Origin: Spirulina subsalsa PCC 9445
GTDB lineage: Bacteria > Cyanobacteriota > Cyanobacteriia > Cyanobacteriales > Spirulinaceae
Reading direction: 5' to 3'
Length of the DNA: 64,000 nucleotides
Assembly: GCF_000314005.1 (NCBI RefSeq)
Contig: NZ_JH980292.1
Coordinates: 3,880,121 to 3,944,120, forward strand
Shown: one piece after another, positions 1 through 64,000 of the stretch
How positions within the stretch are numbered: position 1 is the first letter of the stretch
Layout of the letters: every line of letters begins with the position of its first letter
Made by a program: the position numbers and the translations under genes
Notes under the pieces: generated by a model
The model's database searches: none
What the model was told of the DNA's origin: nothing
Seen by the model: only the letters and a program-made list of their open reading frames with translations

Positions 1-56
1 GCTACGGTGGTCCAACAGAGGGTTAGGGTGAGAAATAGGACAAGAATTTTTCGCAT
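1..56 (-). CDS. N-terminal signal peptide of a gene cut by the window edge
   Basis: An ATG at 56-54 opens a frame that runs off the left edge. Its 18 complete codons read MRKILVLFLTLTLCWTTV, a basic n-region followed by a hydrophobic h-region, so this looks like the start of an exported protein. It lies downstream of cas2 on the same strand. Nothing further can be said about function. Confidence 0.5.
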   Translation of the reverse strand, partial: MRKILVLFLTLTLCWTTV

Positions 57-153
57 GAGGATTTAATTCAGGGTATTGAGTGAACTTTTTCTATCTTAAT
101 GGAGTGAGAAGCCCCCCGGACGGATGGGGGAATACGGGGGGAATTCTGGGGGA

Positions 154-426
154 CTAGGCAAAAAAGACGGTAGCATCTCGCACCGCTTCTCCTCCGATGC
201 GTTCTACCTTGCCTTGACAGCAACCACAGAGGAAGTAGAAGCGGATGCTGTCTGTCTCGGAGTTGATGATTTTGTTGAGGCGCGATCGCAGTTTAGCATA
301 CTGGGTAGGGGTTAAATCGCACTCAAAGACGCTGTATTGCATCCATTGTCCATAGGATTTAAGGATATTATGAATTTTGGTGCGGCGTTTATCCTCGGAG
401 ATATCGTAACTCACAACAACAAACAT
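154..426 (-). CDS. cas2: Cas2, CRISPR adaptation endoribonuclease-fold protein
   Basis: This 90-aa protein has normal Cas2 length and the N-terminal beta strand MFVVVSYDI with the conserved Asp at residue 8, followed by DKRRTKIHNIL, a classic Cas2 signature. Cas2 dimers bridge two Cas1 dimers in the spacer-integration complex. It is the last cas gene of the operon. It is separated from cas1 by 186 bp of repeats and a transposon end, whereas cas4 and cas1 overlap. The C-terminal CGCCQGKVERIG stretch is also typical of cyanobacterial Cas2. Confidence 0.95.
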   Translation of the reverse strand: MFVVVSYDISEDKRRTKIHNILKSYGQWMQYSVFECDLTPTQYAKLRSRLNKIINSETDSIRFYFLCGCCQGKVERIGGEAVRDATVFFA

Positions 427-451
427 AAATGATTGAGCCTCGTTACAGAAC

Positions 452-539
452 TTCGTAGGTTGGGTGAAGCGATAGCGTAACCCAACAAAACAAGAAACCA
501 GCCATTCGTAGGTTGGGTGAAGCGACAGCGTAACCCAAC
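452..539. repeat. Two copies of a 35-bp dispersed repeat
   Basis: Two near-identical units, 452-486 and 505-539, begin TTCGTAGGTTGGGTGAAGCG and end CGTAACCCAAC; they differ mainly at gataGCG versus gacaGCG. The ends (GGTTGGGT / ACCCAAC) are inverted, so each can fold into a hairpin. A diverged third copy starts near 45225. They fill much of the cas1-cas2 gap. Confidence 0.75.
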
Positions 540-594
540 CAAGTCGGGAGTCAGGGAGTTGATTACTATTACCTATTATCTATTCCCTGTTCCC

Positions 595-610
595 TTATTC
601 AGCAAGCCCT
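595..610. mobile_element. Solitary MITE/IS terminal repeat
   Basis: The 16 bases TTATTCAGCAAGCCCT match exactly the right end of the 163-bp MITE at 35861-36023. No matching partner end is visible between here and cas2, so this is a lone end or relic. It stops two bases short of the cas1 stop codon (615-613). Confidence 0.65.
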
Positions 611-612
611 CT

Positions 613-1614
613 TTACTTTAAAATGAGGGGTGGATATTGCTCCGTTTCTGCCATTAAGTATTTAGCTAATAAACGTCCTTGAATTTCAAAGGATTCTTGA
701 TAGGTACATTGACGACCTAAGACGGGATGCTTAAATTTAGCTTGTTTTTTTTCTTCATACAAACGGAGGAAAATTTTTAAGCCTTCTGGGGTTAACGAAA
801 CAGCTTCACTTAAGGATTCTGTGCTGAAATGGTCTGGTTTTAATTTTTGTTGGTTCAGACTGGCTAGGACGACGGCATCAACGACGAGGGGGCGAAACTC
901 TTCCATGAGGTCTAAGGCTAAGGCAGGACGACCGTAATGGGGAACGTGAAGATAACCTAGGTAGGGGTCAAATCCGACGATATTAACAGCGCTTTGGATA
1001 TCATGACGTAGGAGAGCGTAACCCAGACTCAATAAGGAGTTAACGGGATCAGTAGGAGGGCGACGATTGCGGGTTTTAAAGCTAAATAAGGGGTTTTGGA
1101 TGAGTTGATTAAAGCAGGTGAAGTAAGCGGCACTTCCCGCCCCTTCTAGACCGCGTAAGGAGTCTATCTGGTCGTTTTTGGGCAGGGGGTTTAGGGCTTG
1201 TTCTAGCTTCTGGATGGTGGGTTTAAGGTTTAGGGCGGAATTTTGGCGATCGCGCCGTAATAACGCATTTTTATAATTCTTGAGTTTTCCGCGAATAAAC
1301 CCCCGCACAACTTGAATGGCTTTATCTGTTCCTCGGGCTTCCCATTGCGCTTTTCGGACGAAGATATTTTTAGTCATTTCGGGTTCTAATCGTCCTAAAT
1401 ATTTCCCGGTTACTTTAAGAAAACTGAGGGGAATTTTGCGCTCTAATAATTCGGTGACGACGGCAGGAGAGACGGTGGCACGTCCTAATGCAACGATTCC
1501 TTCTACTTTAATTAAAGGAATATCTAATAGTTGTTTTTGGTCTGCTTTAATGGTTAATCGTTCATCGGTTTTGCCAATAAAAGCATCTTCTTGTGTAACG
1601 TAGACTGTACCCAT
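613..1614 (-). CDS. cas1: Cas1, CRISPR spacer integrase
   Basis: This is the metal-dependent integrase that inserts new spacers together with Cas2. I start at ATG 1614 (MGTVYVTQEDAF), giving 333 aa; an upstream in-frame start would overlap cas4 by about 70 bp. The active-site set is intact: Glu157 in GLEGAG, His223 in YLHVPHYGRP and Asp235 in ALALDLMEEFRP. The cas4 stop lies at 1617, so the two genes are essentially abutting and probably co-translated. A transposon end follows immediately after the stop codon. Confidence 0.96.
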   Translation of the reverse strand: MGTVYVTQEDAFIGKTDERLTIKADQKQLLDIPLIKVEGIVALGRATVSPAVVTELLERKIPLSFLKVTGKYLGRLEPEMTKNIFVRKAQWEARGTDKAIQVVRGFIRGKLKNYKNALLRRDRQNSALNLKPTIQKLEQALNPLPKNDQIDSLRGLEGAGSAAYFTCFNQLIQNPLFSFKTRNRRPPTDPVNSLLSLGYALLRHDIQSAVNIVGFDPYLGYLHVPHYGRPALALDLMEEFRPLVVDAVVLASLNQQKLKPDHFSTESLSEAVSLTPEGLKIFLRLYEEKKQAKFKHPVLGRQCTYQESFEIQGRLLAKYLMAETEQYPPLILK

Positions 1615-1616
1615 GA

Positions 1617-2213
1617 TTACGGTTCCTCGTGATAGGTGTTGACTTTTTTTACCGCTTGGGGGAGACAATTCTGATACAAACTGCATCCCTTACAACGCTT
1701 GCTATAATTGGGTTTTGGGATTTCCCCGGTTTGGCTGATTTGGTGAATTTTTTGGAGAATTGCGATCGCCTCTTCCCGTAATTCCCCCAAAATTTGCACC
1801 CCTTGCCGTTGGTGAGACTGGGCATAATAGAGATACCCTAACGCAATCTTTTGTCCCGTCATTTCCTCTAAACACAGTGCTTGTGCGCATACTTGCAAAG
1901 CATCATTTCCCCACTCTCCCTTTTTCCCCCGTTTATATTCAATGGGGTAGAATTGCCCTCCTTCTGCTTCAATTAAGTCTGCTTTTCCGATGAGTTGATA
2001 TTGCTCTGATTTGAGCCAAATGGAGCGAATTTGCCAAGTTTCCCCTTGATTGGCTGTGCCGAATTGGTGAACGCGATCATGTAAACTTGTCCCTTCAATA
2101 GTGTATTGATTGTCGGTAAATTCTCCTGCTTCAAACATTCGCCAATAGCGATGGGGACAATAGCTATACTGATTTAAAGCCGCAATGGGGATGTATTCAT
2201 CTGTTAGATTCAT
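1617..2213 (-). CDS. cas4: Cas4, RecB-like exonuclease with Fe-S cluster cysteines
   Basis: A 198-aa Cas4. Cys19 near the N-terminus and the C-terminal trio Cys174, Cys177, Cys183 are placed to hold a 4Fe-4S cluster. The nuclease core shows GKADLI (Asp79) and IEYKRGK (Glu92, Lys94), the PD-(D/E)XK signature. Cas4 trims prespacers and selects PAM-compatible ends for Cas1-Cas2. Its ATG overlaps the stop of the upstream 84-aa gene as ATGA, so it is translationally coupled. Confidence 0.94.
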   Translation of the reverse strand: MNLTDEYIPIAALNQYSYCPHRYWRMFEAGEFTDNQYTIEGTSLHDRVHQFGTANQGETWQIRSIWLKSEQYQLIGKADLIEAEGGQFYPIEYKRGKKGEWGNDALQVCAQALCLEEMTGQKIALGYLYYAQSHQRQGVQILGELREEAIAILQKIHQISQTGEIPKPNYSKRCKGCSLYQNCLPQAVKKVNTYHEEP

Positions 2214-2464
2214 GGGGTTTTATCGGGTGAGTAGTTAGGGTTATATCCTCCGAGAAAAATCGCCGATGCTTGCTGATTTTTCGGGAGATTGAGGGAAGCC
2301 AAAGAATGAGCGCCGTTACAAGGATGACGCTGGGTGTTCAGTTGCAGGCAGACGGGATAAATGGTGAAAATATCGTTATATCCACTATGGTATCCAGCGA
2401 TAACGACTCGCATTTTGGGGTCATATTTTTGCAGGTGTTCGATGAGTTCTTGAACGGTAATCAT
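2210..2464 (-). CDS. 84-aa unknown protein in the usual cas6 position
   Basis: It starts MITVQELIEHLQKYDPKMRV and carries VVIAGYHSGYNDI. I recall similar short proteins of the form 'LIE.L...DP...V...GY..GY.DI' in many bacteria and phages, without a known role. It has no glycine-rich loop or RAMP fold visible and is far too short for Cas6 (about 200-260 aa). It lies 30 bp downstream of csc1 and overlaps cas4 as ATGA, so it is expressed with the adaptation genes. In Synechocystis PCC 6803 the csc1-cas4 interval holds cas6. Function unknown. Confidence 0.75.
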   Translation of the reverse strand: MITVQELIEHLQKYDPKMRVVIAGYHSGYNDIFTIYPVCLQLNTQRHPCNGAHSLASLNLPKNQQASAIFLGGYNPNYSPDKTP

Positions 2465-2494
2465 TGGAGTTTGATGGAGGGAAGATGAGGGGAT

Positions 2495-3193
2495 TTAATG
2501 ACTGAAACGGTAGGTCATAGTGGCGGGAATTTTTAAGCTTTCTATTTCGTAGTATTCCCCTTGTAGCGTCACATTGCGAATGAGGCTAACTGGGGGCATA
2601 TTAATCACATCATAGCTAACTACTTGATGACTAAACATGACATCTAAAGGATTGAGGGCATTGGGATATAAAAAGATTCCAGATTTTTGACGAGGTTTTG
2701 GTAATTCTTTAACGTTTACTTCTGCTTTACTTGACCATTTCCCTAAACGAATCCATTTAGGCAGTTTTAGAGGGTTAGCAGATATGACAAAACACTCAAA
2801 AACACTCTCTGGTGCAATTTCTTTTGCTCTGCCAAAACTCGGAATATTTTTCTGAGTTTTTTCCATTTCGACATGGTAGTTATTATTGGCATATTTCCAA
2901 GTGTTTAAAACAGCCGTATGGGAACAAGAATGAGCGGGAGTTACATAAATTTTTTGTTCATTGAGGGGGGTCAGGTGTTCTTCATATTGCGGAACTTGTG
3001 TCGGGCAGAAGTAGCGGTATTCTTGCTCTGGAGACGCTACACGGGTATGATGGCGATCGCTATCCACTAATCCCAACGCATAACACAAAGCATAATTATG
3101 TAAAACAGGTTCAGTTTCATATAATCTGCCTATTTCTCGCGTTGCAAAATAGAGACTATCATGCAATTCAATTAAACAGCGATAAATGTACAT
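2495..3193 (-). CDS. csc1: Csc1 (Cas5-type subunit of type I-D Cascade)
   Basis: A 232-aa protein opening MYIYRCLIELHDSLYFATRE, the beginning typical of Csc1, the I-D Cas5-like RAMP that caps the 5' handle of crRNA in Cascade. Identification rests on this N-terminus, the size, and its place between csc2 and the adaptation genes. The 249-bp gap up to csc2 is unusually long for this operon and contains a 61-bp tandem duplication. Confidence 0.88.
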   Translation of the reverse strand: MYIYRCLIELHDSLYFATREIGRLYETEPVLHNYALCYALGLVDSDRHHTRVASPEQEYRYFCPTQVPQYEEHLTPLNEQKIYVTPAHSCSHTAVLNTWKYANNNYHVEMEKTQKNIPSFGRAKEIAPESVFECFVISANPLKLPKWIRLGKWSSKAEVNVKELPKPRQKSGIFLYPNALNPLDVMFSHQVVSYDVINMPPVSLIRNVTLQGEYYEIESLKIPATMTYRFSH

Positions 3194-3273
3194 AGTTTCA
3201 CCAAAACTTCTTAGAAAGTTTATGAAAGGTCAAAAGTTCCAAAAGGCTTAATACAATAAACTCCTACAGTAAA

Positions 3274-3398
3274 AAATGTTGTAGGGGCGTATTGCATACG
3301 CCCAAAAGTTTAGTTAGGGTGCATCAGCTAGCACAAATGTTGTAGGGGCGTATTGCATACGCCCAAAAGTTTAGTTAGGGTGCATCAGCTAGCACAAA
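3274..3398. repeat. 61-bp tandem duplication between csc2 and csc1
   Basis: Two copies, 3274-3334 and 3335-3395, share a 61-bp period. Each contains the palindrome GGGCGTAT-TGC-ATACGCCC and the phrase TTAGTTAGGGTGCATCAGC. The palindrome belongs to the family 'GTAGGGGCG..TTGC..CGCCC' also seen at 21986 and 63941. It may impose RNA structure on the csc2-csc1 part of the transcript. Confidence 0.85.
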
Positions 3399-3442
3399 GT
3401 AGAGCAAAACCAGAGTCAATTGTAAGCTGACGCACCACATTT

Positions 3443-4453
3443 TTAAGCTTTTGCTTTTGCTTTCTCTTTCTTTTTAGCAATATGTCGCTCTGCATAAGCT
3501 TTCGCTTCACGATCTGCCTGTTGCAAAATAGACAGAATCCCTTGCTCTGTTCCCGTCAAGGTTTTAACTTCAGCTAATAACCCTTGAAAACTTTCCCCAA
3601 TAAAATCAGTATGCACAATAAACTCATTCTCCATTAATGTTTGAATTGCTGCTGTTGCTTGTTCAATAACTAACGTTTCATCTAGAGGATCAAGAGACTC
3701 TAAAACCTCATCCGGTAAACGGTCATAAATGGCTTGAGTCCAGCGTAAATTACTGACAATTTCTCCATCGGCAAAAACTACCCCAATGAGTTCATTTCGT
3801 ACCCGTCCAGTCCGGGTTGTTTGCGCCCCATAATGACGAGTCCGCATGATATTATTAAACACATACAAAAAACTTGCCTCTGTTGGGTCTTTCAATGTGA
3901 CAATACTGGGGAAAAAGACTTGAGGACGGATGTGATCTTGTTGGTTAATCCGACTGGTAACTTCCCCCGGTTTTGTGCCGTTTTCTCCCTTAGATGCCAT
4001 TGTCCCATTTTCATAGGGTGCATTAAGTGTAAACGTTTCGTGAGACTCATCAAAAGGCGTAATAGAAAAAGCTGTATCTACCACTACTTTTGATTTTTCT
4101 GAACCAGAATCCCCGATGGCAAATCCGTAGATAATACAATCAGGATTGTTCATAGCAAAACTGACGTTATATTCGCACTCCTCGGCCGTCATAAATTCAT
4201 ACTTACGCAGCAATTCCCGTCCCACCAAACGTTCTGGAGTGGACTGTTTCCGCTTAAACATAGACAGACGACTAATGGTTTGACGTTTGTTGATTCCAGC
4301 ACAGACTCGCGCTTTATTTAACTCTGAATCTGTTTGAAAAAGAGGGTAAGATTCTGTAACACGCACGGTCAGAAAGTGAACATATTTTCCCATTGGTTTG
4401 TAGGGAATTTCACCATGAAAGAATTTAGCATCGACAGTTTTAAGTAAAGCCAT
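3443..4453 (-). CDS. csc2: Csc2 (Cas7-type backbone of type I-D Cascade)
   Basis: A 336-aa protein with the Csc2 signature: MALLKTVDAKFFHGEIPYKP at the start, RHYGAQTTRTGRVRNEL in the middle and a Lys/Ala-rich tail. Csc2 (Cas7d) polymerises along crRNA to form the effector backbone. A strong Shine-Dalgarno, AGGAGGT five bases before ATG 4453, supports the start and fits the need for several copies per complex. It lies 22 bp downstream of a broken gene. Confidence 0.95.
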   Translation of the reverse strand: MALLKTVDAKFFHGEIPYKPMGKYVHFLTVRVTESYPLFQTDSELNKARVCAGINKRQTISRLSMFKRKQSTPERLVGRELLRKYEFMTAEECEYNVSFAMNNPDCIIYGFAIGDSGSEKSKVVVDTAFSITPFDESHETFTLNAPYENGTMASKGENGTKPGEVTSRINQQDHIRPQVFFPSIVTLKDPTEASFLYVFNNIMRTRHYGAQTTRTGRVRNELIGVVFADGEIVSNLRWTQAIYDRLPDEVLESLDPLDETLVIEQATAAIQTLMENEFIVHTDFIGESFQGLLAEVKTLTGTEQGILSILQQADREAKAYAERHIAKKKEKAKAKA

Positions 4454-4475
4454 GATTGACCTCCTAAGTCATAAT

Positions 4476-5045
4476 TCATGAAACAAGTGCTTGAACGAGA
4501 ATACGGACTAAAGACTCTAAATCATTGGGAACACGATATAGTGTTAATCCCTGTTCTATCTGTTTTTGATGAGAAAATAATCGGCAAAACTGCTAAATAT
4601 TTTCTGTTGTAACGGCCCTAATAAAAGGACTCAGTTCAGGCTTGTTTTTAAACTGAACTAAAGTAATCATTTCAGCGACTAATTGAGTCATTCCATAGTT
4701 CAAATCCTCCTGTTTAGCTTCAATAATCAGCAAGTTATTTTGAGATTCAATTAAGTAATCAAAATAACCTTGAAGTTGTTGGCTAACTTTGACTGGATAT
4801 TCAATGCGTACCTCCGATTTTGTGTAATGAATCAAGTCCAAAACAATGGGAGCAATGAGAAATTAAAAACGTGCTTTTTCTGTATTAATTGCAGTTGCTA
4901 GAGGGACATATTCTGCTAAGGTTTGTTGCAAATAATCAGAAGGGGGGATTCCTGCAACCTCTGTAAAAAGATTGTGATTTTCTTCCAAGATAAGCTGAAA
5001 AGTATCTTGGACTTGAGCGAGGTTCGTAAAGTTGCTGTAAGCCAT
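4476..5045 (-). pseudogene. Nuclease-like cyanobacterial gene interrupted by two in-frame stops
   Basis: From ATG 5045 one frame runs 190 codons to TGA 4478-4476, broken only by TAA at 4865-4863 (codon 61) and TAG at 4595-4593 (codon 151). The three pieces read MAYSNFTNLAQVQDTF...INTEKARF, then FLIAPIVLDLIHYTKSEVRI...LLIIEAKQEDL...RAVTTENI, then QFCRLFSHQKQIEQGLTLYR. Together they match a widespread cyanobacterial family of about 190-200 aa whose IIEAK segment resembles a PD-(D/E)XK motif (I recall the family; I could not search). Both stops are one substitution from a likely sense codon (GAA or TGG). There is no frameshift or deletion, so inactivation looks recent. Confidence 0.85.
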
Positions 5046-5078
5046 TTTTAACCATTAAATACAGTTGCATTATTAAAC

Positions 5079-5546
5079 TTAAGATTCTGTTTCTTCTTCG
5101 TCTGGTTTGACTTTATCCCGCTTATTTTCCTGATCTTGTTCCAGACGATAGAGGAATTCGCAAGTATCACGGATGAGGTTGAGTTGTCGTCCTGCGAGAC
5201 GTGCGCGATCGCCTTTAAATGCTCCCTCAAACACCTCAACCACGAAATACCGCGCAAACTCTAGCACTCGTTGACGTTCTTCTTCCCGATCAGAAATCAC
5301 CCAGCGTCCTTCTGCGGTGGAGGAATGCACCCGCTCCATCAGTTTGCACACTTCCGCAGCAACGACAGCAACTAGGGTTTCTCCCTGAAATACCGTTGAC
5401 TCCGCTTTGAGGATTGTATCTGCTGCAATATCAATGGGTTTCAAAACAGCATTAGCTTTCGGATTATAACGTTTATTGGCACGGTAAAAAGCACGATAGA
5501 GTTCCGTTAAACGTTTCGGGTGATTCAAAGGGGATTTATTGTCCAT
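5079..5546 (-). CDS. Candidate internally translated small subunit Cas11d
   Basis: Type I-D complexes are known to make their small subunit from an internal start within cas10d. Here the in-frame codon Met997 (ATG 5546) would give a 155-aa helical protein starting MDNKSPLNHPKRL. A GGAGG motif lies upstream (CCTCC at 5564-5568 on the plus strand), 17 bases from the ATG. It is 8 bases from an ATT codon at 5555-5553, so the exact start is uncertain. Inferred from sequence plus family knowledge. Confidence 0.5.
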   Translation of the reverse strand: MDNKSPLNHPKRLTELYRAFYRANKRYNPKANAVLKPIDIAADTILKAESTVFQGETLVAVVAAEVCKLMERVHSSTAEGRWVISDREEERQRVLEFARYFVVEVFEGAFKGDRARLAGRQLNLIRDTCEFLYRLEQDQENKRDKVKPDEEETES

Positions 5547-8534
5547 AATCTCAATTTTTATTGCCTCCGTTGTGTGATTGATACGAACATAGGGATCAAA
5601 ACAAGGGTAAAAGTCAAAAGTGTATAACTGAATGCGTTGGATACTGGGAGAGTCTGTATCTTTTCCCCTTGTCCAATTTTTCAAGTAAGAAAAAACAGCA
5701 AGGGGACTGGTTTCAAGATCCTTCGCTAATTCTGTCAATTTTCCCCAATTGGCATCATAGCCAGATTTCCCTCGTTTACTATTCACATCCAAATGAATAG
5801 AATAGGCAGCAGTCAAAATATTTAAGGGAGCAGAATAAGTATTGTTTGATTCATCTTGCCAAGATTTTACAATAGAATCAAGACGAAAACGATCCTTTCC
5901 AGTTAAGACCCGAAATGCTTGGGGTGCGCTGTCGAGAAATACCGTTTCTTCAAACTCTGCACCATCCCGATAGGGGGGAATTGGAGACTCAGAAACAACA
6001 GTTTTGACATCTAGAATCATGGGAAATGCAAAAGCTAACCATGCTGGCATTACCCAAGATTCTGTATCCGTTGGATCTCGTCCGGGGGGGAGTGCCATAA
6101 AGTAAAAAGTCAGAGGTTTATCTTCAGGATAGGCGAGTTTAAACGTCCGGTCATATTTATGATTAGGGTCTTTTTCAGGTAGGTCTTTTTTCGCTTGGAG
6201 TTCTTCATCAATTAAAAACGCATCAATGGTTTGATATTGAGACGGCGTAAAATTAGCCTTCAAGTCTTGACTAATAAAGTGATTGCGAACTCCGGTGTCA
6301 AAACGAGTTTGAGCAATGTTGACATAAGCTTGCTGTAAAAAGCGATTGGTTTCTGGCGTAAAGTAGTAGGTGGGATAAAAGTAGAGATAGCGATATTTTC
6401 CATCCTCAAACCGTTTCCCCACAGCTTGGGTTTGATTCATCAGAATCTGCCGTAACATCATCTCTGTTCCCGCAATACTGGAAATATTGCGCTTGGCATT
6501 AGATCCGCCTAGCATTTGTTTATTGGTATAAACTTGAGGCGTGAACAAAACGGCTGATTCCATTTGCTCAGTTACAGTGTAGGCAGAATGGGAAATAGAA
6601 CAGATTAATTGTTTACCCCGTCCTGCTTTTTTCGCTGTGTTGTAGTTAGCTAACTCTTTGAGGAATATGTCAGGAGATTCTGCCTCAGTCTTGGCTGATT
6701 TTGAATGGGGTAACATCACCACTTGACTCACCCATGCTCGGATATCTTCCCAACCATCCGGCAATTCATATTGTAACACAGTTGAGTCTATTTTATTTGC
6801 AATGAATTGAATTACTTCTTCCCCAATGGGACGAATATTTTCTACTCCCGGATGATGTTGGAAATATTTCGCCGCCAAAAAATACCATTCGTAAGGGACT
6901 CCTCCAGTATTGCCTTTGAGTTTTAATTCTTTCAGGGTTTCATTAATCCGTTGAATTTGACGAATTTGGGGAATATATTGCTCTAATTGCCAGAATTTAG
7001 CTACTTCTACGACTAAATCTAAATCAGGAAGTGGCGGTAACTTTTTATGTTGTTTGCGTGCTACTTCGATTCTAGAAACCCGATCTCCCCAAATCTTGCG
7101 ACTGACTACATCCCCAAATTCTGCCAGTTGGTCAATGCGGATATCATCATCAAAACTAAAATCATCTGATGGTGAGAGAACTTCCTTTTTCTGGAAATTG
7201 CTTAAGTTTTCACTGCGACTTTTAGCCACTGATTTTTTACCGAGATTCAGGATGCGTAAGGTAGCATCTAAGGCCACCTGCATTAATCCCATATCATCAA
7301 AAAACTGGCTGTAGTAATCGGCATATTTCATCCCTTTTCCATCTCGTCCAAAGCCAGTTTGACGACGACGCAATTCACCCCGACACAAATTTTGAATAGT
7401 TTTAACAACACGATTTGGAAGGTCTTCAGTAGGAATGGGGGGTGCATCTTGACTGGCTAAATAAATGACTCCAGTTGGAAGATATAAGAGCGGTTCATAG
7501 TAAATTTTTTCAGGAGTATTCAGTGCAGTATGTGCTTCCATCACTGCATTATTCACAACATTGGTTAACACACCTCGATTCTCTGAAATGCTGTGATAAG
7601 TAAATTTAAGATGGCTATTACTGAGAGAATCTAGGAGATTTTGTAAAGAATCTTTTTCACAGTCTTGAGGATGTTTGATGATGGAAGCGAGACGGTCTGC
7701 TAGACAGCTTAAATCAGCTAAACTAATAAGGATTGTATCTCTTAATCTAGGATTTAAACTTTCTTCTGATAGATTCAAATTGGTATCATTTCGACGTTGA
7801 GCATTATAGGCAATGAAAAGTAAATCATCTAGATACTCATGCCACTGTTCGGGTGCATTAGGAAAGAGGAATTGATCAATCCCTAATGCGGGAACAAGAT
7901 GCTCAAAAATTTCTTGATGCTCAGGAATCGAAAGTTTCCGAATATCAGTATCAAAATCACGACAGGCAATTTTGTATTGCTCTGGTAGGCCAGGAAAAGC
8001 ATCGTAATCAAATTTTTCAAAGTCATGGAGAACAAATCCAGCAATAGCAATTTTTCTTTGCAGAGGTTGAACAACGCGCTGGATAGTTGTATCTAGCTTT
8101 TCTAATCGTTTTTCAATGAGGTTTGCTGGAAATAATCCATTGAGTAAATGAGTATTTAAGGATTGATCTCCTGCATTATCTCGTCGGACTTTCTCTTTTC
8201 CTTCTGCCTTACGACGACGATCAATTTCTTCAAAAAATTTGCCTCCTTTGGCAGTAACTCCAATCCCAACGCGCAGTAAATGAGGCAGGACATATTCTGC
8301 AAAATCATTCATGATGGGATCATCTGGATTTTGCCGTTTAATGGCTTCCCGTAACAGTTTAAGGGTTAAGAGTTCCTTGGGAGTTTCAATGGTGCGGTCA
8401 TCTTCATCGGTAATGCCTAATTCATCGTCTGTTAGTTCATCTAAGTCCAGATCATCATATTCTGAATCTGGATCCGTTGAGGTTAAATCTAAGGAGAGTT
8501 GTTGGGGGTTTTCTTGTTTTTTGTTACGAGCCAT
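5079..8534 (-). CDS. cas10d: Cas10d, large subunit of type I-D effector with HD nuclease
   Basis: At 1151 aa this is a slightly long Cas10d (Csc3). In type I-D the HD nuclease sits in Cas10d rather than in Cas3; here His170-Asp171 lie in GFVLHDFEKFDYD, with His129 in LNTHLLNGL as a likely further ligand. Residues 21-48 are an unusually acidic extension (DDLDLDELTDDE). The C-terminal ~155 residues form the helical small-subunit-like part. ATG 8534 is preceded by AAGGAA. hepT ends 12 bp upstream, so the two genes are almost certainly co-transcribed. Confidence 0.95.
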   Translation of the reverse strand: MARNKKQENPQQLSLDLTSTDPDSEYDDLDLDELTDDELGITDEDDRTIETPKELLTLKLLREAIKRQNPDDPIMNDFAEYVLPHLLRVGIGVTAKGGKFFEEIDRRRKAEGKEKVRRDNAGDQSLNTHLLNGLFPANLIEKRLEKLDTTIQRVVQPLQRKIAIAGFVLHDFEKFDYDAFPGLPEQYKIACRDFDTDIRKLSIPEHQEIFEHLVPALGIDQFLFPNAPEQWHEYLDDLLFIAYNAQRRNDTNLNLSEESLNPRLRDTILISLADLSCLADRLASIIKHPQDCEKDSLQNLLDSLSNSHLKFTYHSISENRGVLTNVVNNAVMEAHTALNTPEKIYYEPLLYLPTGVIYLASQDAPPIPTEDLPNRVVKTIQNLCRGELRRRQTGFGRDGKGMKYADYYSQFFDDMGLMQVALDATLRILNLGKKSVAKSRSENLSNFQKKEVLSPSDDFSFDDDIRIDQLAEFGDVVSRKIWGDRVSRIEVARKQHKKLPPLPDLDLVVEVAKFWQLEQYIPQIRQIQRINETLKELKLKGNTGGVPYEWYFLAAKYFQHHPGVENIRPIGEEVIQFIANKIDSTVLQYELPDGWEDIRAWVSQVVMLPHSKSAKTEAESPDIFLKELANYNTAKKAGRGKQLICSISHSAYTVTEQMESAVLFTPQVYTNKQMLGGSNAKRNISSIAGTEMMLRQILMNQTQAVGKRFEDGKYRYLYFYPTYYFTPETNRFLQQAYVNIAQTRFDTGVRNHFISQDLKANFTPSQYQTIDAFLIDEELQAKKDLPEKDPNHKYDRTFKLAYPEDKPLTFYFMALPPGRDPTDTESWVMPAWLAFAFPMILDVKTVVSESPIPPYRDGAEFEETVFLDSAPQAFRVLTGKDRFRLDSIVKSWQDESNNTYSAPLNILTAAYSIHLDVNSKRGKSGYDANWGKLTELAKDLETSPLAVFSYLKNWTRGKDTDSPSIQRIQLYTFDFYPCFDPYVRINHTTEAIKIEIMDNKSPLNHPKRLTELYRAFYRANKRYNPKANAVLKPIDIAADTILKAESTVFQGETLVAVVAAEVCKLMERVHSSTAEGRWVISDREEERQRVLEFARYFVVEVFEGAFKGDRARLAGRQLNLIRDTCEFLYRLEQDQENKRDKVKPDEEETES

Positions 8535-8546
8535 TGACTTATTTCC

Positions 8547-8984
8547 TTAAAGTGTATCTAAATAATCAGCAATTTGACGCAAATAAAGCGGATAAAATTT
8601 TAGAGTGTTGTGAATTCCTAGAAAAACTTTTCTAGGATCAATCTCTAAATACAAATGGACTAACACATTACGCATTCCTGCTGCTTCAGCGAGTTTTTCT
8701 GCTAGTTCAGAAGTTAAAATGCTATACTTAGCAGCTTCTAAGAAATATTCTTTATTTGTCCAGTTCTCTCGCTGTTTCAAAATACCAAGTTGAGCGAACA
8801 AATATTTATTAATATCTAAGGCTGCCTCAGTAATGAGTTGAATCATTCGCTCTACAATTATTTGTCCATCTGTATCTTGTAAAAACTCTTCTAGTGTCAT
8901 TGATTCATAGCGTTCTAAGCGAGTCAGATATTCTTGAATTTTCTTAATTCGCACGAATACAACATTAATATCTAAATTTTTCAT
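8547..8984 (-). CDS. hepT: HepT-like HEPN toxin RNase
   Basis: A 145-aa all-helical HEPN protein (DUF86/HepT type). The catalytic R-x4-H-x-Y motif is intact as Arg105-NVLV-His110-L-Tyr112. In characterised HepT/MntA pairs the HEPN RNase is silenced by AMPylation of this tyrosine by MntA. Its ATG overlaps the mntA stop (8981-8984), confirming a two-gene module. It ends 12 bp before cas10d, so the toxin is embedded in the interference operon. Confidence 0.9.
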   Translation of the reverse strand: MKNLDINVVFVRIKKIQEYLTRLERYESMTLEEFLQDTDGQIIVERMIQLITEAALDINKYLFAQLGILKQRENWTNKEYFLEAAKYSILTSELAEKLAEAAGMRNVLVHLYLEIDPRKVFLGIHNTLKFYPLYLRQIADYLDTL

Positions 8985-9427
8985 ACCCCTCGTTTTTGTA
9001 AAAAAGATTCTAAGCTATCGCGTAACATTTTGCGCTGTTCCAGCAGTTCTTGTTCAGTCATCACTACTTGCTGTCGGAATTTTTCAAATAATCCCGTTTC
9101 TTCCTCATACAAGAGCTTTCCATACTCAGCAATTTGATAAGCGAGTAAAGGAGGACAGCGCTCTAGTTCCACAATATCTATTTTTTCACTGGGAATCTGG
9201 AAGTAATCTGAGAACACCATATAAATTTTCAGAAATTCCCAACTTTGGGCTGTTTGAATCATTTGTTCATATAACTCGTGATCATAAAGAACAGCAAAGT
9301 CCCAATCACTCTGAGCATGAGGATTTCCCCTTGCTCTTGAACCAAAGAGAATTAGCATTTTGAGATAGGGAAGTTCTTGCAATATTGCGGAGGTGGGGGA
9401 AAGGGGATGAATCATGGTTTTAGTCAC
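8981..9427 (-). CDS. mntA: MntA-like minimal nucleotidyltransferase antitoxin
   Basis: A 148-aa MNT-domain protein. The GS-x10-DxD motif is complete: Gly29-Ser30 in LFGSRARG, then Asp41-Trp-Asp43, with a third acidic residue Asp84 in KIDIVE. Members of this family neutralise the partner HEPN toxin by transferring AMP to it. Met5 is an alternative start. The gene overlaps hepT by 4 bp. The MNT-first order is the reverse of the hepT-mntA order of the Shewanella pair. Confidence 0.9.
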   Translation of the reverse strand: MTKTMIHPLSPTSAILQELPYLKMLILFGSRARGNPHAQSDWDFAVLYDHELYEQMIQTAQSWEFLKIYMVFSDYFQIPSEKIDIVELERCPPLLAYQIAEYGKLLYEEETGLFEKFRQQVVMTEQELLEQRKMLRDSLESFLQKRGV

Positions 9428-9561
9428 CAGAAAGGGGATGTTTATAGGTTGGGATGAAATATTGGTATTGTACGGGGTGATGAAAAAGCCTATTTCCAGA
9501 GGATAAATTTCTGGGGTTTTGGGGTGGGAGTAGAATCAATCTGCTCCCATTGCAGTCAAAT

Positions 9562-9768
9562 CTAAGCGATCGCTCTTGACTCAATCACCAAACGATATTC
9601 ATGCTGCCGACCTTCAAGAGGACGCTTGTCAAACTTGTAACCTTGCTTACGAAGGATGTGCATCGTTGCAGAAAACCGATGACTGATTTTTTCTACCAGT
9701 TCTTCGGTAGAGTGCCAAGCACCATCGGACATAAGCTCAATCATTTGTTCGGGTAAAGTTTTTTTCAT
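9562..9768 (-). CDS. Small winged-helix-like protein
   Basis: A 68-aa protein starting MKKTLPEQMIELMSDGAWHS. The stretch ELMSDGAWHSTEELVEKISHRFSATMHILRKQGY fits a compact winged helix (helix, turn, recognition helix, wing at KRPLEGRQHEYRL). GGAGG lies about 11 bases before the ATG. It sits upstream of mntA in the same direction, 134 bp away, so it could regulate the downstream operon; this is inference from position only. The identical reading frame is uninterrupted and the composition is normal. Confidence 0.65.
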   Translation of the reverse strand: MKKTLPEQMIELMSDGAWHSTEELVEKISHRFSATMHILRKQGYKFDKRPLEGRQHEYRLVIESRAIA

Positions 9769-10089
9769 GGGTGAAATACCTCCTCAATTGGATATTGCCA
9801 ACCAGACGAGTTCTGTCTTACCCTAGAGGCTAGAAAGAATATTAATCAGAGGGGACTAGACAGACGACTGTCTGGTTCGCTTTTTTTTAAGTATAACCTA
9901 TTTCTTAGGGTTAGTGGAGCAATAGATACAGAATTCTCCCAAACAGAATCCATCGTTGAGGTATAATGACACTTAGCACCCCAAAACCTATCAGGAATTG
10001 AAAAAGTGCCGCAATGGATATGAGGCCTTGTCCATCTCGTTAACCAATACCTATGAGGGTTTGAGAGCCAGAGCTTGTCTCTGGCTTTA
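9769..10089. other. 321-bp gap without a convincing gene inside the cas operon
   Basis: Between the winged-helix gene and Uma2 I see no supported coding sequence. A minus-strand frame overlapping the Uma2 tail has no recognisable motifs. A sequence ATTATACC near 9963-9970 (minus strand) could be a weak -10 element for the downstream mntA-hepT-cas10d segment, but no convincing -35 accompanies it. Confidence 0.3.
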
Positions 10090-10683
10090 TCATTGAATCC
10101 TTCCATCTCCTTGACCTCCTTCTAACACTACATCCTCATAAATCTCTGTAACCAACCCCTCCCACCCCACACTCCTCAATAGCACCGAATCCTCCTCGCT
10201 GTAGGTGTACAACTCCCAAATCCCTTGATCATTACGGTGAAAACACTCCACCATCCTCTGATCGGCGCTCACCAAGACATATTCCTGTAACTCGGCAATT
10301 TGACGGTAATTCTGGAACTTGCGACCCCGATCAAAAGCTTCTGTACTGGGTGACAATACCTCAATAATGAGACAGGGATGAGATAAAACTCGCGTTGCGC
10401 GTCTGTCTCGTTCATCACAACTCACCATCACATCTGGATAATGAAATGGCCCCTGTTCAGAAATTCCCACTTTGGCATCTGCCATTTGCACTTTGCACCC
10501 TCTCCCTCGTAGGTGATTTTTTAGTAGCGTAGTGAGGTTAACTGCTAAATCATTATGGGGAATTGTTCCCCCAGTCATGGCGTATACTTTTCCCTCCAAA
10601 TATTCATATTTCAGGGGTTGTTTTTCCTCCCAGGCTAGGTATTCTTGGGGATTCATAGGGATAGGATCTAAGGCGGCAATCAT
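10090..10683 (-). CDS. Uma2-family putative endonuclease (1 of 4)
   Basis: A 197-aa Uma2 protein, a family greatly expanded in cyanobacteria with a PD-(D/E)XK-like fold and no settled function. Visible core: MNPQEYLAWEEKQPLKYEYL near the N-terminus, HYPDVMVSC supplying the Asp, and CLIIEVLSPST supplying the Glu-Val-Leu-Ser motif. It sits 51 bp downstream of cas3 in the same direction and ahead of the winged-helix gene. It is therefore an insertion in the cas operon rather than a standard component. Confidence 0.85.
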   Translation of the reverse strand: MIAALDPIPMNPQEYLAWEEKQPLKYEYLEGKVYAMTGGTIPHNDLAVNLTTLLKNHLRGRGCKVQMADAKVGISEQGPFHYPDVMVSCDERDRRATRVLSHPCLIIEVLSPSTEAFDRGRKFQNYRQIAELQEYVLVSADQRMVECFHRNDQGIWELYTYSEEDSVLLRSVGWEGLVTEIYEDVVLEGGQGDGRIQ

Positions 10684-10734
10684 GATTGATGATTCTCCTC
10701 AATTCGTTAATTTAGAATAAGTGGATGAGACGCT

Positions 10735-12912
10735 TTAACAAATCCATGATTCTCCTCCTTTACTCTGCAAACGATAGGCAAGGGTATCTAGGAGTAAGGC
10801 GGCTTGACCAATGGCGATAGAATAGGGAGGAGTGGCATCTTGAACACTCATTTGATCGCTAATGGGATAAAGTGCAAAGTGCATGGGAAGTTGTAACCGT
10901 TGACGGACTTCCATTGTGGGGGAAGGGACAATGTAACAGACTAATCCTTGCGATCGCAATTTTTGATTCAGTCCTCGAATCCAAGGATTATCCGGTTGCC
11001 AAACCTCAATCCCCCGTAAGACTTGCACCTTCCAACGATGGGCAATTTCTGCTAAATTTCCACTGTAGGTAAACCGCCAATTTAAACGTTCTTCGCGATA
11101 TCCCCGCAGTTTGAGAAAGGCTAAACAATGTTTAAAATGTCCCTTAGCAATGGGTTGTCCCATCCGTTGGGAAGTCTCCCGCAATTCGGCCAGAAATCCT
11201 GCTTCTGTCCATAGCTCAATCTCTAGATTACTCAGGATTCCGGGCAAGTCGTAGGTTTTAAAGCGATCGCCTTCTACCCCTTCTGTGAGGTCGTAAAGTC
11301 CACACTGTAAGGGACTCGACCCCCGAAAACTTGCCGCATCATTAAAGATAGGATTACCTTTTTTCCCGGACAACTCTTCCCAATCTTTCGCCCACTGCCT
11401 AATACAATAAACCGCTTTTTTAAAAGAACAATCAAAGACTAATTCACAATCGTTTTTCAGTTTATCTCGATTAGAAGCATACTGTTGAGCAATTTTAGGG
11501 TCTTTCAGGTCACACCACAGTTTAAAAGATTGTACCGTTCCCCAACGCTTATAATAACCCGCAAAATTATTAATTTTTCTGTAGTTTTCAAGAATAGCAG
11601 TATTAAAGCTTTTACGGTCATATTTTTCTCCAACCGTTAACGGTGCAGACTCTTTCTCAAATAATCGCTCAAGCAAAAACTTAGGCACTAATCCATAGGC
11701 CGTAAACTGGGAAAACTTAATCGCTTCCCCCTCTTTTATATAGCCTTCATGACGACCTAAACGCCCTAATCTTTGGATGAAGTTACCAGAATCTGAGGAT
11801 TCAAAAATCAGAAAATTAATCTTAAAATCAACCCCAATATCAATGGTACTTGTTCCCAAAACTAGATCACAATCTAAAGAGGCTAACTTCGTTTGTTGTC
11901 CTGATAAACCCGTGTTCTCACCGACTTGTAAGCCCTGACTGGTAAATAATTCCTGAAAAATTGGGACAAGACGTTTTACTGAAGCAATGGAATTGAGAAT
12001 AATTGCGCCTTTACTCTGAGGGAAATCAAGGAAGTATTGTAAAACCAAGTCTTTGTTTTCTTTTAACCAAGTTTCTGAAGCGGAAAAACTAGATTCTAGG
12101 GGGATTAATTCTAGGTTAATTTCCCTTGTGACCTGTCGCCAGCCTTGGGTTGAGAGTTTTTCCTCTTGGGAGTTTGTTTCAGGAAATTGATATTTATTCT
12201 CTTGTACCGGATCAATCTGATAACAGCGAAATCCTGCTTTTTCCAAGCGGTTCAATAATTCAGGGTCAGGGGTTGCGGAAAGGAACAAAAACTTTTTCCG
12301 GCGATTAGTATTCCGAATCAGTAACAGGGTATTGATAACACTGGCAACTTGTGGCGCACTAAAAACATGAAATTCATCAAAGATGAAGAGGTCAAATTCC
12401 TTATCAAGGCGATTCCATAATTTATCTCGATTATCAAAAGGGGTTAAATAAGCGCCCCGATGGAGATAATGGAGAATATCTGGGTTAGTGACTAAAATTT
12501 CCGAGTTGTAAGCTTGATCTACAATTGCTTGGGCTTTAGATACGCTTTTTTCTGCGGCATAAAGTTCTAATTCTCGACCACTTAAACGATGAACTCTGGG
12601 TTTATGGGGAGGGTTAAAGTCTGCAATATAACGCTCAATTTGTGCTGTTTGATCCCGTGCCAGTTCATTAGTGGGGTAAAGTCCAATGACGGGAAAATAT
12701 TCCTGTAAACAGTTGAGATAGGCGGCCAAGCTTTTGCCATCTCCCGTCATGGCAGTATTTATAATGACATCAATTTTAGGGTTTTGTACAGCCTTAAAGG
12801 TTTCTGCTTGCTGCCATCCCAGTTTCCAGTTGGGAGGTAATTGAATGTTTGGGGAAATATCTATTGCGGGGGCGGAATAGACGGGTTTTAGGGTGATGGA
12901 ATAGGAGGACAT
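10735..12912 (-). CDS. cas3: Cas3' helicase of type I-D (no HD domain)
   Basis: A 725-aa superfamily 2 helicase. Walker A is MTGDGKS (residues 55-61), the Walker B box is DEFH (179-182, replacing DEAH), motif III is SAT (212-214) and motif VI is QRLGRLGRH. No HD motif is present, as expected because the nuclease is in Cas10d. It unwinds target DNA after Cascade binding. It begins 12 bp after the stop of the DUF5615 toxin gene, so the TA pair and cas3 probably share a transcript. GGAGGACAT surrounds the start region on the opposite strand, but no strong SD is visible. Confidence 0.94.
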   Translation of the reverse strand: MSSYSITLKPVYSAPAIDISPNIQLPPNWKLGWQQAETFKAVQNPKIDVIINTAMTGDGKSLAAYLNCLQEYFPVIGLYPTNELARDQTAQIERYIADFNPPHKPRVHRLSGRELELYAAEKSVSKAQAIVDQAYNSEILVTNPDILHYLHRGAYLTPFDNRDKLWNRLDKEFDLFIFDEFHVFSAPQVASVINTLLLIRNTNRRKKFLFLSATPDPELLNRLEKAGFRCYQIDPVQENKYQFPETNSQEEKLSTQGWRQVTREINLELIPLESSFSASETWLKENKDLVLQYFLDFPQSKGAIILNSIASVKRLVPIFQELFTSQGLQVGENTGLSGQQTKLASLDCDLVLGTSTIDIGVDFKINFLIFESSDSGNFIQRLGRLGRHEGYIKEGEAIKFSQFTAYGLVPKFLLERLFEKESAPLTVGEKYDRKSFNTAILENYRKINNFAGYYKRWGTVQSFKLWCDLKDPKIAQQYASNRDKLKNDCELVFDCSFKKAVYCIRQWAKDWEELSGKKGNPIFNDAASFRGSSPLQCGLYDLTEGVEGDRFKTYDLPGILSNLEIELWTEAGFLAELRETSQRMGQPIAKGHFKHCLAFLKLRGYREERLNWRFTYSGNLAEIAHRWKVQVLRGIEVWQPDNPWIRGLNQKLRSQGLVCYIVPSPTMEVRQRLQLPMHFALYPISDQMSVQDATPPYSIAIGQAALLLDTLAYRLQSKGGESWIC

Positions 12913-12924
12913 AGTAGATTGATT

Positions 12925-13290
12925 TCAGTTATTTTGTTCAAAATTAGATTGCCGAATTCTCACTCTGGCTAGTTCAGCCGTAATGATTGCACCCGCTACT
13001 AATTCCGCGCTGTAAGTTGTTAAAACTTGTAGGCAGATAGCACATTGTTGTTGAGTGCTGAGATTAACTAAACGGAGAATGCCACAGTGGGGACGTTTTT
13101 GAAGGATGGCCAATTCACCAAAATCTTTATCTAGGGTTACGAGAATACGTTTTTCTTGATAAGCTATGGCTAAAATTTCTTCATCCCCCGGATCTCTTGA
13201 CCAATCTCCTGTCCAAATGACATCAAAACCTGCGTTTAAAAGGTGTGAAAGTACCAGCCCTGATACACAGGTATCTAATAAGATTTTCAT
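12925..13290 (-). CDS. DUF5615 PIN-like toxin
   Basis: I start at ATG 13290 (MKILLDTCVSGLVLSHL), giving 121 aa, because it overlaps the upstream stop as ATGA; a longer in-frame start is less likely. The N-terminal KILLDTC, the SRDPGDEEILAIA segment and VTLDKDFGEL supply the acidic residues of a PIN-like nuclease fold. DUF5615 and DUF433 pairs are common cyanobacterial toxin-antitoxin modules. Its stop is 12 bp before cas3. Confidence 0.87.
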   Translation of the reverse strand: MKILLDTCVSGLVLSHLLNAGFDVIWTGDWSRDPGDEEILAIAYQEKRILVTLDKDFGELAILQKRPHCGILRLVNLSTQQQCAICLQVLTTYSAELVAGAIITAELARVRIRQSNFEQNN

Positions 13291-13538
13291 GGGACAGTAT
13301 TCACAATTAAGGGTTCTACTCGTTCCTGACTGACCAACCGATAAGCATACAATAAACAAGCTTGAATATCTTCAGGTTCTAGCCAAGGATATGCAGCTAG
13401 TAAGGTTTCAGTAGTGTCTCCTGCGGCTAACATTCCTAAGATATGTTCAACCGCTAAACGACGACCGCGAATGATTGGTTTTCCTCGGAAAATATTCTGA
13501 TCAATCGTAATTCTGGCTAAGAGTTTTTCATCCGTCAT
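13287..13538 (-). CDS. DUF433 antitoxin
   Basis: An 83-aa DUF433 protein: RITIDQNIFRGKPIIRGRRL followed by AVEHILGMLAAGD and a helix LLAAYPWLEPEDIQACL, the standard DUF433 pattern of a small winged-helix-like antitoxin. It is the first gene of the minus-strand cas transcript and shares a 144-bp divergent promoter region with the WYL regulator gene. Confidence 0.9.
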   Translation of the reverse strand: MTDEKLLARITIDQNIFRGKPIIRGRRLAVEHILGMLAAGDTTETLLAAYPWLEPEDIQACLLYAYRLVSQERVEPLIVNTVP

Positions 13539-13688
13539 GGCTTACCTCAATTATGCTCACCTCAATTATGCTGTGTATCCTTCTCTCTATTCTAGACTAG
13601 ATTTGCAAAGGTATTTAGCGGCAAAATCGCCTAAAACCCTTTACAATACATACTATGGCACAGAAAACATAAATTTGCAAGTGTGAAT
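13539..13688. promoter_or_regulatory. Divergent control region between cas operon and WYL gene
   Basis: This 150-bp interval must hold the promoters for the minus-strand TA-cas operon and the plus-strand WYL gene. TTTACA at 13640-13645 is a possible plus-strand -35 element. An 8-bp direct repeat ATTTGCAA occurs at 13601-13608 and 13673-13680, a possible regulator site. Promoter calls are weak. Confidence 0.4.
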
Positions 13689-14555
13689 ATGCCCAGAAAG
13701 AAAGAAACACTGACACTCTCGATTCCGCCGGGGACGAAAGAGCAACTCGAAGGGGTTGCCCGTCGCCTGAATATCTTGTGGGGCAATAGTCCGAGCATTT
13801 CTGGGTTGTTGGTGGCGATCGCCCAAGGACAAGTAGAAACAGGAAAACCCTTTACCCTCAACCCTTCCCAAGTCCACGCACTCCAGCAAGTGATTAAGGC
13901 GCTGGTGGATTCTGGACAGATGGCTGAGGCGAAAACTGTTGTAGAACTTCTCCTGGCGAAAGGAAAGCTAGAAAGCCCTCTGCGCAAGGCTTTAGTTCGG
14001 CAAATCAGCCATGATACAGAGGCCTGGCGGAGGGTAGTTGACCTGTATATCGAAAACCAACAACCCTTTCATTTAATGTACACCAACAGTCAGGGGGAAG
14101 ATGAAGAGTTTAACGTGCAGTATGGTCAGATTCACTTTAGAGAGAGGCGCTTTTACCTTGAGGCTTGGTGTGAGGAGGGCAACCCCTCAGAACAGATCCC
14201 CGAACTCCAACACAATCGCTGCTTCCGTTTAGATCGGATTGTGACGCTCTTAGAGTATAACGGGACATGGCGTAAAGAGGGGTTAGGTTATATCAAAGTG
14301 CAATTACACTTTAAGGGAGAAATGGTAAAAGCCTATGAACCTAAAGAGGATGACCTCGAAAATGAAGTTATCGGGGACATTCGGCAGGTGGTGCGGAAAG
14401 TGACCAATCCTTTTTGGTTGGTGCGGGAGGTGTTTCACTATGGGAATAACTGCGAAATTGTGGCTCCGGAGTCGGTGCGCAATCTGTTCAAGGACAAACT
14501 CCGGACAATGTGCCAACAGTACGATCTGCCCATTGAAAAGGAAAACTTTAACTAG
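13689..14555 (+). CDS. WYL-domain transcription regulator (Sll7009-like)
   Basis: A 288-aa protein from ATG 13689 (a GTG two codons upstream is possible). The N-terminal ~45 residues (KETLTLSIPPGTKEQLEGVA) may bind DNA. The WYL domain follows from about 110, with RVVDLYIENQQPFHLMYTNS, GQIHFRERRFYLEAWCEE and FRLDRIVTL. In Synechocystis a WYL protein, Sll7009, lies divergently next to the type I-D cas genes and negatively affects CRISPR1 crRNA levels. The matching position and length make this the likely counterpart. Confidence 0.82.
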   Translation: MPRKKETLTLSIPPGTKEQLEGVARRLNILWGNSPSISGLLVAIAQGQVETGKPFTLNPSQVHALQQVIKALVDSGQMAEAKTVVELLLAKGKLESPLRKALVRQISHDTEAWRRVVDLYIENQQPFHLMYTNSQGEDEEFNVQYGQIHFRERRFYLEAWCEEGNPSEQIPELQHNRCFRLDRIVTLLEYNGTWRKEGLGYIKVQLHFKGEMVKAYEPKEDDLENEVIGDIRQVVRKVTNPFWLVREVFHYGNNCEIVAPESVRNLFKDKLRTMCQQYDLPIEKENFN

Positions 14556-14565
14556 GACTTAACGA

Positions 14566-14600
14566 CAAAACCCCCCAACTTTTACAGTTCAGGGGTTTTG
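14566..14600. terminator. Terminator hairpin after the WYL gene
   Basis: CAAAACCCC (14566-14574) pairs with GGGGTTTTG (14592-14600). The T run within the right arm makes this a plausible Rho-independent terminator in either direction. Confidence 0.65.
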
Positions 14601-14724
14601 CCGTTTGATGTGGAGAAATATACTCTATACGCCGGAGTCGTAACCCACGAGGGTCTATAGGATTGTTCCGGAGTCTACAGTTCTAGTCTAACTCAGGTGA
14701 AAAATATTACAACCTTCCCCTAGA

Positions 14725-16008
14725 CTAAAACCCACGGACGGCGGCCGCTCGTTTAAACAGGGTACAGTATTCCTGATGACCCCCCGCAAAGACTAGATTC
14801 AAGGTCAGGGGATCGTCTACATCCTTGGGATCACAAGGGTTCTCCGTGATTCTGGCCTCGCCGTTCACCTGTTCCACTTTCACCGAACGACGGTTTTTCA
14901 CCTCTCCCCTGCTACTGTCAATGTAAACAACTACATTGCCGATATTCAAGGCCTGACCAATGTTCTGGACGAGTTGGAGGAAGTTGCGATCGCTCCCTCC
15001 CCGACGAACAACCCGTTTCCCCTCTCGCTCCTCCACTTGACTGGTTACAGTATCCCCCACCCCCACGATCACAGGCATCCACTGGGGGTCAAAATGGCAC
15101 TGAACGAGGTCTAATAGCCCTTCTAAGGTCTGGGGAGCGGTGCGAACACTAAAAGACTCTCCGAGGGGGTAAGTCCCGGTACGTTGGCCATAATAGCGGT
15201 TTAGGAGCGCCACCACCCCAGCCTCTTTCACCCCTCCGGTGAGCATAAATTGAAAGTCAGTTGTTCCAGAATCCCCACTGGCAAAGGGTTTAAGCCGTTC
15301 TAGTCCCTGCTCATCTCGGCCTAAATTGGGGGCATAGTGAACAAAGAAGGAATCGCTTAAACCCTGTGTGGTTGCCTCTTGTAGCAGTTCAGTCATCAGG
15401 TGCGCGATCGCCTGCTGTAACGTCCCATATAATAACTCCTGATTTTGTTCTCGCAACAGCCCATAAAAAGTATTTAAATTTGCCGTCGGAGAAGCCACAT
15501 TATCCAACACAGAGGCCTCTATTGCCCCGGCTACCCTTTCAGGGTTAAACGCCCCTAAATACTGGTTAGCAAATGCTTTTAAACAAGCTTGAATCCGTTG
15601 GGGAACAGCCGCTAAAAACTGCAATTCAGCCTCACTCACCCCCGGATGGTCAATGTGTCCTTTCCGGTCTTGCCATTGTACCCCTCCTGCGGCTAAACCG
15701 GGTAAATAAAGGCCTTGAGCTTGGGCAATTTCTACGCCCCCAGCCGCCCGTTCCACAATACCATTTACCCCCCGTTTGCCGATATGTTCCCCATTAGTTA
15801 AAACATAGAAATGACCATCTAATTGTTGAGTCGCTTTCACATAATCAAGGTCAATGACTCGGTTTAATGGGTCTTGGACTAAGCCCATACAAACCCCATC
15901 TAAATCTTGAATGATTAAGACATTTTCTATTTCGGTTAATAGGTTAAAGAATTGCTCTGTTTTCAAAGACAGACAAGATTCTGTTAACAGAGGATGTGCG
16001 GAAACCAT
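14725..16008 (-). CDS. stpA: Glucosylglycerol 3-phosphatase
   Basis: A 427-aa protein matching cyanobacterial GG-phosphate phosphatase, which removes phosphate from glucosylglycerol-phosphate to give the compatible solute glucosylglycerol under salt stress. The HAD-like signature LIIQDLDGVCMGLV (about residues 30-45) has the nucleophile Asp in DLDG. FVLTNGEHIGKRGVNGI and GDSGTTDFQFMLTGG are further landmarks I associate with StpA. It stands alone, with the Uma2 genes upstream on the same strand. No SD is obvious. Confidence 0.85.
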   Translation of the reverse strand: MVSAHPLLTESCLSLKTEQFFNLLTEIENVLIIQDLDGVCMGLVQDPLNRVIDLDYVKATQQLDGHFYVLTNGEHIGKRGVNGIVERAAGGVEIAQAQGLYLPGLAAGGVQWQDRKGHIDHPGVSEAELQFLAAVPQRIQACLKAFANQYLGAFNPERVAGAIEASVLDNVASPTANLNTFYGLLREQNQELLYGTLQQAIAHLMTELLQEATTQGLSDSFFVHYAPNLGRDEQGLERLKPFASGDSGTTDFQFMLTGGVKEAGVVALLNRYYGQRTGTYPLGESFSVRTAPQTLEGLLDLVQCHFDPQWMPVIVGVGDTVTSQVEEREGKRVVRRGGSDRNFLQLVQNIGQALNIGNVVVYIDSSRGEVKNRRSVKVEQVNGEARITENPCDPKDVDDPLTLNLVFAGGHQEYCTLFKRAAAVRGF

Positions 16009-16063
16009 TTAAAATTCTCCCAAATTTTGCCAACCTGTCTCTTTAGTCAGGGTAAAACAAAAC

Positions 16064-16088
16064 CGCCCCCTTGACAAATTTGGGGGCG
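16064..16088 (-). terminator. Terminator of the 283-aa Uma2 gene
   Basis: On the minus strand CGCCCCC, an 11-base loop and GGGGGCG are followed by GTTTTGTTTT, a standard Rho-independent terminator 40 bp after the Uma2 stop and upstream of stpA. Confidence 0.75.
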
Positions 16089-16127
16089 AGACAAGTAGTA
16101 AATCACGAGAATTTTAACGATTTAGGC

Positions 16128-16979
16128 TCATGAATTGGGTTCAATTCCCTGTTCTTGGAGGAGGTTTCTGAGGGCTTGTAACTCAGCCTCAGCCCGTTCT
16201 GCCCGTTCTCGTTCTTGTTCCTTCTCCTGTCGTTCTTGAGCTAAAGCGGACTCGGCTTGTTCGGCTCTTTCTGTCCCTAATAAGATTAAATTCCCTTCAG
16301 GATCATAAAACCGCAGCCAAGTAGCCGTTTCCCTTAAAATTGTTCCCTCCCAAAGTCCTAACCATAAGCCCAAACTGGCGCACCACAGCCAGCCGCGCTC
16401 ATCTGGGGTGATATTTTCATAAGCGAAATGGGGGCTTAAGTGCCAACCTTCTAATGAGTCAGGATTAAAGGGATCATAAACAAAATAATCTCTAGTATGG
16501 AAGGTTTGGGCATACAATTGCTTTTTCTTCCCGGTATCTTGACTGGCGGTTGAAGGAGACATTAATTCAACAATAACATCAGGATATCGTCCCTCTTCAT
16601 CCCAAACAACCCAGCCTTGACGTTCCCTTGTGCCGTCTACATCTAAAGCTACAAAAAAATCAGGGCCTTTGAAGTCTTTATTTTTGACTTGTTGGCGACT
16701 ATAGTAAACAAACATATTGCCGCCGGCAAAATAATCTTCTCGTCCTTGATAAGCTTGGTGAACGGCTTCAATGAGGACGTTCATAGCGATACGATGGCGA
16801 TTACTTTCCAAGGGTTCTCCGTCATCAAAGATTAAATCACTGGGAGGGGGTTCAGGCAGCCATTCATCCTCTTGTTCAATGTCCTGTTGTTTAATATCTT
16901 CTGGTTGGATGGCTTCAAGTTCTGAATCCTCTCGGTTTGGGGGGTGAGGTGTTAGCTGGCGAGTCGTTTCAATGGACAT
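16128..16979 (-). CDS. Uma2-family protein with C-terminal coiled coil (2 of 4)
   Basis: A 283-aa Uma2 protein, longer than the usual ~190 aa. Its core has GPDFFVALDVD (Asp) and YPDVIVELMSPST (Asp, Glu), the latter in a late position. An acidic N-terminal segment (residues 17-60) precedes the domain. From about residue 238 the sequence EQAESALAQERQEKEQERER is a charged heptad coiled coil, common in the long Uma2 subgroup and suggesting oligomerisation. Function is unknown. Confidence 0.88.
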   Translation of the reverse strand: MSIETTRQLTPHPPNREDSELEAIQPEDIKQQDIEQEDEWLPEPPPSDLIFDDGEPLESNRHRIAMNVLIEAVHQAYQGREDYFAGGNMFVYYSRQQVKNKDFKGPDFFVALDVDGTRERQGWVVWDEEGRYPDVIVELMSPSTASQDTGKKKQLYAQTFHTRDYFVYDPFNPDSLEGWHLSPHFAYENITPDERGWLWCASLGLWLGLWEGTILRETATWLRFYDPEGNLILLGTERAEQAESALAQERQEKEQERERAERAEAELQALRNLLQEQGIEPNS

Positions 16980-17060
16980 GGTGCTAGGTTTCCCTCTGGT
17001 TTTAAAACAATTATACTAATATTGATGAATACGTCAAGTTTCAGATTAATTCGGCACTAC

Positions 17061-17645
17061 TCAACGGTTGGCTGGGGTTGAGGGGGTAGACATTTTGAGG
17101 GGAGCAAAAATCTGTTCTACGGTGAGGTCAAGATTAATTTCTGGTAGCACAGAGAGGCGATCGCATCCTTGGCATAAAATGGGTTGTTGTTGGGGTTGAA
17201 AGACCAGAATAGACCGATCCGCCGGATCAAGTAACCAAGCCAATCGCCCCCCCTGTTCTAAACAATACAAAATATTGCCAGTCACGCGATTAGAACTTTG
17301 TTCGGGGGACAGAATCTCAATCATCCAATCGGGGGGGAGGAAAAAATCATTGGGGACTTCTCCATCAGGTTCAAAGGGAATGCGCGACCATTGAAAAACC
17401 GCGATATCTGGGACAAGGGAGCGAGTGCCGAAACTACAGCGTAATTCAGGGAAAGCATAGGCGATTTGGGAAGCTTCCACCCTTTGGTTAATCTGATTAC
17501 AGAGGGTTAACTGTAAGCGGCTGTGCTTGCCTTTGGGCATTGGCTTCTGGATCATTCGACCATTAATGTACTCACTCGCCGGTTGAGTTTCTGGGAGTTG
17601 GAGAAATTCCGAGAGGTTAAGGGTTGGGTGAATTGCGCCTACCAT
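17061..17645 (-). CDS. Uma2-family protein (3 of 4)
   Basis: A 194-aa standard-length Uma2 protein. LNLSEFLQLPETQPASEYIN opens the domain, SLVPDIAVF gives the Asp and DWMIEILSPEQ the Glu. It is 81 bp upstream of the long Uma2 gene in the same direction; the two may be co-expressed. The ATG follows a gap of 20 bp from the periplasmic protein gene. Confidence 0.87.
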   Translation of the reverse strand: MVGAIHPTLNLSEFLQLPETQPASEYINGRMIQKPMPKGKHSRLQLTLCNQINQRVEASQIAYAFPELRCSFGTRSLVPDIAVFQWSRIPFEPDGEVPNDFFLPPDWMIEILSPEQSSNRVTGNILYCLEQGGRLAWLLDPADRSILVFQPQQQPILCQGCDRLSVLPEINLDLTVEQIFAPLKMSTPSTPANR

Positions 17646-17665
17646 AAGACCTTGCTGGGGTTAAA

Positions 17666-18193
17666 CTACGGTTGGGTGGTAATTCGTATGATGTAGGGGT
17701 GAAACTGATTGCGCTCATAGGAGCCTACCCAAATTTGATAGGTTCCCGCTAACCATTCTCCGGCAATGGCGGGGTCATCTTCAAAAGCATCATCATTACA
17801 CCACACCCCTCCGGGGCCTTGAATCACTAGGGTAGTATCCGCCGAACTTTTGACCCGAATATTGAGGAAATCGAAATACTCCGTCAGGGTTACAATATGA
17901 TCCGGTTGTTGATCGACAAAACCGACACAGGGGCCGGTGGGAGTTTCCGGGCGATCGCTCACAGACCGGGCGGGGAGTTCTCCCCCACTAATACCGCGCA
18001 TCACCACTTCCCCGAAATTGGATCGGGGGCTAAGGGTGACACTTTCAAACATGGGCGTAAACTGGGAAAAAACGGGTAGAGGCAAGGTCAGAGTGAGTAA
18101 AGTGGCGATCGCACCTAAACCGAAACCTCCTTTGACTCCCCTACAAGATTTCCGGTATAAACGAACAAAGTTGTACATGATATCCCTATCCAC
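17666..18193 (-). CDS. Exported PPC-like hypothetical protein
   Basis: A 175-aa protein with an N-terminal hydrophobic segment (residues 24-42, FGLGAIATLLTLTLPLPVFS) that looks like a signal peptide. The rest is beta-rich: VTLTEYFDFLNIRVKSSADT, TLVIQGPGGVWCNDDAFE and GTYQIWVGSYERN are typical of pre-peptidase C-terminal-like beta sandwiches in cyanobacterial periplasmic proteins. Met5 is an alternative start. It starts 121 bp from divergent mutS. Confidence 0.7.
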   Translation of the reverse strand: MDRDIMYNFVRLYRKSCRGVKGGFGLGAIATLLTLTLPLPVFSQFTPMFESVTLSPRSNFGEVVMRGISGGELPARSVSDRPETPTGPCVGFVDQQPDHIVTLTEYFDFLNIRVKSSADTTLVIQGPGGVWCNDDAFEDDPAIAGEWLAGTYQIWVGSYERNQFHPYIIRITTQP

Positions 18194-18314
18194 CGATTCC
18201 GTCTGGATCTTAACTGGTTTTCTGTAATTTTAGACGCATACCCCCTAGGGTTTGTTGCCCAGATCCCCCAGCCCTCGTAAAATCTTCCTTAACTGCACCT
18301 GCCTAGAATCCCTG

Positions 18315-20876
18315 ATGAGTGAGACTGCCAAAACCGGATCGAAAAATGCCCCTCAACGTGATTACCGTCCCCTAGACCGGGATAAACTTTCCCCCATGAT
18401 GCAGCACTACATTGAGGTGAAAGAACAATATCCCAGCGCCCTCGTGTTGTACCGTTGTGGGGACTTTTTTGAGTGCTTCTTTCAAGATGCCGTCACCATC
18501 TCCCAAGAATTAGAGTTAGTGTTAACCAGTAAGGAGGGGGGGAAAGAAATTGGCCGGGTTTGTATGACAGGGGTGCCGCACCATGCCTTAGATCGCTATG
18601 TTGCCACCTTAGTTGAAAAAGGCTATGCGATCGCCATTTGTGACCAAGTAGAAGAAGCCGCCCAAGCCGCCGCCGAACGTCGCATGGTGGAACGCCAAGT
18701 CACCCGCCTCCTCACCCCAGGCACCCTCACCGACGATGGAATGTTAGCCGCCCGTCGCAACAACTTTTTAGCCTCCGTTGTCGTCGCCAAAGACCATTGG
18801 GGCCTCGCCTATGCCGACATCTCCACCGGAGAATTCTACACCACCCAATCCCAAGACCTCGAAGCCCTCACCCTAGAACTAATGCGTCTCCAGCCCTCGG
18901 AGATCTTACTCCCCACCGACGCACCGGATTTAGGGGGACTCCTGCGCCCCGGAGAAGCCCGCCAAGACCTCCCCGACTACCTCCCCGACTGTTTTTGCTA
19001 TTCCCTCCGCCCCCAGCAGTATTTTAGAGCCTCAGAAGCCCGAAATCGGCTCAAAGAGACGTTCAACGTCAATTCATTAGAGGGAATGGGCTGTGCCGAC
19101 CTCACCCTTGCCATTCGCGCTGCTGGGGGGCTACTAGAGTATCTCGAAGACACCCAAAAAGCCAATCAAGTCCCCCTACAACCCCTCCGCACCTATACCC
19201 TCACCGATTATTTAATCTTAGACCCCCAAACCCGGCGCAATTTAGAAATTCTGCAAACCGTGCGCGACGGCACCTTAAACGGCTCCCTACTCTGGGCGAT
19301 TGATCAAACCGTCACCGCTATGGGAGGGCGTGCCTTAAGGCGTTGGTTATTACAGCCCTTACTGGAGATTAAAGGCATACGCGCCCGCCAAGACACCATT
19401 CAAGAGTTAATCAATAACGCCTATTTACGCCATGAGTTACGGCAATTATTGCGACAATTTTATGACCTAGAACGACTCAGTGGCCGCGTGGGAGCAGGCA
19501 CGGCTAACGCTCGGGATTTAGTCTATTTATCCGACTCCCTTTGTCGTCTTTCGGAATTAGGAGAATTAGTGCAAGGTGGCAAATCCCTTTACCTCAAAGC
19601 CCTGCAAAAAGTCCCCCCGGAATTAGAACAACTGGGGCAGCACGTCCTGCGCCATTTGGTCGAATCTCCCCCCCAACATCTCAAAGAAGGGGGCTTAATT
19701 CGGGATGGGATTCACCCCCTCTTAGATGAACGTCGCCAACAGTTAGAACTGGATCAACAATGGTTAGCTAATTTAGAAGTAACCGAACGAGAAAGAACCG
19801 GAGTTTCTAACTTAAAAGTAGGCTATAATAAGACCTTTGGCTATTATATTAGTTTACCCCGTGCCAAAGCCGCACAAGCCCCCGATAATTACACCCGCAA
19901 ACAAACCCTTACCAACGAAGAACGCTATATCACCTCAGAACTAAAAGAACGAGAAACCCGCATCCTAACCGCTAAAGATGATCTCTATCAATTAGAGTAT
20001 GAAATCTTTACCGAATTGCGGGCAGAAATGGCCGAAAAAGGGCAAGAAATCCGGCAAATTGCCAAAGCCGTCGCCGCCATTGATGTGTTAGCGGGACTAG
20101 CCGAAATTGCCGTAGAACAGAACTATTGCTGTCCGATGATGACCGAAAACCGGGAAATCACCATCCGAGATGGTCGCCATCCCGTGGTTGAAAAAGCCTT
20201 GGGGTTAAACTTTTTTGTCCCCAACTCCACCACCCTCGGCAGTGGCACCGAGAACAATCATCCCGATTTAATTATTCTCACCGGCCCTAATGCCAGTGGG
20301 AAAAGCTGTTATTTGCGACAAGTGGGACTGATTCAACTGTTGGCACAAATTGGCAGTTTTGTTCCGGCCGAATCGGCGACTTTGGCAATTTGCGATCGCA
20401 TTTTTACCCGTGTTGGTGCCGTCGATGACCTAGCCACCGGACAATCCACCTTTATGGTTGAAATGAACGAAACCGCCAACATCCTCAACCATGCCACCCC
20501 CCAATCCCTCATCCTACTTGACGAAATTGGACGAGGAACCGCCACCTTTGACGGTTTATCCATCGCTTGGGCCGTTGCCGAATACCTCGCCACAGAAATC
20601 CAAGCGCGCACCATTTTCGCCACCCATTACCACGAACTCAACGACTTAGAATCCCTGCTCAACAACGTCGCCAACTATCAAGTCACCGTCAAAGAACTCC
20701 CCGATCGTATCCTCTTTTTACACCAAGTCCGACCCGGAGGCGCTGACCGTTCCTATGGCATCGAAGCAGGACGACTAGCGGGCTTACCCTCTGTGGTCAT
20801 TGACCGCGCTCGTCAAGTGATGGCAGAAATCGAGAAACATAGTAAAATCGCCATCGGTCAATCCCCCTCTACTTGA
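18315..20876 (+). CDS. mutS: DNA mismatch repair ATPase MutS
   Basis: An 853-aa MutS from ATG 18315; an upstream in-frame TTG adds 21 unrelated residues and is rejected. The mismatch-wedge motif F-x-E is Phe51-Phe-Glu53 in [10 protein letters not shown]. Walker A is GPNASGKS near residue 657, followed by [11 protein letters not shown] and [14 protein letters not shown] (Walker B and signature). The clamp and lever domains lie between. It recognises mispairs and recruits MutL. The region has a higher GC third position than the island genes, consistent with resident core DNA. Confidence 0.97.
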
Positions 20877-20961
20877 CAATCTCACCGCCAAGAGATGCCC
20901 ATCTCCCACAATCCCCAAAAAAAAGAACTATGCTTGATGGTATAGCTTTTGAACATCAACA

Positions 20962-21108
20962 ATGCGCAAACTTCATGTCCTCACCCTAGGAACCTTGCTC
21001 CTCCTTGGTATTGCCTACAGCGCCACGTCCCAAACCCAAATCCCCCGTTTGAACCATCCCCTCTCCCCCCCCCATGACCACCGCTCAAAGTCCCTCCTTT
21101 CCCCTTGA
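20962..21108 (+). pseudogene. Signal-peptide leader of the CAP gene, out of frame by one base
   Basis: ATG 20962 encodes MRKLHVLTLGTLLLLGIAYS, a clear signal peptide, then runs into a C9 tract at 21065-21073. After it the frame reads HDHRSKSLLSP and stops at 21108. With eight Cs instead of nine it would fuse exactly into the CAP protein at its ATG 21074. This is either a switchable tract, a recent frameshift or a sequencing error. Confidence 0.75.
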
Positions 21109-21733
21109 TGGTACCCCCGTTTATGTGGAAAAAAACGGTCAATGGCGAGAAGCCCGTTTAACCCAATGGTATTGGCATAGTCAGACGGGAGAACAGTACA
21201 ACGTCTTTTATTTCGATGATCAAAGTACAGAAACAGGAGTCCCCCCCAGTCGGATTCGTAGCTTAGAACAAGCTCAAAACAGTGGCATCACCACCAATGT
21301 TTATGATCTCGACAGTCCAGCAGGTATTGAGCAAATGCTCAACGCCCATAATCAATGGCGGAGTCAGGTGGGAGTTCCTCCCCTCCGTTGGTCTACTCAA
21401 CTCTCCCGCTATGCTCAAGAATGGGCGGATCATCTTTTAGCGACCAACCAATTTGAGCATCGTTCCGACTCTTCCTATGGTGAAAACCTCGCCATGGCCT
21501 CTGGACAACAACTGAGTCCTAAGCGCGTGGTGGATATGTGGGGAGAAGAGATTAAGGATTACAACTACCAACAAAATAGTTGCACTCCGGGGGAAATGTG
21601 CGGTCACTATACCCAGATTGTCTGGAAAACCACGACTGAGGTCGGTTGTGCGGTCGCCCGTCAAGGTCGCCGTGAGGTCTGGGTGTGTAATTACAATCCC
21701 CCAGGAAATTATGTGGGACAAAGACCGTATTAA
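21074..21733 (+). CDS. CAP (SCP/PR-1) domain protein lacking its in-frame signal peptide
   Basis: 219 aa. Residues 1-80 include a segment GTPVYVEKNGQWREARLTQW resembling Tudor/SH3-like modules. The CAP domain follows from about 88: MLNAHNQWRSQVGVPPLRW, FEHRSDSSYGENLA and CGHYTQIVWKTTTEVGCA, containing the His and Glu residues typical of the CAP cavity. CAP proteins are normally secreted; here the signal peptide lies in another frame just upstream, joined through a C9 run. As written, the product would be cytoplasmic. Confidence 0.85.
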   Translation: MTTAQSPSFPLDGTPVYVEKNGQWREARLTQWYWHSQTGEQYNVFYFDDQSTETGVPPSRIRSLEQAQNSGITTNVYDLDSPAGIEQMLNAHNQWRSQVGVPPLRWSTQLSRYAQEWADHLLATNQFEHRSDSSYGENLAMASGQQLSPKRVVDMWGEEIKDYNYQQNSCTPGEMCGHYTQIVWKTTTEVGCAVARQGRREVWVCNYNPPGNYVGQRPY

Positions 21734-21990
21734 TGGGGAGCAGGGGAGCAGGGGAGCAGGGGAGCAGGGGAGCAGGGGAGCAGGGGAGAGGGGGAGCGGG
21801 GGAGTTGATAATTATTAACTATTCCCGACTCCCGACTCCCGACTCCCGACTCCCGACTCCCGATTCCCGACTCCCGACTCCCGACTCCCGATTCCCGACT
21901 CCCGACTCCCGACTCCCGATTCCCGACTCCCGACTCCCGACTCCCGACTCCCGACTCCCGACTCCCGATTCCCGACTCCCGACTCCCTAG
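21734..21990. repeat. Tandem GGGGAGCA octamers and CCCGACT heptamers
   Basis: From 21734 to about 21800 the unit (A)GGGGAGC is repeated with small variations. From about 21828 to 21988 roughly 23 copies of a 7-bp unit CCCGACT, with variants CCCGATT, run without interruption. A shorter reverse-orientation run follows acs at about 27190-27240. Others lie at 34590-34770, 35955-35998 and inside both MITE copies. The extended frames they create are not genes. Confidence 0.9.
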
Positions 21991-22020
21991 GGCGCAAGCA
22001 TTGCGCCCCTACACCGACTC
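21986..22020. repeat. 35-bp palindromic dispersed repeat
   Basis: Contains the palindrome GGGCGCAA-GCA-TTGCGCCC. The same 35 bases recur exactly at 63941-63975. It is related to the palindrome in the 61-bp tandem at 3274. Confidence 0.85.
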
Positions 22021-22064
22021 GCCTGTTCCCCGTTCCCTGTCCCCTAATTTAGGGAATATTGATA

Positions 22065-24710
22065 TCAGCCTAATGCCTTCTCTAACTGCTGTTTTGCCGT
22101 TGCTAAAGCCTCGGGTAACTTGCTGGCATCTCGTCCCCCCGCTTGGGCTAAATTGGGACGACCACCGCCCCCACCGCCGCAAATTTTGGCGATGTTGCCG
22201 ATGAATTTCCCGGCTTGGAGTTGCTTGGCTTTGTTCACTTGGGGACTAAAGGCGGCCACTAAGGAGACTTTATCCGGGGCCGGTGTGGAGGCTAAAACTA
22301 CCGCACTTTCTCCCAGTTTTTGCTGTAACTTTTCGGCGGCCGTTTGCAGGGCTTTGGGGTCTAAATCGCCCAAGGAGGAGACGAGAATTTTAAACTCTCC
22401 GACTGTTTCAGCCTGACTTAACAGTTGATCGGATTTGGCTAAAGCCAGTTCATTTTTTAGGGCTTCTAATTCCTTCTGGGCGGCCTTGAGTTCCCCTTGT
22501 AAGCTGTTTACCCGGTCGGTAATTTCTTCCGGTTTGGCTTTAAAGCGATCGCCTAATTCCTTCACAATCTTATCCCGCACATTGAGATAATCCAACACCG
22601 CCGGCCCCGCCACAGCTTCAATGCGGCGCACTCCGGCAGAAATCCCGGCCTCGCTGATGATTTTGAATACCCCTATTTCGGCGGTATTTTTGACGTGAGT
22701 TCCCCCACATAACTCCATCGAAACACCGGGGAAGTCTATCACGCGCACCTCGGCCCCGTATTTCTCCCCAAACATGGCCGTTGCCCCTTTCGCTTTGGCT
22801 TCTTCTAAGGGCATAACGCAGACATCCCCATCATGGGCTTCTGCAATCCAGGTGTTAATCTGGGTTTCTACGGCCTCTAATTCCTCTGGGGTGACGGCAC
22901 GGGGTAGGTTAAAATCAAAGCGCAGACGGTCGAAGGAGACGAGGGAGCCGGCCTGGGCGATGGATTCCCCGACTAGCTTTTTCAAGGCCGCTTGGAGGAG
23001 GTGGGTGGCGCTGTGATTGGCTTGGGTGCGTCGCCGACAAGCGCGGTCAATGGTGGCTTGAATGCGATCGCCTTTTTGCACCCTTCCCCGTTCAACTTGC
23101 CCGTAGTGGATGAAGATGCCGGACTCTTTCTGCACATCTTCAATGGCAATCACCAGGCCATCTCCCGTTAAATACCCGCGATCGCCAATTTGTCCCCCGG
23201 ACTCTGCATAAAATGGGGTTTTTGTCAAGACTATTTGAACGTTCGTTCCGGCCTCGGCGTTTTCTACCACTTTCCCCCCCACTAACACGGCCTCCACCTG
23301 TACCGTCGCTTGGGAGTCGGTATAGCCTAAAAACTCCGTCGGGTGGATTTGGGCGGCCAGTTGATCTAAACTCTCCTGCACCGTTAAATCAATGGTTTCA
23401 TAGGCCGCTTGAGACTGTTGGATTTGTTCCTGCATGGCCGCATTAAATCCCTCGACATCCACCGTTAAGCCCTGTTCTTCGGCTACTTCTTGGGTCAATT
23501 CTAAGGGGAAACCATAGGTATCATAAAGTTTAAAAGCATCTCGTCCGGCAATAACTTTTTTCTGGCTTTTCTTGACTTTTGCTACCACATCTGCTAATAG
23601 TTTTTCGCCCCGTTCTAAGGTTTTCAAGAATTGGGATTCTTCCCGTTGTAATTCCTGTTGAATAAAACCCTCCCGTTCTCGCACTTGGGGATAAGCATCT
23701 TCGGCTAATTGAATGGCTGTTTCTGCCACTTGATTAATAAAATTACCCGTCACCCCAATTAAGCGCCCATGACGCACTACCCGACGAATGAGACGACGTA
23801 AAACATAACCTCGGTCAGTATTTGAGGCCATAATTCCATCAGAAATCATGTGAACGACAGAGCGCACATGATCCCCAATCACTTTAAGGGAAATTTGAGT
23901 CTGAGCATCGGCTTTAAAGTAATCAATTCCGACAATTTTGGCCGCCGTTTGAATAATGGGCAGAATCAGATCCGTTTCATAATTATTCGGCACACTTTGG
24001 AGAATTTGCGCCATCCGTTCTAACCCCAATCCGGTATCAATATTTTGTTTTTCTAAGGGGGTCAAATTGCCTTCTATATCTCGGTTGTATTGCATAAACA
24101 CGAGATTGTAGAACTCAATAAAACGGCTGTCGTCCTCTAAATCAATAGTTTTGTCCCCTTTTTCCGGGTGGAAATCATAGTAAATTTCCGAACAAGGGCC
24201 ACAGGGACCCGTGGGGCCGGATACCCAGAAATTATCCTCATCTCCCATGCGTTGGATGCGGTGTTCTGGGATGCCGATTTGATCTCGCCAAATGGCAAAG
24301 GCTTCCTCATCTTGTTCGTAGACACTGGGAATTAAACGTTCTGGGGGGAGGCCAAAAACTTCCGTTGAGAGTTCCCACGCCCAGGCGATCGCCTGTTCTT
24401 TGAAGTAGTCCCCAAAACTAAAATTCCCTAACATTTCAAAGAATGTATGGTGTCTGGCGGTGCGGCCGACGTTCTCGATGTCATTGGTGCGGATACATTT
24501 TTGGGAGGTGGTAGCGCGATCGCAAGGGGCTGGTTTTTGCCCTAAAAATATCGGCTTAAAGGGCAACATCCCCGCAATGGTCAGGAGTACGGTCGGATCT
24601 TCCGGCACGAGGGAGGCACTGGGTAGGATTTTATGACCCCGTTGAGCGTAGAATTCTAAGAATTTGTCTCGAATCTCGCTACCTTTGAGAAACTGGGGAG
24701 AGTAAGTCAT
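22065..24710 (-). CDS. alaS: Alanyl-tRNA synthetase
   Basis: 881 aa from ATG 24710 ([17 protein letters not shown]); an upstream extension of 34 residues is not conserved in style. The class II catalytic core fills the N-terminal half, with [20 protein letters not shown] near residue 80. The editing domain carries HSATHLL and CGGTHV, the zinc-binding His/Cys set that clears mischarged Ser- and Gly-tRNA. A coiled coil and Gly-rich [16 protein letters not shown]-Ala domain end the protein. Length matches the family. Confidence 0.97.
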
Positions 24711-24878
24711 AGTTTTTTCTGTAAATCGGTTAGGCAAATATATTGTTACATTTTCTGGGGTGTAGGGGTCGGGGGTCGAGGAATTCAGAATTATTCCCTC
24801 TTCCCGACTCAAAAAAAATGGCCTTGAAAATGGGGCTTTTTGGGTTGACTTTTGACTTTTGCAATGATATTATCAGAC

Positions 24879-24922
24879 AATGGGAGTGGTTGCGGCTAAA
24901 AATGAGTGCAACCACTCCCATT
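24879..24922. other. 15-bp perfect inverted repeat upstream of alaS
   Basis: AATGGGAGTGGTTGC (24879-24893) and GCAACCACTCCCATT (24908-24922) are perfect complements around a 14-base loop GGCTAAAAATGAGT. There is no T run after it, so it is not a classical terminator. It lies 170 bp upstream of the alaS start and could be a small-RNA stem or a protein site. Confidence 0.6.
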
Positions 24923-25039
24923 ATGAAATAAACTTACTTAAAAACAGTTTCCCAAAGCCTCGCCCTTCTGTCCAGAAAAATTTACATTTCGTTACAAAAT
25001 TTTTGAGTTCACATCTCCGCCCTTCTGGGGTAGGGAAAG

Positions 25040-25078
25040 AAACCCGGTTTCAGGTTTAAGGTCAGAAACCGGGTTTTT
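25040..25078. terminator. Hairpin downstream of acs
   Basis: AAACCCGGTTTC (25040-25051) pairs with GAAACCGGGTTT (25065-25076), followed on the plus strand by further Ts. It lies 60 bp past the acs stop and probably terminates acs on the minus strand; the AAACCCGGTTTC palindrome is also a common cyanobacterial dispersed element. Confidence 0.6.
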
Positions 25079-25138
25079 CGTGGGGATTGGGGGAGAAACG
25101 GGAGGATAAACCTAACCCAGTTTCTCGGAAGTCGCCAA

Positions 25139-27106
25139 TTAAGCCCCACCCCTTAATTTATCCAACACCGAACGATCCTCTAAGGTAGAAGTATCCCCCG
25201 CTACTTCTTGTCCGGCGGCGAGATTGCGCAGTAAACGGCGCATAATCTTCCCAGAACGAGTTTTCGGCATAGCATCGGTAAAATGAATATCTCCGGGGCG
25301 GGCGATCGCACCAATTTCTTTCACCACATGATCCTTTAACTCCTGAGTGAGACTATCACTAGGCTCATAATCCCCTTCTAAGGTGACAAAAGCGACCACC
25401 TCCTCCCCTTTCACCTCATCGGGTTTCCCCACCACGGCGGCCTCAGCAACAGCCGGATGGGACACTAAAGCCGACTCAATTTCCATCGTGCCTAAACGGT
25501 GTCCCGATACACTAATCACATCATCCACTCGTCCCATAACCCAAAAATACCCATCCTGATCTCGTCGTGCGCCATCCCCGGCAAAATAAAAATACTGGCC
25601 CTCTTTGGGGGCAATATGTTCCCAATAGGTGCGGCGGAACCGGGCATCATCGCCGTACACGGTGCGCATCATGCTAGGCCAAGGGTGCTTGATGACCAAA
25701 TAGCCTCCCTCGTTGGCCCCGACGGAGTTTCCGTCAAGATCCACGACATCGGCGAGAATACCGGGGAAGGGGAAGGTGGCGGAACCGGGTTTGGTGGGGG
25801 TGGCACCGGGGAGGGGGGTTAACATAAAGCCTCCGGTTTCCGTTTGCCACCAAGTATCAACAATGGGGCAACGTTCGCCGCCGATGACTTTGTGGTACCA
25901 CATCCAAGCCTCGGGGTTAATCGGTTCGCCGACGGTGCCGAGAATGCGCAGGGAGGAGAGATTGCGGCGCTTAGGATGGTGTTCTCCCATTTTAATAAAG
26001 GCGCGAATGGCGGTGGGGGCGGTGTAAAAAATGGTCACGCCGTATTTTTCCACTACATCCCAGAAGCAGCCGAGGTTAGAGGGGCGGGGGACTCCTTCAT
26101 ACATAACCGTTGTTGCCCCGTTGGAGAGGGGGCCGTAGACGATGTAACTATGTCCGGTAATCCAGCCTACATCGGCGGTACACCAGTAAACGTCCGTATC
26201 TTGGAGGTCGAAAGTCCATTTAGTGGTGATGTGGGTGTAGAGGTTATAGCCTCCGGTGGTGTGGACAACTCCTTTGGGTTTTCCGGTGGTGCCACTGGTG
26301 TAGAGGATAAAGAGCAGGTCCTCACTGTCCATAGGTTCCGGGGGGCAGTCGGCAGAGACTCCCGCTTGTAGGTCGTGCCACCAGTGATCTCGACCGGGTT
26401 CCATCTGGACTTTTTCTTTAGTCCGTTGAACGACGAGAACGTTATTGACGCTTTCGACGCCTTCTTCTAGGGCTTGGTCAACGGCGGCTTTGAGGGGAAC
26501 GACTTTATCTTTGCGGAATCCTCCGTCGGCGGTAACGACTAATTTGGCTTGGGCATCGTTTAAGCGGGTGCGTAGGGCTTCGGCACTGAATCCGCCGAAA
26601 ATCACACTATGGGCGGCTCCGATTCTCGCACAGGCTAACATGGCGATCGCGGCTTCGGGAATCATGGGCATATAAATCCCCACGCGATCGCCTTTCTGCA
26701 CCCCCAACTGTTTAAACACATTGGCCATCTGGCACACTTCCCGATGGAGTTGGGCATAGGTTAAGGTGCGAGAATCCCCGGGTTCTCCTTCCCAAATAAT
26801 AGCGGCTTTGTTTTTGCGCCAGGTGGTTAGGTGACGGTCAAGGCAGTTATGGGAAATATTGATTTTGCCGTTGACAAACCATTTGGCATAGGGGGGTTGC
26901 CAGTCTAAGACTTGATCCCATTTTTGGAACCATTCCAGTTCCGTTTCGGCTAATTCTGCCCAAAATCCTTGGGGATCGGCTTTGGCTTTATCGTAAAGAT
27001 GGCCATACTCATCGAGGTTTTTAATCCGGGCGTTTTGGGAAAAGTCGGCCGGGGGGGGAAAGGTTCGGTTTTCGTGCAGGATTGATTCAATGGTTGGTTG
27101 AGACAT
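25139..27106 (-). CDS. acs: Acetyl-CoA synthetase (AMP-forming)
   Basis: A 655-aa adenylate-forming enzyme that converts acetate, ATP and CoA to acetyl-CoA. The phosphate-binding loop is [11 protein letters not shown], the adenylate motif is [10 protein letters not shown], the hinge is near [16 protein letters not shown], and the C-terminal [11 protein letters not shown] contains the Lys that is acetylated in regulated homologues. The ATG starts [16 protein letters not shown]. It is full length and isolated. Confidence 0.97.
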
Positions 27107-27763
27107 GGGTATTGTGTGTTACGAAAGGCTTTTTTTCCACAATACCTGACTCTGTGGTGTTCAATCGTGAAGTTCTGCGAATGGAGGGAACAGGGAATCG
27201 GGAGTCGGGAGTCGGGAGTCGGGAATCGGGAGTCGGGAATAGTTAATAATTATCAACTCCCCCGCTCCCCCTTGCGAAAAAGCTGGAAAAAGACGATAGT
27301 TTAATTTCGTGGGTTCAATGGCTTTTAGTCCTGATCTATCAAGCCTTTTAGGGGTTTGTGAACGAAGTGTAAAATAGTGGCAAATTGGAGAAATTTCGCT
27401 CTCCTATTCCTGGCTCCCAACCCCCTAGTCCCCAATTTTGACAAATTAGGATTGTGTGCATTTTGTCAAGTCCTATATATAGGGGTTAATTAATGGGATA
27501 ACACTATTTATGGGGTATTGAAGTTTTGGACACAACGGGATTTTCCCGACTCCCTATTTCCTGTTCTCTGTTTCCTCAAATTTTCCGAGGCTCCCGGAAA
27601 ATGGCTGAAACGTTGATTTTTCGTCGGGAGCCTCGGTTTCTTGTCCTGTAAGGGTTTGAGGTGTGTTGATGGGAAATTCAACGGGTTACAGAGGGGTGAT
27701 TTTAGGGGAGCCTCGGAAATGGGGTCTAGACATTAGGCGGGGCAAGGGGTTATAATGGGGGGA
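27107..27763. promoter_or_regulatory. Region upstream of the CRISPR array, containing the leader
   Basis: No gene is visible. The left part has reverse GGGAGTC heptamers (27195-27240). The leader proper holds CCGAGGCTCCCG (27585-27596), its perfect complement CGGGAGCCTCGG (27625-27636) and a third copy GGGAGCCTCGG (27706-27716). A promoter fits directly before the first repeat: TAGACA (27727-27732), 18 bases, TATAAT (27751-27756), so transcription would start at about the first repeat. Confidence 0.65.
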
Positions 27764-29721
27764 GTTCCTCTTTAATGGGGGACTAAATTGAATGGAAACA
27801 AGGGGACTTAGCCCAATTCCTAGGAGACTTCTTCCCGTTCCTCTTTAATGGGGGACTAAATTGAATGGAAACACTTTTACCTTGCTCGTTCTTAGGAGGC
27901 TTGGAAAGGGTTCCTCTTTAATGGGGGACTAAATTGAATGGAAACTTCTTAATACTCTCACATATCATGGTTTGCCATCATGTTCCTCTTTAATGGGGGA
28001 CTAAATTGAATGGAAACTTGTCAATATATTTCACTACATCCTTTTTCTTGAACGGTTCCTCTTTAATGGGGGACTAAATTGAATGGAAACTCATCAGCGG
28101 GGCTTGCGTTTCGAGTATTTCTCGTACTAGTTCCTCTTTAATGGGGGACTAAATTGAATGGAAACAACACGCTGGAATATGCCGAAACGATCCACTCGAT
28201 CGTTCCTCTTTAATGGGGGACTAAATTGAATGGAAACAGTTCTCCGTAAGTAAAGAATACAGCTTGGTTCTCCCGTTCCTCTTTAATGGGGGACTAAATT
28301 GAATGGAAACCACGGGGCCATCTTTCATATCTGTTACAACTTTATAGTTCCTCTTTAATGGGGGACTAAATTGAATGGAAACTCAGGCAAGCTGGGGTTA
28401 GTACGCCTATTCGGGTAGTTCCTCTTTAATGGGGGACTAAATTGAATGGAAACCAGGAAATTCCCCTCAAATAGACCCTTATTTTTAGGGTTCCTCTTTA
28501 ATGGGGGACTAAATTGAATGGAAACTCACGGTCTACAATAGAGAGAACCTGCTGAGGCGCGCCCGTTCCTCTTTAATGGGGGACTAAATTGAATGGAAAC
28601 CCCGATAGTTGCGTAGGTGAATCTTGCCATTCTCAAGGGGTTCCTCTTTAATGGGGGACTAAATTGAATGGAAACTAAAAACGGTTCTGATGTTGCGATT
28701 ACTGCCAAACAACTTGTTCCTCTTTAATGGGGGACTAAATTGAATGGAAACTTGGATTGCCGACTGGAAGTTGAAATTGCTTTTTTGTTCCTCTTTAATG
28801 GGGGACTAAATTGAATGGAAACTACTAAGTCAGTAACATCAGAGACTTCCTCTGGGGTTAAGTTCCTCTTTAATGGGGGACTAAATTGAATGGAAACTTT
28901 TGTGACATATTGTTAAAGCCAAGGTTCTTCATTTATACCGTTCCTCTTTAATGGGGGACTAAATTGAATGGAAACTTTGATCCACATTACTTCTAATTTC
29001 TTTGGGAGGGAGTTCCTCTTTAATGGGGGACTAAATTGAATGGAAACTATCTTCGCTCTTATTCCATTACCCTCTATTTCAAGAAAGGTTCCTCTTTAAT
29101 GGGGGACTAAATTGAATGGAAACCCACTTCTGTCCGCGAACAACTACACTACCCCATGCCCAGTTCCTCTTTAATGGGGGACTAAATTGAATGGAAACAA
29201 CCCAAACATCTTCACATGGGCGTTGTACGCCTCGTGAAGGTTCCTCTTTAATGGGGGACTAAATTGAATGGAAACATCTTTAAAGTAGTCTTGTAAAGAT
29301 TTAATTGACAAGTTCCTCTTTAATGGGGGACTAAATTGAATGGAAACCTAACGATCACCTTTTGCTGATACAAGCCGATCAAGCTTTGTTCCTCTTTAAT
29401 GGGGGACTAAATTGAATGGAAACGTGCCGAGAGAGCTAGACAACTTGAAGGCGATCGTATTTGGTTCCTCTTTAATGGGGGACTAAATTGAATGGAAACA
29501 TCTCATCTTCCGATTCGGCTAGAATCTCTTGCCCGAGTTCCTCTTTAATGGGGGACTAAATTGAATGGAAACCTGTGATCTTTTGTCCTGCAAGCTCTTT
29601 CTTGTTAAAGTTCCTCTTTAATGGGGGACTAAATTGAATGGAAACGATGTTATTCCCGATAATTTCATTGTTCCATTCAACCTCTGTTCCTCTTTAATGG
29701 GGGACTAAATTGAATGGAAAC
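27764..29721 (+). CRISPR. CRISPR array, 27 repeats and 26 spacers
   Basis: The 36-bp repeat begins GTTCCTCTTTAATGGGGGAC and ends TAAATTGAATGGAAAC. I placed 27 copies, all identical as I read them, including the last. The 26 spacers are 35-42 bp. The 3' end ATGGAAAC is the expected 8-nt crRNA handle, so transcription runs rightward from the leader at 27585-27763. TTTAAT can pair with ATTGAA (one U-G wobble) around a 10-base loop, leaving TGGAAAC 3', consistent with Cas6-type cleavage at the stem base. The nearest cas genes are the I-D operon about 14 kb to the left. Confidence 0.98.
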
Positions 29722-29920
29722 CTTTCCTAGAGGGAAGTCGCAACAAAAACATCCCTACAGTTTTGGTTGAGGTAGTGGGTTGGGTGGGTTGAGAGGGGGC
29801 GATCGCCCTAGGCCCCCATCCATGACAAGCCTCAGAAATTTAGCTACAATCCCCACAGCACCACCCCCAACCCAGATCCACCAATGGTTAGTTAAAAACT
29901 AGACCTACCCCGCTCAACCT

Positions 29921-30244
29921 ATGTCAGTAATCCCCGTCCAAACAAAAGCCCAAGTCCTCGCTCTCCTTCAAGAACATCACCAAACATTACACAACTTTGG
30001 CGTTAAACGTTGTGGCATCTTGGGTTCATTTGTCCACGACCATGCAATTCACCCCCAAAGTGATGTTGATATCTTAGTCACCTTTGAACCAAACCAAAAA
30101 ACCTTTGATAACTTCATCCACTTATCTTTTTTCCTAGAAGATATTTTTGGTAGATCCGTCGATCTCATCACCATTGAATCCTTGAGTCCTTACATCAGGC
30201 CACACATTTTAAATGAGGTTGAATATGTCCCCATCGGCTCGTGA
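29921..30244 (+). CDS. MNT-domain nucleotidyltransferase antitoxin
   Basis: A 107-aa minimal nucleotidyltransferase. Gly35-Ser36 (ILGSFV) followed after ten residues by Asp48-Val-Asp50, and Asp81 in SVDLITIE, complete the GS-x10-DxD catalytic set. It overlaps the following HEPN gene by 20 bp, as MNT-HEPN pairs do. It lies 200 bp after the last CRISPR repeat. Sequence is unlike the mntA inside the cas operon, so the two are separate acquisitions. With its partner broken it may be an orphan antitoxin. Confidence 0.88.
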   Translation: MSVIPVQTKAQVLALLQEHHQTLHNFGVKRCGILGSFVHDHAIHPQSDVDILVTFEPNQKTFDNFIHLSFFLEDIFGRSVDLITIESLSPYIRPHILNEVEYVPIGS

Positions 30245-30443
30245 ATACCTACAACACATCTTGGATGAAACAACATACATGATGACAAACTCTGTTGATT
30301 TAAATAAAACAGAATTTCTGCAAAATGAAACCATAAAACGTGCCTATGTTCGTAGCATTGAAGTCATTGGCGAAGCCGTCAAACAATTGCCGGATGAATT
30401 GCGCCAAGAAGCGGACTATCGGTTACTGGGCAGAGCCAAGTAA
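30225..30443 (+). pseudogene. Truncated HEPN (DUF86) toxin
   Basis: From ATG 30225 (MSPSAREYLQHILDETTYMM) 72 residues follow the DUF86 pattern up to IEVIGEAVKQLPDELRQ. The family normally continues about 40 residues more with the catalytic R-x4-H motif; here it ends EADYRLLGRAK and stops. No matching continuation exists in other frames before the AbiE operator, so the 3' end was deleted. The toxin should be inactive. Confidence 0.8.
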
Positions 30444-30468
30444 CGAGGAATCCTCATGTCAGCCAATA

Positions 30469-30510
30469 TTGTCCAGTTTTTTAGTTAAAAAACTGGACAA
30501 CCTGCTAAAA
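30469..30510 (+). promoter_or_regulatory. Palindromic operator/promoter of the AbiE operon
   Basis: A near-continuous palindrome has 15-base arms starting TTGTCCAG and ending CTGGACAA (30469-30500), separated by GT. TAAAAT at 30505-30510 could be the -10 element, 34 bases before abiEi. AbiEi antitoxins of the Streptococcus type repress their own promoter by binding inverted repeats, so this is the likely operator. Confidence 0.7.
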
Positions 30511-30543
30511 TAGCCAAAAACATCATCAGCCATACCAATCACC

Positions 30544-31266
30544 ATGCCAGCCCCCCAAACTCCAAGCATCGCTTCACTGGTGCGTGAGCGCGTCACATCC
30601 CAGGGCGATAGCTATTGGCAAACCAAAGACTTCAACGACCTATCAGCCCCTAACGCTGTCACCAAAGCCCTCACCCGTTTAGCAAAAGACAATACCTTAA
30701 AGCGAGTGAGTAAAGGCATTTACTATCACCCTAAACCCACTCGCTTTGGCCCATCCCATCCCACCCAAGCAGGACTCCATCGCTTACTCAAAGACTATTA
30801 CATTTATCCAGCAGGTCTAAGCGCCGCTAACCTACTCGGATTCACCACCCAAAACGTGCCCGCTGGAGAATTTGCAACCACAGCCCGCAGCATTCCCCCT
30901 CGGATTTTGGGGCCAAAGGCAAAACTTCACGTCAATCGACCAGAAACCTGGAAAGAACTATCGAGTAAAGAAGCGGCAATTTTGGATATTATCCGCTGTG
31001 TTGGCCAATCCAGTGATTTATCACCAGAAGAAACCAAAGCCCTATTAATCCACCATATTAAAGCCGAAAACTGTTTCTCAAAATTCCTTAAAATTTCCGC
31101 CCACGAACCTCCCCATGTTCGAGCCATTTTAGGCGCGATCGGTCAAGAAATTGGGGTGAATTTTTCACAACTTAAACAACTTCGAGACAACATCAACCCG
31201 CTCACCCGCTTTAATTTTGGAAAACTGCGTACACTCTCCCATGCTTCTCAGTGGCAAGCGAAATGA
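30544..31266 (+). CDS. abiEi: AbiEi-like antitoxin/repressor
   Basis: A 240-aa protein with an N-terminal winged helix (SIASLVRERVTSQGDSYWQT...LTRLAKDNTLKRVSKGIYYH, residues 8-60) typical of AbiEi/DUF6088 antitoxins. A C-terminal neutralising domain follows with LSAANLLGFTTQNVP. It both blocks the AbiEii toxin and represses the operon through inverted repeats. Its stop overlaps the abiEii start as ATGA. It is located at the distal side of the CRISPR array. Confidence 0.88.
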   Translation: MPAPQTPSIASLVRERVTSQGDSYWQTKDFNDLSAPNAVTKALTRLAKDNTLKRVSKGIYYHPKPTRFGPSHPTQAGLHRLLKDYYIYPAGLSAANLLGFTTQNVPAGEFATTARSIPPRILGPKAKLHVNRPETWKELSSKEAAILDIIRCVGQSSDLSPEETKALLIHHIKAENCFSKFLKISAHEPPHVRAILGAIGQEIGVNFSQLKQLRDNINPLTRFNFGKLRTLSHASQWQAK

Positions 31267-32225
31267 AATTATTTAAACATCCTGATTTTCGAGATTTAAT
31301 CAATGCGACCGTTGCCCACTTTTCACAACGCCCATTGACCGAAGAAATTGTTGAGAAAGACTACTACATCACCGAAGCACTGCGGATCATCGCCAATCAT
31401 TCTCCAGATCAGGTTATTTTCAAAGGAGGTACAAGCTTATCTAAAGGCTGGGATCTCATTCAGCGATTCTCTGAAGATATTGATCTATTCTTGGATAAAA
31501 GCAAGTTCAAGCCAGAATTATCCAAAAATAAAACCAATAATTATCTGAAAAGTTTGAAAACCATAGTTGAAGATGATGAAGCATTTACTTGGAAGAGAAC
31601 AGTGAATTCAGAAAAATGTAAACATCGCTCTGATGAATTTGAGTATCAATCCTGTATCGACGAAGGCTTAAATAGTTTGTCGAATACTATTTTGTTAGAA
31701 ATAGGAACTCGAAGCGGTAACTTTCCGATTGAAAAGCGAGCAATCTGCTCCTATATTGTGCGTTTTTTACAAGAAACTGAAATGACACTGAATGCAGAAG
31801 ATGAATCTTCTTTTGATATCAATGCCCTTCACTTTAAGCGCACCTTTGTTGAAAAATTATTTATTGTTCACAACAAAATTACTGCTGTTGGAGATCGCCT
31901 AGAAAACTTGAATGATCGAGATGTTCGCCACTTTTATGATCTCTATCAGCTTTCCAAAGAGCCGGACGTAATCAATCTTCTGAAATCCAATGATTATGCA
32001 AAAATACGGGAAGATTGCGCTCGGATCAGTCAGGAAAATTTTGCCCAAACTACTGCCGAACTGCTTCCCAATTTTGCTGATAGTCCAGCACTTTTTCCAA
32101 CGGGTGATGTTGCCGAGCAACTCAAAAAACGCTATCAACAACAGTGTAACCTTCTCTGTTATGGGGACTATCCAGCCTGGGATGCTGTGCAGACTCAACT
32201 GTCATCATTAAAAGAGTGGCTCTGA
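31263..32225 (+). CDS. abiEii: AbiEii nucleotidyltransferase toxin
   Basis: 320 aa from ATG 31263; an earlier in-frame start would overlap abiEi more. Motif I is Gly55-Gly56-Thr-Ser58 in FKGGTSLSK, with Glu71-Asp72-Ile-Asp74 as the metal site. KRTFVEKLFIVH and RDVRHFYDLYQL are the later conserved motifs of the DUF1814/AbiEii family. These toxins are GTP-binding nucleotidyltransferases acting in abortive phage infection. Reading frame is complete. Confidence 0.92.
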   Translation: MKLFKHPDFRDLINATVAHFSQRPLTEEIVEKDYYITEALRIIANHSPDQVIFKGGTSLSKGWDLIQRFSEDIDLFLDKSKFKPELSKNKTNNYLKSLKTIVEDDEAFTWKRTVNSEKCKHRSDEFEYQSCIDEGLNSLSNTILLEIGTRSGNFPIEKRAICSYIVRFLQETEMTLNAEDESSFDINALHFKRTFVEKLFIVHNKITAVGDRLENLNDRDVRHFYDLYQLSKEPDVINLLKSNDYAKIREDCARISQENFAQTTAELLPNFADSPALFPTGDVAEQLKKRYQQQCNLLCYGDYPAWDAVQTQLSSLKEWL

Positions 32226-32399
32226 AACAAAAAGATAGCTGCTTCAAATAAAGACTCAAATAGAGCAACGGCTGACTCAATAACCCCCCCTCATGGAGCA
32301 ACAATACCAGCACAAAAAGCCCCCCATTGCACAGAGACTCAACAGGGAGAGTAGAAGTCAACCCCCCTTGACCCCTACTCATCCCCCCAAGCCTTCAGA

Positions 32400-33371
32400 T
32401 CAGCCCAAAAACTTCCCCATCTGGCGGAACTTGAGATAACGCTGCTCCCGCCGTTGTTCAGGACTTAAACCAAACAACTCCTCCAAATTGCTAATCAGAG
32501 CATTTTTCAAAATCGCCGCCGCCCCCAGAGGATCCGCATGAGCGCCATTAGACGGCTCCGGTAGGATTTGGTCTAAAATCCCCAACTCCTTGAGATCCCG
32601 CGCCGTAATCTTCAACGCCGAGGCCGCTTGAGGCCCCTTGGCCGCATCCTTCCAGAGAATCGCCGCACAAGCTTCAGGAGTAGCCACCGTATAAACTGCG
32701 TGTTCAAACATCAAAATGCGATCGCCTACCCCAATCCCCAAAGCACCACCGGATCCCCCCTCCCCAATCACAGTACAGAGAATAGGAACATCAAACTTAA
32801 ACATCTCCCGGAGATTATAGGCGATCGCCTCCCCCTGTCCCAACTCCTCCGCTTCCACCCCAGCCCAAGCCCCCGGGGTATCAATAAACGTGAGAATCGG
32901 CATCCGAAACTGATTGGCGTGTTCCATCAAACGCAACGCCTTGCGATAGCCCCCCGGGGAAGCCATGCCAAAATTCCGCGCTACATTATCCTTCGTATCC
33001 CGTCCCTTTTGATGCCCCAACATCACCACCGGAATCCCGTCCAAGCGCGCCACACCGCCCACCAAAGCCGGATCATCACTTCCCCCGCGATCGCCATGTA
33101 ACTCAAACCACTCCTCACTAATCGCCTGAATATAATCCAACGTCGAAGGGCGACGGGGATGGCGCGCCAACTGGAGACGCTGAGACGGCGTGAGCGTGCT
33201 AAAAATCTCCGTCCTCAACTGATCCGCCTTCGCCTCCAGTTCCCGAATCTGCTCACTCACATCCACATTATTCTCCTGCGCCAACTCCCGAATTTGATCA
33301 ATCCGGGCTTCCAGTTCACACAGAGGCTTTTCAAAATCCAGCAGAAAGGGTCGAGATTTAGGAGTAGACAT
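32400..33371 (-). CDS. accA: Acetyl-CoA carboxylase carboxyltransferase subunit alpha
   Basis: A 323-aa Acc[39 protein letters not shown] and [20 protein letters not shown] are the family landmarks; the latter two form the biotin/CoA-binding crotonase-type core. With AccD it transfers carboxyl to acetyl-CoA for malonyl-CoA. It lies 36 bp downstream of the acyl-ACP reductase gene, the gene order typical of alkane-making cyanobacteria. Confidence 0.97.
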
Positions 33372-33407
33372 AGCTGAGTCGGAGAAAGGGCAAGAAAACG
33401 AGGAATT

Positions 33408-34430
33408 TTAGAAATGTAAGAGCGGCTTAAAGCCGTGTTTAACAGAAGCTGCGCCGATTTGCTCCATTTTTTGCACCGTGATTTGATTGCGCCCCCAGGA
33501 GAAATTCGTATGCCATTGTTCAAATTCCAATAACATCGCCTCCGCAAAACAGGCGAACAATTGACGATCCGGAACATCCATCTCGACAATTTCCATAATC
33601 TTCCACTGAATATCCAGAGCGTGTTCCACAATCCCCCCTTTCAGCACATGAACACCGGGCTGTTGTAACTGACTATCGAGGTTTTTAGGATAGCCCCCAT
33701 CAATCAACAAACAGGGATTTTTCAACGGAATGCTACTAATATCCACCCCTCGCGGCATACTGGCCACCCAGACCACAATATCCGCCAGAGGTAACGCCTC
33801 CTCCAGTCCCAAAATTTTCCCCCGTCCTAATTCCCCTTGCAGGGCTTGTAAACGCTCTTGATCTCGCGCAATCAGCAGTAAATCCTGCACCTCAGTATTT
33901 TGATCCAGCCAACGACAGACCGCGCTCCCAATATCCCCCGTCGCCCCACAGACGGCCACCGTCGCCTGAGCTAGATCCATCCCCAACTGAGCGGACATCT
34001 GTTCCACTTGCCGACAGATAATATAAGCCGTGTGGGTGTTCCCCGTGGTGAAACGCCCAAAATCCAGTTCTACATCCCGCACCTGTTTATTTTCTTTCAG
34101 GTTGAAATTCTCAAAAACAATAGAGGAAAATCCACCCAGGGCGGTAATATCAACGCCATTTTTCTGGGCTGTGGCCATCGCGTTTAAAATCTTGCGAATC
34201 GCCGCCTTAATCCGCCGTTGAGAGAGCATTTCCGGCAGAAAACAGGACTCAATATATTTTCCTTGAATGACCTGTCCCGTGAGACTGGTCACGGTAATCT
34301 CATCCACAATCTGCGGGGGGGCAGAACACCAAAAATCTAACCCTTGGTCGCCATACTCCGGATATCCGAGTTGATGAGCTACGGCCTGGGCGTGTTCAAG
34401 ACTTGTCAAGTGACCAATAAGACCAAACAT
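33408..34430 (-). CDS. aar: Long-chain acyl-[ACP] reductase (AAR)
   Basis: A 340-aa enzyme reducing fatty acyl-ACP to the aldehyde used by ADO. The NADPH-binding loop is GATGDIGS (162-169). Cys294 in LFACFAEAM matches the active-site cysteine position of Synechococcus AAR exactly. Start [15 protein letters not shown] is standard. It lies between ado and accA, all on the minus strand. Confidence 0.96.
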
Positions 34431-34842
34431 TAGAGAATTGCGTTAAACCTTAAATTAGGGCGGATAGTAGAATAGAAGGCCAAGAAAAAGTTAAGACTGT
34501 TAATGATAGTACCAAAGTCGGTGTCTGGTGTCAGCTAATCAGGAGAGAGAAAATGGGGAATAGGGAACAGGGAATGGGGAACAGGGGAGAGGGGGGAGGG
34601 GGAGAGGGGGAGCAGGGGAGCAGGGGAGCAGGGGAGCAGGGGAATAGTGGCTAGTGAATGGCAAAAACTCTTTTATTTTAGGGAACAGGGAACAGGGAAC
34701 AGGGGGGGAGAGTTCCCGGACTCCCGACTCCCCATTCCCGATTCCCGACTCCCCATTCCCCCTGTTCCCTATCCCCCAAAACAAACCAGACCGCCCCCTT
34801 GGGAGCGGCTTGGTTTGCTGTTTTTGGGCAATCCGGCAAGGA
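34431..34842. other. Repeat-filled gap between ado and aar, with a terminator
   Basis: The gap holds GGGGAGCA octamers (about 34590-34643), GGGAACA repeats and CCCGACT heptamers (to about 34760), but no gene. Nearest to ado a hairpin, CAAACCAGACCGCC (34782-34795) with GCGGCTTGGTTTG (34805-34817), is followed on the minus strand by GTTTTGG and should terminate ado. It separates ado from aar-accA transcription. Confidence 0.75.
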
Positions 34843-35538
34843 TTAGGCCGCCGTTAAACCATAGGCGGACATTTTCATGATTTCGCGGGTAGAAAAACCA
34901 ATATTCGCCAAAGCTTCCCCATAGCTAATCATAAAATCCTCAACCAGCGCTTCTTTTTCCATGCCCAGGACTTTGGCATCTTTTTCCACTTGGTTAAGCA
35001 TTTTCCACACCAGAGGCAGATTTTCCCGATTAGCCGCCTCTAATTCGGCCTTAGACTCTTCAAAATGGGCTTTGAGCCACTCTTCCCCAAAATTGAGGTG
35101 TTTGTATTCGTCCTTGACCACCCCTTCCGTAATTTTGCGGGCAAAGGGATCCGCCACCGGGATATAGATATTGTAGGCGGCGATCGCAAACGCCTCAATA
35201 ATCAACGACTGAATCAGGAAACAAGTCACGATGTTGCCATTGTCATAGGCCGTTTTAAAATTCCCATGCAGTTGGGAAAAATATTCCTCAGCAAAAGCCA
35301 TGTCAGGCGTGACACTCAGATTGTTGCCACAAGCTTGAAAGCCCTTCTTGTGACGATTCTCCATTTTGGCCAAGGTGATCAATTCGTCCTTGTGTTCCGG
35401 GAGCATTTCGCCCATACTCAAGTAATTGTTATAGGCCTCTTGTTCTCCTTCAATCACAATAGCGTTGATGCGACTATAAGCGTCTTTGTAAATTTCGCTA
35501 CTAAAATCTTGTTCTGAACGGACGGCAACTTCTGGCAT
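34843..35538 (-). CDS. ado: Aldehyde-deformylating oxygenase (ADO)
   Basis: A 231-aa ferritin-like di-iron enzyme that converts fatty aldehydes to alkanes plus formate. All six metal ligands are in their standard positions: Glu32, Glu60, His63, Glu115, Glu144 and His147. With aar and accA downstream this is the complete two-step cyanobacterial alkane pathway next to its malonyl-CoA source. Confidence 0.98.
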
Positions 35539-35860
35539 AGGTTGGATGATCTCCTAATAATTTCAATGTCTTTGAGGTCAATATAGACGACCTCGCGGTT
35601 GTTATTCGCCGCTTTGGGTTGAACTCCCCCTAGGGGCATAGTTTCAGGATAAGGTGCTTTTCTTGTACTCTTCCTGAAAGGATTTCGTTATCTATCCTAC
35701 GATGGAACTCTGATTCCCGATCCGAGGATAGCGTATTTAGGGAATTAGGCCATCTTGACCCGCTCAGGAAGTCAAGGCATCGCGAATCGGGAAAATGTGG
35801 TTATCTTCAATCGTGAATATCCCATAGATAGTGTTTTCAAATTGATTAAACGCTATACAT
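35539..35860. other. ado upstream region; no gene found
   Basis: No supported gene. A minus-strand frame from about 35858 to 35767 encodes CIAFNQFENTIYGIFTIEDN before a stop and is cut at its 5' side by the MITE. It might be the tail of a disrupted gene, but I do not recognise it. Confidence 0.35.
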
Positions 35861-36023
35861 AGGGTCTGCTGAATAACACGCCTATGCTAGGCTCAACAAG
35901 GGAACAGGGAACTCTTAACAGGGAACAGATCATCTAAAACTGGCACGATTGCCTATTCCCGACTCCCGACTCCCGACTCCCGACTCCCGATTCCCCAACT
36001 TTCGGACTTATTCAGCAAGCCCT
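35861..36023 (+). mobile_element. 163-bp MITE, copy A
   Basis: Ends are AGGGTCTGCTGAATAA and TTATTCAGCAAGCCCT, imperfect inverted repeats (14 of 16). ACAT flanks both sides (35857-35860 and 36024-36027) as a 4-bp target duplication. The interior has GGGAACA and CCCGACT repeats and no coding capacity. Copy B at 63735-63897 is its reverse complement with a single difference seen. Confidence 0.9.
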
Positions 36024-36147
36024 ACATAGGGCTTGACAGCCCTTGTGGGTTAGTTACAAGCCCCATCCCGCAAGTGGAGTGGGGCAGTTGACCAAGGCAA
36101 GTAACGTCGGTAAACCAAGAATCTCCCCACTTCTAGGGCCGAGAGTC

Positions 36148-37122
36148 TCACAGACGATGTAAAGCCATTTGAGCTAGGTTAAACTCTTCCTCTAGCTCAA
36201 ACAAAGTCGGTATTTTTCCAGATCCCTGAGCGAGATATTGGCCAATGATTTGCCCGACGAATTTAGCCAATTGAACAGGAACGGCATTGCCAATCATTTG
36301 TTCTAAATCGGTTTTAGTCCCTTCCCAACTAAAAGACGCTGGAAAGGTTTGTAAATAACTCCTTTCTTGAGTGGTTAGAGGGCGAATTTGACTTAAATCA
36401 ATGTTTTGAGGATCACAGGAATTGAGCTTATATCCTTTGGGTAGCGGACGATTAACCCCGCGAATGGTTGGACTGGGTTCATCAATGGAAAAAATGCCTC
36501 GCCGATTGTAGTTTCTTGGATGACGATAATAGAAAGCAATGCCCAGACGATCTCCTAAATAATCCCGAATGGTCATAGGTTTATCGGACAAGTTTTGCTT
36601 AAAGAGATCATTGAGTTGGTTGTGTTTATCGTCTAAATGACCGATTAAAAAAAATCGTGTTCTCGCTTGGGGAACACCACAATAGGAAGCCTCTAAAATC
36701 ACAGAAGAAATCCCGTAGCCAGTTTCTATAAATTTGTCAATAACTTGTTTAAGAATCTTAGCTTTTTTGATTTGCGGAACATTTTCCATGACAAACCAAT
36801 GGGGCTTAACCTCACAAACAATATTAGCAAAACTATAGGTTAAACTCGCCCTCCCTAATGCAGGATTGCGTTTTCCGGCACTGGAAAAGTCTTGACAAGG
36901 GGGGCCACCCATGATTAGGTCGGGTTGGATCTCTGAAATGATGGCACTCGCTTCTTTTTCTTGACGGAGATCCATTAAAAAGCTAGGGTGTTTAAAGTTT
37001 TTCCGGTACACATTAACAGCAGAATCCCAATGATCGAAAGCTTGGCAGACTTCAAAACCTGCTTGTTGGAAGCCTAAAGAAAAGCCACCACATCCTGAGA
37101 ATAAATCGACACATTTCAACAT
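36148..37122 (-). CDS. DNA (cytosine-5-)-methyltransferase
   Basis: A 324-aa C5 methyltransferase with motifs in order: I DLFSGCGGFSLGF, IV GGPPCQDFSSAG with the catalytic Cys, VI ENVP, VIII ARTRFFLIG, the target-recognition stretch and motif IX-X in QMIGNAVPVQLA. It begins directly after the stop of a broken restriction gene (TAG-ATG), so it is the surviving half of a type II R-M system. If the partner is HindVP-like, the site may be GRCGYC; that is inference. Confidence 0.93.
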   Translation of the reverse strand: MLKCVDLFSGCGGFSLGFQQAGFEVCQAFDHWDSAVNVYRKNFKHPSFLMDLRQEKEASAIISEIQPDLIMGGPPCQDFSSAGKRNPALGRASLTYSFANIVCEVKPHWFVMENVPQIKKAKILKQVIDKFIETGYGISSVILEASYCGVPQARTRFFLIGHLDDKHNQLNDLFKQNLSDKPMTIRDYLGDRLGIAFYYRHPRNYNRRGIFSIDEPSPTIRGVNRPLPKGYKLNSCDPQNIDLSQIRPLTTQERSYLQTFPASFSWEGTKTDLEQMIGNAVPVQLAKFVGQIIGQYLAQGSGKIPTLFELEEEFNLAQMALHRL

Positions 37123-37708
37123 CTAAAATAACTCCGGTGAGTTACAAATGATAGCATCAAATCTCCGTTCTGGACTGAGGAGATGCTGACCTCCTCCCAG
37201 TATAATATTTTTAATCTCGTCTTTTTTGATTCGGGGAGTAGTTAATCTATCACATCTCATGAATTTATTTGTCATTGTGCCAGATGCGGCAAATGCCTTG
37301 TCATTTTTAGTATTGTAAGAGAGGGAATCAATGATAAATTGATAATCAAATTGTCCCTGTTGTTTGATATCTAGCAGCATTTTATATAACCAAATTGCAG
37401 TTCGCACTTGACGGGATATTTTATGAAAATTATTAAGTGCAAGTTCTGTAATCAAAAAGACGAAAGCTGCATCACTCCAAAAAAATATGTCAAGGCAATG
37501 ATAAGCTAATTATGGAAATTTGACCGTGAGTAAATTTTTTATGTTGAATTTTAAGGTAATTAGCCGGAATTTCTTTAAAATCTAGATAGCAACAAAGAGC
37601 GGCAGGGAAGGATGAATTAAATTGATTCTTGCCCCAATATTTTTTGAGAGAAAAGTCTCGATTGGAATATTTCAATCCAAAAAGTTTGGGTGTTGTGAAG
37701 TTGGTCAT
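37123..37708 (-). pseudogene. HindVP-like type II restriction endonuclease, internally deleted
   Basis: The N-terminal piece (37708-37490, 72 aa) reads LFGLKYSNRDFSLKKYWGKN and NQFNSSFPAALCCYL, as in HindVP/HgiDI enzymes. It ends at a stop near 37490. In another frame the text resumes as DIFFWSDAAFVFLITELALN and continues to LLSPERRFDAIICNSPELF, the family C-terminus. About 182 aa remain of roughly 360, so the middle is deleted with a frame change at the junction. Family assignment is from memory of these motifs. Confidence 0.65.
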
Positions 37709-37819
37709 TTTTTAGTTAATCCAAACCTTGACCTATCTAGATGATGGCTTATCTGCCCTATCCCATAATAGTAGAATTCCGGGAGAGGGGGAAGAATCCA
37801 AGGAGCAACAAAATTTTCT

Positions 37820-37902
37820 CAATGGACGTAATTCCTGCCCTTGGTCATACACCTGTACTTAATACCCGGCTGATTGTAAGGCAATCCCTGCCCATGATAA
37901 TG
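37820..37902 (-). pseudogene. Relic of an FAD monooxygenase N-terminus
   Basis: The minus strand reads AGIALQSAGY, a stop, then VQVYDQGQELRPL, closely resembling TAAIALEQAGYQVRVYDRVQ in the HpxO-like gene at 47159. Only about 27 codons remain, without the dinucleotide-binding glycines. It looks like a gene scrap. Confidence 0.5.
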
Positions 37903-37987
37903 GATTATTAATAATTTCCCCTTGATGCCCCCACACTGGGTCAGACCGGATATAATTTGTTACGAAACGTCAAATTCTTTTACCATC

Positions 37988-38299
37988 ATGAGCAATCCAG
38001 TCACTCACGCCTTTTTTGTCGGCCGAGCATTTGCTGAAGTTCTCAGCGAAAAGGTAGAGGACAAGCTGACAAACGCCCTCAGCGAACTGGGGAAATTTGA
38101 TGCTGAACAACGGGAAAACCTCCGTAAATTCACGGAAGAAGTAACGGCAAGGGCGGAACGAGAATTGGCGAAAGTCAGCCAAACGGGGGGCGTTGCGACG
38201 CCTTCCGGCAGTGGGACGGCCGATGTTCAGGAAACCATTGATAATCTCCGTGCTGAAATCGCGAGTTTACGGGCGGCGATCGCAGCTTACCGCAAATAA
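37988..38299 (+). CDS. Conserved cyanobacterial coiled-coil protein (DUF6825-like)
   Basis: 103 aa from ATG 37988 ([20 protein letters not shown]); an upstream frame extension is not conserved in style. The amphipathic helical region [19 protein letters not shown] is highly typical of a small protein family present across cyanobacteria and in plastids. A Gly/Thr/Ser linker ([15 protein letters not shown]) separates it from a C-terminal coiled coil of heptads ([20 protein letters not shown]). Function not known to me. Confidence 0.8.
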
Positions 38300-38380
38300 C
38301 CCCCTTTTGTCTCCCCTATCCTCCATTCAAGACCCTTTAACAACAGTTTTTGCTTGTAAATTTACTTGACATTTAACCGC

Positions 38381-40135
38381 GTGTCTGCATTCACTCAAAC
38401 CCCCACCTCTGTTTCCTATTCCACCCCGGCCACGCTGCCGGAAAAACCCTCTCGACCCGAACGCGGGAAAAACAAGTATCGCTGGAATCGGAGCAACTAC
38501 TCCAAAACCCGGCGGCGTTTTGACATCTGGGTATTTGTTCTCACTTTCCTTTTTGAACTGTGGTGGGATAGCAAACCTTGGACCTATCCCGGAGGATACA
38601 GCGACGACAAACGACGGCAACGCCGCCAAAAACAAGCCGTTTGGATTCGCGAAAGTCTCCTAGAACTTGGCCCGACCTTTATTAAAGTAGGTCAACTGTT
38701 CTCAACCCGAGGGGATTTATTTCCCATTGAGTACGTCTCCGAACTCAGCAAACTCCAAGACCGCGTTCCGGCCTTCTCCTACGAACAAGTCGCCGCCATC
38801 ATCCAAGAAGATACAGGGAAAGCCGTTAACGAACTGTTCCGCAGTTTTGACCCTACCCCCCTCGCGGCCGCCAGTTTAGGGCAAGTTCACAAAGCCCAAC
38901 TGCAAAACGGCGAGGAAGTGGTGGTGAAAGTCCAGCGTCCGGGACTGAAACAACTCTTCACCATTGACCTAGCCATCCTCAAACGGATTACCCAGTATTT
39001 CCAGAATCATCCCCGTTGGGGACGAGGACGGGATTGGTTAGGAGTTTATGAGGAATGTTGCCGCATCCTCTGGGAAGAAACAGATTACGTCAACGAAGGA
39101 CGCAATGCGGACACCTTCCGGCGCAATTTCCGGGGCATTGACTGGGTGAAAGTCCCCCGAGTCTATTGGCGCTACACTTCCCCCCGAGTCGTCACCCTAG
39201 AATATGCCCCCGGCATCAAAATCAGCCACTATGAAGCCCTAGAAGCGGCCGGACTTGACCGGAAAATCTTGGCGAAATTGGGCGCGGAGGCCTACTTACA
39301 ACAGTTACTCAATGACGGCTTTTTCCACGCTGACCCCCACCCCGGCAATATTGCCGTAGATTCCGACGGGTCGCTGATTTTCTACGACTTTGGCATGATG
39401 GGGCGCATTAATGCCAATGTGCGGGAAAAACTCATGGATACCCTCTTTGGCATTGCGGAAAAGAATTCCGACCGGGTAATCTCATCCTTGATTGAGTTGG
39501 GCGCCTTGACCCCGACGGGAGATATGGGGCCGGTGCGGCGGTCGATTCAGTATATGCTGGATAACTTCATGGACAAACCCTTTGAGGAACAGTCTGTAAG
39601 TGCCATTAGCGATGATTTATACGACATTGCCTTTGACCAACCCTTCCGCTTTCCGGCAACCTTTACCTTTGTCATGCGGGCTTTTTCTACCCTAGAGGGG
39701 GTGGGCAAGGGTCTAGACCCAGAGTTTAATTTTATGGAGGTGGCAAAACCCTTTGCACTAGACATTATGACCAATAGTAGTTTAAGTAACGGTAACAGTG
39801 TGTTTGATGAGTTGGGCAGACAGGCCGCCCAAATGAGTAGCACGGCCTTGGGCTTGCCCCGACGGATTGAGGATACCATCGAGAAATTAGAACGGGGGGA
39901 TATTCGCGTGCGGGTGCGGGCGAGTGAGTCTGACCGTCTCTTACGTCGTATGGCTACCACCCAACTGTTAACGAACTATACGTTACTGGTGAGTGCTTTT
40001 ACTTTGTCTGCTACTATCCTTGTAGTGAACAATATCGTTTGGGCTGGGGTTATTTTGGCTGTGGCCGCAGGAGGATTAGGAATTAATGTCTTCCGACTCA
40101 TTCGGCGTATTGACCGCTATGATCGTATGCCCTAA
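38381..40135 (+). CDS. ABC1/UbiB-family atypical kinase
   Basis: About 584 aa from GTG 38381; a TTG at 38366 is an alternative. The ABC1K hallmarks are KVGQLFSTRGDLFP (KxGQ motif), AAASLGQVHKAQL (Ala-rich loop replacing the Gly-rich loop), VVKVQRPG with the catalytic Lys, FHADPHPGNIAV (catalytic loop) and DFGMMG (metal loop). Two hydrophobic helices near the C-terminus (LLVSAFTLSATILVVNNIVW) anchor it in membrane. Cyanobacterial ABC1Ks affect prenyl-quinone metabolism. Confidence 0.93.
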   Translation: MSAFTQTPTSVSYSTPATLPEKPSRPERGKNKYRWNRSNYSKTRRRFDIWVFVLTFLFELWWDSKPWTYPGGYSDDKRRQRRQKQAVWIRESLLELGPTFIKVGQLFSTRGDLFPIEYVSELSKLQDRVPAFSYEQVAAIIQEDTGKAVNELFRSFDPTPLAAASLGQVHKAQLQNGEEVVVKVQRPGLKQLFTIDLAILKRITQYFQNHPRWGRGRDWLGVYEECCRILWEETDYVNEGRNADTFRRNFRGIDWVKVPRVYWRYTSPRVVTLEYAPGIKISHYEALEAAGLDRKILAKLGAEAYLQQLLNDGFFHADPHPGNIAVDSDGSLIFYDFGMMGRINANVREKLMDTLFGIAEKNSDRVISSLIELGALTPTGDMGPVRRSIQYMLDNFMDKPFEEQSVSAISDDLYDIAFDQPFRFPATFTFVMRAFSTLEGVGKGLDPEFNFMEVAKPFALDIMTNSSLSNGNSVFDELGRQAAQMSSTALGLPRRIEDTIEKLERGDIRVRVRASESDRLLRRMATTQLLTNYTLLVSAFTLSATILVVNNIVWAGVILAVAAGGLGINVFRLIRRIDRYDRMP

Positions 40136-40168
40136 TGGTTTTTAACTTTATTGAGCAGTAAGTGGTTT

Positions 40169-40891
40169 ATGAAACGTCGCTTCACGGGGTTAACTGATAC
40201 AGGATGCCTCCGTTCTGTGAATCAGGATGATTTCTATATTGACCCGGACGGACGCTTTTTCATTGTTGCCGATGGTATGGGTGGACACGCTGGCGGCCAA
40301 GAGGCTAGCCAGATTGCAACGCGGCAAATTCAGGGCTATCTCAATGAACATTGGGAGTCAGGGATGAATTCTAAGCAGTTGCTGGAAAAAGCGATTTTTG
40401 ACGCGAATCAGGGCATTCTGAAGGACCAAGAAATCCACCCGGAACGGGCTGATATGGGAACGACGGTAGTCGTGGTGCTTTTCCGGGATACACAGCCCCT
40501 ATGCGCTCATATTGGGGACTCTCGGATTTATCGCTTGCGGGATCATACCCTACAACAAGTCACGGAAGATCAAACTTGGGTCGCCCGGGCGATGAAAATG
40601 GGGGATTTAAGCGCGGAAGCGGCTAGAGTCCACCCCTGGCGGCACGTTTTGTCCCAGTGTTTAGGTCGGAAGGATCTCCAAAAGATTGATATTCAGCCTC
40701 TGGATGTGCAGGAAGGCGATCGCCTTTTATTATGCAGTGATGGTCTAACTGAAGAAGTGCCAGACCCCGACATTGAGATCATTCTAGGACAGTCCAAAAC
40801 CTGCGAAGAAGCCGCTCAATCCCTGATTGACAATGCCAAAGACAATGGCGGATCCGATAATATTACGGTGGTGATTGTCATGCAGGATTAG
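40169..40891 (+). CDS. PP2C-type Ser/Thr protein phosphatase
   Basis: 240 aa from ATG 40169. Metal-binding residues are seen in RSVNQDDFYI, VADGMGGHAGG, CSDGLTEEV and GGSDNITVVIV, the four PPM/PP2C signatures. Such small stand-alone phosphatases (PphA/Stp type) reverse Ser/Thr phosphorylation, for example of PII. It begins 33 bp after the ABC1 kinase gene and is probably co-transcribed with it. Confidence 0.94.
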   Translation: MKRRFTGLTDTGCLRSVNQDDFYIDPDGRFFIVADGMGGHAGGQEASQIATRQIQGYLNEHWESGMNSKQLLEKAIFDANQGILKDQEIHPERADMGTTVVVVLFRDTQPLCAHIGDSRIYRLRDHTLQQVTEDQTWVARAMKMGDLSAEAARVHPWRHVLSQCLGRKDLQKIDIQPLDVQEGDRLLLCSDGLTEEVPDPDIEIILGQSKTCEEAAQSLIDNAKDNGGSDNITVVIVMQD

Positions 40892-41025
40892 TCCGGTCAA
40901 TGTTACTATCAGGGTGTTCTCTGTTCTGCTCCTCACATTTCCTTTGTTGGCTATTTATTGCAAAAAATACTCAACAAGCCAGATTAGAATAAAACTGTAT
41001 AGTCTATCAAGAAATGAGGGTGGGC

Positions 41026-44000
41026 ATGAAGCGGATTGTATTAATTGCCGGGTTTGAAACCTTCAACGCCGATCTGTATCGTAAGGCGGCACAACTGGCA
41101 ATGGAACGATGTTCTGGGTTGGATCTACAGGTGTTTAGTGACCAAGACCTCACCCGCCAACCCAGTGCCGTAGAACAAGCGCTTCACCATGCCGATGTTT
41201 TCTTTGCCAGTTTGATATTTGACTATGATCAAGTTCTCTGGCTGCGGGAGAGAGTGCAAAACATCCCCATTCGCCTCGTTTTTGAGTCAGCCTTAGAGTT
41301 AATGAGTCTCACCCAACTGGGGAAATTTGTCATCGGGGATAAACCGAAAGGAATGCCCAAACCGATTAAATTTATCCTCAGTAAGTTTTCTAGTGGCAAA
41401 GAAGAAGATAAACTCGCCGGGTATATTAGTTTCCTCAAAGTTGGCCCTAAACTGCTTAAATATATTCCCGCCCAAAAAGTCCAAGACTTGCGCAACTGGT
41501 TGATTATTTACGGCTATTGGAACGCCGGGGGGCAGCAAAACGTATCCGCCATGTTTTGGACGATTGGGGAAAAATATTTCGGGCTAAAAGTCGGTGAAAT
41601 TCCGCCCCCCTTAGAAACTCCTAATATGGGACTCTTGCACCCTAAATATGAGGGATATTTTACCTCCCCCCGTGCCTATTTAGACTGGTATCAAGAACAA
41701 TTTAAACCCACCAGCCAACCCATTACAGGAATTCTCTTATATCGCAAGCACGTTATTACAGAACAGGCTTATATTCCCCAACTCATTCAACAGTTTGAAC
41801 AGGCGGAAATTATCCCCCTACCGATTTTTATTAACGGGGTTGAGGGTCATGTTGCCGTGCGGGATTGGATGACCACGGACTTTGAACTAGACCAACCGAA
41901 ACGGACTCCTTCTCTTTCCCCTGATGCGGTCAAAGTGGATGCCATTATTTCGACGATTGGTTTTCCCTTAGTAGGGGGGCCAGCGGGGTCAATGGAAGCA
42001 GGGCGACAGGTGGAAGTAGCGAAAAGTATTTTAAGCATCAAAAACGTTCCCTATCTCATCGCGGCTCCCCTCTTAATCCAAGATATTCACTCTTGGACAA
42101 GGCAAGGAATCGGGGGGTTACAAAGTGTTGTTTTATACGCTCTGCCAGAACTAGATGGAGCGATTGACACTATCCCATTAGGGGGCTTAGTGGGGGAAGA
42201 AATTTATTTAATTCCTGAACGAGTTAAACGGTTAACAGGACGGGTGAAACAGTGGATTCAACTCCGCAAAAAGCCGCCCTCTGAACGAAAAGTGGCGATT
42301 ATTTTATATGGCTTCCCACCGGGCTATGGCGCAACAGGAACGGCCGCGTTATTAAATGTCCCCAGAAGTTTATTAAAACTGCTCTATGCCCTGAAAAGTC
42401 AAGGTTATGATGTGGGGGACATTCCCGAAGATGGGGAGGTGTTAATTCAACAGGTGAAAGCGGCTGATGAGTTCCCCGAAACCCTGAATCCTGAACAGCG
42501 CTCCCATAATCATGGGGTGAGTATTGCCCGGTTGGAAAAATGGTTAGGGTATTTACTCACCTCCCGGATTGAAAAACACTGGAAGGATTTAACTAAAACG
42601 GGTATTAAAACGGTTGATGGGGAGTTACAAGTAGGGGGGGTACAGTTAGGGAATATTTGGTTAGGGGTGCAGCCTCCGTTAGGGATTGCGGGGGACCCGA
42701 TGCGTTTAATGTTTGAGAAGGATTTAACGCCCCATCCTCAATATGCGGCTTTTTATCAATGGTTACAAAAGGACTTTCAAGCGGATGCTGTTGTTCATTT
42801 TGGGATGCACGGGACGGTGGAATGGTTGCCGGGTTCTCCGTTAGGAAATACGGGGTATTCGTGGTCGGATATTTTATTAGGAAATTTGCCCAATTTATAC
42901 CTTTATGCTTGTAATAATCCTTCGGAATCGATGTTAGCAAAACGGCGGGGCTATGGGGTGTTAATTTCCCATAATGTGCCGCCCTATGGACGGGCTGGAT
43001 TGTATAAGGAGTTAATGGCGCTGCGAGAATTAATTGCAGAATATCGGGAAGATCCGGATAAAAATACTTTATTGCGTAATGATATTTGTCAAAAAATTAT
43101 CGATGCAGGGTTAGAAAAAGATTGTCCTTTTGAAGAGGGGGAAAAGCTAGGCATTGCTTTCACGGTGGAGAATGCAAAACTGTTTAGTTCTACGGCATTA
43201 AATCGGTATTTTGTCAAGGTTTATGAGTATTTACAAGTGGTGGAACAACGGCTGTTTTCTTCGGGGTTACACACTTTAGGGGAAGTGCCGGATAGTGAGG
43301 AATTAAAGTCTTATTTAGAGGCTTATTTTGAGCGAGAAGTCCCCTTAGCGGTGGTGGAACGGATTCGCAATGGGGCTGATTCTAAACAAGTGTTGGAGGT
43401 GTGGCAAAATTGGCTGAAACTCCAGTATGCGGACTGGAAGGAACGAATTACACCGGATTTAGGCGATCGCACCCTAGAAGCCATTGAGATTGTGCGCCTA
43501 CTCATGCAGAACAGCGACGAGATCAACAACCTGTTACGGGGCCTGAATGGGGAATATATCCCCCCCGCTTCCGGGGGCGACCTAATCCGGGATGGGATCG
43601 GTGTACTCCCCACCGGGCGCAACATCCACGCCCTCGACCCCTACCGGATGCCCTCCCCTGGGGCCTATGGGAGGGGGCGGGAAATTGCCCAGAAGATCAT
43701 CGCCCAACACCTAGCCGAAACCCAGACTTATCCTGAAACCGTAGCCGTCCTTTTGTGGGGTTTAGACGTGATTAAGACTAAGGGCGAGTCTTTGGGCATT
43801 TTACTAGAATTAGTGGGCGCAGAACCCGTAAAAGAAGGCACAGGGCGCATTGTTCGCTATGAGTTGAAACCCCTAGAAGAAGTCGGCCACCCCCGGATTG
43901 ATATTTTAGGCAATCTATCGGGGATTTTCCGGGATAGTTTTGTTAACGTGATTGAACTGCTTGATGATCTCTTTCAACGGGCCGCCGAAGCGGAGGAACC

Positions 44001-44787
44001 GGAGGAACAGAACTTTATCCGTAAACACGCCTTAGCCTTAAAAGCGCAGGGGGTGAAGAATGTGGCCGCTCGGTTATTTTCCAATCCGGCCGGGGATTTT
44101 GGCTCTTTGGTTAATGATCAGGTGGTAGATGGGAATTGGGAGTCGGGGGAAGAGTTGGGGAAAACCTGGGAACGTCGCAACGTTTTCAGTTATGGTCGGC
44201 AGGATAAAGGCCAAGCGCGGCCGGAGGTTTTGCAGCAACTGTTAGCAACGAGCGATCGCATTGTCCAAGAAATTGACTCTGTGGAATACGGCTTAACCGA
44301 CATTCAAGAATATTACGCCAACACCGGAGCCCTCAAACAGGCCGCCGAAAAACGCCGAGGCAAAACCGTTAACGCCAGCTTTGTCGAAAGTTTCTCCAAA
44401 GACACCACCCCCCGCAAATTAGAGGACTTGTTACGTTTGGAATACCGCACCAAATTATTAAACCCCAAATGGGCGGAATCTATGGCGAATCAAGGGAGTG
44501 GGGGCGCTTACGAAATTTCCCAACGCATGACCGCCTTAATCGGTTGGGGGGGTACTGTTAACTTTACCGATGATTGGGTGTATGACCAAGCGGCAGAAAC
44601 CTACGCTTTAGATGCAGAAATGGCCGCTAAATTACGTCAAGCCAATCCCGAAGCTTTCCGGAATATTGTTGGCCGAATGTTAGAAGCTAACGGCCGAGGA
44701 TTTTGGGCAGCTAGTGAGGAGAAATTAGAGAAGTTGCGAGCGTTATATGATTTAGCCGATGAGGAGTTAGAAGGGGTGAAAGTGTAG
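41026..44787 (+). CDS. bchH: BchH/ChlH-family magnesium chelatase H subunit (shorter paralogue type)
   Basis: 1253 aa from ATG 41026 (MKRIVLIAGFETFNADLYRK), preceded by GAGGG. The CobN/Mg-chelatase fold is evident in FHMGTVEWL-type text HFGMHGTVEWLPGSPLGNTG, NNPSESMLAKRRGYG and RIDILGNLSGIFRDSF. Cyanobacterial ChlH is usually ~1330 aa and begins differently, so this is probably the second BchH-like paralogue; the protoporphyrin-binding role is inferred. It could alternatively serve in cobalt insertion. The gene ends against a truncated methyltransferase on the other strand. Confidence 0.85.
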   Translation: MKRIVLIAGFETFNADLYRKAAQLAMERCSGLDLQVFSDQDLTRQPSAVEQALHHADVFFASLIFDYDQVLWLRERVQNIPIRLVFESALELMSLTQLGKFVIGDKPKGMPKPIKFILSKFSSGKEEDKLAGYISFLKVGPKLLKYIPAQKVQDLRNWLIIYGYWNAGGQQNVSAMFWTIGEKYFGLKVGEIPPPLETPNMGLLHPKYEGYFTSPRAYLDWYQEQFKPTSQPITGILLYRKHVITEQAYIPQLIQQFEQAEIIPLPIFINGVEGHVAVRDWMTTDFELDQPKRTPSLSPDAVKVDAIISTIGFPLVGGPAGSMEAGRQVEVAKSILSIKNVPYLIAAPLLIQDIHSWTRQGIGGLQSVVLYALPELDGAIDTIPLGGLVGEEIYLIPERVKRLTGRVKQWIQLRKKPPSERKVAIILYGFPPGYGATGTAALLNVPRSLLKLLYALKSQGYDVGDIPEDGEVLIQQVKAADEFPETLNPEQRSHNHGVSIARLEKWLGYLLTSRIEKHWKDLTKTGIKTVDGELQVGGVQLGNIWLGVQPPLGIAGDPMRLMFEKDLTPHPQYAAFYQWLQKDFQADAVVHFGMHGTVEWLPGSPLGNTGYSWSDILLGNLPNLYLYACNNPSESMLAKRRGYGVLISHNVPPYGRAGLYKELMALRELIAEYREDPDKNTLLRNDICQKIIDAGLEKDCPFEEGEKLGIAFTVENAKLFSSTALNRYFVKVYEYLQVVEQRLFSSGLHTLGEVPDSEELKSYLEAYFEREVPLAVVERIRNGADSKQVLEVWQNWLKLQYADWKERITPDLGDRTLEAIEIVRLLMQNSDEINNLLRGLNGEYIPPASGGDLIRDGIGVLPTGRNIHALDPYRMPSPGAYGRGREIAQKIIAQHLAETQTYPETVAVLLWGLDVIKTKGESLGILLELVGAEPVKEGTGRIVRYELKPLEEVGHPRIDILGNLSGIFRDSFVNVIELLDDLFQRAAEAEEPEEQNFIRKHALALKAQGVKNVAARLFSNPAGDFGSLVNDQVVDGNWESGEELGKTWERRNVFSYGRQDKGQARPEVLQQLLATSDRIVQEIDSVEYGLTDIQEYYANTGALKQAAEKRRGKTVNASFVESFSKDTTPRKLEDLLRLEYRTKLLNPKWAESMANQGSGGAYEISQRMTALIGWGGTVNFTDDWVYDQAAETYALDAEMAAKLRQANPEAFRNIVGRMLEANGRGFWAASEEKLEKLRALYDLADEELEGVKV

Positions 44788-44789
44788 GC

Positions 44790-45161
44790 AGATGTCCGGG
44801 TGCTATTAAAAATAAAAACTGTTGCACCGGGTTTACAAATACGATAAAGCTCCATTCCCCATTCAAGACACCACTTTTCATAATCTAAGATGTTCTCTCG
44901 ATTACGTTGATACCACCTTTCATTTCTAACACCACCTGCTAAACCACTGCCATAGGGAATGTTTTTAACTAAAGTTTTACTATCCTTACTTTTAGCTTTG
45001 CTGATACGCCGTTGAATTTCTGAGTTATCCCATTTATGGCCGATAAACTCATAGTTGTAGGGAGGATCTGTGATGCAAGCAGAAATAGAGTCACTTGGGA
45101 GTATCTTCATCACCTCACGACAATCCCCAAGGATTATTTCATTCAGGGGTAATGCGTTCAC
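44790..45161 (-). pseudogene. N-terminal fragment of a DNA N4/N6 methyltransferase
   Basis: Starts MNALPLNEIILGDCREVM and shows the catalytic DPPYNYEFIGHKWDN motif (DPPY), then ICKPGATVFIFNSTRT. Homologous sequence ends there, at the bchH stop codon; the frame continues only as antisense of bchH. About 120 residues remain of a ~250-300-aa enzyme. The FxGxG SAM-binding motif, C-terminal in this class, is missing, so it should be inactive. Confidence 0.8.
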
Positions 45162-45224
45162 TGCTAGTCAGGAATACCAACATAATACTTATAGAATGCA
45201 AGGGAATCCTTGTCAACTATAACC

Positions 45225-45280
45225 CGTAGGTTGGGTGAAGCGGCAGCGCAAACTAACCCGTTGAATCGATGTAAACGGGA
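45225..45280. repeat. Diverged copy of the 35-bp GTAGGTTGGGTGAAGCG repeat
   Basis: GTAGGTTGGGTGAAGCGGCA followed by GCGCAAACTAACCCG matches the pair at 452-539 with several changes. Confidence 0.6.
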
Positions 45281-45361
45281 TGAGTCCTGTTAAAATTTCT
45301 CTGGAGAATAAAGTATGACCACGGCTTGCAGGTCAACTAGCTTATCTTTATCTCTTGGTTA

Positions 45362-45574
45362 ATGACTCGCACTCAAGCAAAACTCACTCCCCAATGGCGA
45401 CACCGCCAAATTGCCATAGCAGAATATCTAGACACCCTCAGCGAACTTTCAGCGCGACTCGAAGGGCTACAACGTTTTGCCCAACTCTGCGAACAACAAG
45501 GGGTAAAAAGTAGCCATGAATTGCTGCCTAGTGCTGAGGCTAAACCCGGATTGTATTTGTTGCCTGCTTCTTGA
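45362..45574 (+). CDS. Small cyanobacterial hypothetical protein
   Basis: 70 aa starting MTRTQAKLTPQWRHRQIAIA. The centre YLDTLSELSARLEGLQRFAQLC is a clear amphipathic helix with leucine heptads, suggesting dimerisation. No signal peptide or metal site. It lies 51 bp upstream of a Uma2 gene in the same direction. No function recognised. Confidence 0.55.
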   Translation: MTRTQAKLTPQWRHRQIAIAEYLDTLSELSARLEGLQRFAQLCEQQGVKSSHELLPSAEAKPGLYLLPAS

Positions 45575-45624
45575 GCCACTATAATAGGCAAAGATGACGT
45601 AACAAGGTTAGGGGAGAGAAAGTC

Positions 45625-46236
45625 ATGATTACCACTATTCAGCTACCCCAAGAAATACCCTCAAAAGAGATGTCTTTGCAGGAGTTTCTCAACTATGATG
45701 ATGGCAGTGATTCCCGTTATGAGTTAGAAGATGGGAAACTTTTATATATGCCTAGTGAAAGTGATATTAATCAACGCATTGCCATGTTTTTATTGGCATA
45801 TTTTTTACAGTTAGGTCTGCCATTTTATCGCTTAAGAATTGGTGCAGAACTTGCAGTTATGGGCAGTCGGGCAACGGTGCGACTACCGGATTTAATGGTA
45901 CTCACGGAGGAATTAGCCCAAGCTTTGAGTGGGGCAAGTCGTTCGATGATTTCCTTAGAAATGCCGCCCCCTGAGTTAGTGGTGGAAGTGGTGAGTCCGG
46001 GGCGAGAAAATGAGGAGCGAGACTACCGTTATAAGCGCGCTCAATATCAAGCGCGGGGGATTCGGGAGTATTGGATTATTGACCCGATGCAAGAACAAAT
46101 TACGGTGTTAAGGTTAGTAAGGGGGTTGTATGAGGAGGCTATTTTTAGGGGGGAAGAGGGGATGGTTTCTGAGTTATTAACTGAATGGGGGCAGAGAGAG
46201 CCTTTAACGGTTGCTCAGGTGTTACAGGTGGGTTAA
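45625..46236 (+). CDS. Uma2-family protein (4 of 4)
   Basis: A 203-aa Uma2 protein: MSLQEFLNYDDGSDSRYELEDG opens the fold, VRLPDLMVL gives the Asp, and PELVVEVVSPGREN the Glu-Val-Val-Ser motif, with YKRAQYQARGIREYWIIDP after it. ATG 45625 is preceded by GGGGAGAG. Complete and typical of the family. Confidence 0.88.
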   Translation: MITTIQLPQEIPSKEMSLQEFLNYDDGSDSRYELEDGKLLYMPSESDINQRIAMFLLAYFLQLGLPFYRLRIGAELAVMGSRATVRLPDLMVLTEELAQALSGASRSMISLEMPPPELVVEVVSPGRENEERDYRYKRAQYQARGIREYWIIDPMQEQITVLRLVRGLYEEAIFRGEEGMVSELLTEWGQREPLTVAQVLQVG

Positions 46237-46283
46237 GGTGGGTGTTAGAACCCGGATTTTCTGACTCTTGATGTGAGGGGACT

Positions 46284-47129
46284 ATGCAGCCCATTTTTGT
46301 AGAACCTTTGACTGTTGAACGGGTAACGATCAAGATTCGGGATCTTATCCCATCGTTACAGGGAACAAAGTTAGTTCATTTGTCTGACCTGCATTATGAT
46401 GGCAAACGTCTAGGGGAAGAACTCTTAGCAGAAACCATTGAAATGGCGAATCAGGAAAAACCGGATTTGGTGGTTTTGACTGGGGATTATATTACGGACA
46501 ATCCGACTCCGATCTACAATTTGGCGTTACGTCTGAAGTATTTAGAAAGTCGGTGTGGGGTGGTGGCTTGTTTGGGGAATCATGATAATTATTTCCCGTT
46601 TTCTCGTCATCATGTGGTGAAGGCGCTGACGGGTGTTGGGATTCAGGTGTTGTGGAATGCGATCGCCTATCCCCTCGGTTCTGCCCTGCCCGTCGTCGGA
46701 TTGGCGGATTTGTGGTCGCGGGAGTTCCACCCCCAGCCTATCCTAGAACAACTAGACCCAGACACCCCCCGTTTAGTCCTCTCCCATAATCCCGACACAG
46801 CCGCCCTCCTGCAACCTTGGCGGGTGGATTTACAACTTTCTGGACATACCCACGGGGGACAATTTGTCCTCCCCGGATTGGGTTCAATTCCAGCACTTAT
46901 GCAGCCAGTCCGTCACCGTGTCCCTAAACCCCTACATCCCTATATCCCCATTTTGCGGGAATGTGCCAGAGTGGTCAAACATTGGGAGTGGGCGCAAGGG
47001 TATCACTCGATTGAGCAGAATCAACTCTATGTGAATCGCGGATTAGGGACGTATTTCCCCGGCCGCATTAATTGCCCTCCGGAGTTAACGGTGATTACTC
47101 TGATTCGGGGAATAGGGAACGGGGAATAG
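46284..47129 (+). CDS. Calcineurin-like metallophosphoesterase
   Basis: 281 aa. The five metallophosphoesterase motifs are present: VHLSDLHYD (DxH), VVLTGDYI (GD), CLGNHDNY (GNHD), LVLSHNPD (H) and LSGHTHGGQ (GHxH). They bind two metals for phosphoester hydrolysis. The family resembles YkuE/YaeI-type proteins, but I see no twin-arginine signal. The substrate cannot be told. Confidence 0.92.
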   Translation: MQPIFVEPLTVERVTIKIRDLIPSLQGTKLVHLSDLHYDGKRLGEELLAETIEMANQEKPDLVVLTGDYITDNPTPIYNLALRLKYLESRCGVVACLGNHDNYFPFSRHHVVKALTGVGIQVLWNAIAYPLGSALPVVGLADLWSREFHPQPILEQLDPDTPRLVLSHNPDTAALLQPWRVDLQLSGHTHGGQFVLPGLGSIPALMQPVRHRVPKPLHPYIPILRECARVVKHWEWAQGYHSIEQNQLYVNRGLGTYFPGRINCPPELTVITLIRGIGNGE

Positions 47130-47158
47130 TGTTGTTTTGAAGCAGGAGACAGAACACG

Positions 47159-48319
47159 GTGGAAGGGTTAAAAATAATCGTCATTGGGGCGGGGATTGGG
47201 GGCTTAACTGCCGCTATTGCCTTGGAACAAGCGGGGTATCAAGTACGGGTGTATGACCGGGTTCAGGAATTGCGTCCAGTGGGGGCGGGGATTTCGCTGT
47301 GGTCCAATGGGGTTAAGGTTTTGAATCGTTTGGGGTTGGGGGAGGCGATCGCCAAGATTGGCGGCCAGATGAATGTGATGGAGTATCGCACCCATCAAGG
47401 GGAGGTTTTGAATCACATCCCCTTACACCCCCTTATTGAACAAGTGGGACAACGCCCCTATCCTGTCGCCCGTCGAGATTTACAGGAAATGCTCTTAACA
47501 GGCTACGGAGGGGAGGTGAAACTAGGTTATGACTGTATTGGGGTGGAGGAGGACCCAGAGGGCGTAACGGCGCTTTTTGCCAACGGAGAACGCGATCGCG
47601 GGGATCTGGTGGTGGCGGCCGATGGCATTCGCTCGGTGTTGCGGGAGTATGTGACGGGGAAACCGTTGGCGCTCAACTATGGGGGATATGTGAATTGGAA
47701 TGGTTTAGTCCCCACCAGTCCAGAGTTAGCCCCGGCCGATTGTTGGGTGATTTATGTGGGACAACATCAACGGGCTTCGATGATGCCTGTGGGAGGCGAT
47801 CGCTTTTATTTCTTCTTTGATGTGCCGCTCCCGGCCGGAACCCCCCCAGAACCGGAACAGTATCGGGAACAATTGCGGGGATATTTTCAGGGCTGGGCGC
47901 AACCTGTACAGCATTTAATTGAACGGTTAGATCCTCAACAAGTGGCTCGGCCAGAGATTCATGACATTAGCCCTCTGGATAGTTATGTGCGGGGGCGGGT
48001 GGCTTTGTTGGGGGATGCGGCTCATAGCACCTGCCCGGATTTAGGGCAAGGGGGCTGTCAGGCCATTGAGGATGCTTGGGTGTTAACCAATTACTTGAAA
48101 ACCACCAATTTAAGCGTTATGGATGCCCTAGAACGGTATAACCAAGAACGGCGGGAGCGGGGGAATAGCATCATCCGCAAGGCGCGGAAACGGGCCGAAC
48201 AAATCCACGGTAAAGATCCGGAGGTCACTCGTCAATGGTACGAACAACTGGGGCGAGAAGCTCCCCAAGCGGTGACAAATGCGATCGCCGAGGTGATTTT
48301 AGGGGGGCCTCTTCATTAA
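47159..48319 (+). CDS. hpxO: HpxO-like FAD-dependent urate hydroxylase/monooxygenase
   Basis: 386 aa from GTG 47159. The FAD-binding Rossmann motif is VIGAGIGGLTAAIALEQAGY; further flavoprotein sites are VAADGIRSVLR (DG motif) and GRVALLGDAAHSTCPDLGQG (GD motif). Extended similarity to Klebsiella HpxO is visible from memory: GYVNWNGLV, RFYFFFDVPLPAG and RKARKRAEQIHGKD. HpxO oxidises urate to 5-hydroxyisourate. No other purine-catabolic gene is adjacent, so substrate is inferred. Confidence 0.82.
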   Translation: MEGLKIIVIGAGIGGLTAAIALEQAGYQVRVYDRVQELRPVGAGISLWSNGVKVLNRLGLGEAIAKIGGQMNVMEYRTHQGEVLNHIPLHPLIEQVGQRPYPVARRDLQEMLLTGYGGEVKLGYDCIGVEEDPEGVTALFANGERDRGDLVVAADGIRSVLREYVTGKPLALNYGGYVNWNGLVPTSPELAPADCWVIYVGQHQRASMMPVGGDRFYFFFDVPLPAGTPPEPEQYREQLRGYFQGWAQPVQHLIERLDPQQVARPEIHDISPLDSYVRGRVALLGDAAHSTCPDLGQGGCQAIEDAWVLTNYLKTTNLSVMDALERYNQERRERGNSIIRKARKRAEQIHGKDPEVTRQWYEQLGREAPQAVTNAIAEVILGGPLH

Positions 48320-48412
48320 AATTCCCTGCCAGAACAGGCTTTCGTAAAATCCGTAACAAACGGAATCCCGGCCTCGCCTTAGACTACAATCACCCTCCGA
48401 TTGCTTATTCAG

Positions 48413-48446
48413 ACCGCCCTCACACCAGTGGCGGTTTTTATTTTTG
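48413..48446 (+). terminator. Rho-independent terminator after the HpxO-like gene
   Basis: ACCGCC (48413-48418) pairs with GGCGGT (48430-48435) and is followed by TTTTATTTTT. Confidence 0.75.
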
Positions 48447-48566
48447 GTGGCACAGAAAACAACCCGCTCAGAAAATCTAGGGCTACAATTGGGTAAGGGG
48501 TTTTATTGTCGAGATCCTCTATTTAACTCAACTCACTTGCCGTCCGCTTTTTAGTTCATATCACTT

Positions 48567-48752
48567 ATGGAATCTAGTGGTCCATCCGCTAACGCTTCTG
48601 AGCCTCCCAGTAAATGGGCAGCTATTCTCGGAACCGCGATCGCCATCTTGACGATTGCTATTCCCACTCTGGTGATTGCTTACTACTCGTCTCCTGTACC
48701 AGTAGAAACGCTACAACGCACCACCCATGTCCCACGCTCTACCATTCAGTGA
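48567..48752 (+). CDS. Small single-pass membrane protein
   Basis: 61 aa: a polar N-terminus rich in Ser/Pro (MESSGPSANASEPPSKWAAI), one hydrophobic helix at about residues 18-40 (AILGTAIAILTIAIPTLVIA), and a short C-terminus. It resembles small thylakoid or plasma-membrane proteins of cyanobacteria of unknown function. The preceding terminator separates it from hpxO. Confidence 0.55.
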   Translation: MESSGPSANASEPPSKWAAILGTAIAILTIAIPTLVIAYYSSPVPVETLQRTTHVPRSTIQ

Positions 48753-48796
48753 TGCAACCATGAACTAAAAAAATCGCTTTTTCCTAGGATTAAATA

Positions 48797-49020
48797 GGGC
48801 TTGCTGTTCACTTCGTGACGCTCCGCGTTCGCGAAGCGTTGCGTAGCAAACGCGAAGCGTTGCGTAGCAATATAACTCTGCTCCCGGTGGGGAACGGGGA
48901 ACAGGGGGGAGAGAGTCGGAAAAAGGCAAGCCTTTTTGATTCTTTATCCCTAAAACCTTGCAGTTTCTCGCTGTTAGAAGTCAAGGGAACAGGGGAAATT
49001 CAGGTTTTTGCCCTCAAGTC
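48797..49020. repeat. Repeat cluster in a 398-bp gap
   Basis: AGGGCTTGCTG at about 48796 is a partial MITE terminal sequence. Two tandem 20-bp units GCGAAGCGTTGCGTAGCAAA-like follow at 48831-48850 and 48852-48870. GGGAACAGGG repeats follow. No gene is evident in 48753-49150. Confidence 0.7.
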
Positions 49021-49150
49021 TATTTAATTTGGTATAAACCGCTAAAAACCCTATTAACAGTGCTTAGAGGGATATTCACACCCCATTAAAAACACTGACC
49101 AATCGTGCAGCACGGATGATTCAATCTGCCGATTTTTTGGAACTACCTCT

Positions 49151-50578
49151 ATGAAGTTTGTTGTTTGGACAATTCCCCTAGCCTTGATTCGACTAGCCTT
49201 TTCTCTCAGTGTTTTCCTGACCCCTCTTCTAGGCGTTTGGCTGGCTTCCTCCCTGATTGTTTTTATTAACGGACCAACTTGGTTAGCCTTGCTTTCGGGA
49301 ATTTTGCTCTTTCCCTTGCTGCCTGTATTCTGGGACTGGAAAGCCAGACGAAGCAAACCGCAACGAAAGGGACTCAGTTTAAGTTGGGGCGATCGCATTG
49401 CCCTGCGCACCCTCACCTTAAACCTAGCCTTTATTATCCTCCTCCTCGCCCTCAGACCCCAAACCTCATTCCTCGCCCTAGCCACCCGAGGGGACTGGTT
49501 TCTAGAGAACTTCACCGGGTCGCCAGTAGAACTCACCCGCCAAGCCTTATTCAAGACCGCCAACGGTCTAGAATGGCTCTATCTCGCCTTTCACCACAAT
49601 CCCTATCAAAAATATGCCGACTCGACCACCGTTCAACCTCAGCCGGAAGAGATTGCCCCCATCCCAGAACGTCCAGCCCCTGCCCCTCCTCTCCCCCAAC
49701 AAACTGATCAAGAGTGGCCTTGGCGGAATGCAGGTTTGCATCCGGCCGTCGTGAATATTCCTGCTAGGTCGGAAATTAGCATAGAATCGGTCGCTCAATA
49801 CATTGCCCAACAAGAAAAAGATCCAGTTTTACGGATCAAAGCCCTACATGATTATGTCGCGGATCGCATTGCCTACGATGCTCCGGCTTATTTTGCCAAT
49901 CAAATTCCCCCACAAGACCCAGAAATCGTTTTCCTCACCCGAAAAGCCGTCTGTGCCGGGTATGCCAAACTTCTCGAAGCACTCGGAAAAGCCATCGGCG
50001 AAGAAATTGTTTATGTTGTCGGAGATGCGCGTACTTCCACCAGTGAACTTAGTGGGGAAGGTCATGCTTGGAATGCGGCCAAAATTGAGGGGAAATGGTA
50101 TCTTATTGACTCCACTTGGGATAGTGGTTTTGTTGATGAGTCCGGTTTCCACAAAAACTATCGCACCGATTATTTATTACCCCCCCCGCAAGTCATGACT
50201 ATTACCCATTTGCCCGATGATGAAACATGGCAACTTCTACCCCATCCCCTATCGCGGGGTGAATTTTTCCGACAGCCTATTTTAAGACCTCGTTTCTTTG
50301 CCGAAGGGTTAGAATTAGTGACTCCGACCCGCTCTCAAAGCGATATTAGCGGTGATGCGGTGATTGAAGTCAAAAATCCTTATCAACGTTGGATTTTGAC
50401 CAGTTATGCTGAGAAAGGAGGCGCTAAATTAGGGAATTGTGGGGAGTCTGCTAGTCAAGGATCACGCATTCACTGCCCACTCCCAGATTCTGGAACCTAT
50501 GAGGTGAGAATGTTCACCGGAGAAGAAAAGTTTAGTTCGTTTAAATATGTTGGTCAACTGGAGTTTAATCGACGGTAA
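49151..50578 (+). CDS. Membrane-anchored transglutaminase-like protein
   Basis: 475 aa. Three hydrophobic helices (about residues 5-58 and 95-115) precede a periplasmic or cytoplasmic domain. The transglutaminase-like triad is visible: Cys in KAVCAGYAKLLEAL, His in GEGHAWNAAKI and Asp in WYLIDSTWDSG. The C-terminal ~120 residues are beta-rich (GTYEVRMFTGEEKFSSFKYV). This arrangement matches peptidase- or cyclisation-type transglutaminases; substrate unknown. Confidence 0.85.
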   Translation: MKFVVWTIPLALIRLAFSLSVFLTPLLGVWLASSLIVFINGPTWLALLSGILLFPLLPVFWDWKARRSKPQRKGLSLSWGDRIALRTLTLNLAFIILLLALRPQTSFLALATRGDWFLENFTGSPVELTRQALFKTANGLEWLYLAFHHNPYQKYADSTTVQPQPEEIAPIPERPAPAPPLPQQTDQEWPWRNAGLHPAVVNIPARSEISIESVAQYIAQQEKDPVLRIKALHDYVADRIAYDAPAYFANQIPPQDPEIVFLTRKAVCAGYAKLLEALGKAIGEEIVYVVGDARTSTSELSGEGHAWNAAKIEGKWYLIDSTWDSGFVDESGFHKNYRTDYLLPPPQVMTITHLPDDETWQLLPHPLSRGEFFRQPILRPRFFAEGLELVTPTRSQSDISGDAVIEVKNPYQRWILTSYAEKGGAKLGNCGESASQGSRIHCPLPDSGTYEVRMFTGEEKFSSFKYVGQLEFNRR

Positions 50579-50588
50579 GGCTGACCCG

Positions 50589-51425
50589 TTAATTTCCTCG
50601 CCTTTGTGCGCCCTTATACCGTAAATATTCCGCCAACAAAGCCACCGCCCCAGAACTTAACATGAGTAGCACACTCAAGGCATTAATATCCGGTTTAACC
50701 CCGGTGCGAATGCGGCTGAAAATCTCCATCGGTAAAGTGGTTGAACCGGTTCCTGCCGTAAAACTAGCGATGAGAAAATCATCCATACTTAACACAAACG
50801 AGAGCAAACATCCGGCAATAATAGCCGGGGCAAGTTCAGGTAATAAAACTTGTATAAACGCTTGTAAAGGAGTTGCGCCTAAATCGAGGGCAGCCTCTTC
50901 TAAATGGGGGTCTAAATTCGCCAAACGGGAGGAAACAACAATGGCAACATAGGCCAAACAAAAGACGACATGGGCAATGACAATCGTCCATAAACTCAAT
51001 TGAATGCCCAAAACCGCTAGGAAAATGAGGGTAGAGACAGCGATCGCAATATCCGGCACAATTAAAGGTAAATAGGACACCCCCCGATATAGCGTTTTTC
51101 CCCAAAAGCGGTATTTTGCCAAGCCCACCGCCATCATAGTCCCCAAAATAGCCGCCAGTGTCACCGCCAGTAAAGCCACCCCAAGACTATTTTCCAAAGC
51201 GCGCAAAATTCGCCCATCCTTGAATAACTTGCCATACCAACGCCAAGAAAACCCCGTCCACCCCGCACTATAGGCTGAACGGTTAAAGCTATACACCGTT
51301 AGCACGAAAATGGGCAGATACATATAAAAAAACATTAAGCCTGTAAACAAAGCTTGCCAAGATAAAGCAACAGACTTTTTTTCCTGGGGCCAGCTTTCCA
51401 TAGGTTTAGGGTTTGGAGTCATCAT
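50589..51425 (-). CDS. potC: Spermidine/putrescine ABC transporter permease PotC
   Basis: 278 aa from ATG 51425 (an ATG directly follows). Six membrane segments are apparent, starting with LFTGLMFFYMYLPIFVLTVY. The coupling-loop EAA motif is EEAALDLGATPLQAFIQVLLPELAPAI. FNRSAYSAGWTGFSWRWYGKL is the PotC hallmark region. potA, potB and potD are not adjacent on either side in this window, so the gene is split from its partners or the rest lies elsewhere. Confidence 0.9.
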   Translation of the reverse strand: MMTPNPKPMESWPQEKKSVALSWQALFTGLMFFYMYLPIFVLTVYSFNRSAYSAGWTGFSWRWYGKLFKDGRILRALENSLGVALLAVTLAAILGTMMAVGLAKYRFWGKTLYRGVSYLPLIVPDIAIAVSTLIFLAVLGIQLSLWTIVIAHVVFCLAYVAIVVSSRLANLDPHLEEAALDLGATPLQAFIQVLLPELAPAIIAGCLLSFVLSMDDFLIASFTAGTGSTTLPMEIFSRIRTGVKPDINALSVLLMLSSGAVALLAEYLRYKGAQRRGN

Positions 51426-51520
51426 CAATGCAAGGTAGGGACAGCAGATCAACGGCTTTTGTCTTGTATGATAAGGCTAGAATCAAATTCTATCCGGTAC
51501 AATCCCCCCCAAGTTAACCG

Positions 51521-52408
51521 ATGGTGCAAACTGACAACCTGCAAGCAATCCGTACCCTGTTAAACCAAAAACTCCAGCCCCAAGGCATCACGGTAAACAC
51601 CACCACACAGGGATCTAAGCTGATTATACAACTGACCGCTTCCCAACCATGCGATCGCGCCCGTACCGTGAGCAAAATTCAAGCCAGTCTGAAAACCCAG
51701 AAACCCCAAGGCCTTCAAACCATTGATATCACCGCCCATCAAGCCGGAAAAGGTCAACTCTGGAGCCATCGTCTCACCCTCACCCCCCCCGCCCTCACCA
51801 TTGATCTCGCCGCTTGGTTAGAGTCCGGTTCATCCCTTCAGGAGTCGATTTTAGAGCCATCTAGCCCCCTTGAACCGGATGCCCTCTCCCCCACCCCAAC
51901 CCTTAGAGAAAAGCCTGTTCTAGAGCCTGTTAGCCCTGAGCAGCGCTATCTTTGTTTCCAGTTGGGACTTGATAACAAGGTAATGTTACCTGTGGAGTAT
52001 ATTCAGGAAATTGTGCGGGTGGAAGTTAATCAAGTTCTCGCCGTGCCAGACACCCCCCCTTATGCTCTGGGTTTGTATAATTGGCGGGGGGAAATGCTGT
52101 GGTTAGTAGACTTAAATTTGTTATTAGGATTAGAGTCTTTTTTGTCCCGGCAAAGTTCACCCCAAGAGGCCATTAATTTGGGGTTGTTGAATGTGTTAGT
52201 TTTGAAGGAACAACAATTGATGTTAGGGGTTATTGTTCAACAAGTAGAGGAAATTGAACAACACAGTCCAGAAGGGTTACAGTCTCCTGTAGGGTTATTT
52301 AGTCCAGGACTTGAGCCTTTTATTTTGGGCTATTTTCGTGAGGTGCAGAGCATTGTTTTAAATGCCGAAGCTGTTTTTACGACGATTCATGACCAGAGTT
52401 ATCAGTAA
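51521..52408 (+). CDS. CheW-domain protein
   Basis: 295 aa. Residues 1-100 are a separate domain of unknown type (LLNQKLQPQGITVNTTTQGS). A Pro-rich linker leads to the CheW fold from about residue 143 (RYLCFQLGLDNKVMLPVEYIQEI, PYALGLYNWRGEMLWLVDLN). CheW couples chemoreceptors to CheA; the N-terminal extension is an oddity for the usual ~160-aa CheW. No other che gene is adjacent. Confidence 0.82.
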   Translation: MVQTDNLQAIRTLLNQKLQPQGITVNTTTQGSKLIIQLTASQPCDRARTVSKIQASLKTQKPQGLQTIDITAHQAGKGQLWSHRLTLTPPALTIDLAAWLESGSSLQESILEPSSPLEPDALSPTPTLREKPVLEPVSPEQRYLCFQLGLDNKVMLPVEYIQEIVRVEVNQVLAVPDTPPYALGLYNWRGEMLWLVDLNLLLGLESFLSRQSSPQEAINLGLLNVLVLKEQQLMLGVIVQQVEEIEQHSPEGLQSPVGLFSPGLEPFILGYFREVQSIVLNAEAVFTTIHDQSYQ

Positions 52409-52427
52409 TTAGGGCGTGCTGAAACGC

Positions 52428-52456
52428 TCCCCACCTGCGAGGGGGCGAGGTGGGGG
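52428..52456. repeat. Hairpin element downstream of the CheW gene
   Basis: CCCCACCT (52430-52437) pairs with AGGTGGGG (52449-52456). It lies between two convergent genes and can terminate either; a similar CCCCATCCC/GGGTGGGG palindrome is at 56032-56070. Confidence 0.55.
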
Positions 52457-52465
52457 CAGGTGCTG

Positions 52466-53992
52466 CTAACGGAGTTGGTTTAACACTTGGGCAATATCCC
52501 CTTGAGTTGTATCAAACTCTATCAGATGCTCCCGTTCCATAGGGGTGAAATCCTCAAAATTGGCTTGTTGAGACTGGAGTAAGTCAACGGTGGCATCGGA
52601 AATATCTCCCACTCGTTGCTGAAGGCGATCGCACAAAACCGCCAAAGGGGCGCTACAGTAAACAACAGTCACCCGAAAGCGGCTGTTCTGTTCTAATAAC
52701 CGACTCCGCCAAGCCAAACGATCATATTTCCCATCTAACACCACCCCATAGCCTAAACTCGCTAAATAAATCCCCACCTCCGCCAACTGATCATAGGTTT
52801 TTTGATTCATTTCGGGAGTATAAATATCATCACTCCCCCGCTCATTTAAGGCCATTCCCGCTAAATGTTTTCGTACCGCATCAGAACGGAGATGAATCCC
52901 CTTCAACTCCTGGGCAACTTGTCGCGCAACCGTCGTTTTTCCCGCCCCCGATAATCCCGACATTAAAACAATTTGCCCCGGTGTAACTTTCGTATAATCA
53001 TCGGCTAATTTATAATACTTTTTCGCCGTTTCTAATGCCTTCTCCCGTTCCGCTTCAGGAATATTAGGATCATTGAGTAAAAACGATGTCACCTTAGCTC
53101 GTACATAAGCCTGACGACTCAGATATAAGGGCAAAACTTCCAGTCCTTGCCAATCTGCTGTTACTTCCAGATAGGTATTTAAAAACAAATTGCCTAAGTC
53201 TTTTCTCCCCCGTGCTTCTAAATCCATAATGGCAAACGCCACATCATAGAAGGTATCGACAAAGCGGAACGGTTCGTTAAACTCAATGCGGTCGAAAAGC
53301 TGTACTTTCTCTTGCCAAAAACAAATATTTCTTAGGTGTAAATCTCCGTGACATTCCCGAATTTTACCCGCCTTTTGTCGTTGCTTAAACAAGTCCCCTT
53401 GTGTAGCAAAAAAATGATCTGTAAACGCTTTAGTATTAGTAAATTGTTCTAAAGTCTGGGCTGTGCCGATATAGCTTTCCGTCTGTTGATAGTTTTCGTC
53501 AACTGCCCGTTTAATCTGTTCAACTTCGCCAAAACTTTCAATATAATCATTGGTTTTGCTGGTTTTATGAAACTCAGCTACAACTCGCCCTAACTCAACA
53601 ATATGTTCCGGTAAAAGTTTTCCCTGTTCCAACATTTCACTCAACAGAACAGACTGAGGAAATTGGCGCATTTTCAAGGTATAATCAACCACCTCTCCTG
53701 AACCGTCAAGGGCTAATTTTTCTCCATCCTGAGTCAAGGGTAAAACCTGTAAATATAAATCGGAAGCCGTTTCCTGATTCATCGTTAATTCTGCCCCTAA
53801 AAAATGCTGGCGCTTCTCCAAGGTTGAATAATCTAAAAAACCAAAATTAACAGGCTTTTTGACTTTATAGGCATAGTCTCCAGTTAAAAAAACACAGGAG
53901 GTGTGGGTTTGCATTACGGTAATAATATTTTGCACCGGATGGGGATAAAATTCCGGTTTCTGCATTTGTTCGATGATGTTTTCTAAATTCAT
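52466..53992 (-). CDS. Fused aminoglycoside-phosphotransferase-like kinase and P-loop kinase
   Basis: 508 aa from ATG 53992. The N-terminal half is a kinase-fold domain: DYAYKVKKPVNFGF (Lys), ECHGDLHLRNICF (catalytic loop) and LFDRIEFNEPFRFVD (metal). The C-terminal half has Walker A LMSGLSGAGKTTVAR and downstream RSDAVRKHLAG and VVLDGKYD, as in Zeta-toxin/gluconate-kinase-type proteins. The combination is found in many bacteria as a hypothetical AAA protein; the substrates are unknown. Confidence 0.85.
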   Translation of the reverse strand: MNLENIIEQMQKPEFYPHPVQNIITVMQTHTSCVFLTGDYAYKVKKPVNFGFLDYSTLEKRQHFLGAELTMNQETASDLYLQVLPLTQDGEKLALDGSGEVVDYTLKMRQFPQSVLLSEMLEQGKLLPEHIVELGRVVAEFHKTSKTNDYIESFGEVEQIKRAVDENYQQTESYIGTAQTLEQFTNTKAFTDHFFATQGDLFKQRQKAGKIRECHGDLHLRNICFWQEKVQLFDRIEFNEPFRFVDTFYDVAFAIMDLEARGRKDLGNLFLNTYLEVTADWQGLEVLPLYLSRQAYVRAKVTSFLLNDPNIPEAEREKALETAKKYYKLADDYTKVTPGQIVLMSGLSGAGKTTVARQVAQELKGIHLRSDAVRKHLAGMALNERGSDDIYTPEMNQKTYDQLAEVGIYLASLGYGVVLDGKYDRLAWRSRLLEQNSRFRVTVVYCSAPLAVLCDRLQQRVGDISDATVDLLQSQQANFEDFTPMEREHLIEFDTTQGDIAQVLNQLR

Positions 53993-54144
53993 GATTGACA
54001 CTCCCACACTGTCCGTTTAAGATTCAGGGTAAAGTTTGCTCTTTGTATTTTACAAGGAGTTTAGTCATTTTCTTAACTTTGAGCTTTTGTGATAGAGCTA
54101 GGCTCACATTTCTCTACTTGTAATCCTTACGACCAAGACTCATT

Positions 54145-55542
54145 ATGCCCACTGATATTTCACCTAGCACCACAGTCTCCCGCAGTGAACTCCGGGAACT
54201 GGTACAAAAGCAATTGGAATTGCTTTTAGAACAAAAGAACTATGAAGGGGCAAAAGCACTGTTAATTCCGGTGCAGCCTGTGGACATTGCAGAAGCCATT
54301 GAGAAACTCCCCGAAACCATGCAGGTGATTGGGTTTCGGCTACTTAATCAAACAACCGCTATTACCGTGTATGAGTATTTAGAGCCTAAAGTACAGGTGG
54401 CGCTGTTAGAACACTTCAAGGAACAGGAAGTGATCAGCATTGTGGAGAATATGTCCACGGATGATCGGGCTAAACTGTTTGAAGAACTCCCCCCCAAAAT
54501 TGTCCGGCAGTTTCTCAATCATTTAAGTTTAGAGGAACGTCAGGCTACGTCGTTGTTATTGGGCTATCAACCCAACACGGCGGGACGGTTGATGACTCCC
54601 GATTATATTGCCTTAAAGCAGAATTTGACCATTATTGAGGCCGAGGAGCGTATTCGTCGTTTAGCTCAAGATGTGGAGGTGAGTTATTATCTCTACGTCA
54701 CCGATGAGCAGAAGCGATTAGTGGGGATTGTGTCGCTGAAAGATTTGCTCTTAGCCAATCCTGAGCAAATCATTGAGCAGATTATGACTCGGGATATTGT
54801 CTACAGTTACACGAATTGCGATCGCGAAGAAGTCGCCCAACTCATCCAGCGTTACGATTTACTCGCCCTCCCCATTGTGGATCAAGAGCAGCACTTATTA
54901 GGCGTTGTCACCGTTGATGATGTTTTAGATATCCTCGAAGCCGAAGCCACCGAAGATATTTATTTGATGGGTGCCCTACAAGATGATGGGGATGATTATT
55001 TTGAAGCGACTCTTTTTGATGTCGTGAAAAAGCGCATCCCTTGGATTTCCATTCTCCTGTTAACCAACTCGGCCACCATTTTTATCCTCAGTGGTTTTGA
55101 AGAAGTCATCGAACAAGTGGTTGCTCTCTCCTTCTTTACCCCCCTCTTAATTGATAGCGGAGGAAACGTCGGCGCTCAATCTTCTACCGTTGTGATTCGG
55201 GGACTAAGCACGAAATCCCTCCAAGGGAAAAAAACCGTCTGGGTGATTATCCGGGAACTGATTGCAGGTGGTCTTTTGGGGTTAATTATGGGGATTGTAG
55301 TAGTGGCCGGGGTGTTTGTCATTCTCGGCAAGCCAGACATTGGGATCACCGTTGGTCTGAGCCTCATTGTGATCACCATTTTAGCCGCCACTACAGGGGC
55401 AGGATTGCCTTTTCTGTTTAAATCCCTCGGCTTTGACCCCGCCTTGATGTCTGCCCCGTTTATTACCACCGTTGTAGACATTTTAGGGCTGTTTATCTAC
55501 TTCTCTATTGCCCAAGTGATTGTTAACTTTAACGCTCATTAA
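54145..55542 (+). CDS. mgtE: Magnesium transporter MgtE
   Basis: 465 aa. The MgtE N domain (residues ~15-140, VDIAEAIEKLPE and IVENMSTDDRAKLFEELPPK) is followed by two CBS domains (~145-265, MTPDYIALKQNLTI and IMTRDIVYSYTNCD) and five membrane helices. The pore signature SGGNVGAQSSTVVIRGLS begins the TM region. It is a Mg2+-gated channel. The 3' end overlaps the convergent SRPBCC gene by 14 bp. Confidence 0.96.
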   Translation: MPTDISPSTTVSRSELRELVQKQLELLLEQKNYEGAKALLIPVQPVDIAEAIEKLPETMQVIGFRLLNQTTAITVYEYLEPKVQVALLEHFKEQEVISIVENMSTDDRAKLFEELPPKIVRQFLNHLSLEERQATSLLLGYQPNTAGRLMTPDYIALKQNLTIIEAEERIRRLAQDVEVSYYLYVTDEQKRLVGIVSLKDLLLANPEQIIEQIMTRDIVYSYTNCDREEVAQLIQRYDLLALPIVDQEQHLLGVVTVDDVLDILEAEATEDIYLMGALQDDGDDYFEATLFDVVKKRIPWISILLLTNSATIFILSGFEEVIEQVVALSFFTPLLIDSGGNVGAQSSTVVIRGLSTKSLQGKKTVWVIIRELIAGGLLGLIMGIVVVAGVFVILGKPDIGITVGLSLIVITILAATTGAGLPFLFKSLGFDPALMSAPFITTVVDILGLFIYFSIAQVIVNFNAH

Positions 55543-55987
55543 GGGTTGCACAGGCTTGTTTTGTGACCTCATGACGGTAGCGGAACATCTCCCGCAAACG
55601 GGAATTCACCCACCCCCCCAGCAACCACTCCGCCAACAATCCCCCCGGTAATTTATAATCAATCCGGTCGGTTAGGCGGGTATTTTTTCCTTCTGGGGTG
55701 AACTCGTGGTGATGGGTCCAAGACGGCATAGGGCCTAAAATTTGTTCATCCACAAAGCGATGAGGAGGGTCACAGTGAGTATGGCGCGCTACCCAAGTGA
55801 TGGGAATAAACCCTAACCATAACCGGAATTCGGAAATTGCGCCCACCTCTAACCCCCCTTGTCGTCGGATGATCTGCACAGGTTGCCAAGGGGGGGCGAG
55901 TTGCTGCAAGATGTCCGGGCGCTCGTGGAACTGCCAAACCTGCTCGATGGGGGCTTCAATTAAGCTAGACTGTTGAAAATGTAACAT
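55529..55987 (-). CDS. SRPBCC-family ligand-binding protein
   Basis: 152 aa, MLHFQQSSLIEAPIEQVWQF at the start, the typical beta strand plus helix of START/polyketide-cyclase-like folds, then LAPPWQPVQIIRRQGGLEVG and HHEFTPEGKNTRLTDRIDYK. Similar to cyanobacterial SRPBCC/DUF proteins of the ligand-binding type. No ligand can be assigned. Confidence 0.85.
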   Translation of the reverse strand: MLHFQQSSLIEAPIEQVWQFHERPDILQQLAPPWQPVQIIRRQGGLEVGAISEFRLWLGFIPITWVARHTHCDPPHRFVDEQILGPMPSWTHHHEFTPEGKNTRLTDRIDYKLPGGLLAEWLLGGWVNSRLREMFRYRHEVTKQACATLNER

Positions 55988-56031
55988 GAGTACAATGAGG
56001 GCGTTCTCGCCGCATTTTACAGCAATGTTGC

Positions 56032-56070
56032 GTTGAAAGCCCCATCCCCTCGTGGGTGGGGAGCTTCAAC
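56032..56070. repeat. Imperfect palindrome before the GUN4 gene
   Basis: Arms GTTGAAAGCCCCATCCC and GGGTGGGGAGCTTCAAC flank a short loop. It has the look of a palindromic transposon end (IS200/IS605-type) or terminator; a related hairpin lies at 52428-52456. Confidence 0.5.
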
Positions 56071-56113
56071 CCAGTGGCGTGGTGTTTCTCTAGCCTGCAC
56101 TACCAAAAAAACA

Positions 56114-56956
56114 ATGGCTTATTGTCCTGTTTGTCAAACTGAATATACCCCCAACGAGGATGAAATTTGTGTCACCTGTGGGTGGGATCTGACCCCTCGT
56201 TCCCCTCGTATGACGGCGGCCGAATACCATCGACGGGAAGAACGGCGCTTAACCTGGGCGCGGCAAATGTGGATGACCCTACAAGTTCACTCGCCCTTGA
56301 TTACATTATTACGGGATATACAAGAACAACTGTCTAAGGGGAGTGATGAACGTCAGGAATTAAACGGTTTACTCCATCAACTGCAAGCCCAATTAACCCC
56401 TGAAGTGGCGGCCTCGGTGAATGGCAATGCCGCGCCGTTACGGTTGGAAAATGAGCCTCTGCCGGAGGGGGTAAGTCATCGGGAGCGTCTGGGGAATTAT
56501 CACCGATTGGAATGTTTGTTACAACAGAAACAATGGCAGGAAGCAGATCAGGAGACGGCGCGGGTGATGATTGCGATCGCCCAACGAGAAAAACAAAACT
56601 ACTTAACCCAAGCTGACCTAGCGGCTTTCCCCTGTCAAGAATTGTTGATTTTAGACCAACTCTGGCAAGGGGCCAGTGGGGGAAAATTTGGCTTAATGGT
56701 ACAGAAACAACTTTATTTAGAACTGGGGGGAACTCGTTTCCTACAGCCTTCAATCTGGCGGAAAATGGGTCAACGGGTGGGCTGGGTGCAAGGGGATGGT
56801 TGGTTAACCTATGACCGCCTCACCTTTAGTTTAGAGGCTCCCGTGGGTCATCTCCCAGTTTTGGGGGATGGGTTAGTCTGGTTTGTGGGGGGCTGGGATG
56901 GGGGAAATCAAGGGTTTTCGGCTCTTGTTTCTCGTTTAGTTCAATGTCGGGTTTGA
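56114..56956 (+). CDS. GUN4-domain protein with N-terminal zinc ribbon
   Basis: 280 aa from ATG 56114. Residues 3-24 form a zinc ribbon (CPVCQTEYTPNEDEICVTC). A helical linker follows. The GUN4 domain runs from about residue 127: RLECLLQQKQWQEADQETAR, FPCQELLILDQLWQGASGGK and FGLMVQKQLYLELG. GUN4 domains bind tetrapyrroles and stimulate Mg chelatase; the zinc ribbon is not in the small chlorophyll-pathway Gun4. Role inferred. Confidence 0.88.
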   Translation: MAYCPVCQTEYTPNEDEICVTCGWDLTPRSPRMTAAEYHRREERRLTWARQMWMTLQVHSPLITLLRDIQEQLSKGSDERQELNGLLHQLQAQLTPEVAASVNGNAAPLRLENEPLPEGVSHRERLGNYHRLECLLQQKQWQEADQETARVMIAIAQREKQNYLTQADLAAFPCQELLILDQLWQGASGGKFGLMVQKQLYLELGGTRFLQPSIWRKMGQRVGWVQGDGWLTYDRLTFSLEAPVGHLPVLGDGLVWFVGGWDGGNQGFSALVSRLVQCRV

Positions 56957-57061
56957 GACGACAGGGAGTCGGGAGTTGATCATTATTCCCTCTTCTCAAC
57001 TCCCCACACTCCTCACCGAACTTGTGATACAACAAGGCGAAACGCTCTTTTTCATCTGTCC

Positions 57062-58450
57062 ATGAGGAGTCCAAAAACACGCCGGATAACATTTTGTCTG
57101 CTCACTGGGTGGGGATTGTTCCTCCCTTGGGTTGTGCTTAACCTCCCCCCCCTGTCTCCCGTCGTCTTCGCCCAAAATCGAGAAGAAGAAACCAATATCC
57201 GGGTTTATGAACAAGCGAGTCCGGCCGTTGTCTTTTTAGAAGGAAAACAAGGTCATGGTAGTGGGAGCATTATCCGCGCCGATGGTCTGATTTTGACCAA
57301 TGCTCATCTAGTCAACTCCGACGAGAGAGTGAAGGTGATGTTACCCGATGGTCGCCGTTTACAGGCCGAGGTGATTCGTCTCGACCGAAATTTAGATTTA
57401 GCCCTGCTTCAGATGCCCTCAGTGGGCAATTTACCCACTCTCCCCTTAGCCTCTGGGGAGTCCGTGCGGGTAGGTCAACGGGTGTTTGCTATTGGTAATC
57501 CCTTTGGTCAGTTTCAAGGCACCTTTACCACCGGGATTATTAGTCGTTTAGATCCTGAACAGGGGTTAATTCAAACCGATGCCGCCATTAATCCCGGGAA
57601 TTCTGGCGGCCCCCTGCTCAATAGTCAGGGGGAATTAATCGGGGTGAATACGGCGATTTATACTCATCCCGGCAATGGGGGGAATGTGGGGATTAATTTT
57701 GCGATCGCCCTCAACTCCATTCAAACCTTCCTCGCCACCCCTCCACCCCCTCGCCCCGCTGCTCCCCATCTCCTCACCCTCAATGGGGAAGCCCGACCCG
57801 GCACCCTCACACCCCAAAGTCAGATTCTCGCCTCAGATAATACCTTCTATAACGTCTATGCTTTCCAAGGTCGGGCGGGGATGGGGGTAGATATTATTCT
57901 GCGCAGTGCTGAATTTGATGCCTATTTAATCCTCGTCGCCCCCGATGGCCGCCACCTCGCCGAAGATGATAATAGTGCCGGGGGTCGAGATGCGCGAATT
58001 ACCGCCCAACTCCCTAATGATGGCATCTATTTAATTCTGACCAATACCGCTCGACCGGGAGAGGTAGGGCGTTATGCCCTACAAGTGAGTCCCCTTGAAA
58101 CCCCCCAGTTGGGAAGATTACAAAGTGCGACGGGGTTTCTCCTTTTCGCCGAAGGGGTTCTCTCTTCAACCACCGGGGGACGGTTACAGGATGGTAGTTT
58201 ATATCAGGAATATAGTTTTCAAGGGCGGGCGGGACAGGTGGTGCATATTTCCATCGAAAGTCCTGATTTTGATCCCTATGTGATTTTGATGGACTCCCAA
58301 GGGCGCAAATTAGCGGAAAATCATAACCTCCACCCCAAAACGACTCATTCAGGTCTAAGCGTGACACTACCGATTACCGACCGTTATCGTGTCCTAGTCA
58401 ATGCCTACGACTCCCGGGGAGAGGGTCGTTATGTCCTGAGAGTCCGTTAG
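57062..58450 (+). CDS. Exported trypsin-like serine protease with two PPC domains
   Basis: 462 aa. A signal peptide (residues 8-37, TFCLLTGWGLFLPWVVLNLP) precedes an HtrA-like protease with His in LTNAHLVNS, Asp in RNLDLALLQM and Ser in NPGNSGGPLLNSQG. There is no PDZ domain; instead two pre-peptidase C-terminal-like beta sandwiches repeat the sequence YNVYAFQGRAGMGVDIILRS and YQEYSFQGRAGQVVHISIES. It should act in the periplasm or lumen on unfolded protein. Confidence 0.9.
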   Translation: MRSPKTRRITFCLLTGWGLFLPWVVLNLPPLSPVVFAQNREEETNIRVYEQASPAVVFLEGKQGHGSGSIIRADGLILTNAHLVNSDERVKVMLPDGRRLQAEVIRLDRNLDLALLQMPSVGNLPTLPLASGESVRVGQRVFAIGNPFGQFQGTFTTGIISRLDPEQGLIQTDAAINPGNSGGPLLNSQGELIGVNTAIYTHPGNGGNVGINFAIALNSIQTFLATPPPPRPAAPHLLTLNGEARPGTLTPQSQILASDNTFYNVYAFQGRAGMGVDIILRSAEFDAYLILVAPDGRHLAEDDNSAGGRDARITAQLPNDGIYLILTNTARPGEVGRYALQVSPLETPQLGRLQSATGFLLFAEGVLSSTTGGRLQDGSLYQEYSFQGRAGQVVHISIESPDFDPYVILMDSQGRKLAENHNLHPKTTHSGLSVTLPITDRYRVLVNAYDSRGEGRYVLRVR

Positions 58451-58452
58451 CC

Positions 58453-59475
58453 TTAAGAGGGCTTCTGGTCGGCTTCGTGGGCTTGTACGGCTTCAATGAG
58501 CGATCGCACCTCCGCCGTTCCCTCCGAGGGTTCAAAGGTAAAGGGCATTTTCCCCACCTTCAACACTTGTAACCCCACCGGAGCCAAACTGAGCAATCCT
58601 TTCACATCTCGGAAAGAATTACTCATCACTCGCAGGGCAAACTGACGCTCATCAATCCAGCCCCCCTGTTTGACCAAATCAATTAAAACCTTGCGGTGAC
58701 GAATCGGACGACTGGCCTGGGCATCATGACGGGCGAGGATTTCCCCCTTAATCTTGCCGATTTGATCCATCGGGGCCACTTCCATGGGGCAGACTTCATT
58801 ACATAAATAACAGCGCGTACAACCCCATACTCCCGTTTTCGGGTCATTGTACTGCTCTAAGCGGCTTTCAAGTTGATGATCTCGGGAATCTGCGATCGCC
58901 CGGTGCGCCTTCGCCAAAGCATGGGGCCCGACAAAATCCGGATTCACCGTCCGGGCATTACATTCCGAATAACAAGACCCACACATAATACAATTGCCCA
59001 TCTGATCCAGCTTCGCCCGTTCCTCGGGACTTTGCAAAAACTCCCGTTCTGGAATGACTCGCCCGGCTGTACTAATATAGGGTTCAACCGCCTCCAAGTT
59101 ATCCCAAAACGGCTGCATATCCACGATCAGATCCTTAATAATCGGCAAATTCCCCAGAGGAGCAATAGTCATCTCCGGCACATTTTCCACCCCCTCCCCC
59201 CGTCCCGATTGCCCGTGAATCTTTTCTAAACGCGCCAATTCCCCAGCGATATTTTCCTTACAAGCTAGGGCAGAACGCCCATTGATTCGCATTCCACAAC
59301 TGCCACAAATTGTATTGCGACAATTTTTCCGAAAAGCTAACGTCCCATCCTGTTCCCACTTGATCTGATTCAAACAATCCAAAATAGTAGTGGCAGGTGT
59401 CACTAAGAGCGTATAATTCTGAACTCTAGGGGCCCCATTTTGGGATTGGCGCAGGATTTTAAAATTGACTTGCAT
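58453..59475 (-). CDS. sdhB: Succinate dehydrogenase/fumarate reductase iron-sulfur subunit
   Basis: 340 aa, longer than the usual ~240-aa SdhB. The 2Fe-2S cluster Cys are in CRNTICGSCGMRINGRSALAC (first 20 of them shown as CRNTICGSCGMRINGRSALA), the 4Fe-4S in CIMCGSCYSEC and the 3Fe-4S in CTRCYLCNEVCP. The extended C-terminus (DVKGLLSLAPVGLQVLKVGK) is normal for cyanobacteria. No SdhA neighbour. It donates electrons toward plastoquinone. Confidence 0.93.
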   Translation of the reverse strand: MQVNFKILRQSQNGAPRVQNYTLLVTPATTILDCLNQIKWEQDGTLAFRKNCRNTICGSCGMRINGRSALACKENIAGELARLEKIHGQSGRGEGVENVPEMTIAPLGNLPIIKDLIVDMQPFWDNLEAVEPYISTAGRVIPEREFLQSPEERAKLDQMGNCIMCGSCYSECNARTVNPDFVGPHALAKAHRAIADSRDHQLESRLEQYNDPKTGVWGCTRCYLCNEVCPMEVAPMDQIGKIKGEILARHDAQASRPIRHRKVLIDLVKQGGWIDERQFALRVMSNSFRDVKGLLSLAPVGLQVLKVGKMPFTFEPSEGTAEVRSLIEAVQAHEADQKPS

Positions 59476-60044
59476 AGTGAAAAAAAACCTAAGACTTGCA
59501 ATGACCCGAGAAAATGTACCCTTGAGTTGAGCCTCCCCACTAGCAGATAAATTTCAACAGAGACGGTAGTTTTTCCCACTCGGGAACCGGAAAATTCCCC
59601 CCTTCTCATGAAATCCCCCTCCTTTCAAACATTAGGCTGCTCCCCCCAGATTCATTTTCTCTCCTTTCTTTATGCTACACCTTCCTCACCCCCCCCAGAA
59701 TCAGATTTTTACCCCGCCAGAATCTTTCCTCCCTCCCTAATTTTCCCCTCATCCTTTCTCTCCTTCTCCCTCGGTTAACTTTTATTTCTCTTAAGAGGGC
59801 AACTTCCGATCCCCCGGGATCAATTTGGACAAAACTTCCCCCTCCTCTCCCGAGATCCCCCCCCCTGTTGAGGGTTTTTGCAGCTAAGTAAACCCCCATC
59901 CTCCCCAATTTTTAGATCCCAGAAAATCATCAGCAAAAATATTTGAAGAAATTCTAGATTTTAACTTCTATATCAGATATGATAGGAAAATACTCGTTAA
60001 TCGTTACGAGGATTGCCTAAAATTTACACCAACATTAGGAAGAT
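59476..60044. promoter_or_regulatory. 569-bp gap: pyrimidine-rich tract and cyAbrB upstream region
   Basis: No gene is evident. From about 59625 to 59880 the plus strand is strongly pyrimidine-rich with several C6-C8 runs. Closer to abrB an AT-rich stretch contains ATATCAGATAT (a near-palindrome), TATGATA as a possible -10 element, and CTCGTTAATCGTTACGAG with 5-bp inverted arms. AGGAAG lies 3 bases before the abrB ATG. Confidence 0.5.
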
Positions 60045-60449
60045 ATGTCTGACAGTCCATTAACGGGAAAGGCTCTCCTGCAAAAAGTAAAAGAGCTTTC
60101 CCACTTACCCCGTCGAGAAACCGCTAAACGCTGCGGATATTACAGCACCAACAAAGCCGGTCAAACCCGGGTAAATTTGACAGACTTTTACGATGCAGTC
60201 CTTGCCGCTAAAGGCGTTCCCTTGGATCCCGATGGAGCAAAAGATGGTCGAGGCCGAGAACCGACTTATCGCGTCAGTGTCCATAAAAATGGTCAGATTG
60301 TGATTGGTTCAACCTACACTCAGGAAATGGGACTCAAACCCGGTGATGAGTTTGAAATCAAACTGGGCTATAAACACATTCACCTGAAACAACTCGAAAC
60401 CAGTAGCGAAGGTAGCGCAGCAGAAGACGGCGAAGCAGATGTAGCTTAA
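60045..60449 (+). CDS. cyAbrB-family transcription regulator
   Basis: 134 aa. Cyanobacterial AbrB proteins have an N-terminal conserved region (LTGKALLQKVKELSHLPRRE, RCGYYSTNKAGQTRVNLTDF) and a C-terminal AbrB DNA-binding fold (YRVSVHKNGQIVIGSTYTQE, MGLKPGDEFEIKL). An AGGAAG Shine-Dalgarno supports ATG 60045. cyAbrB1/2 regulate carbon, nitrogen and hydrogenase genes; which paralogue this is cannot be said. Confidence 0.92.
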   Translation: MSDSPLTGKALLQKVKELSHLPRRETAKRCGYYSTNKAGQTRVNLTDFYDAVLAAKGVPLDPDGAKDGRGREPTYRVSVHKNGQIVIGSTYTQEMGLKPGDEFEIKLGYKHIHLKQLETSSEGSAAEDGEADVA

Positions 60450-60480
60450 ATCCCCTGCAACAGCCCCTTTAGACTGTAAT

Positions 60481-60510
60481 AGGGTTAGACTTCCTCTGAG
60501 GTCTAACCCT
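60481..60510 (+). terminator. Hairpin after abrB
   Basis: AGGGTTAGAC (60481-60490) and GTCTAACCCT (60501-60510) are perfect complements around a 10-base loop; no strong T run follows, so termination is probable rather than certain. Confidence 0.55.
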
Positions 60511-60550
60511 GCCGAAAGTACAGTCTAGTTTTAGGTTGCCTCATTTTTTT

Positions 60551-61438
60551 ATGGATTTTTTTAAACCATCCCTAGAGCAGGGGTTGATGGTGCTGGCTGG
60601 AACTTCCAGTTGGCAAAAAGTTCTGCTATTTTTCGGGGTTTGGCTAGTCTTGTGGCTGCCCCTTGCCCTGCCCCTCAGTTGGGTTTTAAAATGGCGACCC
60701 TTTCAACCCTTGACTCCTCAGAAAAAATTAATATTTCTCGCCTCCCTTTATGGCCTCGTTCCCTTGGTCTTGTGGGGAGCAACAGCCGTCGAGGGAATTT
60801 CTGCCCAAACCTACGGCCTTAAGCTTACCCTTTCCCCGGGGCCTCCCCCTCCCCTTGTGCAGTTTTTAGGGTCAATGGGGGAGACAATAGCCCAAGGGTT
60901 TTTACTGGCTGTTTTAGGTTTAATCGTGATCTTTAGTGTGGAGTCCTTGGGCGGTTGGGTCAAGTGGAATCGGGAAAAACTAAAGAACAGCCGAGAAATT
61001 TTGCTCCCCATTTTTGCTGTGGCCTTACTGATTGGCGGCATTGAGGAGGCGATTTTTCGCGGGTTTTTGTGGAGTGTTTTCAAAAGCGATCGCGGTCTTT
61101 TCGTCGCCACCCTTATTTCGAGTCTACTGTTTGCCCTCTCTCACCTCATCTGGGAGCAAAAAGACACCCTCCCCCAACTTCCCGGACTCTTTTTGATGGG
61201 TTTAATTCTCGTCCTAGCCCGTTGGGTCGCCCCTGACCAAACCATTGGCCTAGCTTGGGGACTCCATAGCGGTTGGATTTGGGGCTTAACCTGTTTAGAT
61301 ACCGCCGAACTGATGACCTACTCCACGGAAAGAGGGCAATGGTTCACCGGATGGCAAGGCAAACCTCTTGCAGGAGTCGGAGGCCTATTCTGTTTACTCT
61401 TCACAGGCCTAGTGTTAGGAAAGTTTGCGTTTTTCTAA
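60551..61438 (+). CDS. CPBP-family intramembrane glutamic protease
   Basis: 295 aa from ATG 60551 (an upstream TTG is rejected). About seven to eight hydrophobic helices. The CAAX/CPBP motifs are GGIEEAIFRGFLWS (EExxxR, catalytic Glu), FALSHLIWE (His) and WGLHSGWIWG (HxxxN/G). Such proteins process or bind prenylated and other membrane proteins. Confidence 0.9.
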   Translation: MDFFKPSLEQGLMVLAGTSSWQKVLLFFGVWLVLWLPLALPLSWVLKWRPFQPLTPQKKLIFLASLYGLVPLVLWGATAVEGISAQTYGLKLTLSPGPPPPLVQFLGSMGETIAQGFLLAVLGLIVIFSVESLGGWVKWNREKLKNSREILLPIFAVALLIGGIEEAIFRGFLWSVFKSDRGLFVATLISSLLFALSHLIWEQKDTLPQLPGLFLMGLILVLARWVAPDQTIGLAWGLHSGWIWGLTCLDTAELMTYSTERGQWFTGWQGKPLAGVGGLFCLLFTGLVLGKFAFF

Positions 61439-61546
61439 AAAACCATCTCAAGGGCAGAATTTTCAGGTATCGTCTTGTTTAAGTTCCTGTTGAACCCCTG
61501 TCTAAACAATAGGTCTTGTTGTCTTTACTCTAGTTGAGAGCAACCC

Positions 61547-62968
61547 GTGGACTTTTCAATTCTCAACATTATTTCCCTCGTCGGAATCCTTGGCTTTTCT
61601 GTCATTGCTTGGTTAGGGTCAGAAAATAAACGTCTGATCCCCTGGAATACCATTATTTTTGGTATTGCTCTACAACTAATCATTGGAGCATTTGTTTTTA
61701 TCGTGGGGAGTCAGGTTGTTGAGGGGTTAAACAACCTACTCAATGCCGTTCTTGATGCCTCCGAAGCGGGGGCGCGTTTTTTATTCGGTTCTGGGATTGT
61801 ACCGGAACCCGGTCGCACCGTTGGCCCCGGTGTAGCAGGGCGTTGGATTGTCCGCGCTGTCGGAGATCCTTTAGTGACGGTGCCGGGGGATACCATCGGC
61901 TACGATAACTTGAATCTGGGCTATATTCTCGCCTTCCGCGCCCTCCCCCAGGTGATTTTCTTTGCAGGATTGGTCAGTTTACTCTATCGCTTGAAATTGA
62001 TTCAACCCGTAGTGAAAATTTTCGCCATCCTATTCAGTCGCACGATGAAAATTAGTGGGGCGGAATCCCTCTCCGGGGCCGCCAATATTTTTGTCGGCAT
62101 TGAATCCGCCTTGGCCGTCAAACCCTTTTTAGGCAGTATGACGCGCAGTGAACTCTGTGCCATCTTAACCAGTTGTTTCGGCTCCATTGCCTCGTCAGTT
62201 TTGGGACTCTATGCCGGGATTTTACGCCCGACCTTTCCCTCCATTGCCGGACATCTCGTTTCCGCCTCCATTTTGACCATTCCCGCCTGTTTTGTGATTT
62301 CCAAGTTGCTGGTTCCTGAACAGGGAGAACCAGAAACCATGGGTCATGTCCCCGATGAACCGGAAGAAGAGGGCAAAACTCGCCCCAGTCCCGTCGATAG
62401 TCTGATTGTGGGGTCATTGGATGGGGTCAAAATGGCTGTAGGGATTGCGGCCGTGTTGATTGCCATTTTGGGCTTATTGGCCTTGGTCAATGCCTGTTTT
62501 AATGGTTTAGCGGGCTTATCTAACAGTCCCTACACCCTCTTAGCCACTGTTGGGGGGATCTTCGAGTTGATCACCATTCAGAACATCCTTGGGGTGTTAT
62601 TCCTGCCCTTAACGGCCTTAACAGGGGTTTCCTTGGATTGGAATGAACTGTGGGAATGTTCCTTAATTATTGGGCGGCGCTTGGTGGAAACCAGTATCCC
62701 TCCCTACCAAACCTTAGCGGTTTTATCTGCTCAGGAGGTGTTGAGTAGTCGGGCGTTGTTAATTGTGAGTTATGTCCTGTGTGGTTTTGCTCATATTGCC
62801 TCCTATGGGATTTTCGTGGGGGGATTGGCGACCCTGATTCCTGAACGGCGTTCTGAGGTGTCGGCGTTAGGGTTTAAAGCCCTGTGGGGTGCGACGTTGG
62901 CCACCTTAATGACGGGCTGTGTCGCGGGTCTGTTCTATTTTGGTCAACCGACGGCCTTGGGGTTGTAG
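61547..62968 (+). CDS. Concentrative nucleoside transporter (NupC/CNT family)
   Basis: 473 aa from GTG 61547. Hydrophobic throughout. CNT landmarks are GAESLSGAANIFVGIESALA and FGSIASSVLGLYAGI, with ETSIPPYQTLAVLSAQEVLS near the end. This family imports nucleosides with Na+ or H+. The periplasmic/cytoplasmic insert 60-110 (VVEGLNNLLNAVLDASEAGA) precedes the core domain. Confidence 0.9.
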   Translation: MDFSILNIISLVGILGFSVIAWLGSENKRLIPWNTIIFGIALQLIIGAFVFIVGSQVVEGLNNLLNAVLDASEAGARFLFGSGIVPEPGRTVGPGVAGRWIVRAVGDPLVTVPGDTIGYDNLNLGYILAFRALPQVIFFAGLVSLLYRLKLIQPVVKIFAILFSRTMKISGAESLSGAANIFVGIESALAVKPFLGSMTRSELCAILTSCFGSIASSVLGLYAGILRPTFPSIAGHLVSASILTIPACFVISKLLVPEQGEPETMGHVPDEPEEEGKTRPSPVDSLIVGSLDGVKMAVGIAAVLIAILGLLALVNACFNGLAGLSNSPYTLLATVGGIFELITIQNILGVLFLPLTALTGVSLDWNELWECSLIIGRRLVETSIPPYQTLAVLSAQEVLSSRALLIVSYVLCGFAHIASYGIFVGGLATLIPERRSEVSALGFKALWGATLATLMTGCVAGLFYFGQPTALGL

Positions 62969-62987
62969 TGATATGGAAAGAGGAAGG

Positions 62988-63680
62988 ATGAAACGGAAAT
63001 ATTTATGGCGGATTGGACTAGCCTTGCTGACGGCGGTCTTGTTGGTGGGGTTGGGGCGATCGCCTTTTAACGCCAACATCGCTCTAAGTCCTACTCCCGC
63101 AAGGGTTGCCGTGGCTCAAACTCCTAGCCCTCCCCCCGAGGGAGCAACAGAGGAAGCACCGGAAGAAGCCCCAGAAACAGAAACCCCAGAAGCAGAAGCC
63201 GCCCCCACCCTCCAAAGTGCTGTACAGGTCGAGGGAACGTATATAGACCCCGGCCAACGTTTTCAGGTCGGGATTTTGAACGGTTATAAGTCCTCAGTGA
63301 TTGCTGGGGTTCCCCTGTTTGAGTCAGAAAATGGTCAGTTAGCCTATTCTGTCGCCGTGCGTCCTCGGGCAGCGTTAGAGGAAGAATTTAGTGATGCCGC
63401 CTTAGCCCAGGTAGCTATTGACACTTTCCGCCAAGGGGAAGGCTTTACACCAGGCTTTTTTGAACCTACCCTTTTCGGTGGGGCGCGCATTCCTTGGCGG
63501 GGAACCATGACCATCGGCCGCAATAGTCAGCCCATGCAAGGGGTGATGTTATCTCGGGCGTTGCCTATGCCGAACCGGATTGTTATTTTAATGATTGCGG
63601 CTACGGAGTCGGAAGCGGATCAAGTCGAAACGGTATTTTCGACCCTGGCCCCCACTTTAACGGAAGTCGAGAATGAGTAA
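62988..63680 (+). CDS. Exported hypothetical protein with acidic linker
   Basis: 230 aa from ATG 62988, preceded by AGAGGAAGG; ATG 62973 is an alternative. Residues 2-43 form a signal peptide (RIGLALLTAVLLVGLG) ending near AVAQ. A Glu/Pro/Ala-rich linker (EEAPEEAPETETPEAEAA) leads to a domain starting VEGTYIDPGQRFQVGI and ending TESEADQVETVFSTLAP, similar to periplasmic PsbP-like or lipid-binding hypothetical proteins. It starts 20 bp after the transporter gene, so may be co-transcribed. Function unknown. Confidence 0.75.
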   Translation: MKRKYLWRIGLALLTAVLLVGLGRSPFNANIALSPTPARVAVAQTPSPPPEGATEEAPEEAPETETPEAEAAPTLQSAVQVEGTYIDPGQRFQVGILNGYKSSVIAGVPLFESENGQLAYSVAVRPRAALEEEFSDAALAQVAIDTFRQGEGFTPGFFEPTLFGGARIPWRGTMTIGRNSQPMQGVMLSRALPMPNRIVILMIAATESEADQVETVFSTLAPTLTEVENE

Positions 63681-63734
63681 GGCTTGCGGGAATAGGGAGA
63701 GGGGGAGAGGGGGAGAGGGGGAGAATTGATAATT

Positions 63735-63897
63735 AGGGCTTGCTGAATAAGTCCGAGAGTTGGGGAATCGGGAGTCGGGAGTCGGGAGTCGGGAGTCGGG
63801 AATAGGCAATCGTGCCAGTTTTAGATGATCTGTTCCCTGTTAAGAGTTCCCTGTTCCCTTGTTGAGCCTAGCATAGGCGTGTTATTCAGCAGACCCT
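63735..63897 (-). mobile_element. 163-bp MITE, copy B
   Basis: Reverse complement of copy A at 35861-36023, with one difference noticed (CTCTCGG versus CTTTCGG). It is flanked by AATT on both sides (63731-63734 and 63898-63901), a 4-bp target duplication. It carries no open reading frame. Confidence 0.9.
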
Positions 63898-63940
63898 AAT
63901 TATTCCCTATTACCTATTCCCTATTACCTATTCCCGACAC

Positions 63941-63975
63941 CCTAGGGCGCAAGCATTGCGCCCCTACACCGACTC
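63941..63975. repeat. 35-bp palindromic repeat, second copy
   Basis: Identical to 21986-22020, including the core GGGCGCAA-GCA-TTGCGCCC. Surrounding CCTATTCC and GGGAAC-type repeats fill the window end. Confidence 0.9.
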
Positions 63976-64000
63976 CCAATTCCCTGTTCCCTGTTCCCGA

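Follow-up and report, generated by a model that had tools for sequence, protein, structure and literature searches.

A nine-C run places an export signal one base out of register with its CAP domain in Spirulina subsalsa PCC 9445: probably a private insertion, real or miscalled

Why is a signal peptide recorded one base out of register with the CAP domain that directly follows it? In the window, by which we mean the whole 64,000-nucleotide stretch analysed here, a run of nine Cs lies at the junction between the two. The first-pass annotation left three options for this arrangement: a slipped-strand switch between secreted and cytosolic forms, a frameshift that has become fixed, or an error. 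The comparisons described below point to a one-base insertion that is private to this record, whether real or miscalled, and speak against an evolved switch.

The junction and the protein it divides

The signal-peptide frame as recorded (20962..21108, plus strand) opens at ATG 20962 with MRKLHVLTLGTLLLLGIAYSATSQ, a signal peptide by its shape. It runs for 37 codons in register, crosses the C run and continues for 11 out-of-register codons to a TGA at 21106-21108, with 32 open bases beyond the run and 48 codons ahead of the stop. The C9 run itself (21065..21073, plus strand) lies between a T and an ATG, and codon comparison with Spirulina subsalsa FACHB-351 places it one base above the in-frame length. 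The ATG that follows begins the CAP-domain frame (21074..21733, plus strand; 219 aa, stop included in the coordinates), which encodes an N-terminal Tudor/SH3-like barrel and a CAP domain with four invariant cysteines. Because the starts at 20962 and 21074 are 112 bases apart, the two frames are one base out of register, just as the first-pass annotation had read them. Its further statement that eight Cs would fuse the parts exactly also holds: at that length ATG 21074 becomes an inner methionine codon, and the window codons pair one for one with those of FACHB-351 with zero gaps. Upstream of ATG 21074, the CAP frame contains no ATG, GTG or TTG as far back as its preceding in-frame stop.

The window has 530 open frames that start with ATG and span 34 codons or more; by a crude rule, 5 of them are as signal-like as the frame at ATG 20962. 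A chance look-alike appears unlikely from the sequence, as the peptide is also conserved, and fused, in FACHB-351. Upstream lies a frame (18252..20876, plus strand) named from its own sequence, which we take to be a MutS-like mismatch-repair ATPase. Just past the CAP stop, head-to-tail GGGGAGCA units followed by GACTCCC heptamers form a short-repeat array (21733-21990).

Membership of the downstream product in the CAP superfamily is clear. Pfam PF00188 matches residues 89-207 of the 219-aa frame (21338..21694, plus strand) with a score of 95.8 bits (cut-off 21.1), covering profile positions 1-117 of 117. Pfam recognises the CAP domain alone, and the barrel (21074-21330) has no match. The four cysteines are invariant in all seven aligned sequences, which is consistent, as expected, with an exported fold. 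By sequence, the closest solved structures to the CAP part are PR-1 proteins. The top Foldseek matches are CAP/PR-1 and GAPR-1 structures; Tudor, PWWP and chromo domains rank lower and presumably fall on the N-terminal barrel. In the AlphaFold model of the FACHB-351 protein (mean pLDDT 66.8), the barrel comprises five strands over residues ~45-106, and most of its blocks have a pLDDT close to 90 or higher; the CAP domain is less well predicted than the barrel, and the signal region falls below 50. These structural results have no bearing on whether the C run acts as a switch. The protein thus resembles the CAP/SCP/PR-1 family (PF00188) in its CAP domain, its four cysteines and its ancestral export signal, and differs in carrying a Tudor/SH3-like barrel at its N-terminus and, in this record, an export signal that is out of register.

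Relatives and the ancestral state

We compared the junction with related sequences. Ten distinct, full-length relatives were counted (L002, L003, L004, L005, L006, L007, L008, L009, L014 and L021), with N-termini judged by eye; L017-L020 duplicate the records L004-L007 and were not counted again, and more distant or partial loci were excluded. All ten have a signal-like hydrophobic N-terminus and the CAP domain in one open frame. An in-frame signal peptide, which is usual for exported CAP members and is not demanded by PF00188, is therefore present in 10 of 10 relatives and absent from this record.

FACHB-351 is the sole genus mate among the 13 family genomes searched, and the only close relative compared. 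Its gene (record NZ_JAIHOM010000043.1) encodes 256 aa in a single fused frame, and the CAP part is 96% identical in protein sequence to that of the window. Its junction reads CTC TCT CCC TCC ATG, without a C run. Taken together, the single open frame in relatives and the gap-free fit at eight Cs indicate that the gene was ancestrally one exported CAP protein and that the extra C is private to this record. Against FACHB-351, dN/dS is 0.26 across the 34 signal codons preceding the run and 0.056 across the CAP frame; both parts have therefore been maintained as protein over most of the interval since the two Spirulina genomes diverged. Such selection on both parts means that the break is either recent or not real.

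We consider it very probable that the locus is a single ancestral gene encoding an exported CAP protein, recorded with one extra C through a private slip or an error. A plausible course of events begins with T-to-C type substitutions that would have made a C run out of a mixed CTCTCTCCCTCC-like stretch, a step suggested by one relative and unrooted in direction. The resulting eight-C stretch would then have gained one more C, whether because replication slipped in the culture that was sequenced or because the sequence was miscalled or misassembled. With nine Cs, ribosomes starting at 20962 would lose the frame and produce a 48-residue peptide, the exported CAP protein would be absent save through rare slippage, and initiation inside, at ATG 21074, would give at most an unexported form. 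If the insertion occurred in the cell, the break would be recent and export would have been lost.

Two attempts to widen the comparison yielded little. At E<=1e-60, only 4 of the 386 phylum genomes searched match the protein, its own genome included, too few to extend the junction comparison; three new loci stand outside the counts above, with no motif match in L242 and L244 and no comparable junction in L243. The FACHB-351 contig aligns to the window in three blocks only, none of them at the MutS-like neighbour, and the neighbourhood failed as a local yardstick of error, gene order not being kept in FACHB-351.

Long C runs and the case for a switch

Slipped-strand phase variation would have the run gain and lose a C within the population, with eight Cs as the export-on state and nine as off or cytosolic. 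The junction is well placed for this, since the nine-C run sits within the gene exactly where a change of one unit switches the frame, and the product is exported in relatives. In these respects it recalls the poly-C phase-variable genes of Neisseria, in which, according to the available text of PMC5084427, a poly-C tract also lies in the 5' coding part of exported-protein genes. Here, by comparison with that account, there is no conserved tract and no genome excess, and a single length is recorded. A C run at the junction is missing from all ten relatives (the nearest case is an in-frame C7 in the L009 linker), and among these ten the repeat is thus neither kept nor variable.

Nor are such runs commoner than chance. 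The window contains two C/G runs of at least nine against 1.63 expected under a first-order Markov chain, and the 5.32-Mb genome (two contigs) contains 90 distinct C>=9 runs, from 96 pattern matches: 84 of nine, six of ten and none longer. The second window run (59857-59865) lies outside coding frames, and its FACHB-351 counterpart is interrupted and of the same length.

For each of the 90 runs we asked whether one coding frame crosses it, using a codon model built from 91 long frames. One frame spanned 70 of them, a further 18 were put aside because the test showed no split gene, and two were flagged. This test may miss breaks near gene starts, as it missed L095, one of the 18 set aside, which is in frame near an oxidoreductase start. 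Besides the junction, the flagged run was L083, an ordinary boundary between two genes that by eye encode a methyltransferase and a glycosyltransferase, and not a break. Genome-wide poly-C switching was accordingly rejected: among the 90, a broken gene was found at the junction run alone, and the genome therefore lacks a family of loci of this kind. No C7-8 run was flagged among 152 in the stretches of this genome that we examined. For A8 runs in the window, 2 of 19 were flagged, at 24811 (the alaS start) and 59480; in each case the upstream score is marginal.

The same survey in FACHB-351 began with 76 runs, three of which were dropped near contig or stretch ends. Fifty-eight of the remaining 73 were spanned, 14 were set aside and one (L135) was flagged. 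The last was a false alarm, since an intact signal peptide belonging to the gene itself lies farther downstream, and true breaks at usable C>=9 runs in FACHB-351 therefore number 0 of 73. Contigs of one related genome, G005 (C61, C135 and C230), open with C runs of up to ~70, which look like assembly artefacts.

Run lengths also argue against active slippage. All 19 C9 runs common to both Spirulina genomes are equal in length when counted by eye, in a set limited to pairs of at least nine on both sides; eight-versus-nine pairs are invisible in it, since the FACHB-351 stretches had been chosen for runs >=9 only. A comparison free of that bias took 21 positions in the present genome, from 18 pieces, an additional run in L114 and two mutL runs. 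An alignment across the run was obtained at 14 of these positions, gap-free at 11 and with gaps at three (L092, L100 and L117), and seven did not align. The FACHB-351 counterparts mostly carry substitutions within the run. From these sequences, C runs in the genus would seem to arise mainly by substitution, and there is little sign that run length flickers between the two genomes.

The mutS and mutL frames are both intact, another point against phase variation. The mutL frame (L078, G000:C2:1651400-1655000, minus strand) has 561 codons and itself contains two in-frame C9 runs, at G000:C2:1652902-1652910 and 1653518-1653526; in FACHB-351 mutL both counterparts are interrupted by other bases and have the same length. 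Slippage at either mutL run would break mismatch repair.

On this evidence we regard phase variation at the junction as unlikely. The specific proposal that a free-living cyanobacterium toggles a Tudor-CAP protein between exported and cytosolic forms, through C8/C9 slippage before a start that most relatives keep, is in our judgement very unlikely. Judged by titles and the opening lines of abstracts, a literature search gave no paper on phase variation by homopolymer slipped-strand mispairing in cyanobacteria. Similarly, titles on Spirulina subsalsa PCC 9445, CAP proteins and cyanobacterial homopolymer slippage contained no report of this locus. The cause appears ordinary, and a switch is not supported; a mixture of lengths, if one existed, would mean a poly-C switch in a free-living phototroph.

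Mutation, miscall and translational alternatives

Returning to a private extra C, we put a real mutation and a base-call error at about even chances. That 70 runs are spanned in frame indicates that C9 miscalls are rare in this assembly, and one break in about seventy runs is within reach of either cause. The locus matches the singleton frame transitions of the GeneTack type, as the available portions of PMC3711429 describe them: a one-base homopolymer break, whole homologues and no sharing by relatives. We found no difference from that class, and error and mutation are inseparable here. The same survey of 1106 prokaryote genomes expected that, in its first category, frame breaks outside clusters would be sequencing errors and not genuine indels (PMC3711429, as available). 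No sequencing method for this assembly was found in the accessible text of PMC5472144.

If the extra C is real, the strain has lost export of one CAP-domain protein, and the gene would be a handy means of reporting slippage at C runs in a cyanobacterium. Should it prove an error, the result is a gene model without a signal peptide, liable to be misread as cytosolic. As a counterpoint to both, the extra C could be a segregating, reversible state. Genes for exported proteins are the usual target class of phase variation, a consideration that counts against a plain slip.

Could the nine-C gene still yield some fused protein? A ribosome slipping +1 within the run would restore the CAP frame, and CCC-C, a known +1-prone site, occurs at more than one step inside it. 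Slippage at CCC-C reaches up to 1% beside a start codon in E. coli, according to the available text of PMC4519876. Low yield would be expected at the junction. Moreover, a programmed +1 site should show a frame break at the same place in relatives, and none of the ten has one; the junction is thus not a conserved recoding site. We hold translational rescue of this kind to be very improbable.

We give hardly any credence to a two-start gene, in which translation gives an exported fusion as well as a cytosolic product begun at 21074, and the nine-C allele retains only the latter: an ATG or GTG does lie at most four codons before the conserved junction Q in 10 of 11 sequences, but that Met may have been retained for the mature N-terminus, the four invariant cysteines suit an exported protein, and a Shine-Dalgarno-like site precedes the inner start in 0 of 11. 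Cyanobacteria often initiate without Shine-Dalgarno sites; inner initiation is given little weight on the count of 0 of 11. The cytosolic form of the first-pass annotation is, to that extent, possible from ATG 21074. Finally, the genome encodes two further CAP-domain proteins whose N-terminal signals are intact by eye, and loss of the CAP protein broken at the junction may therefore be tolerated.
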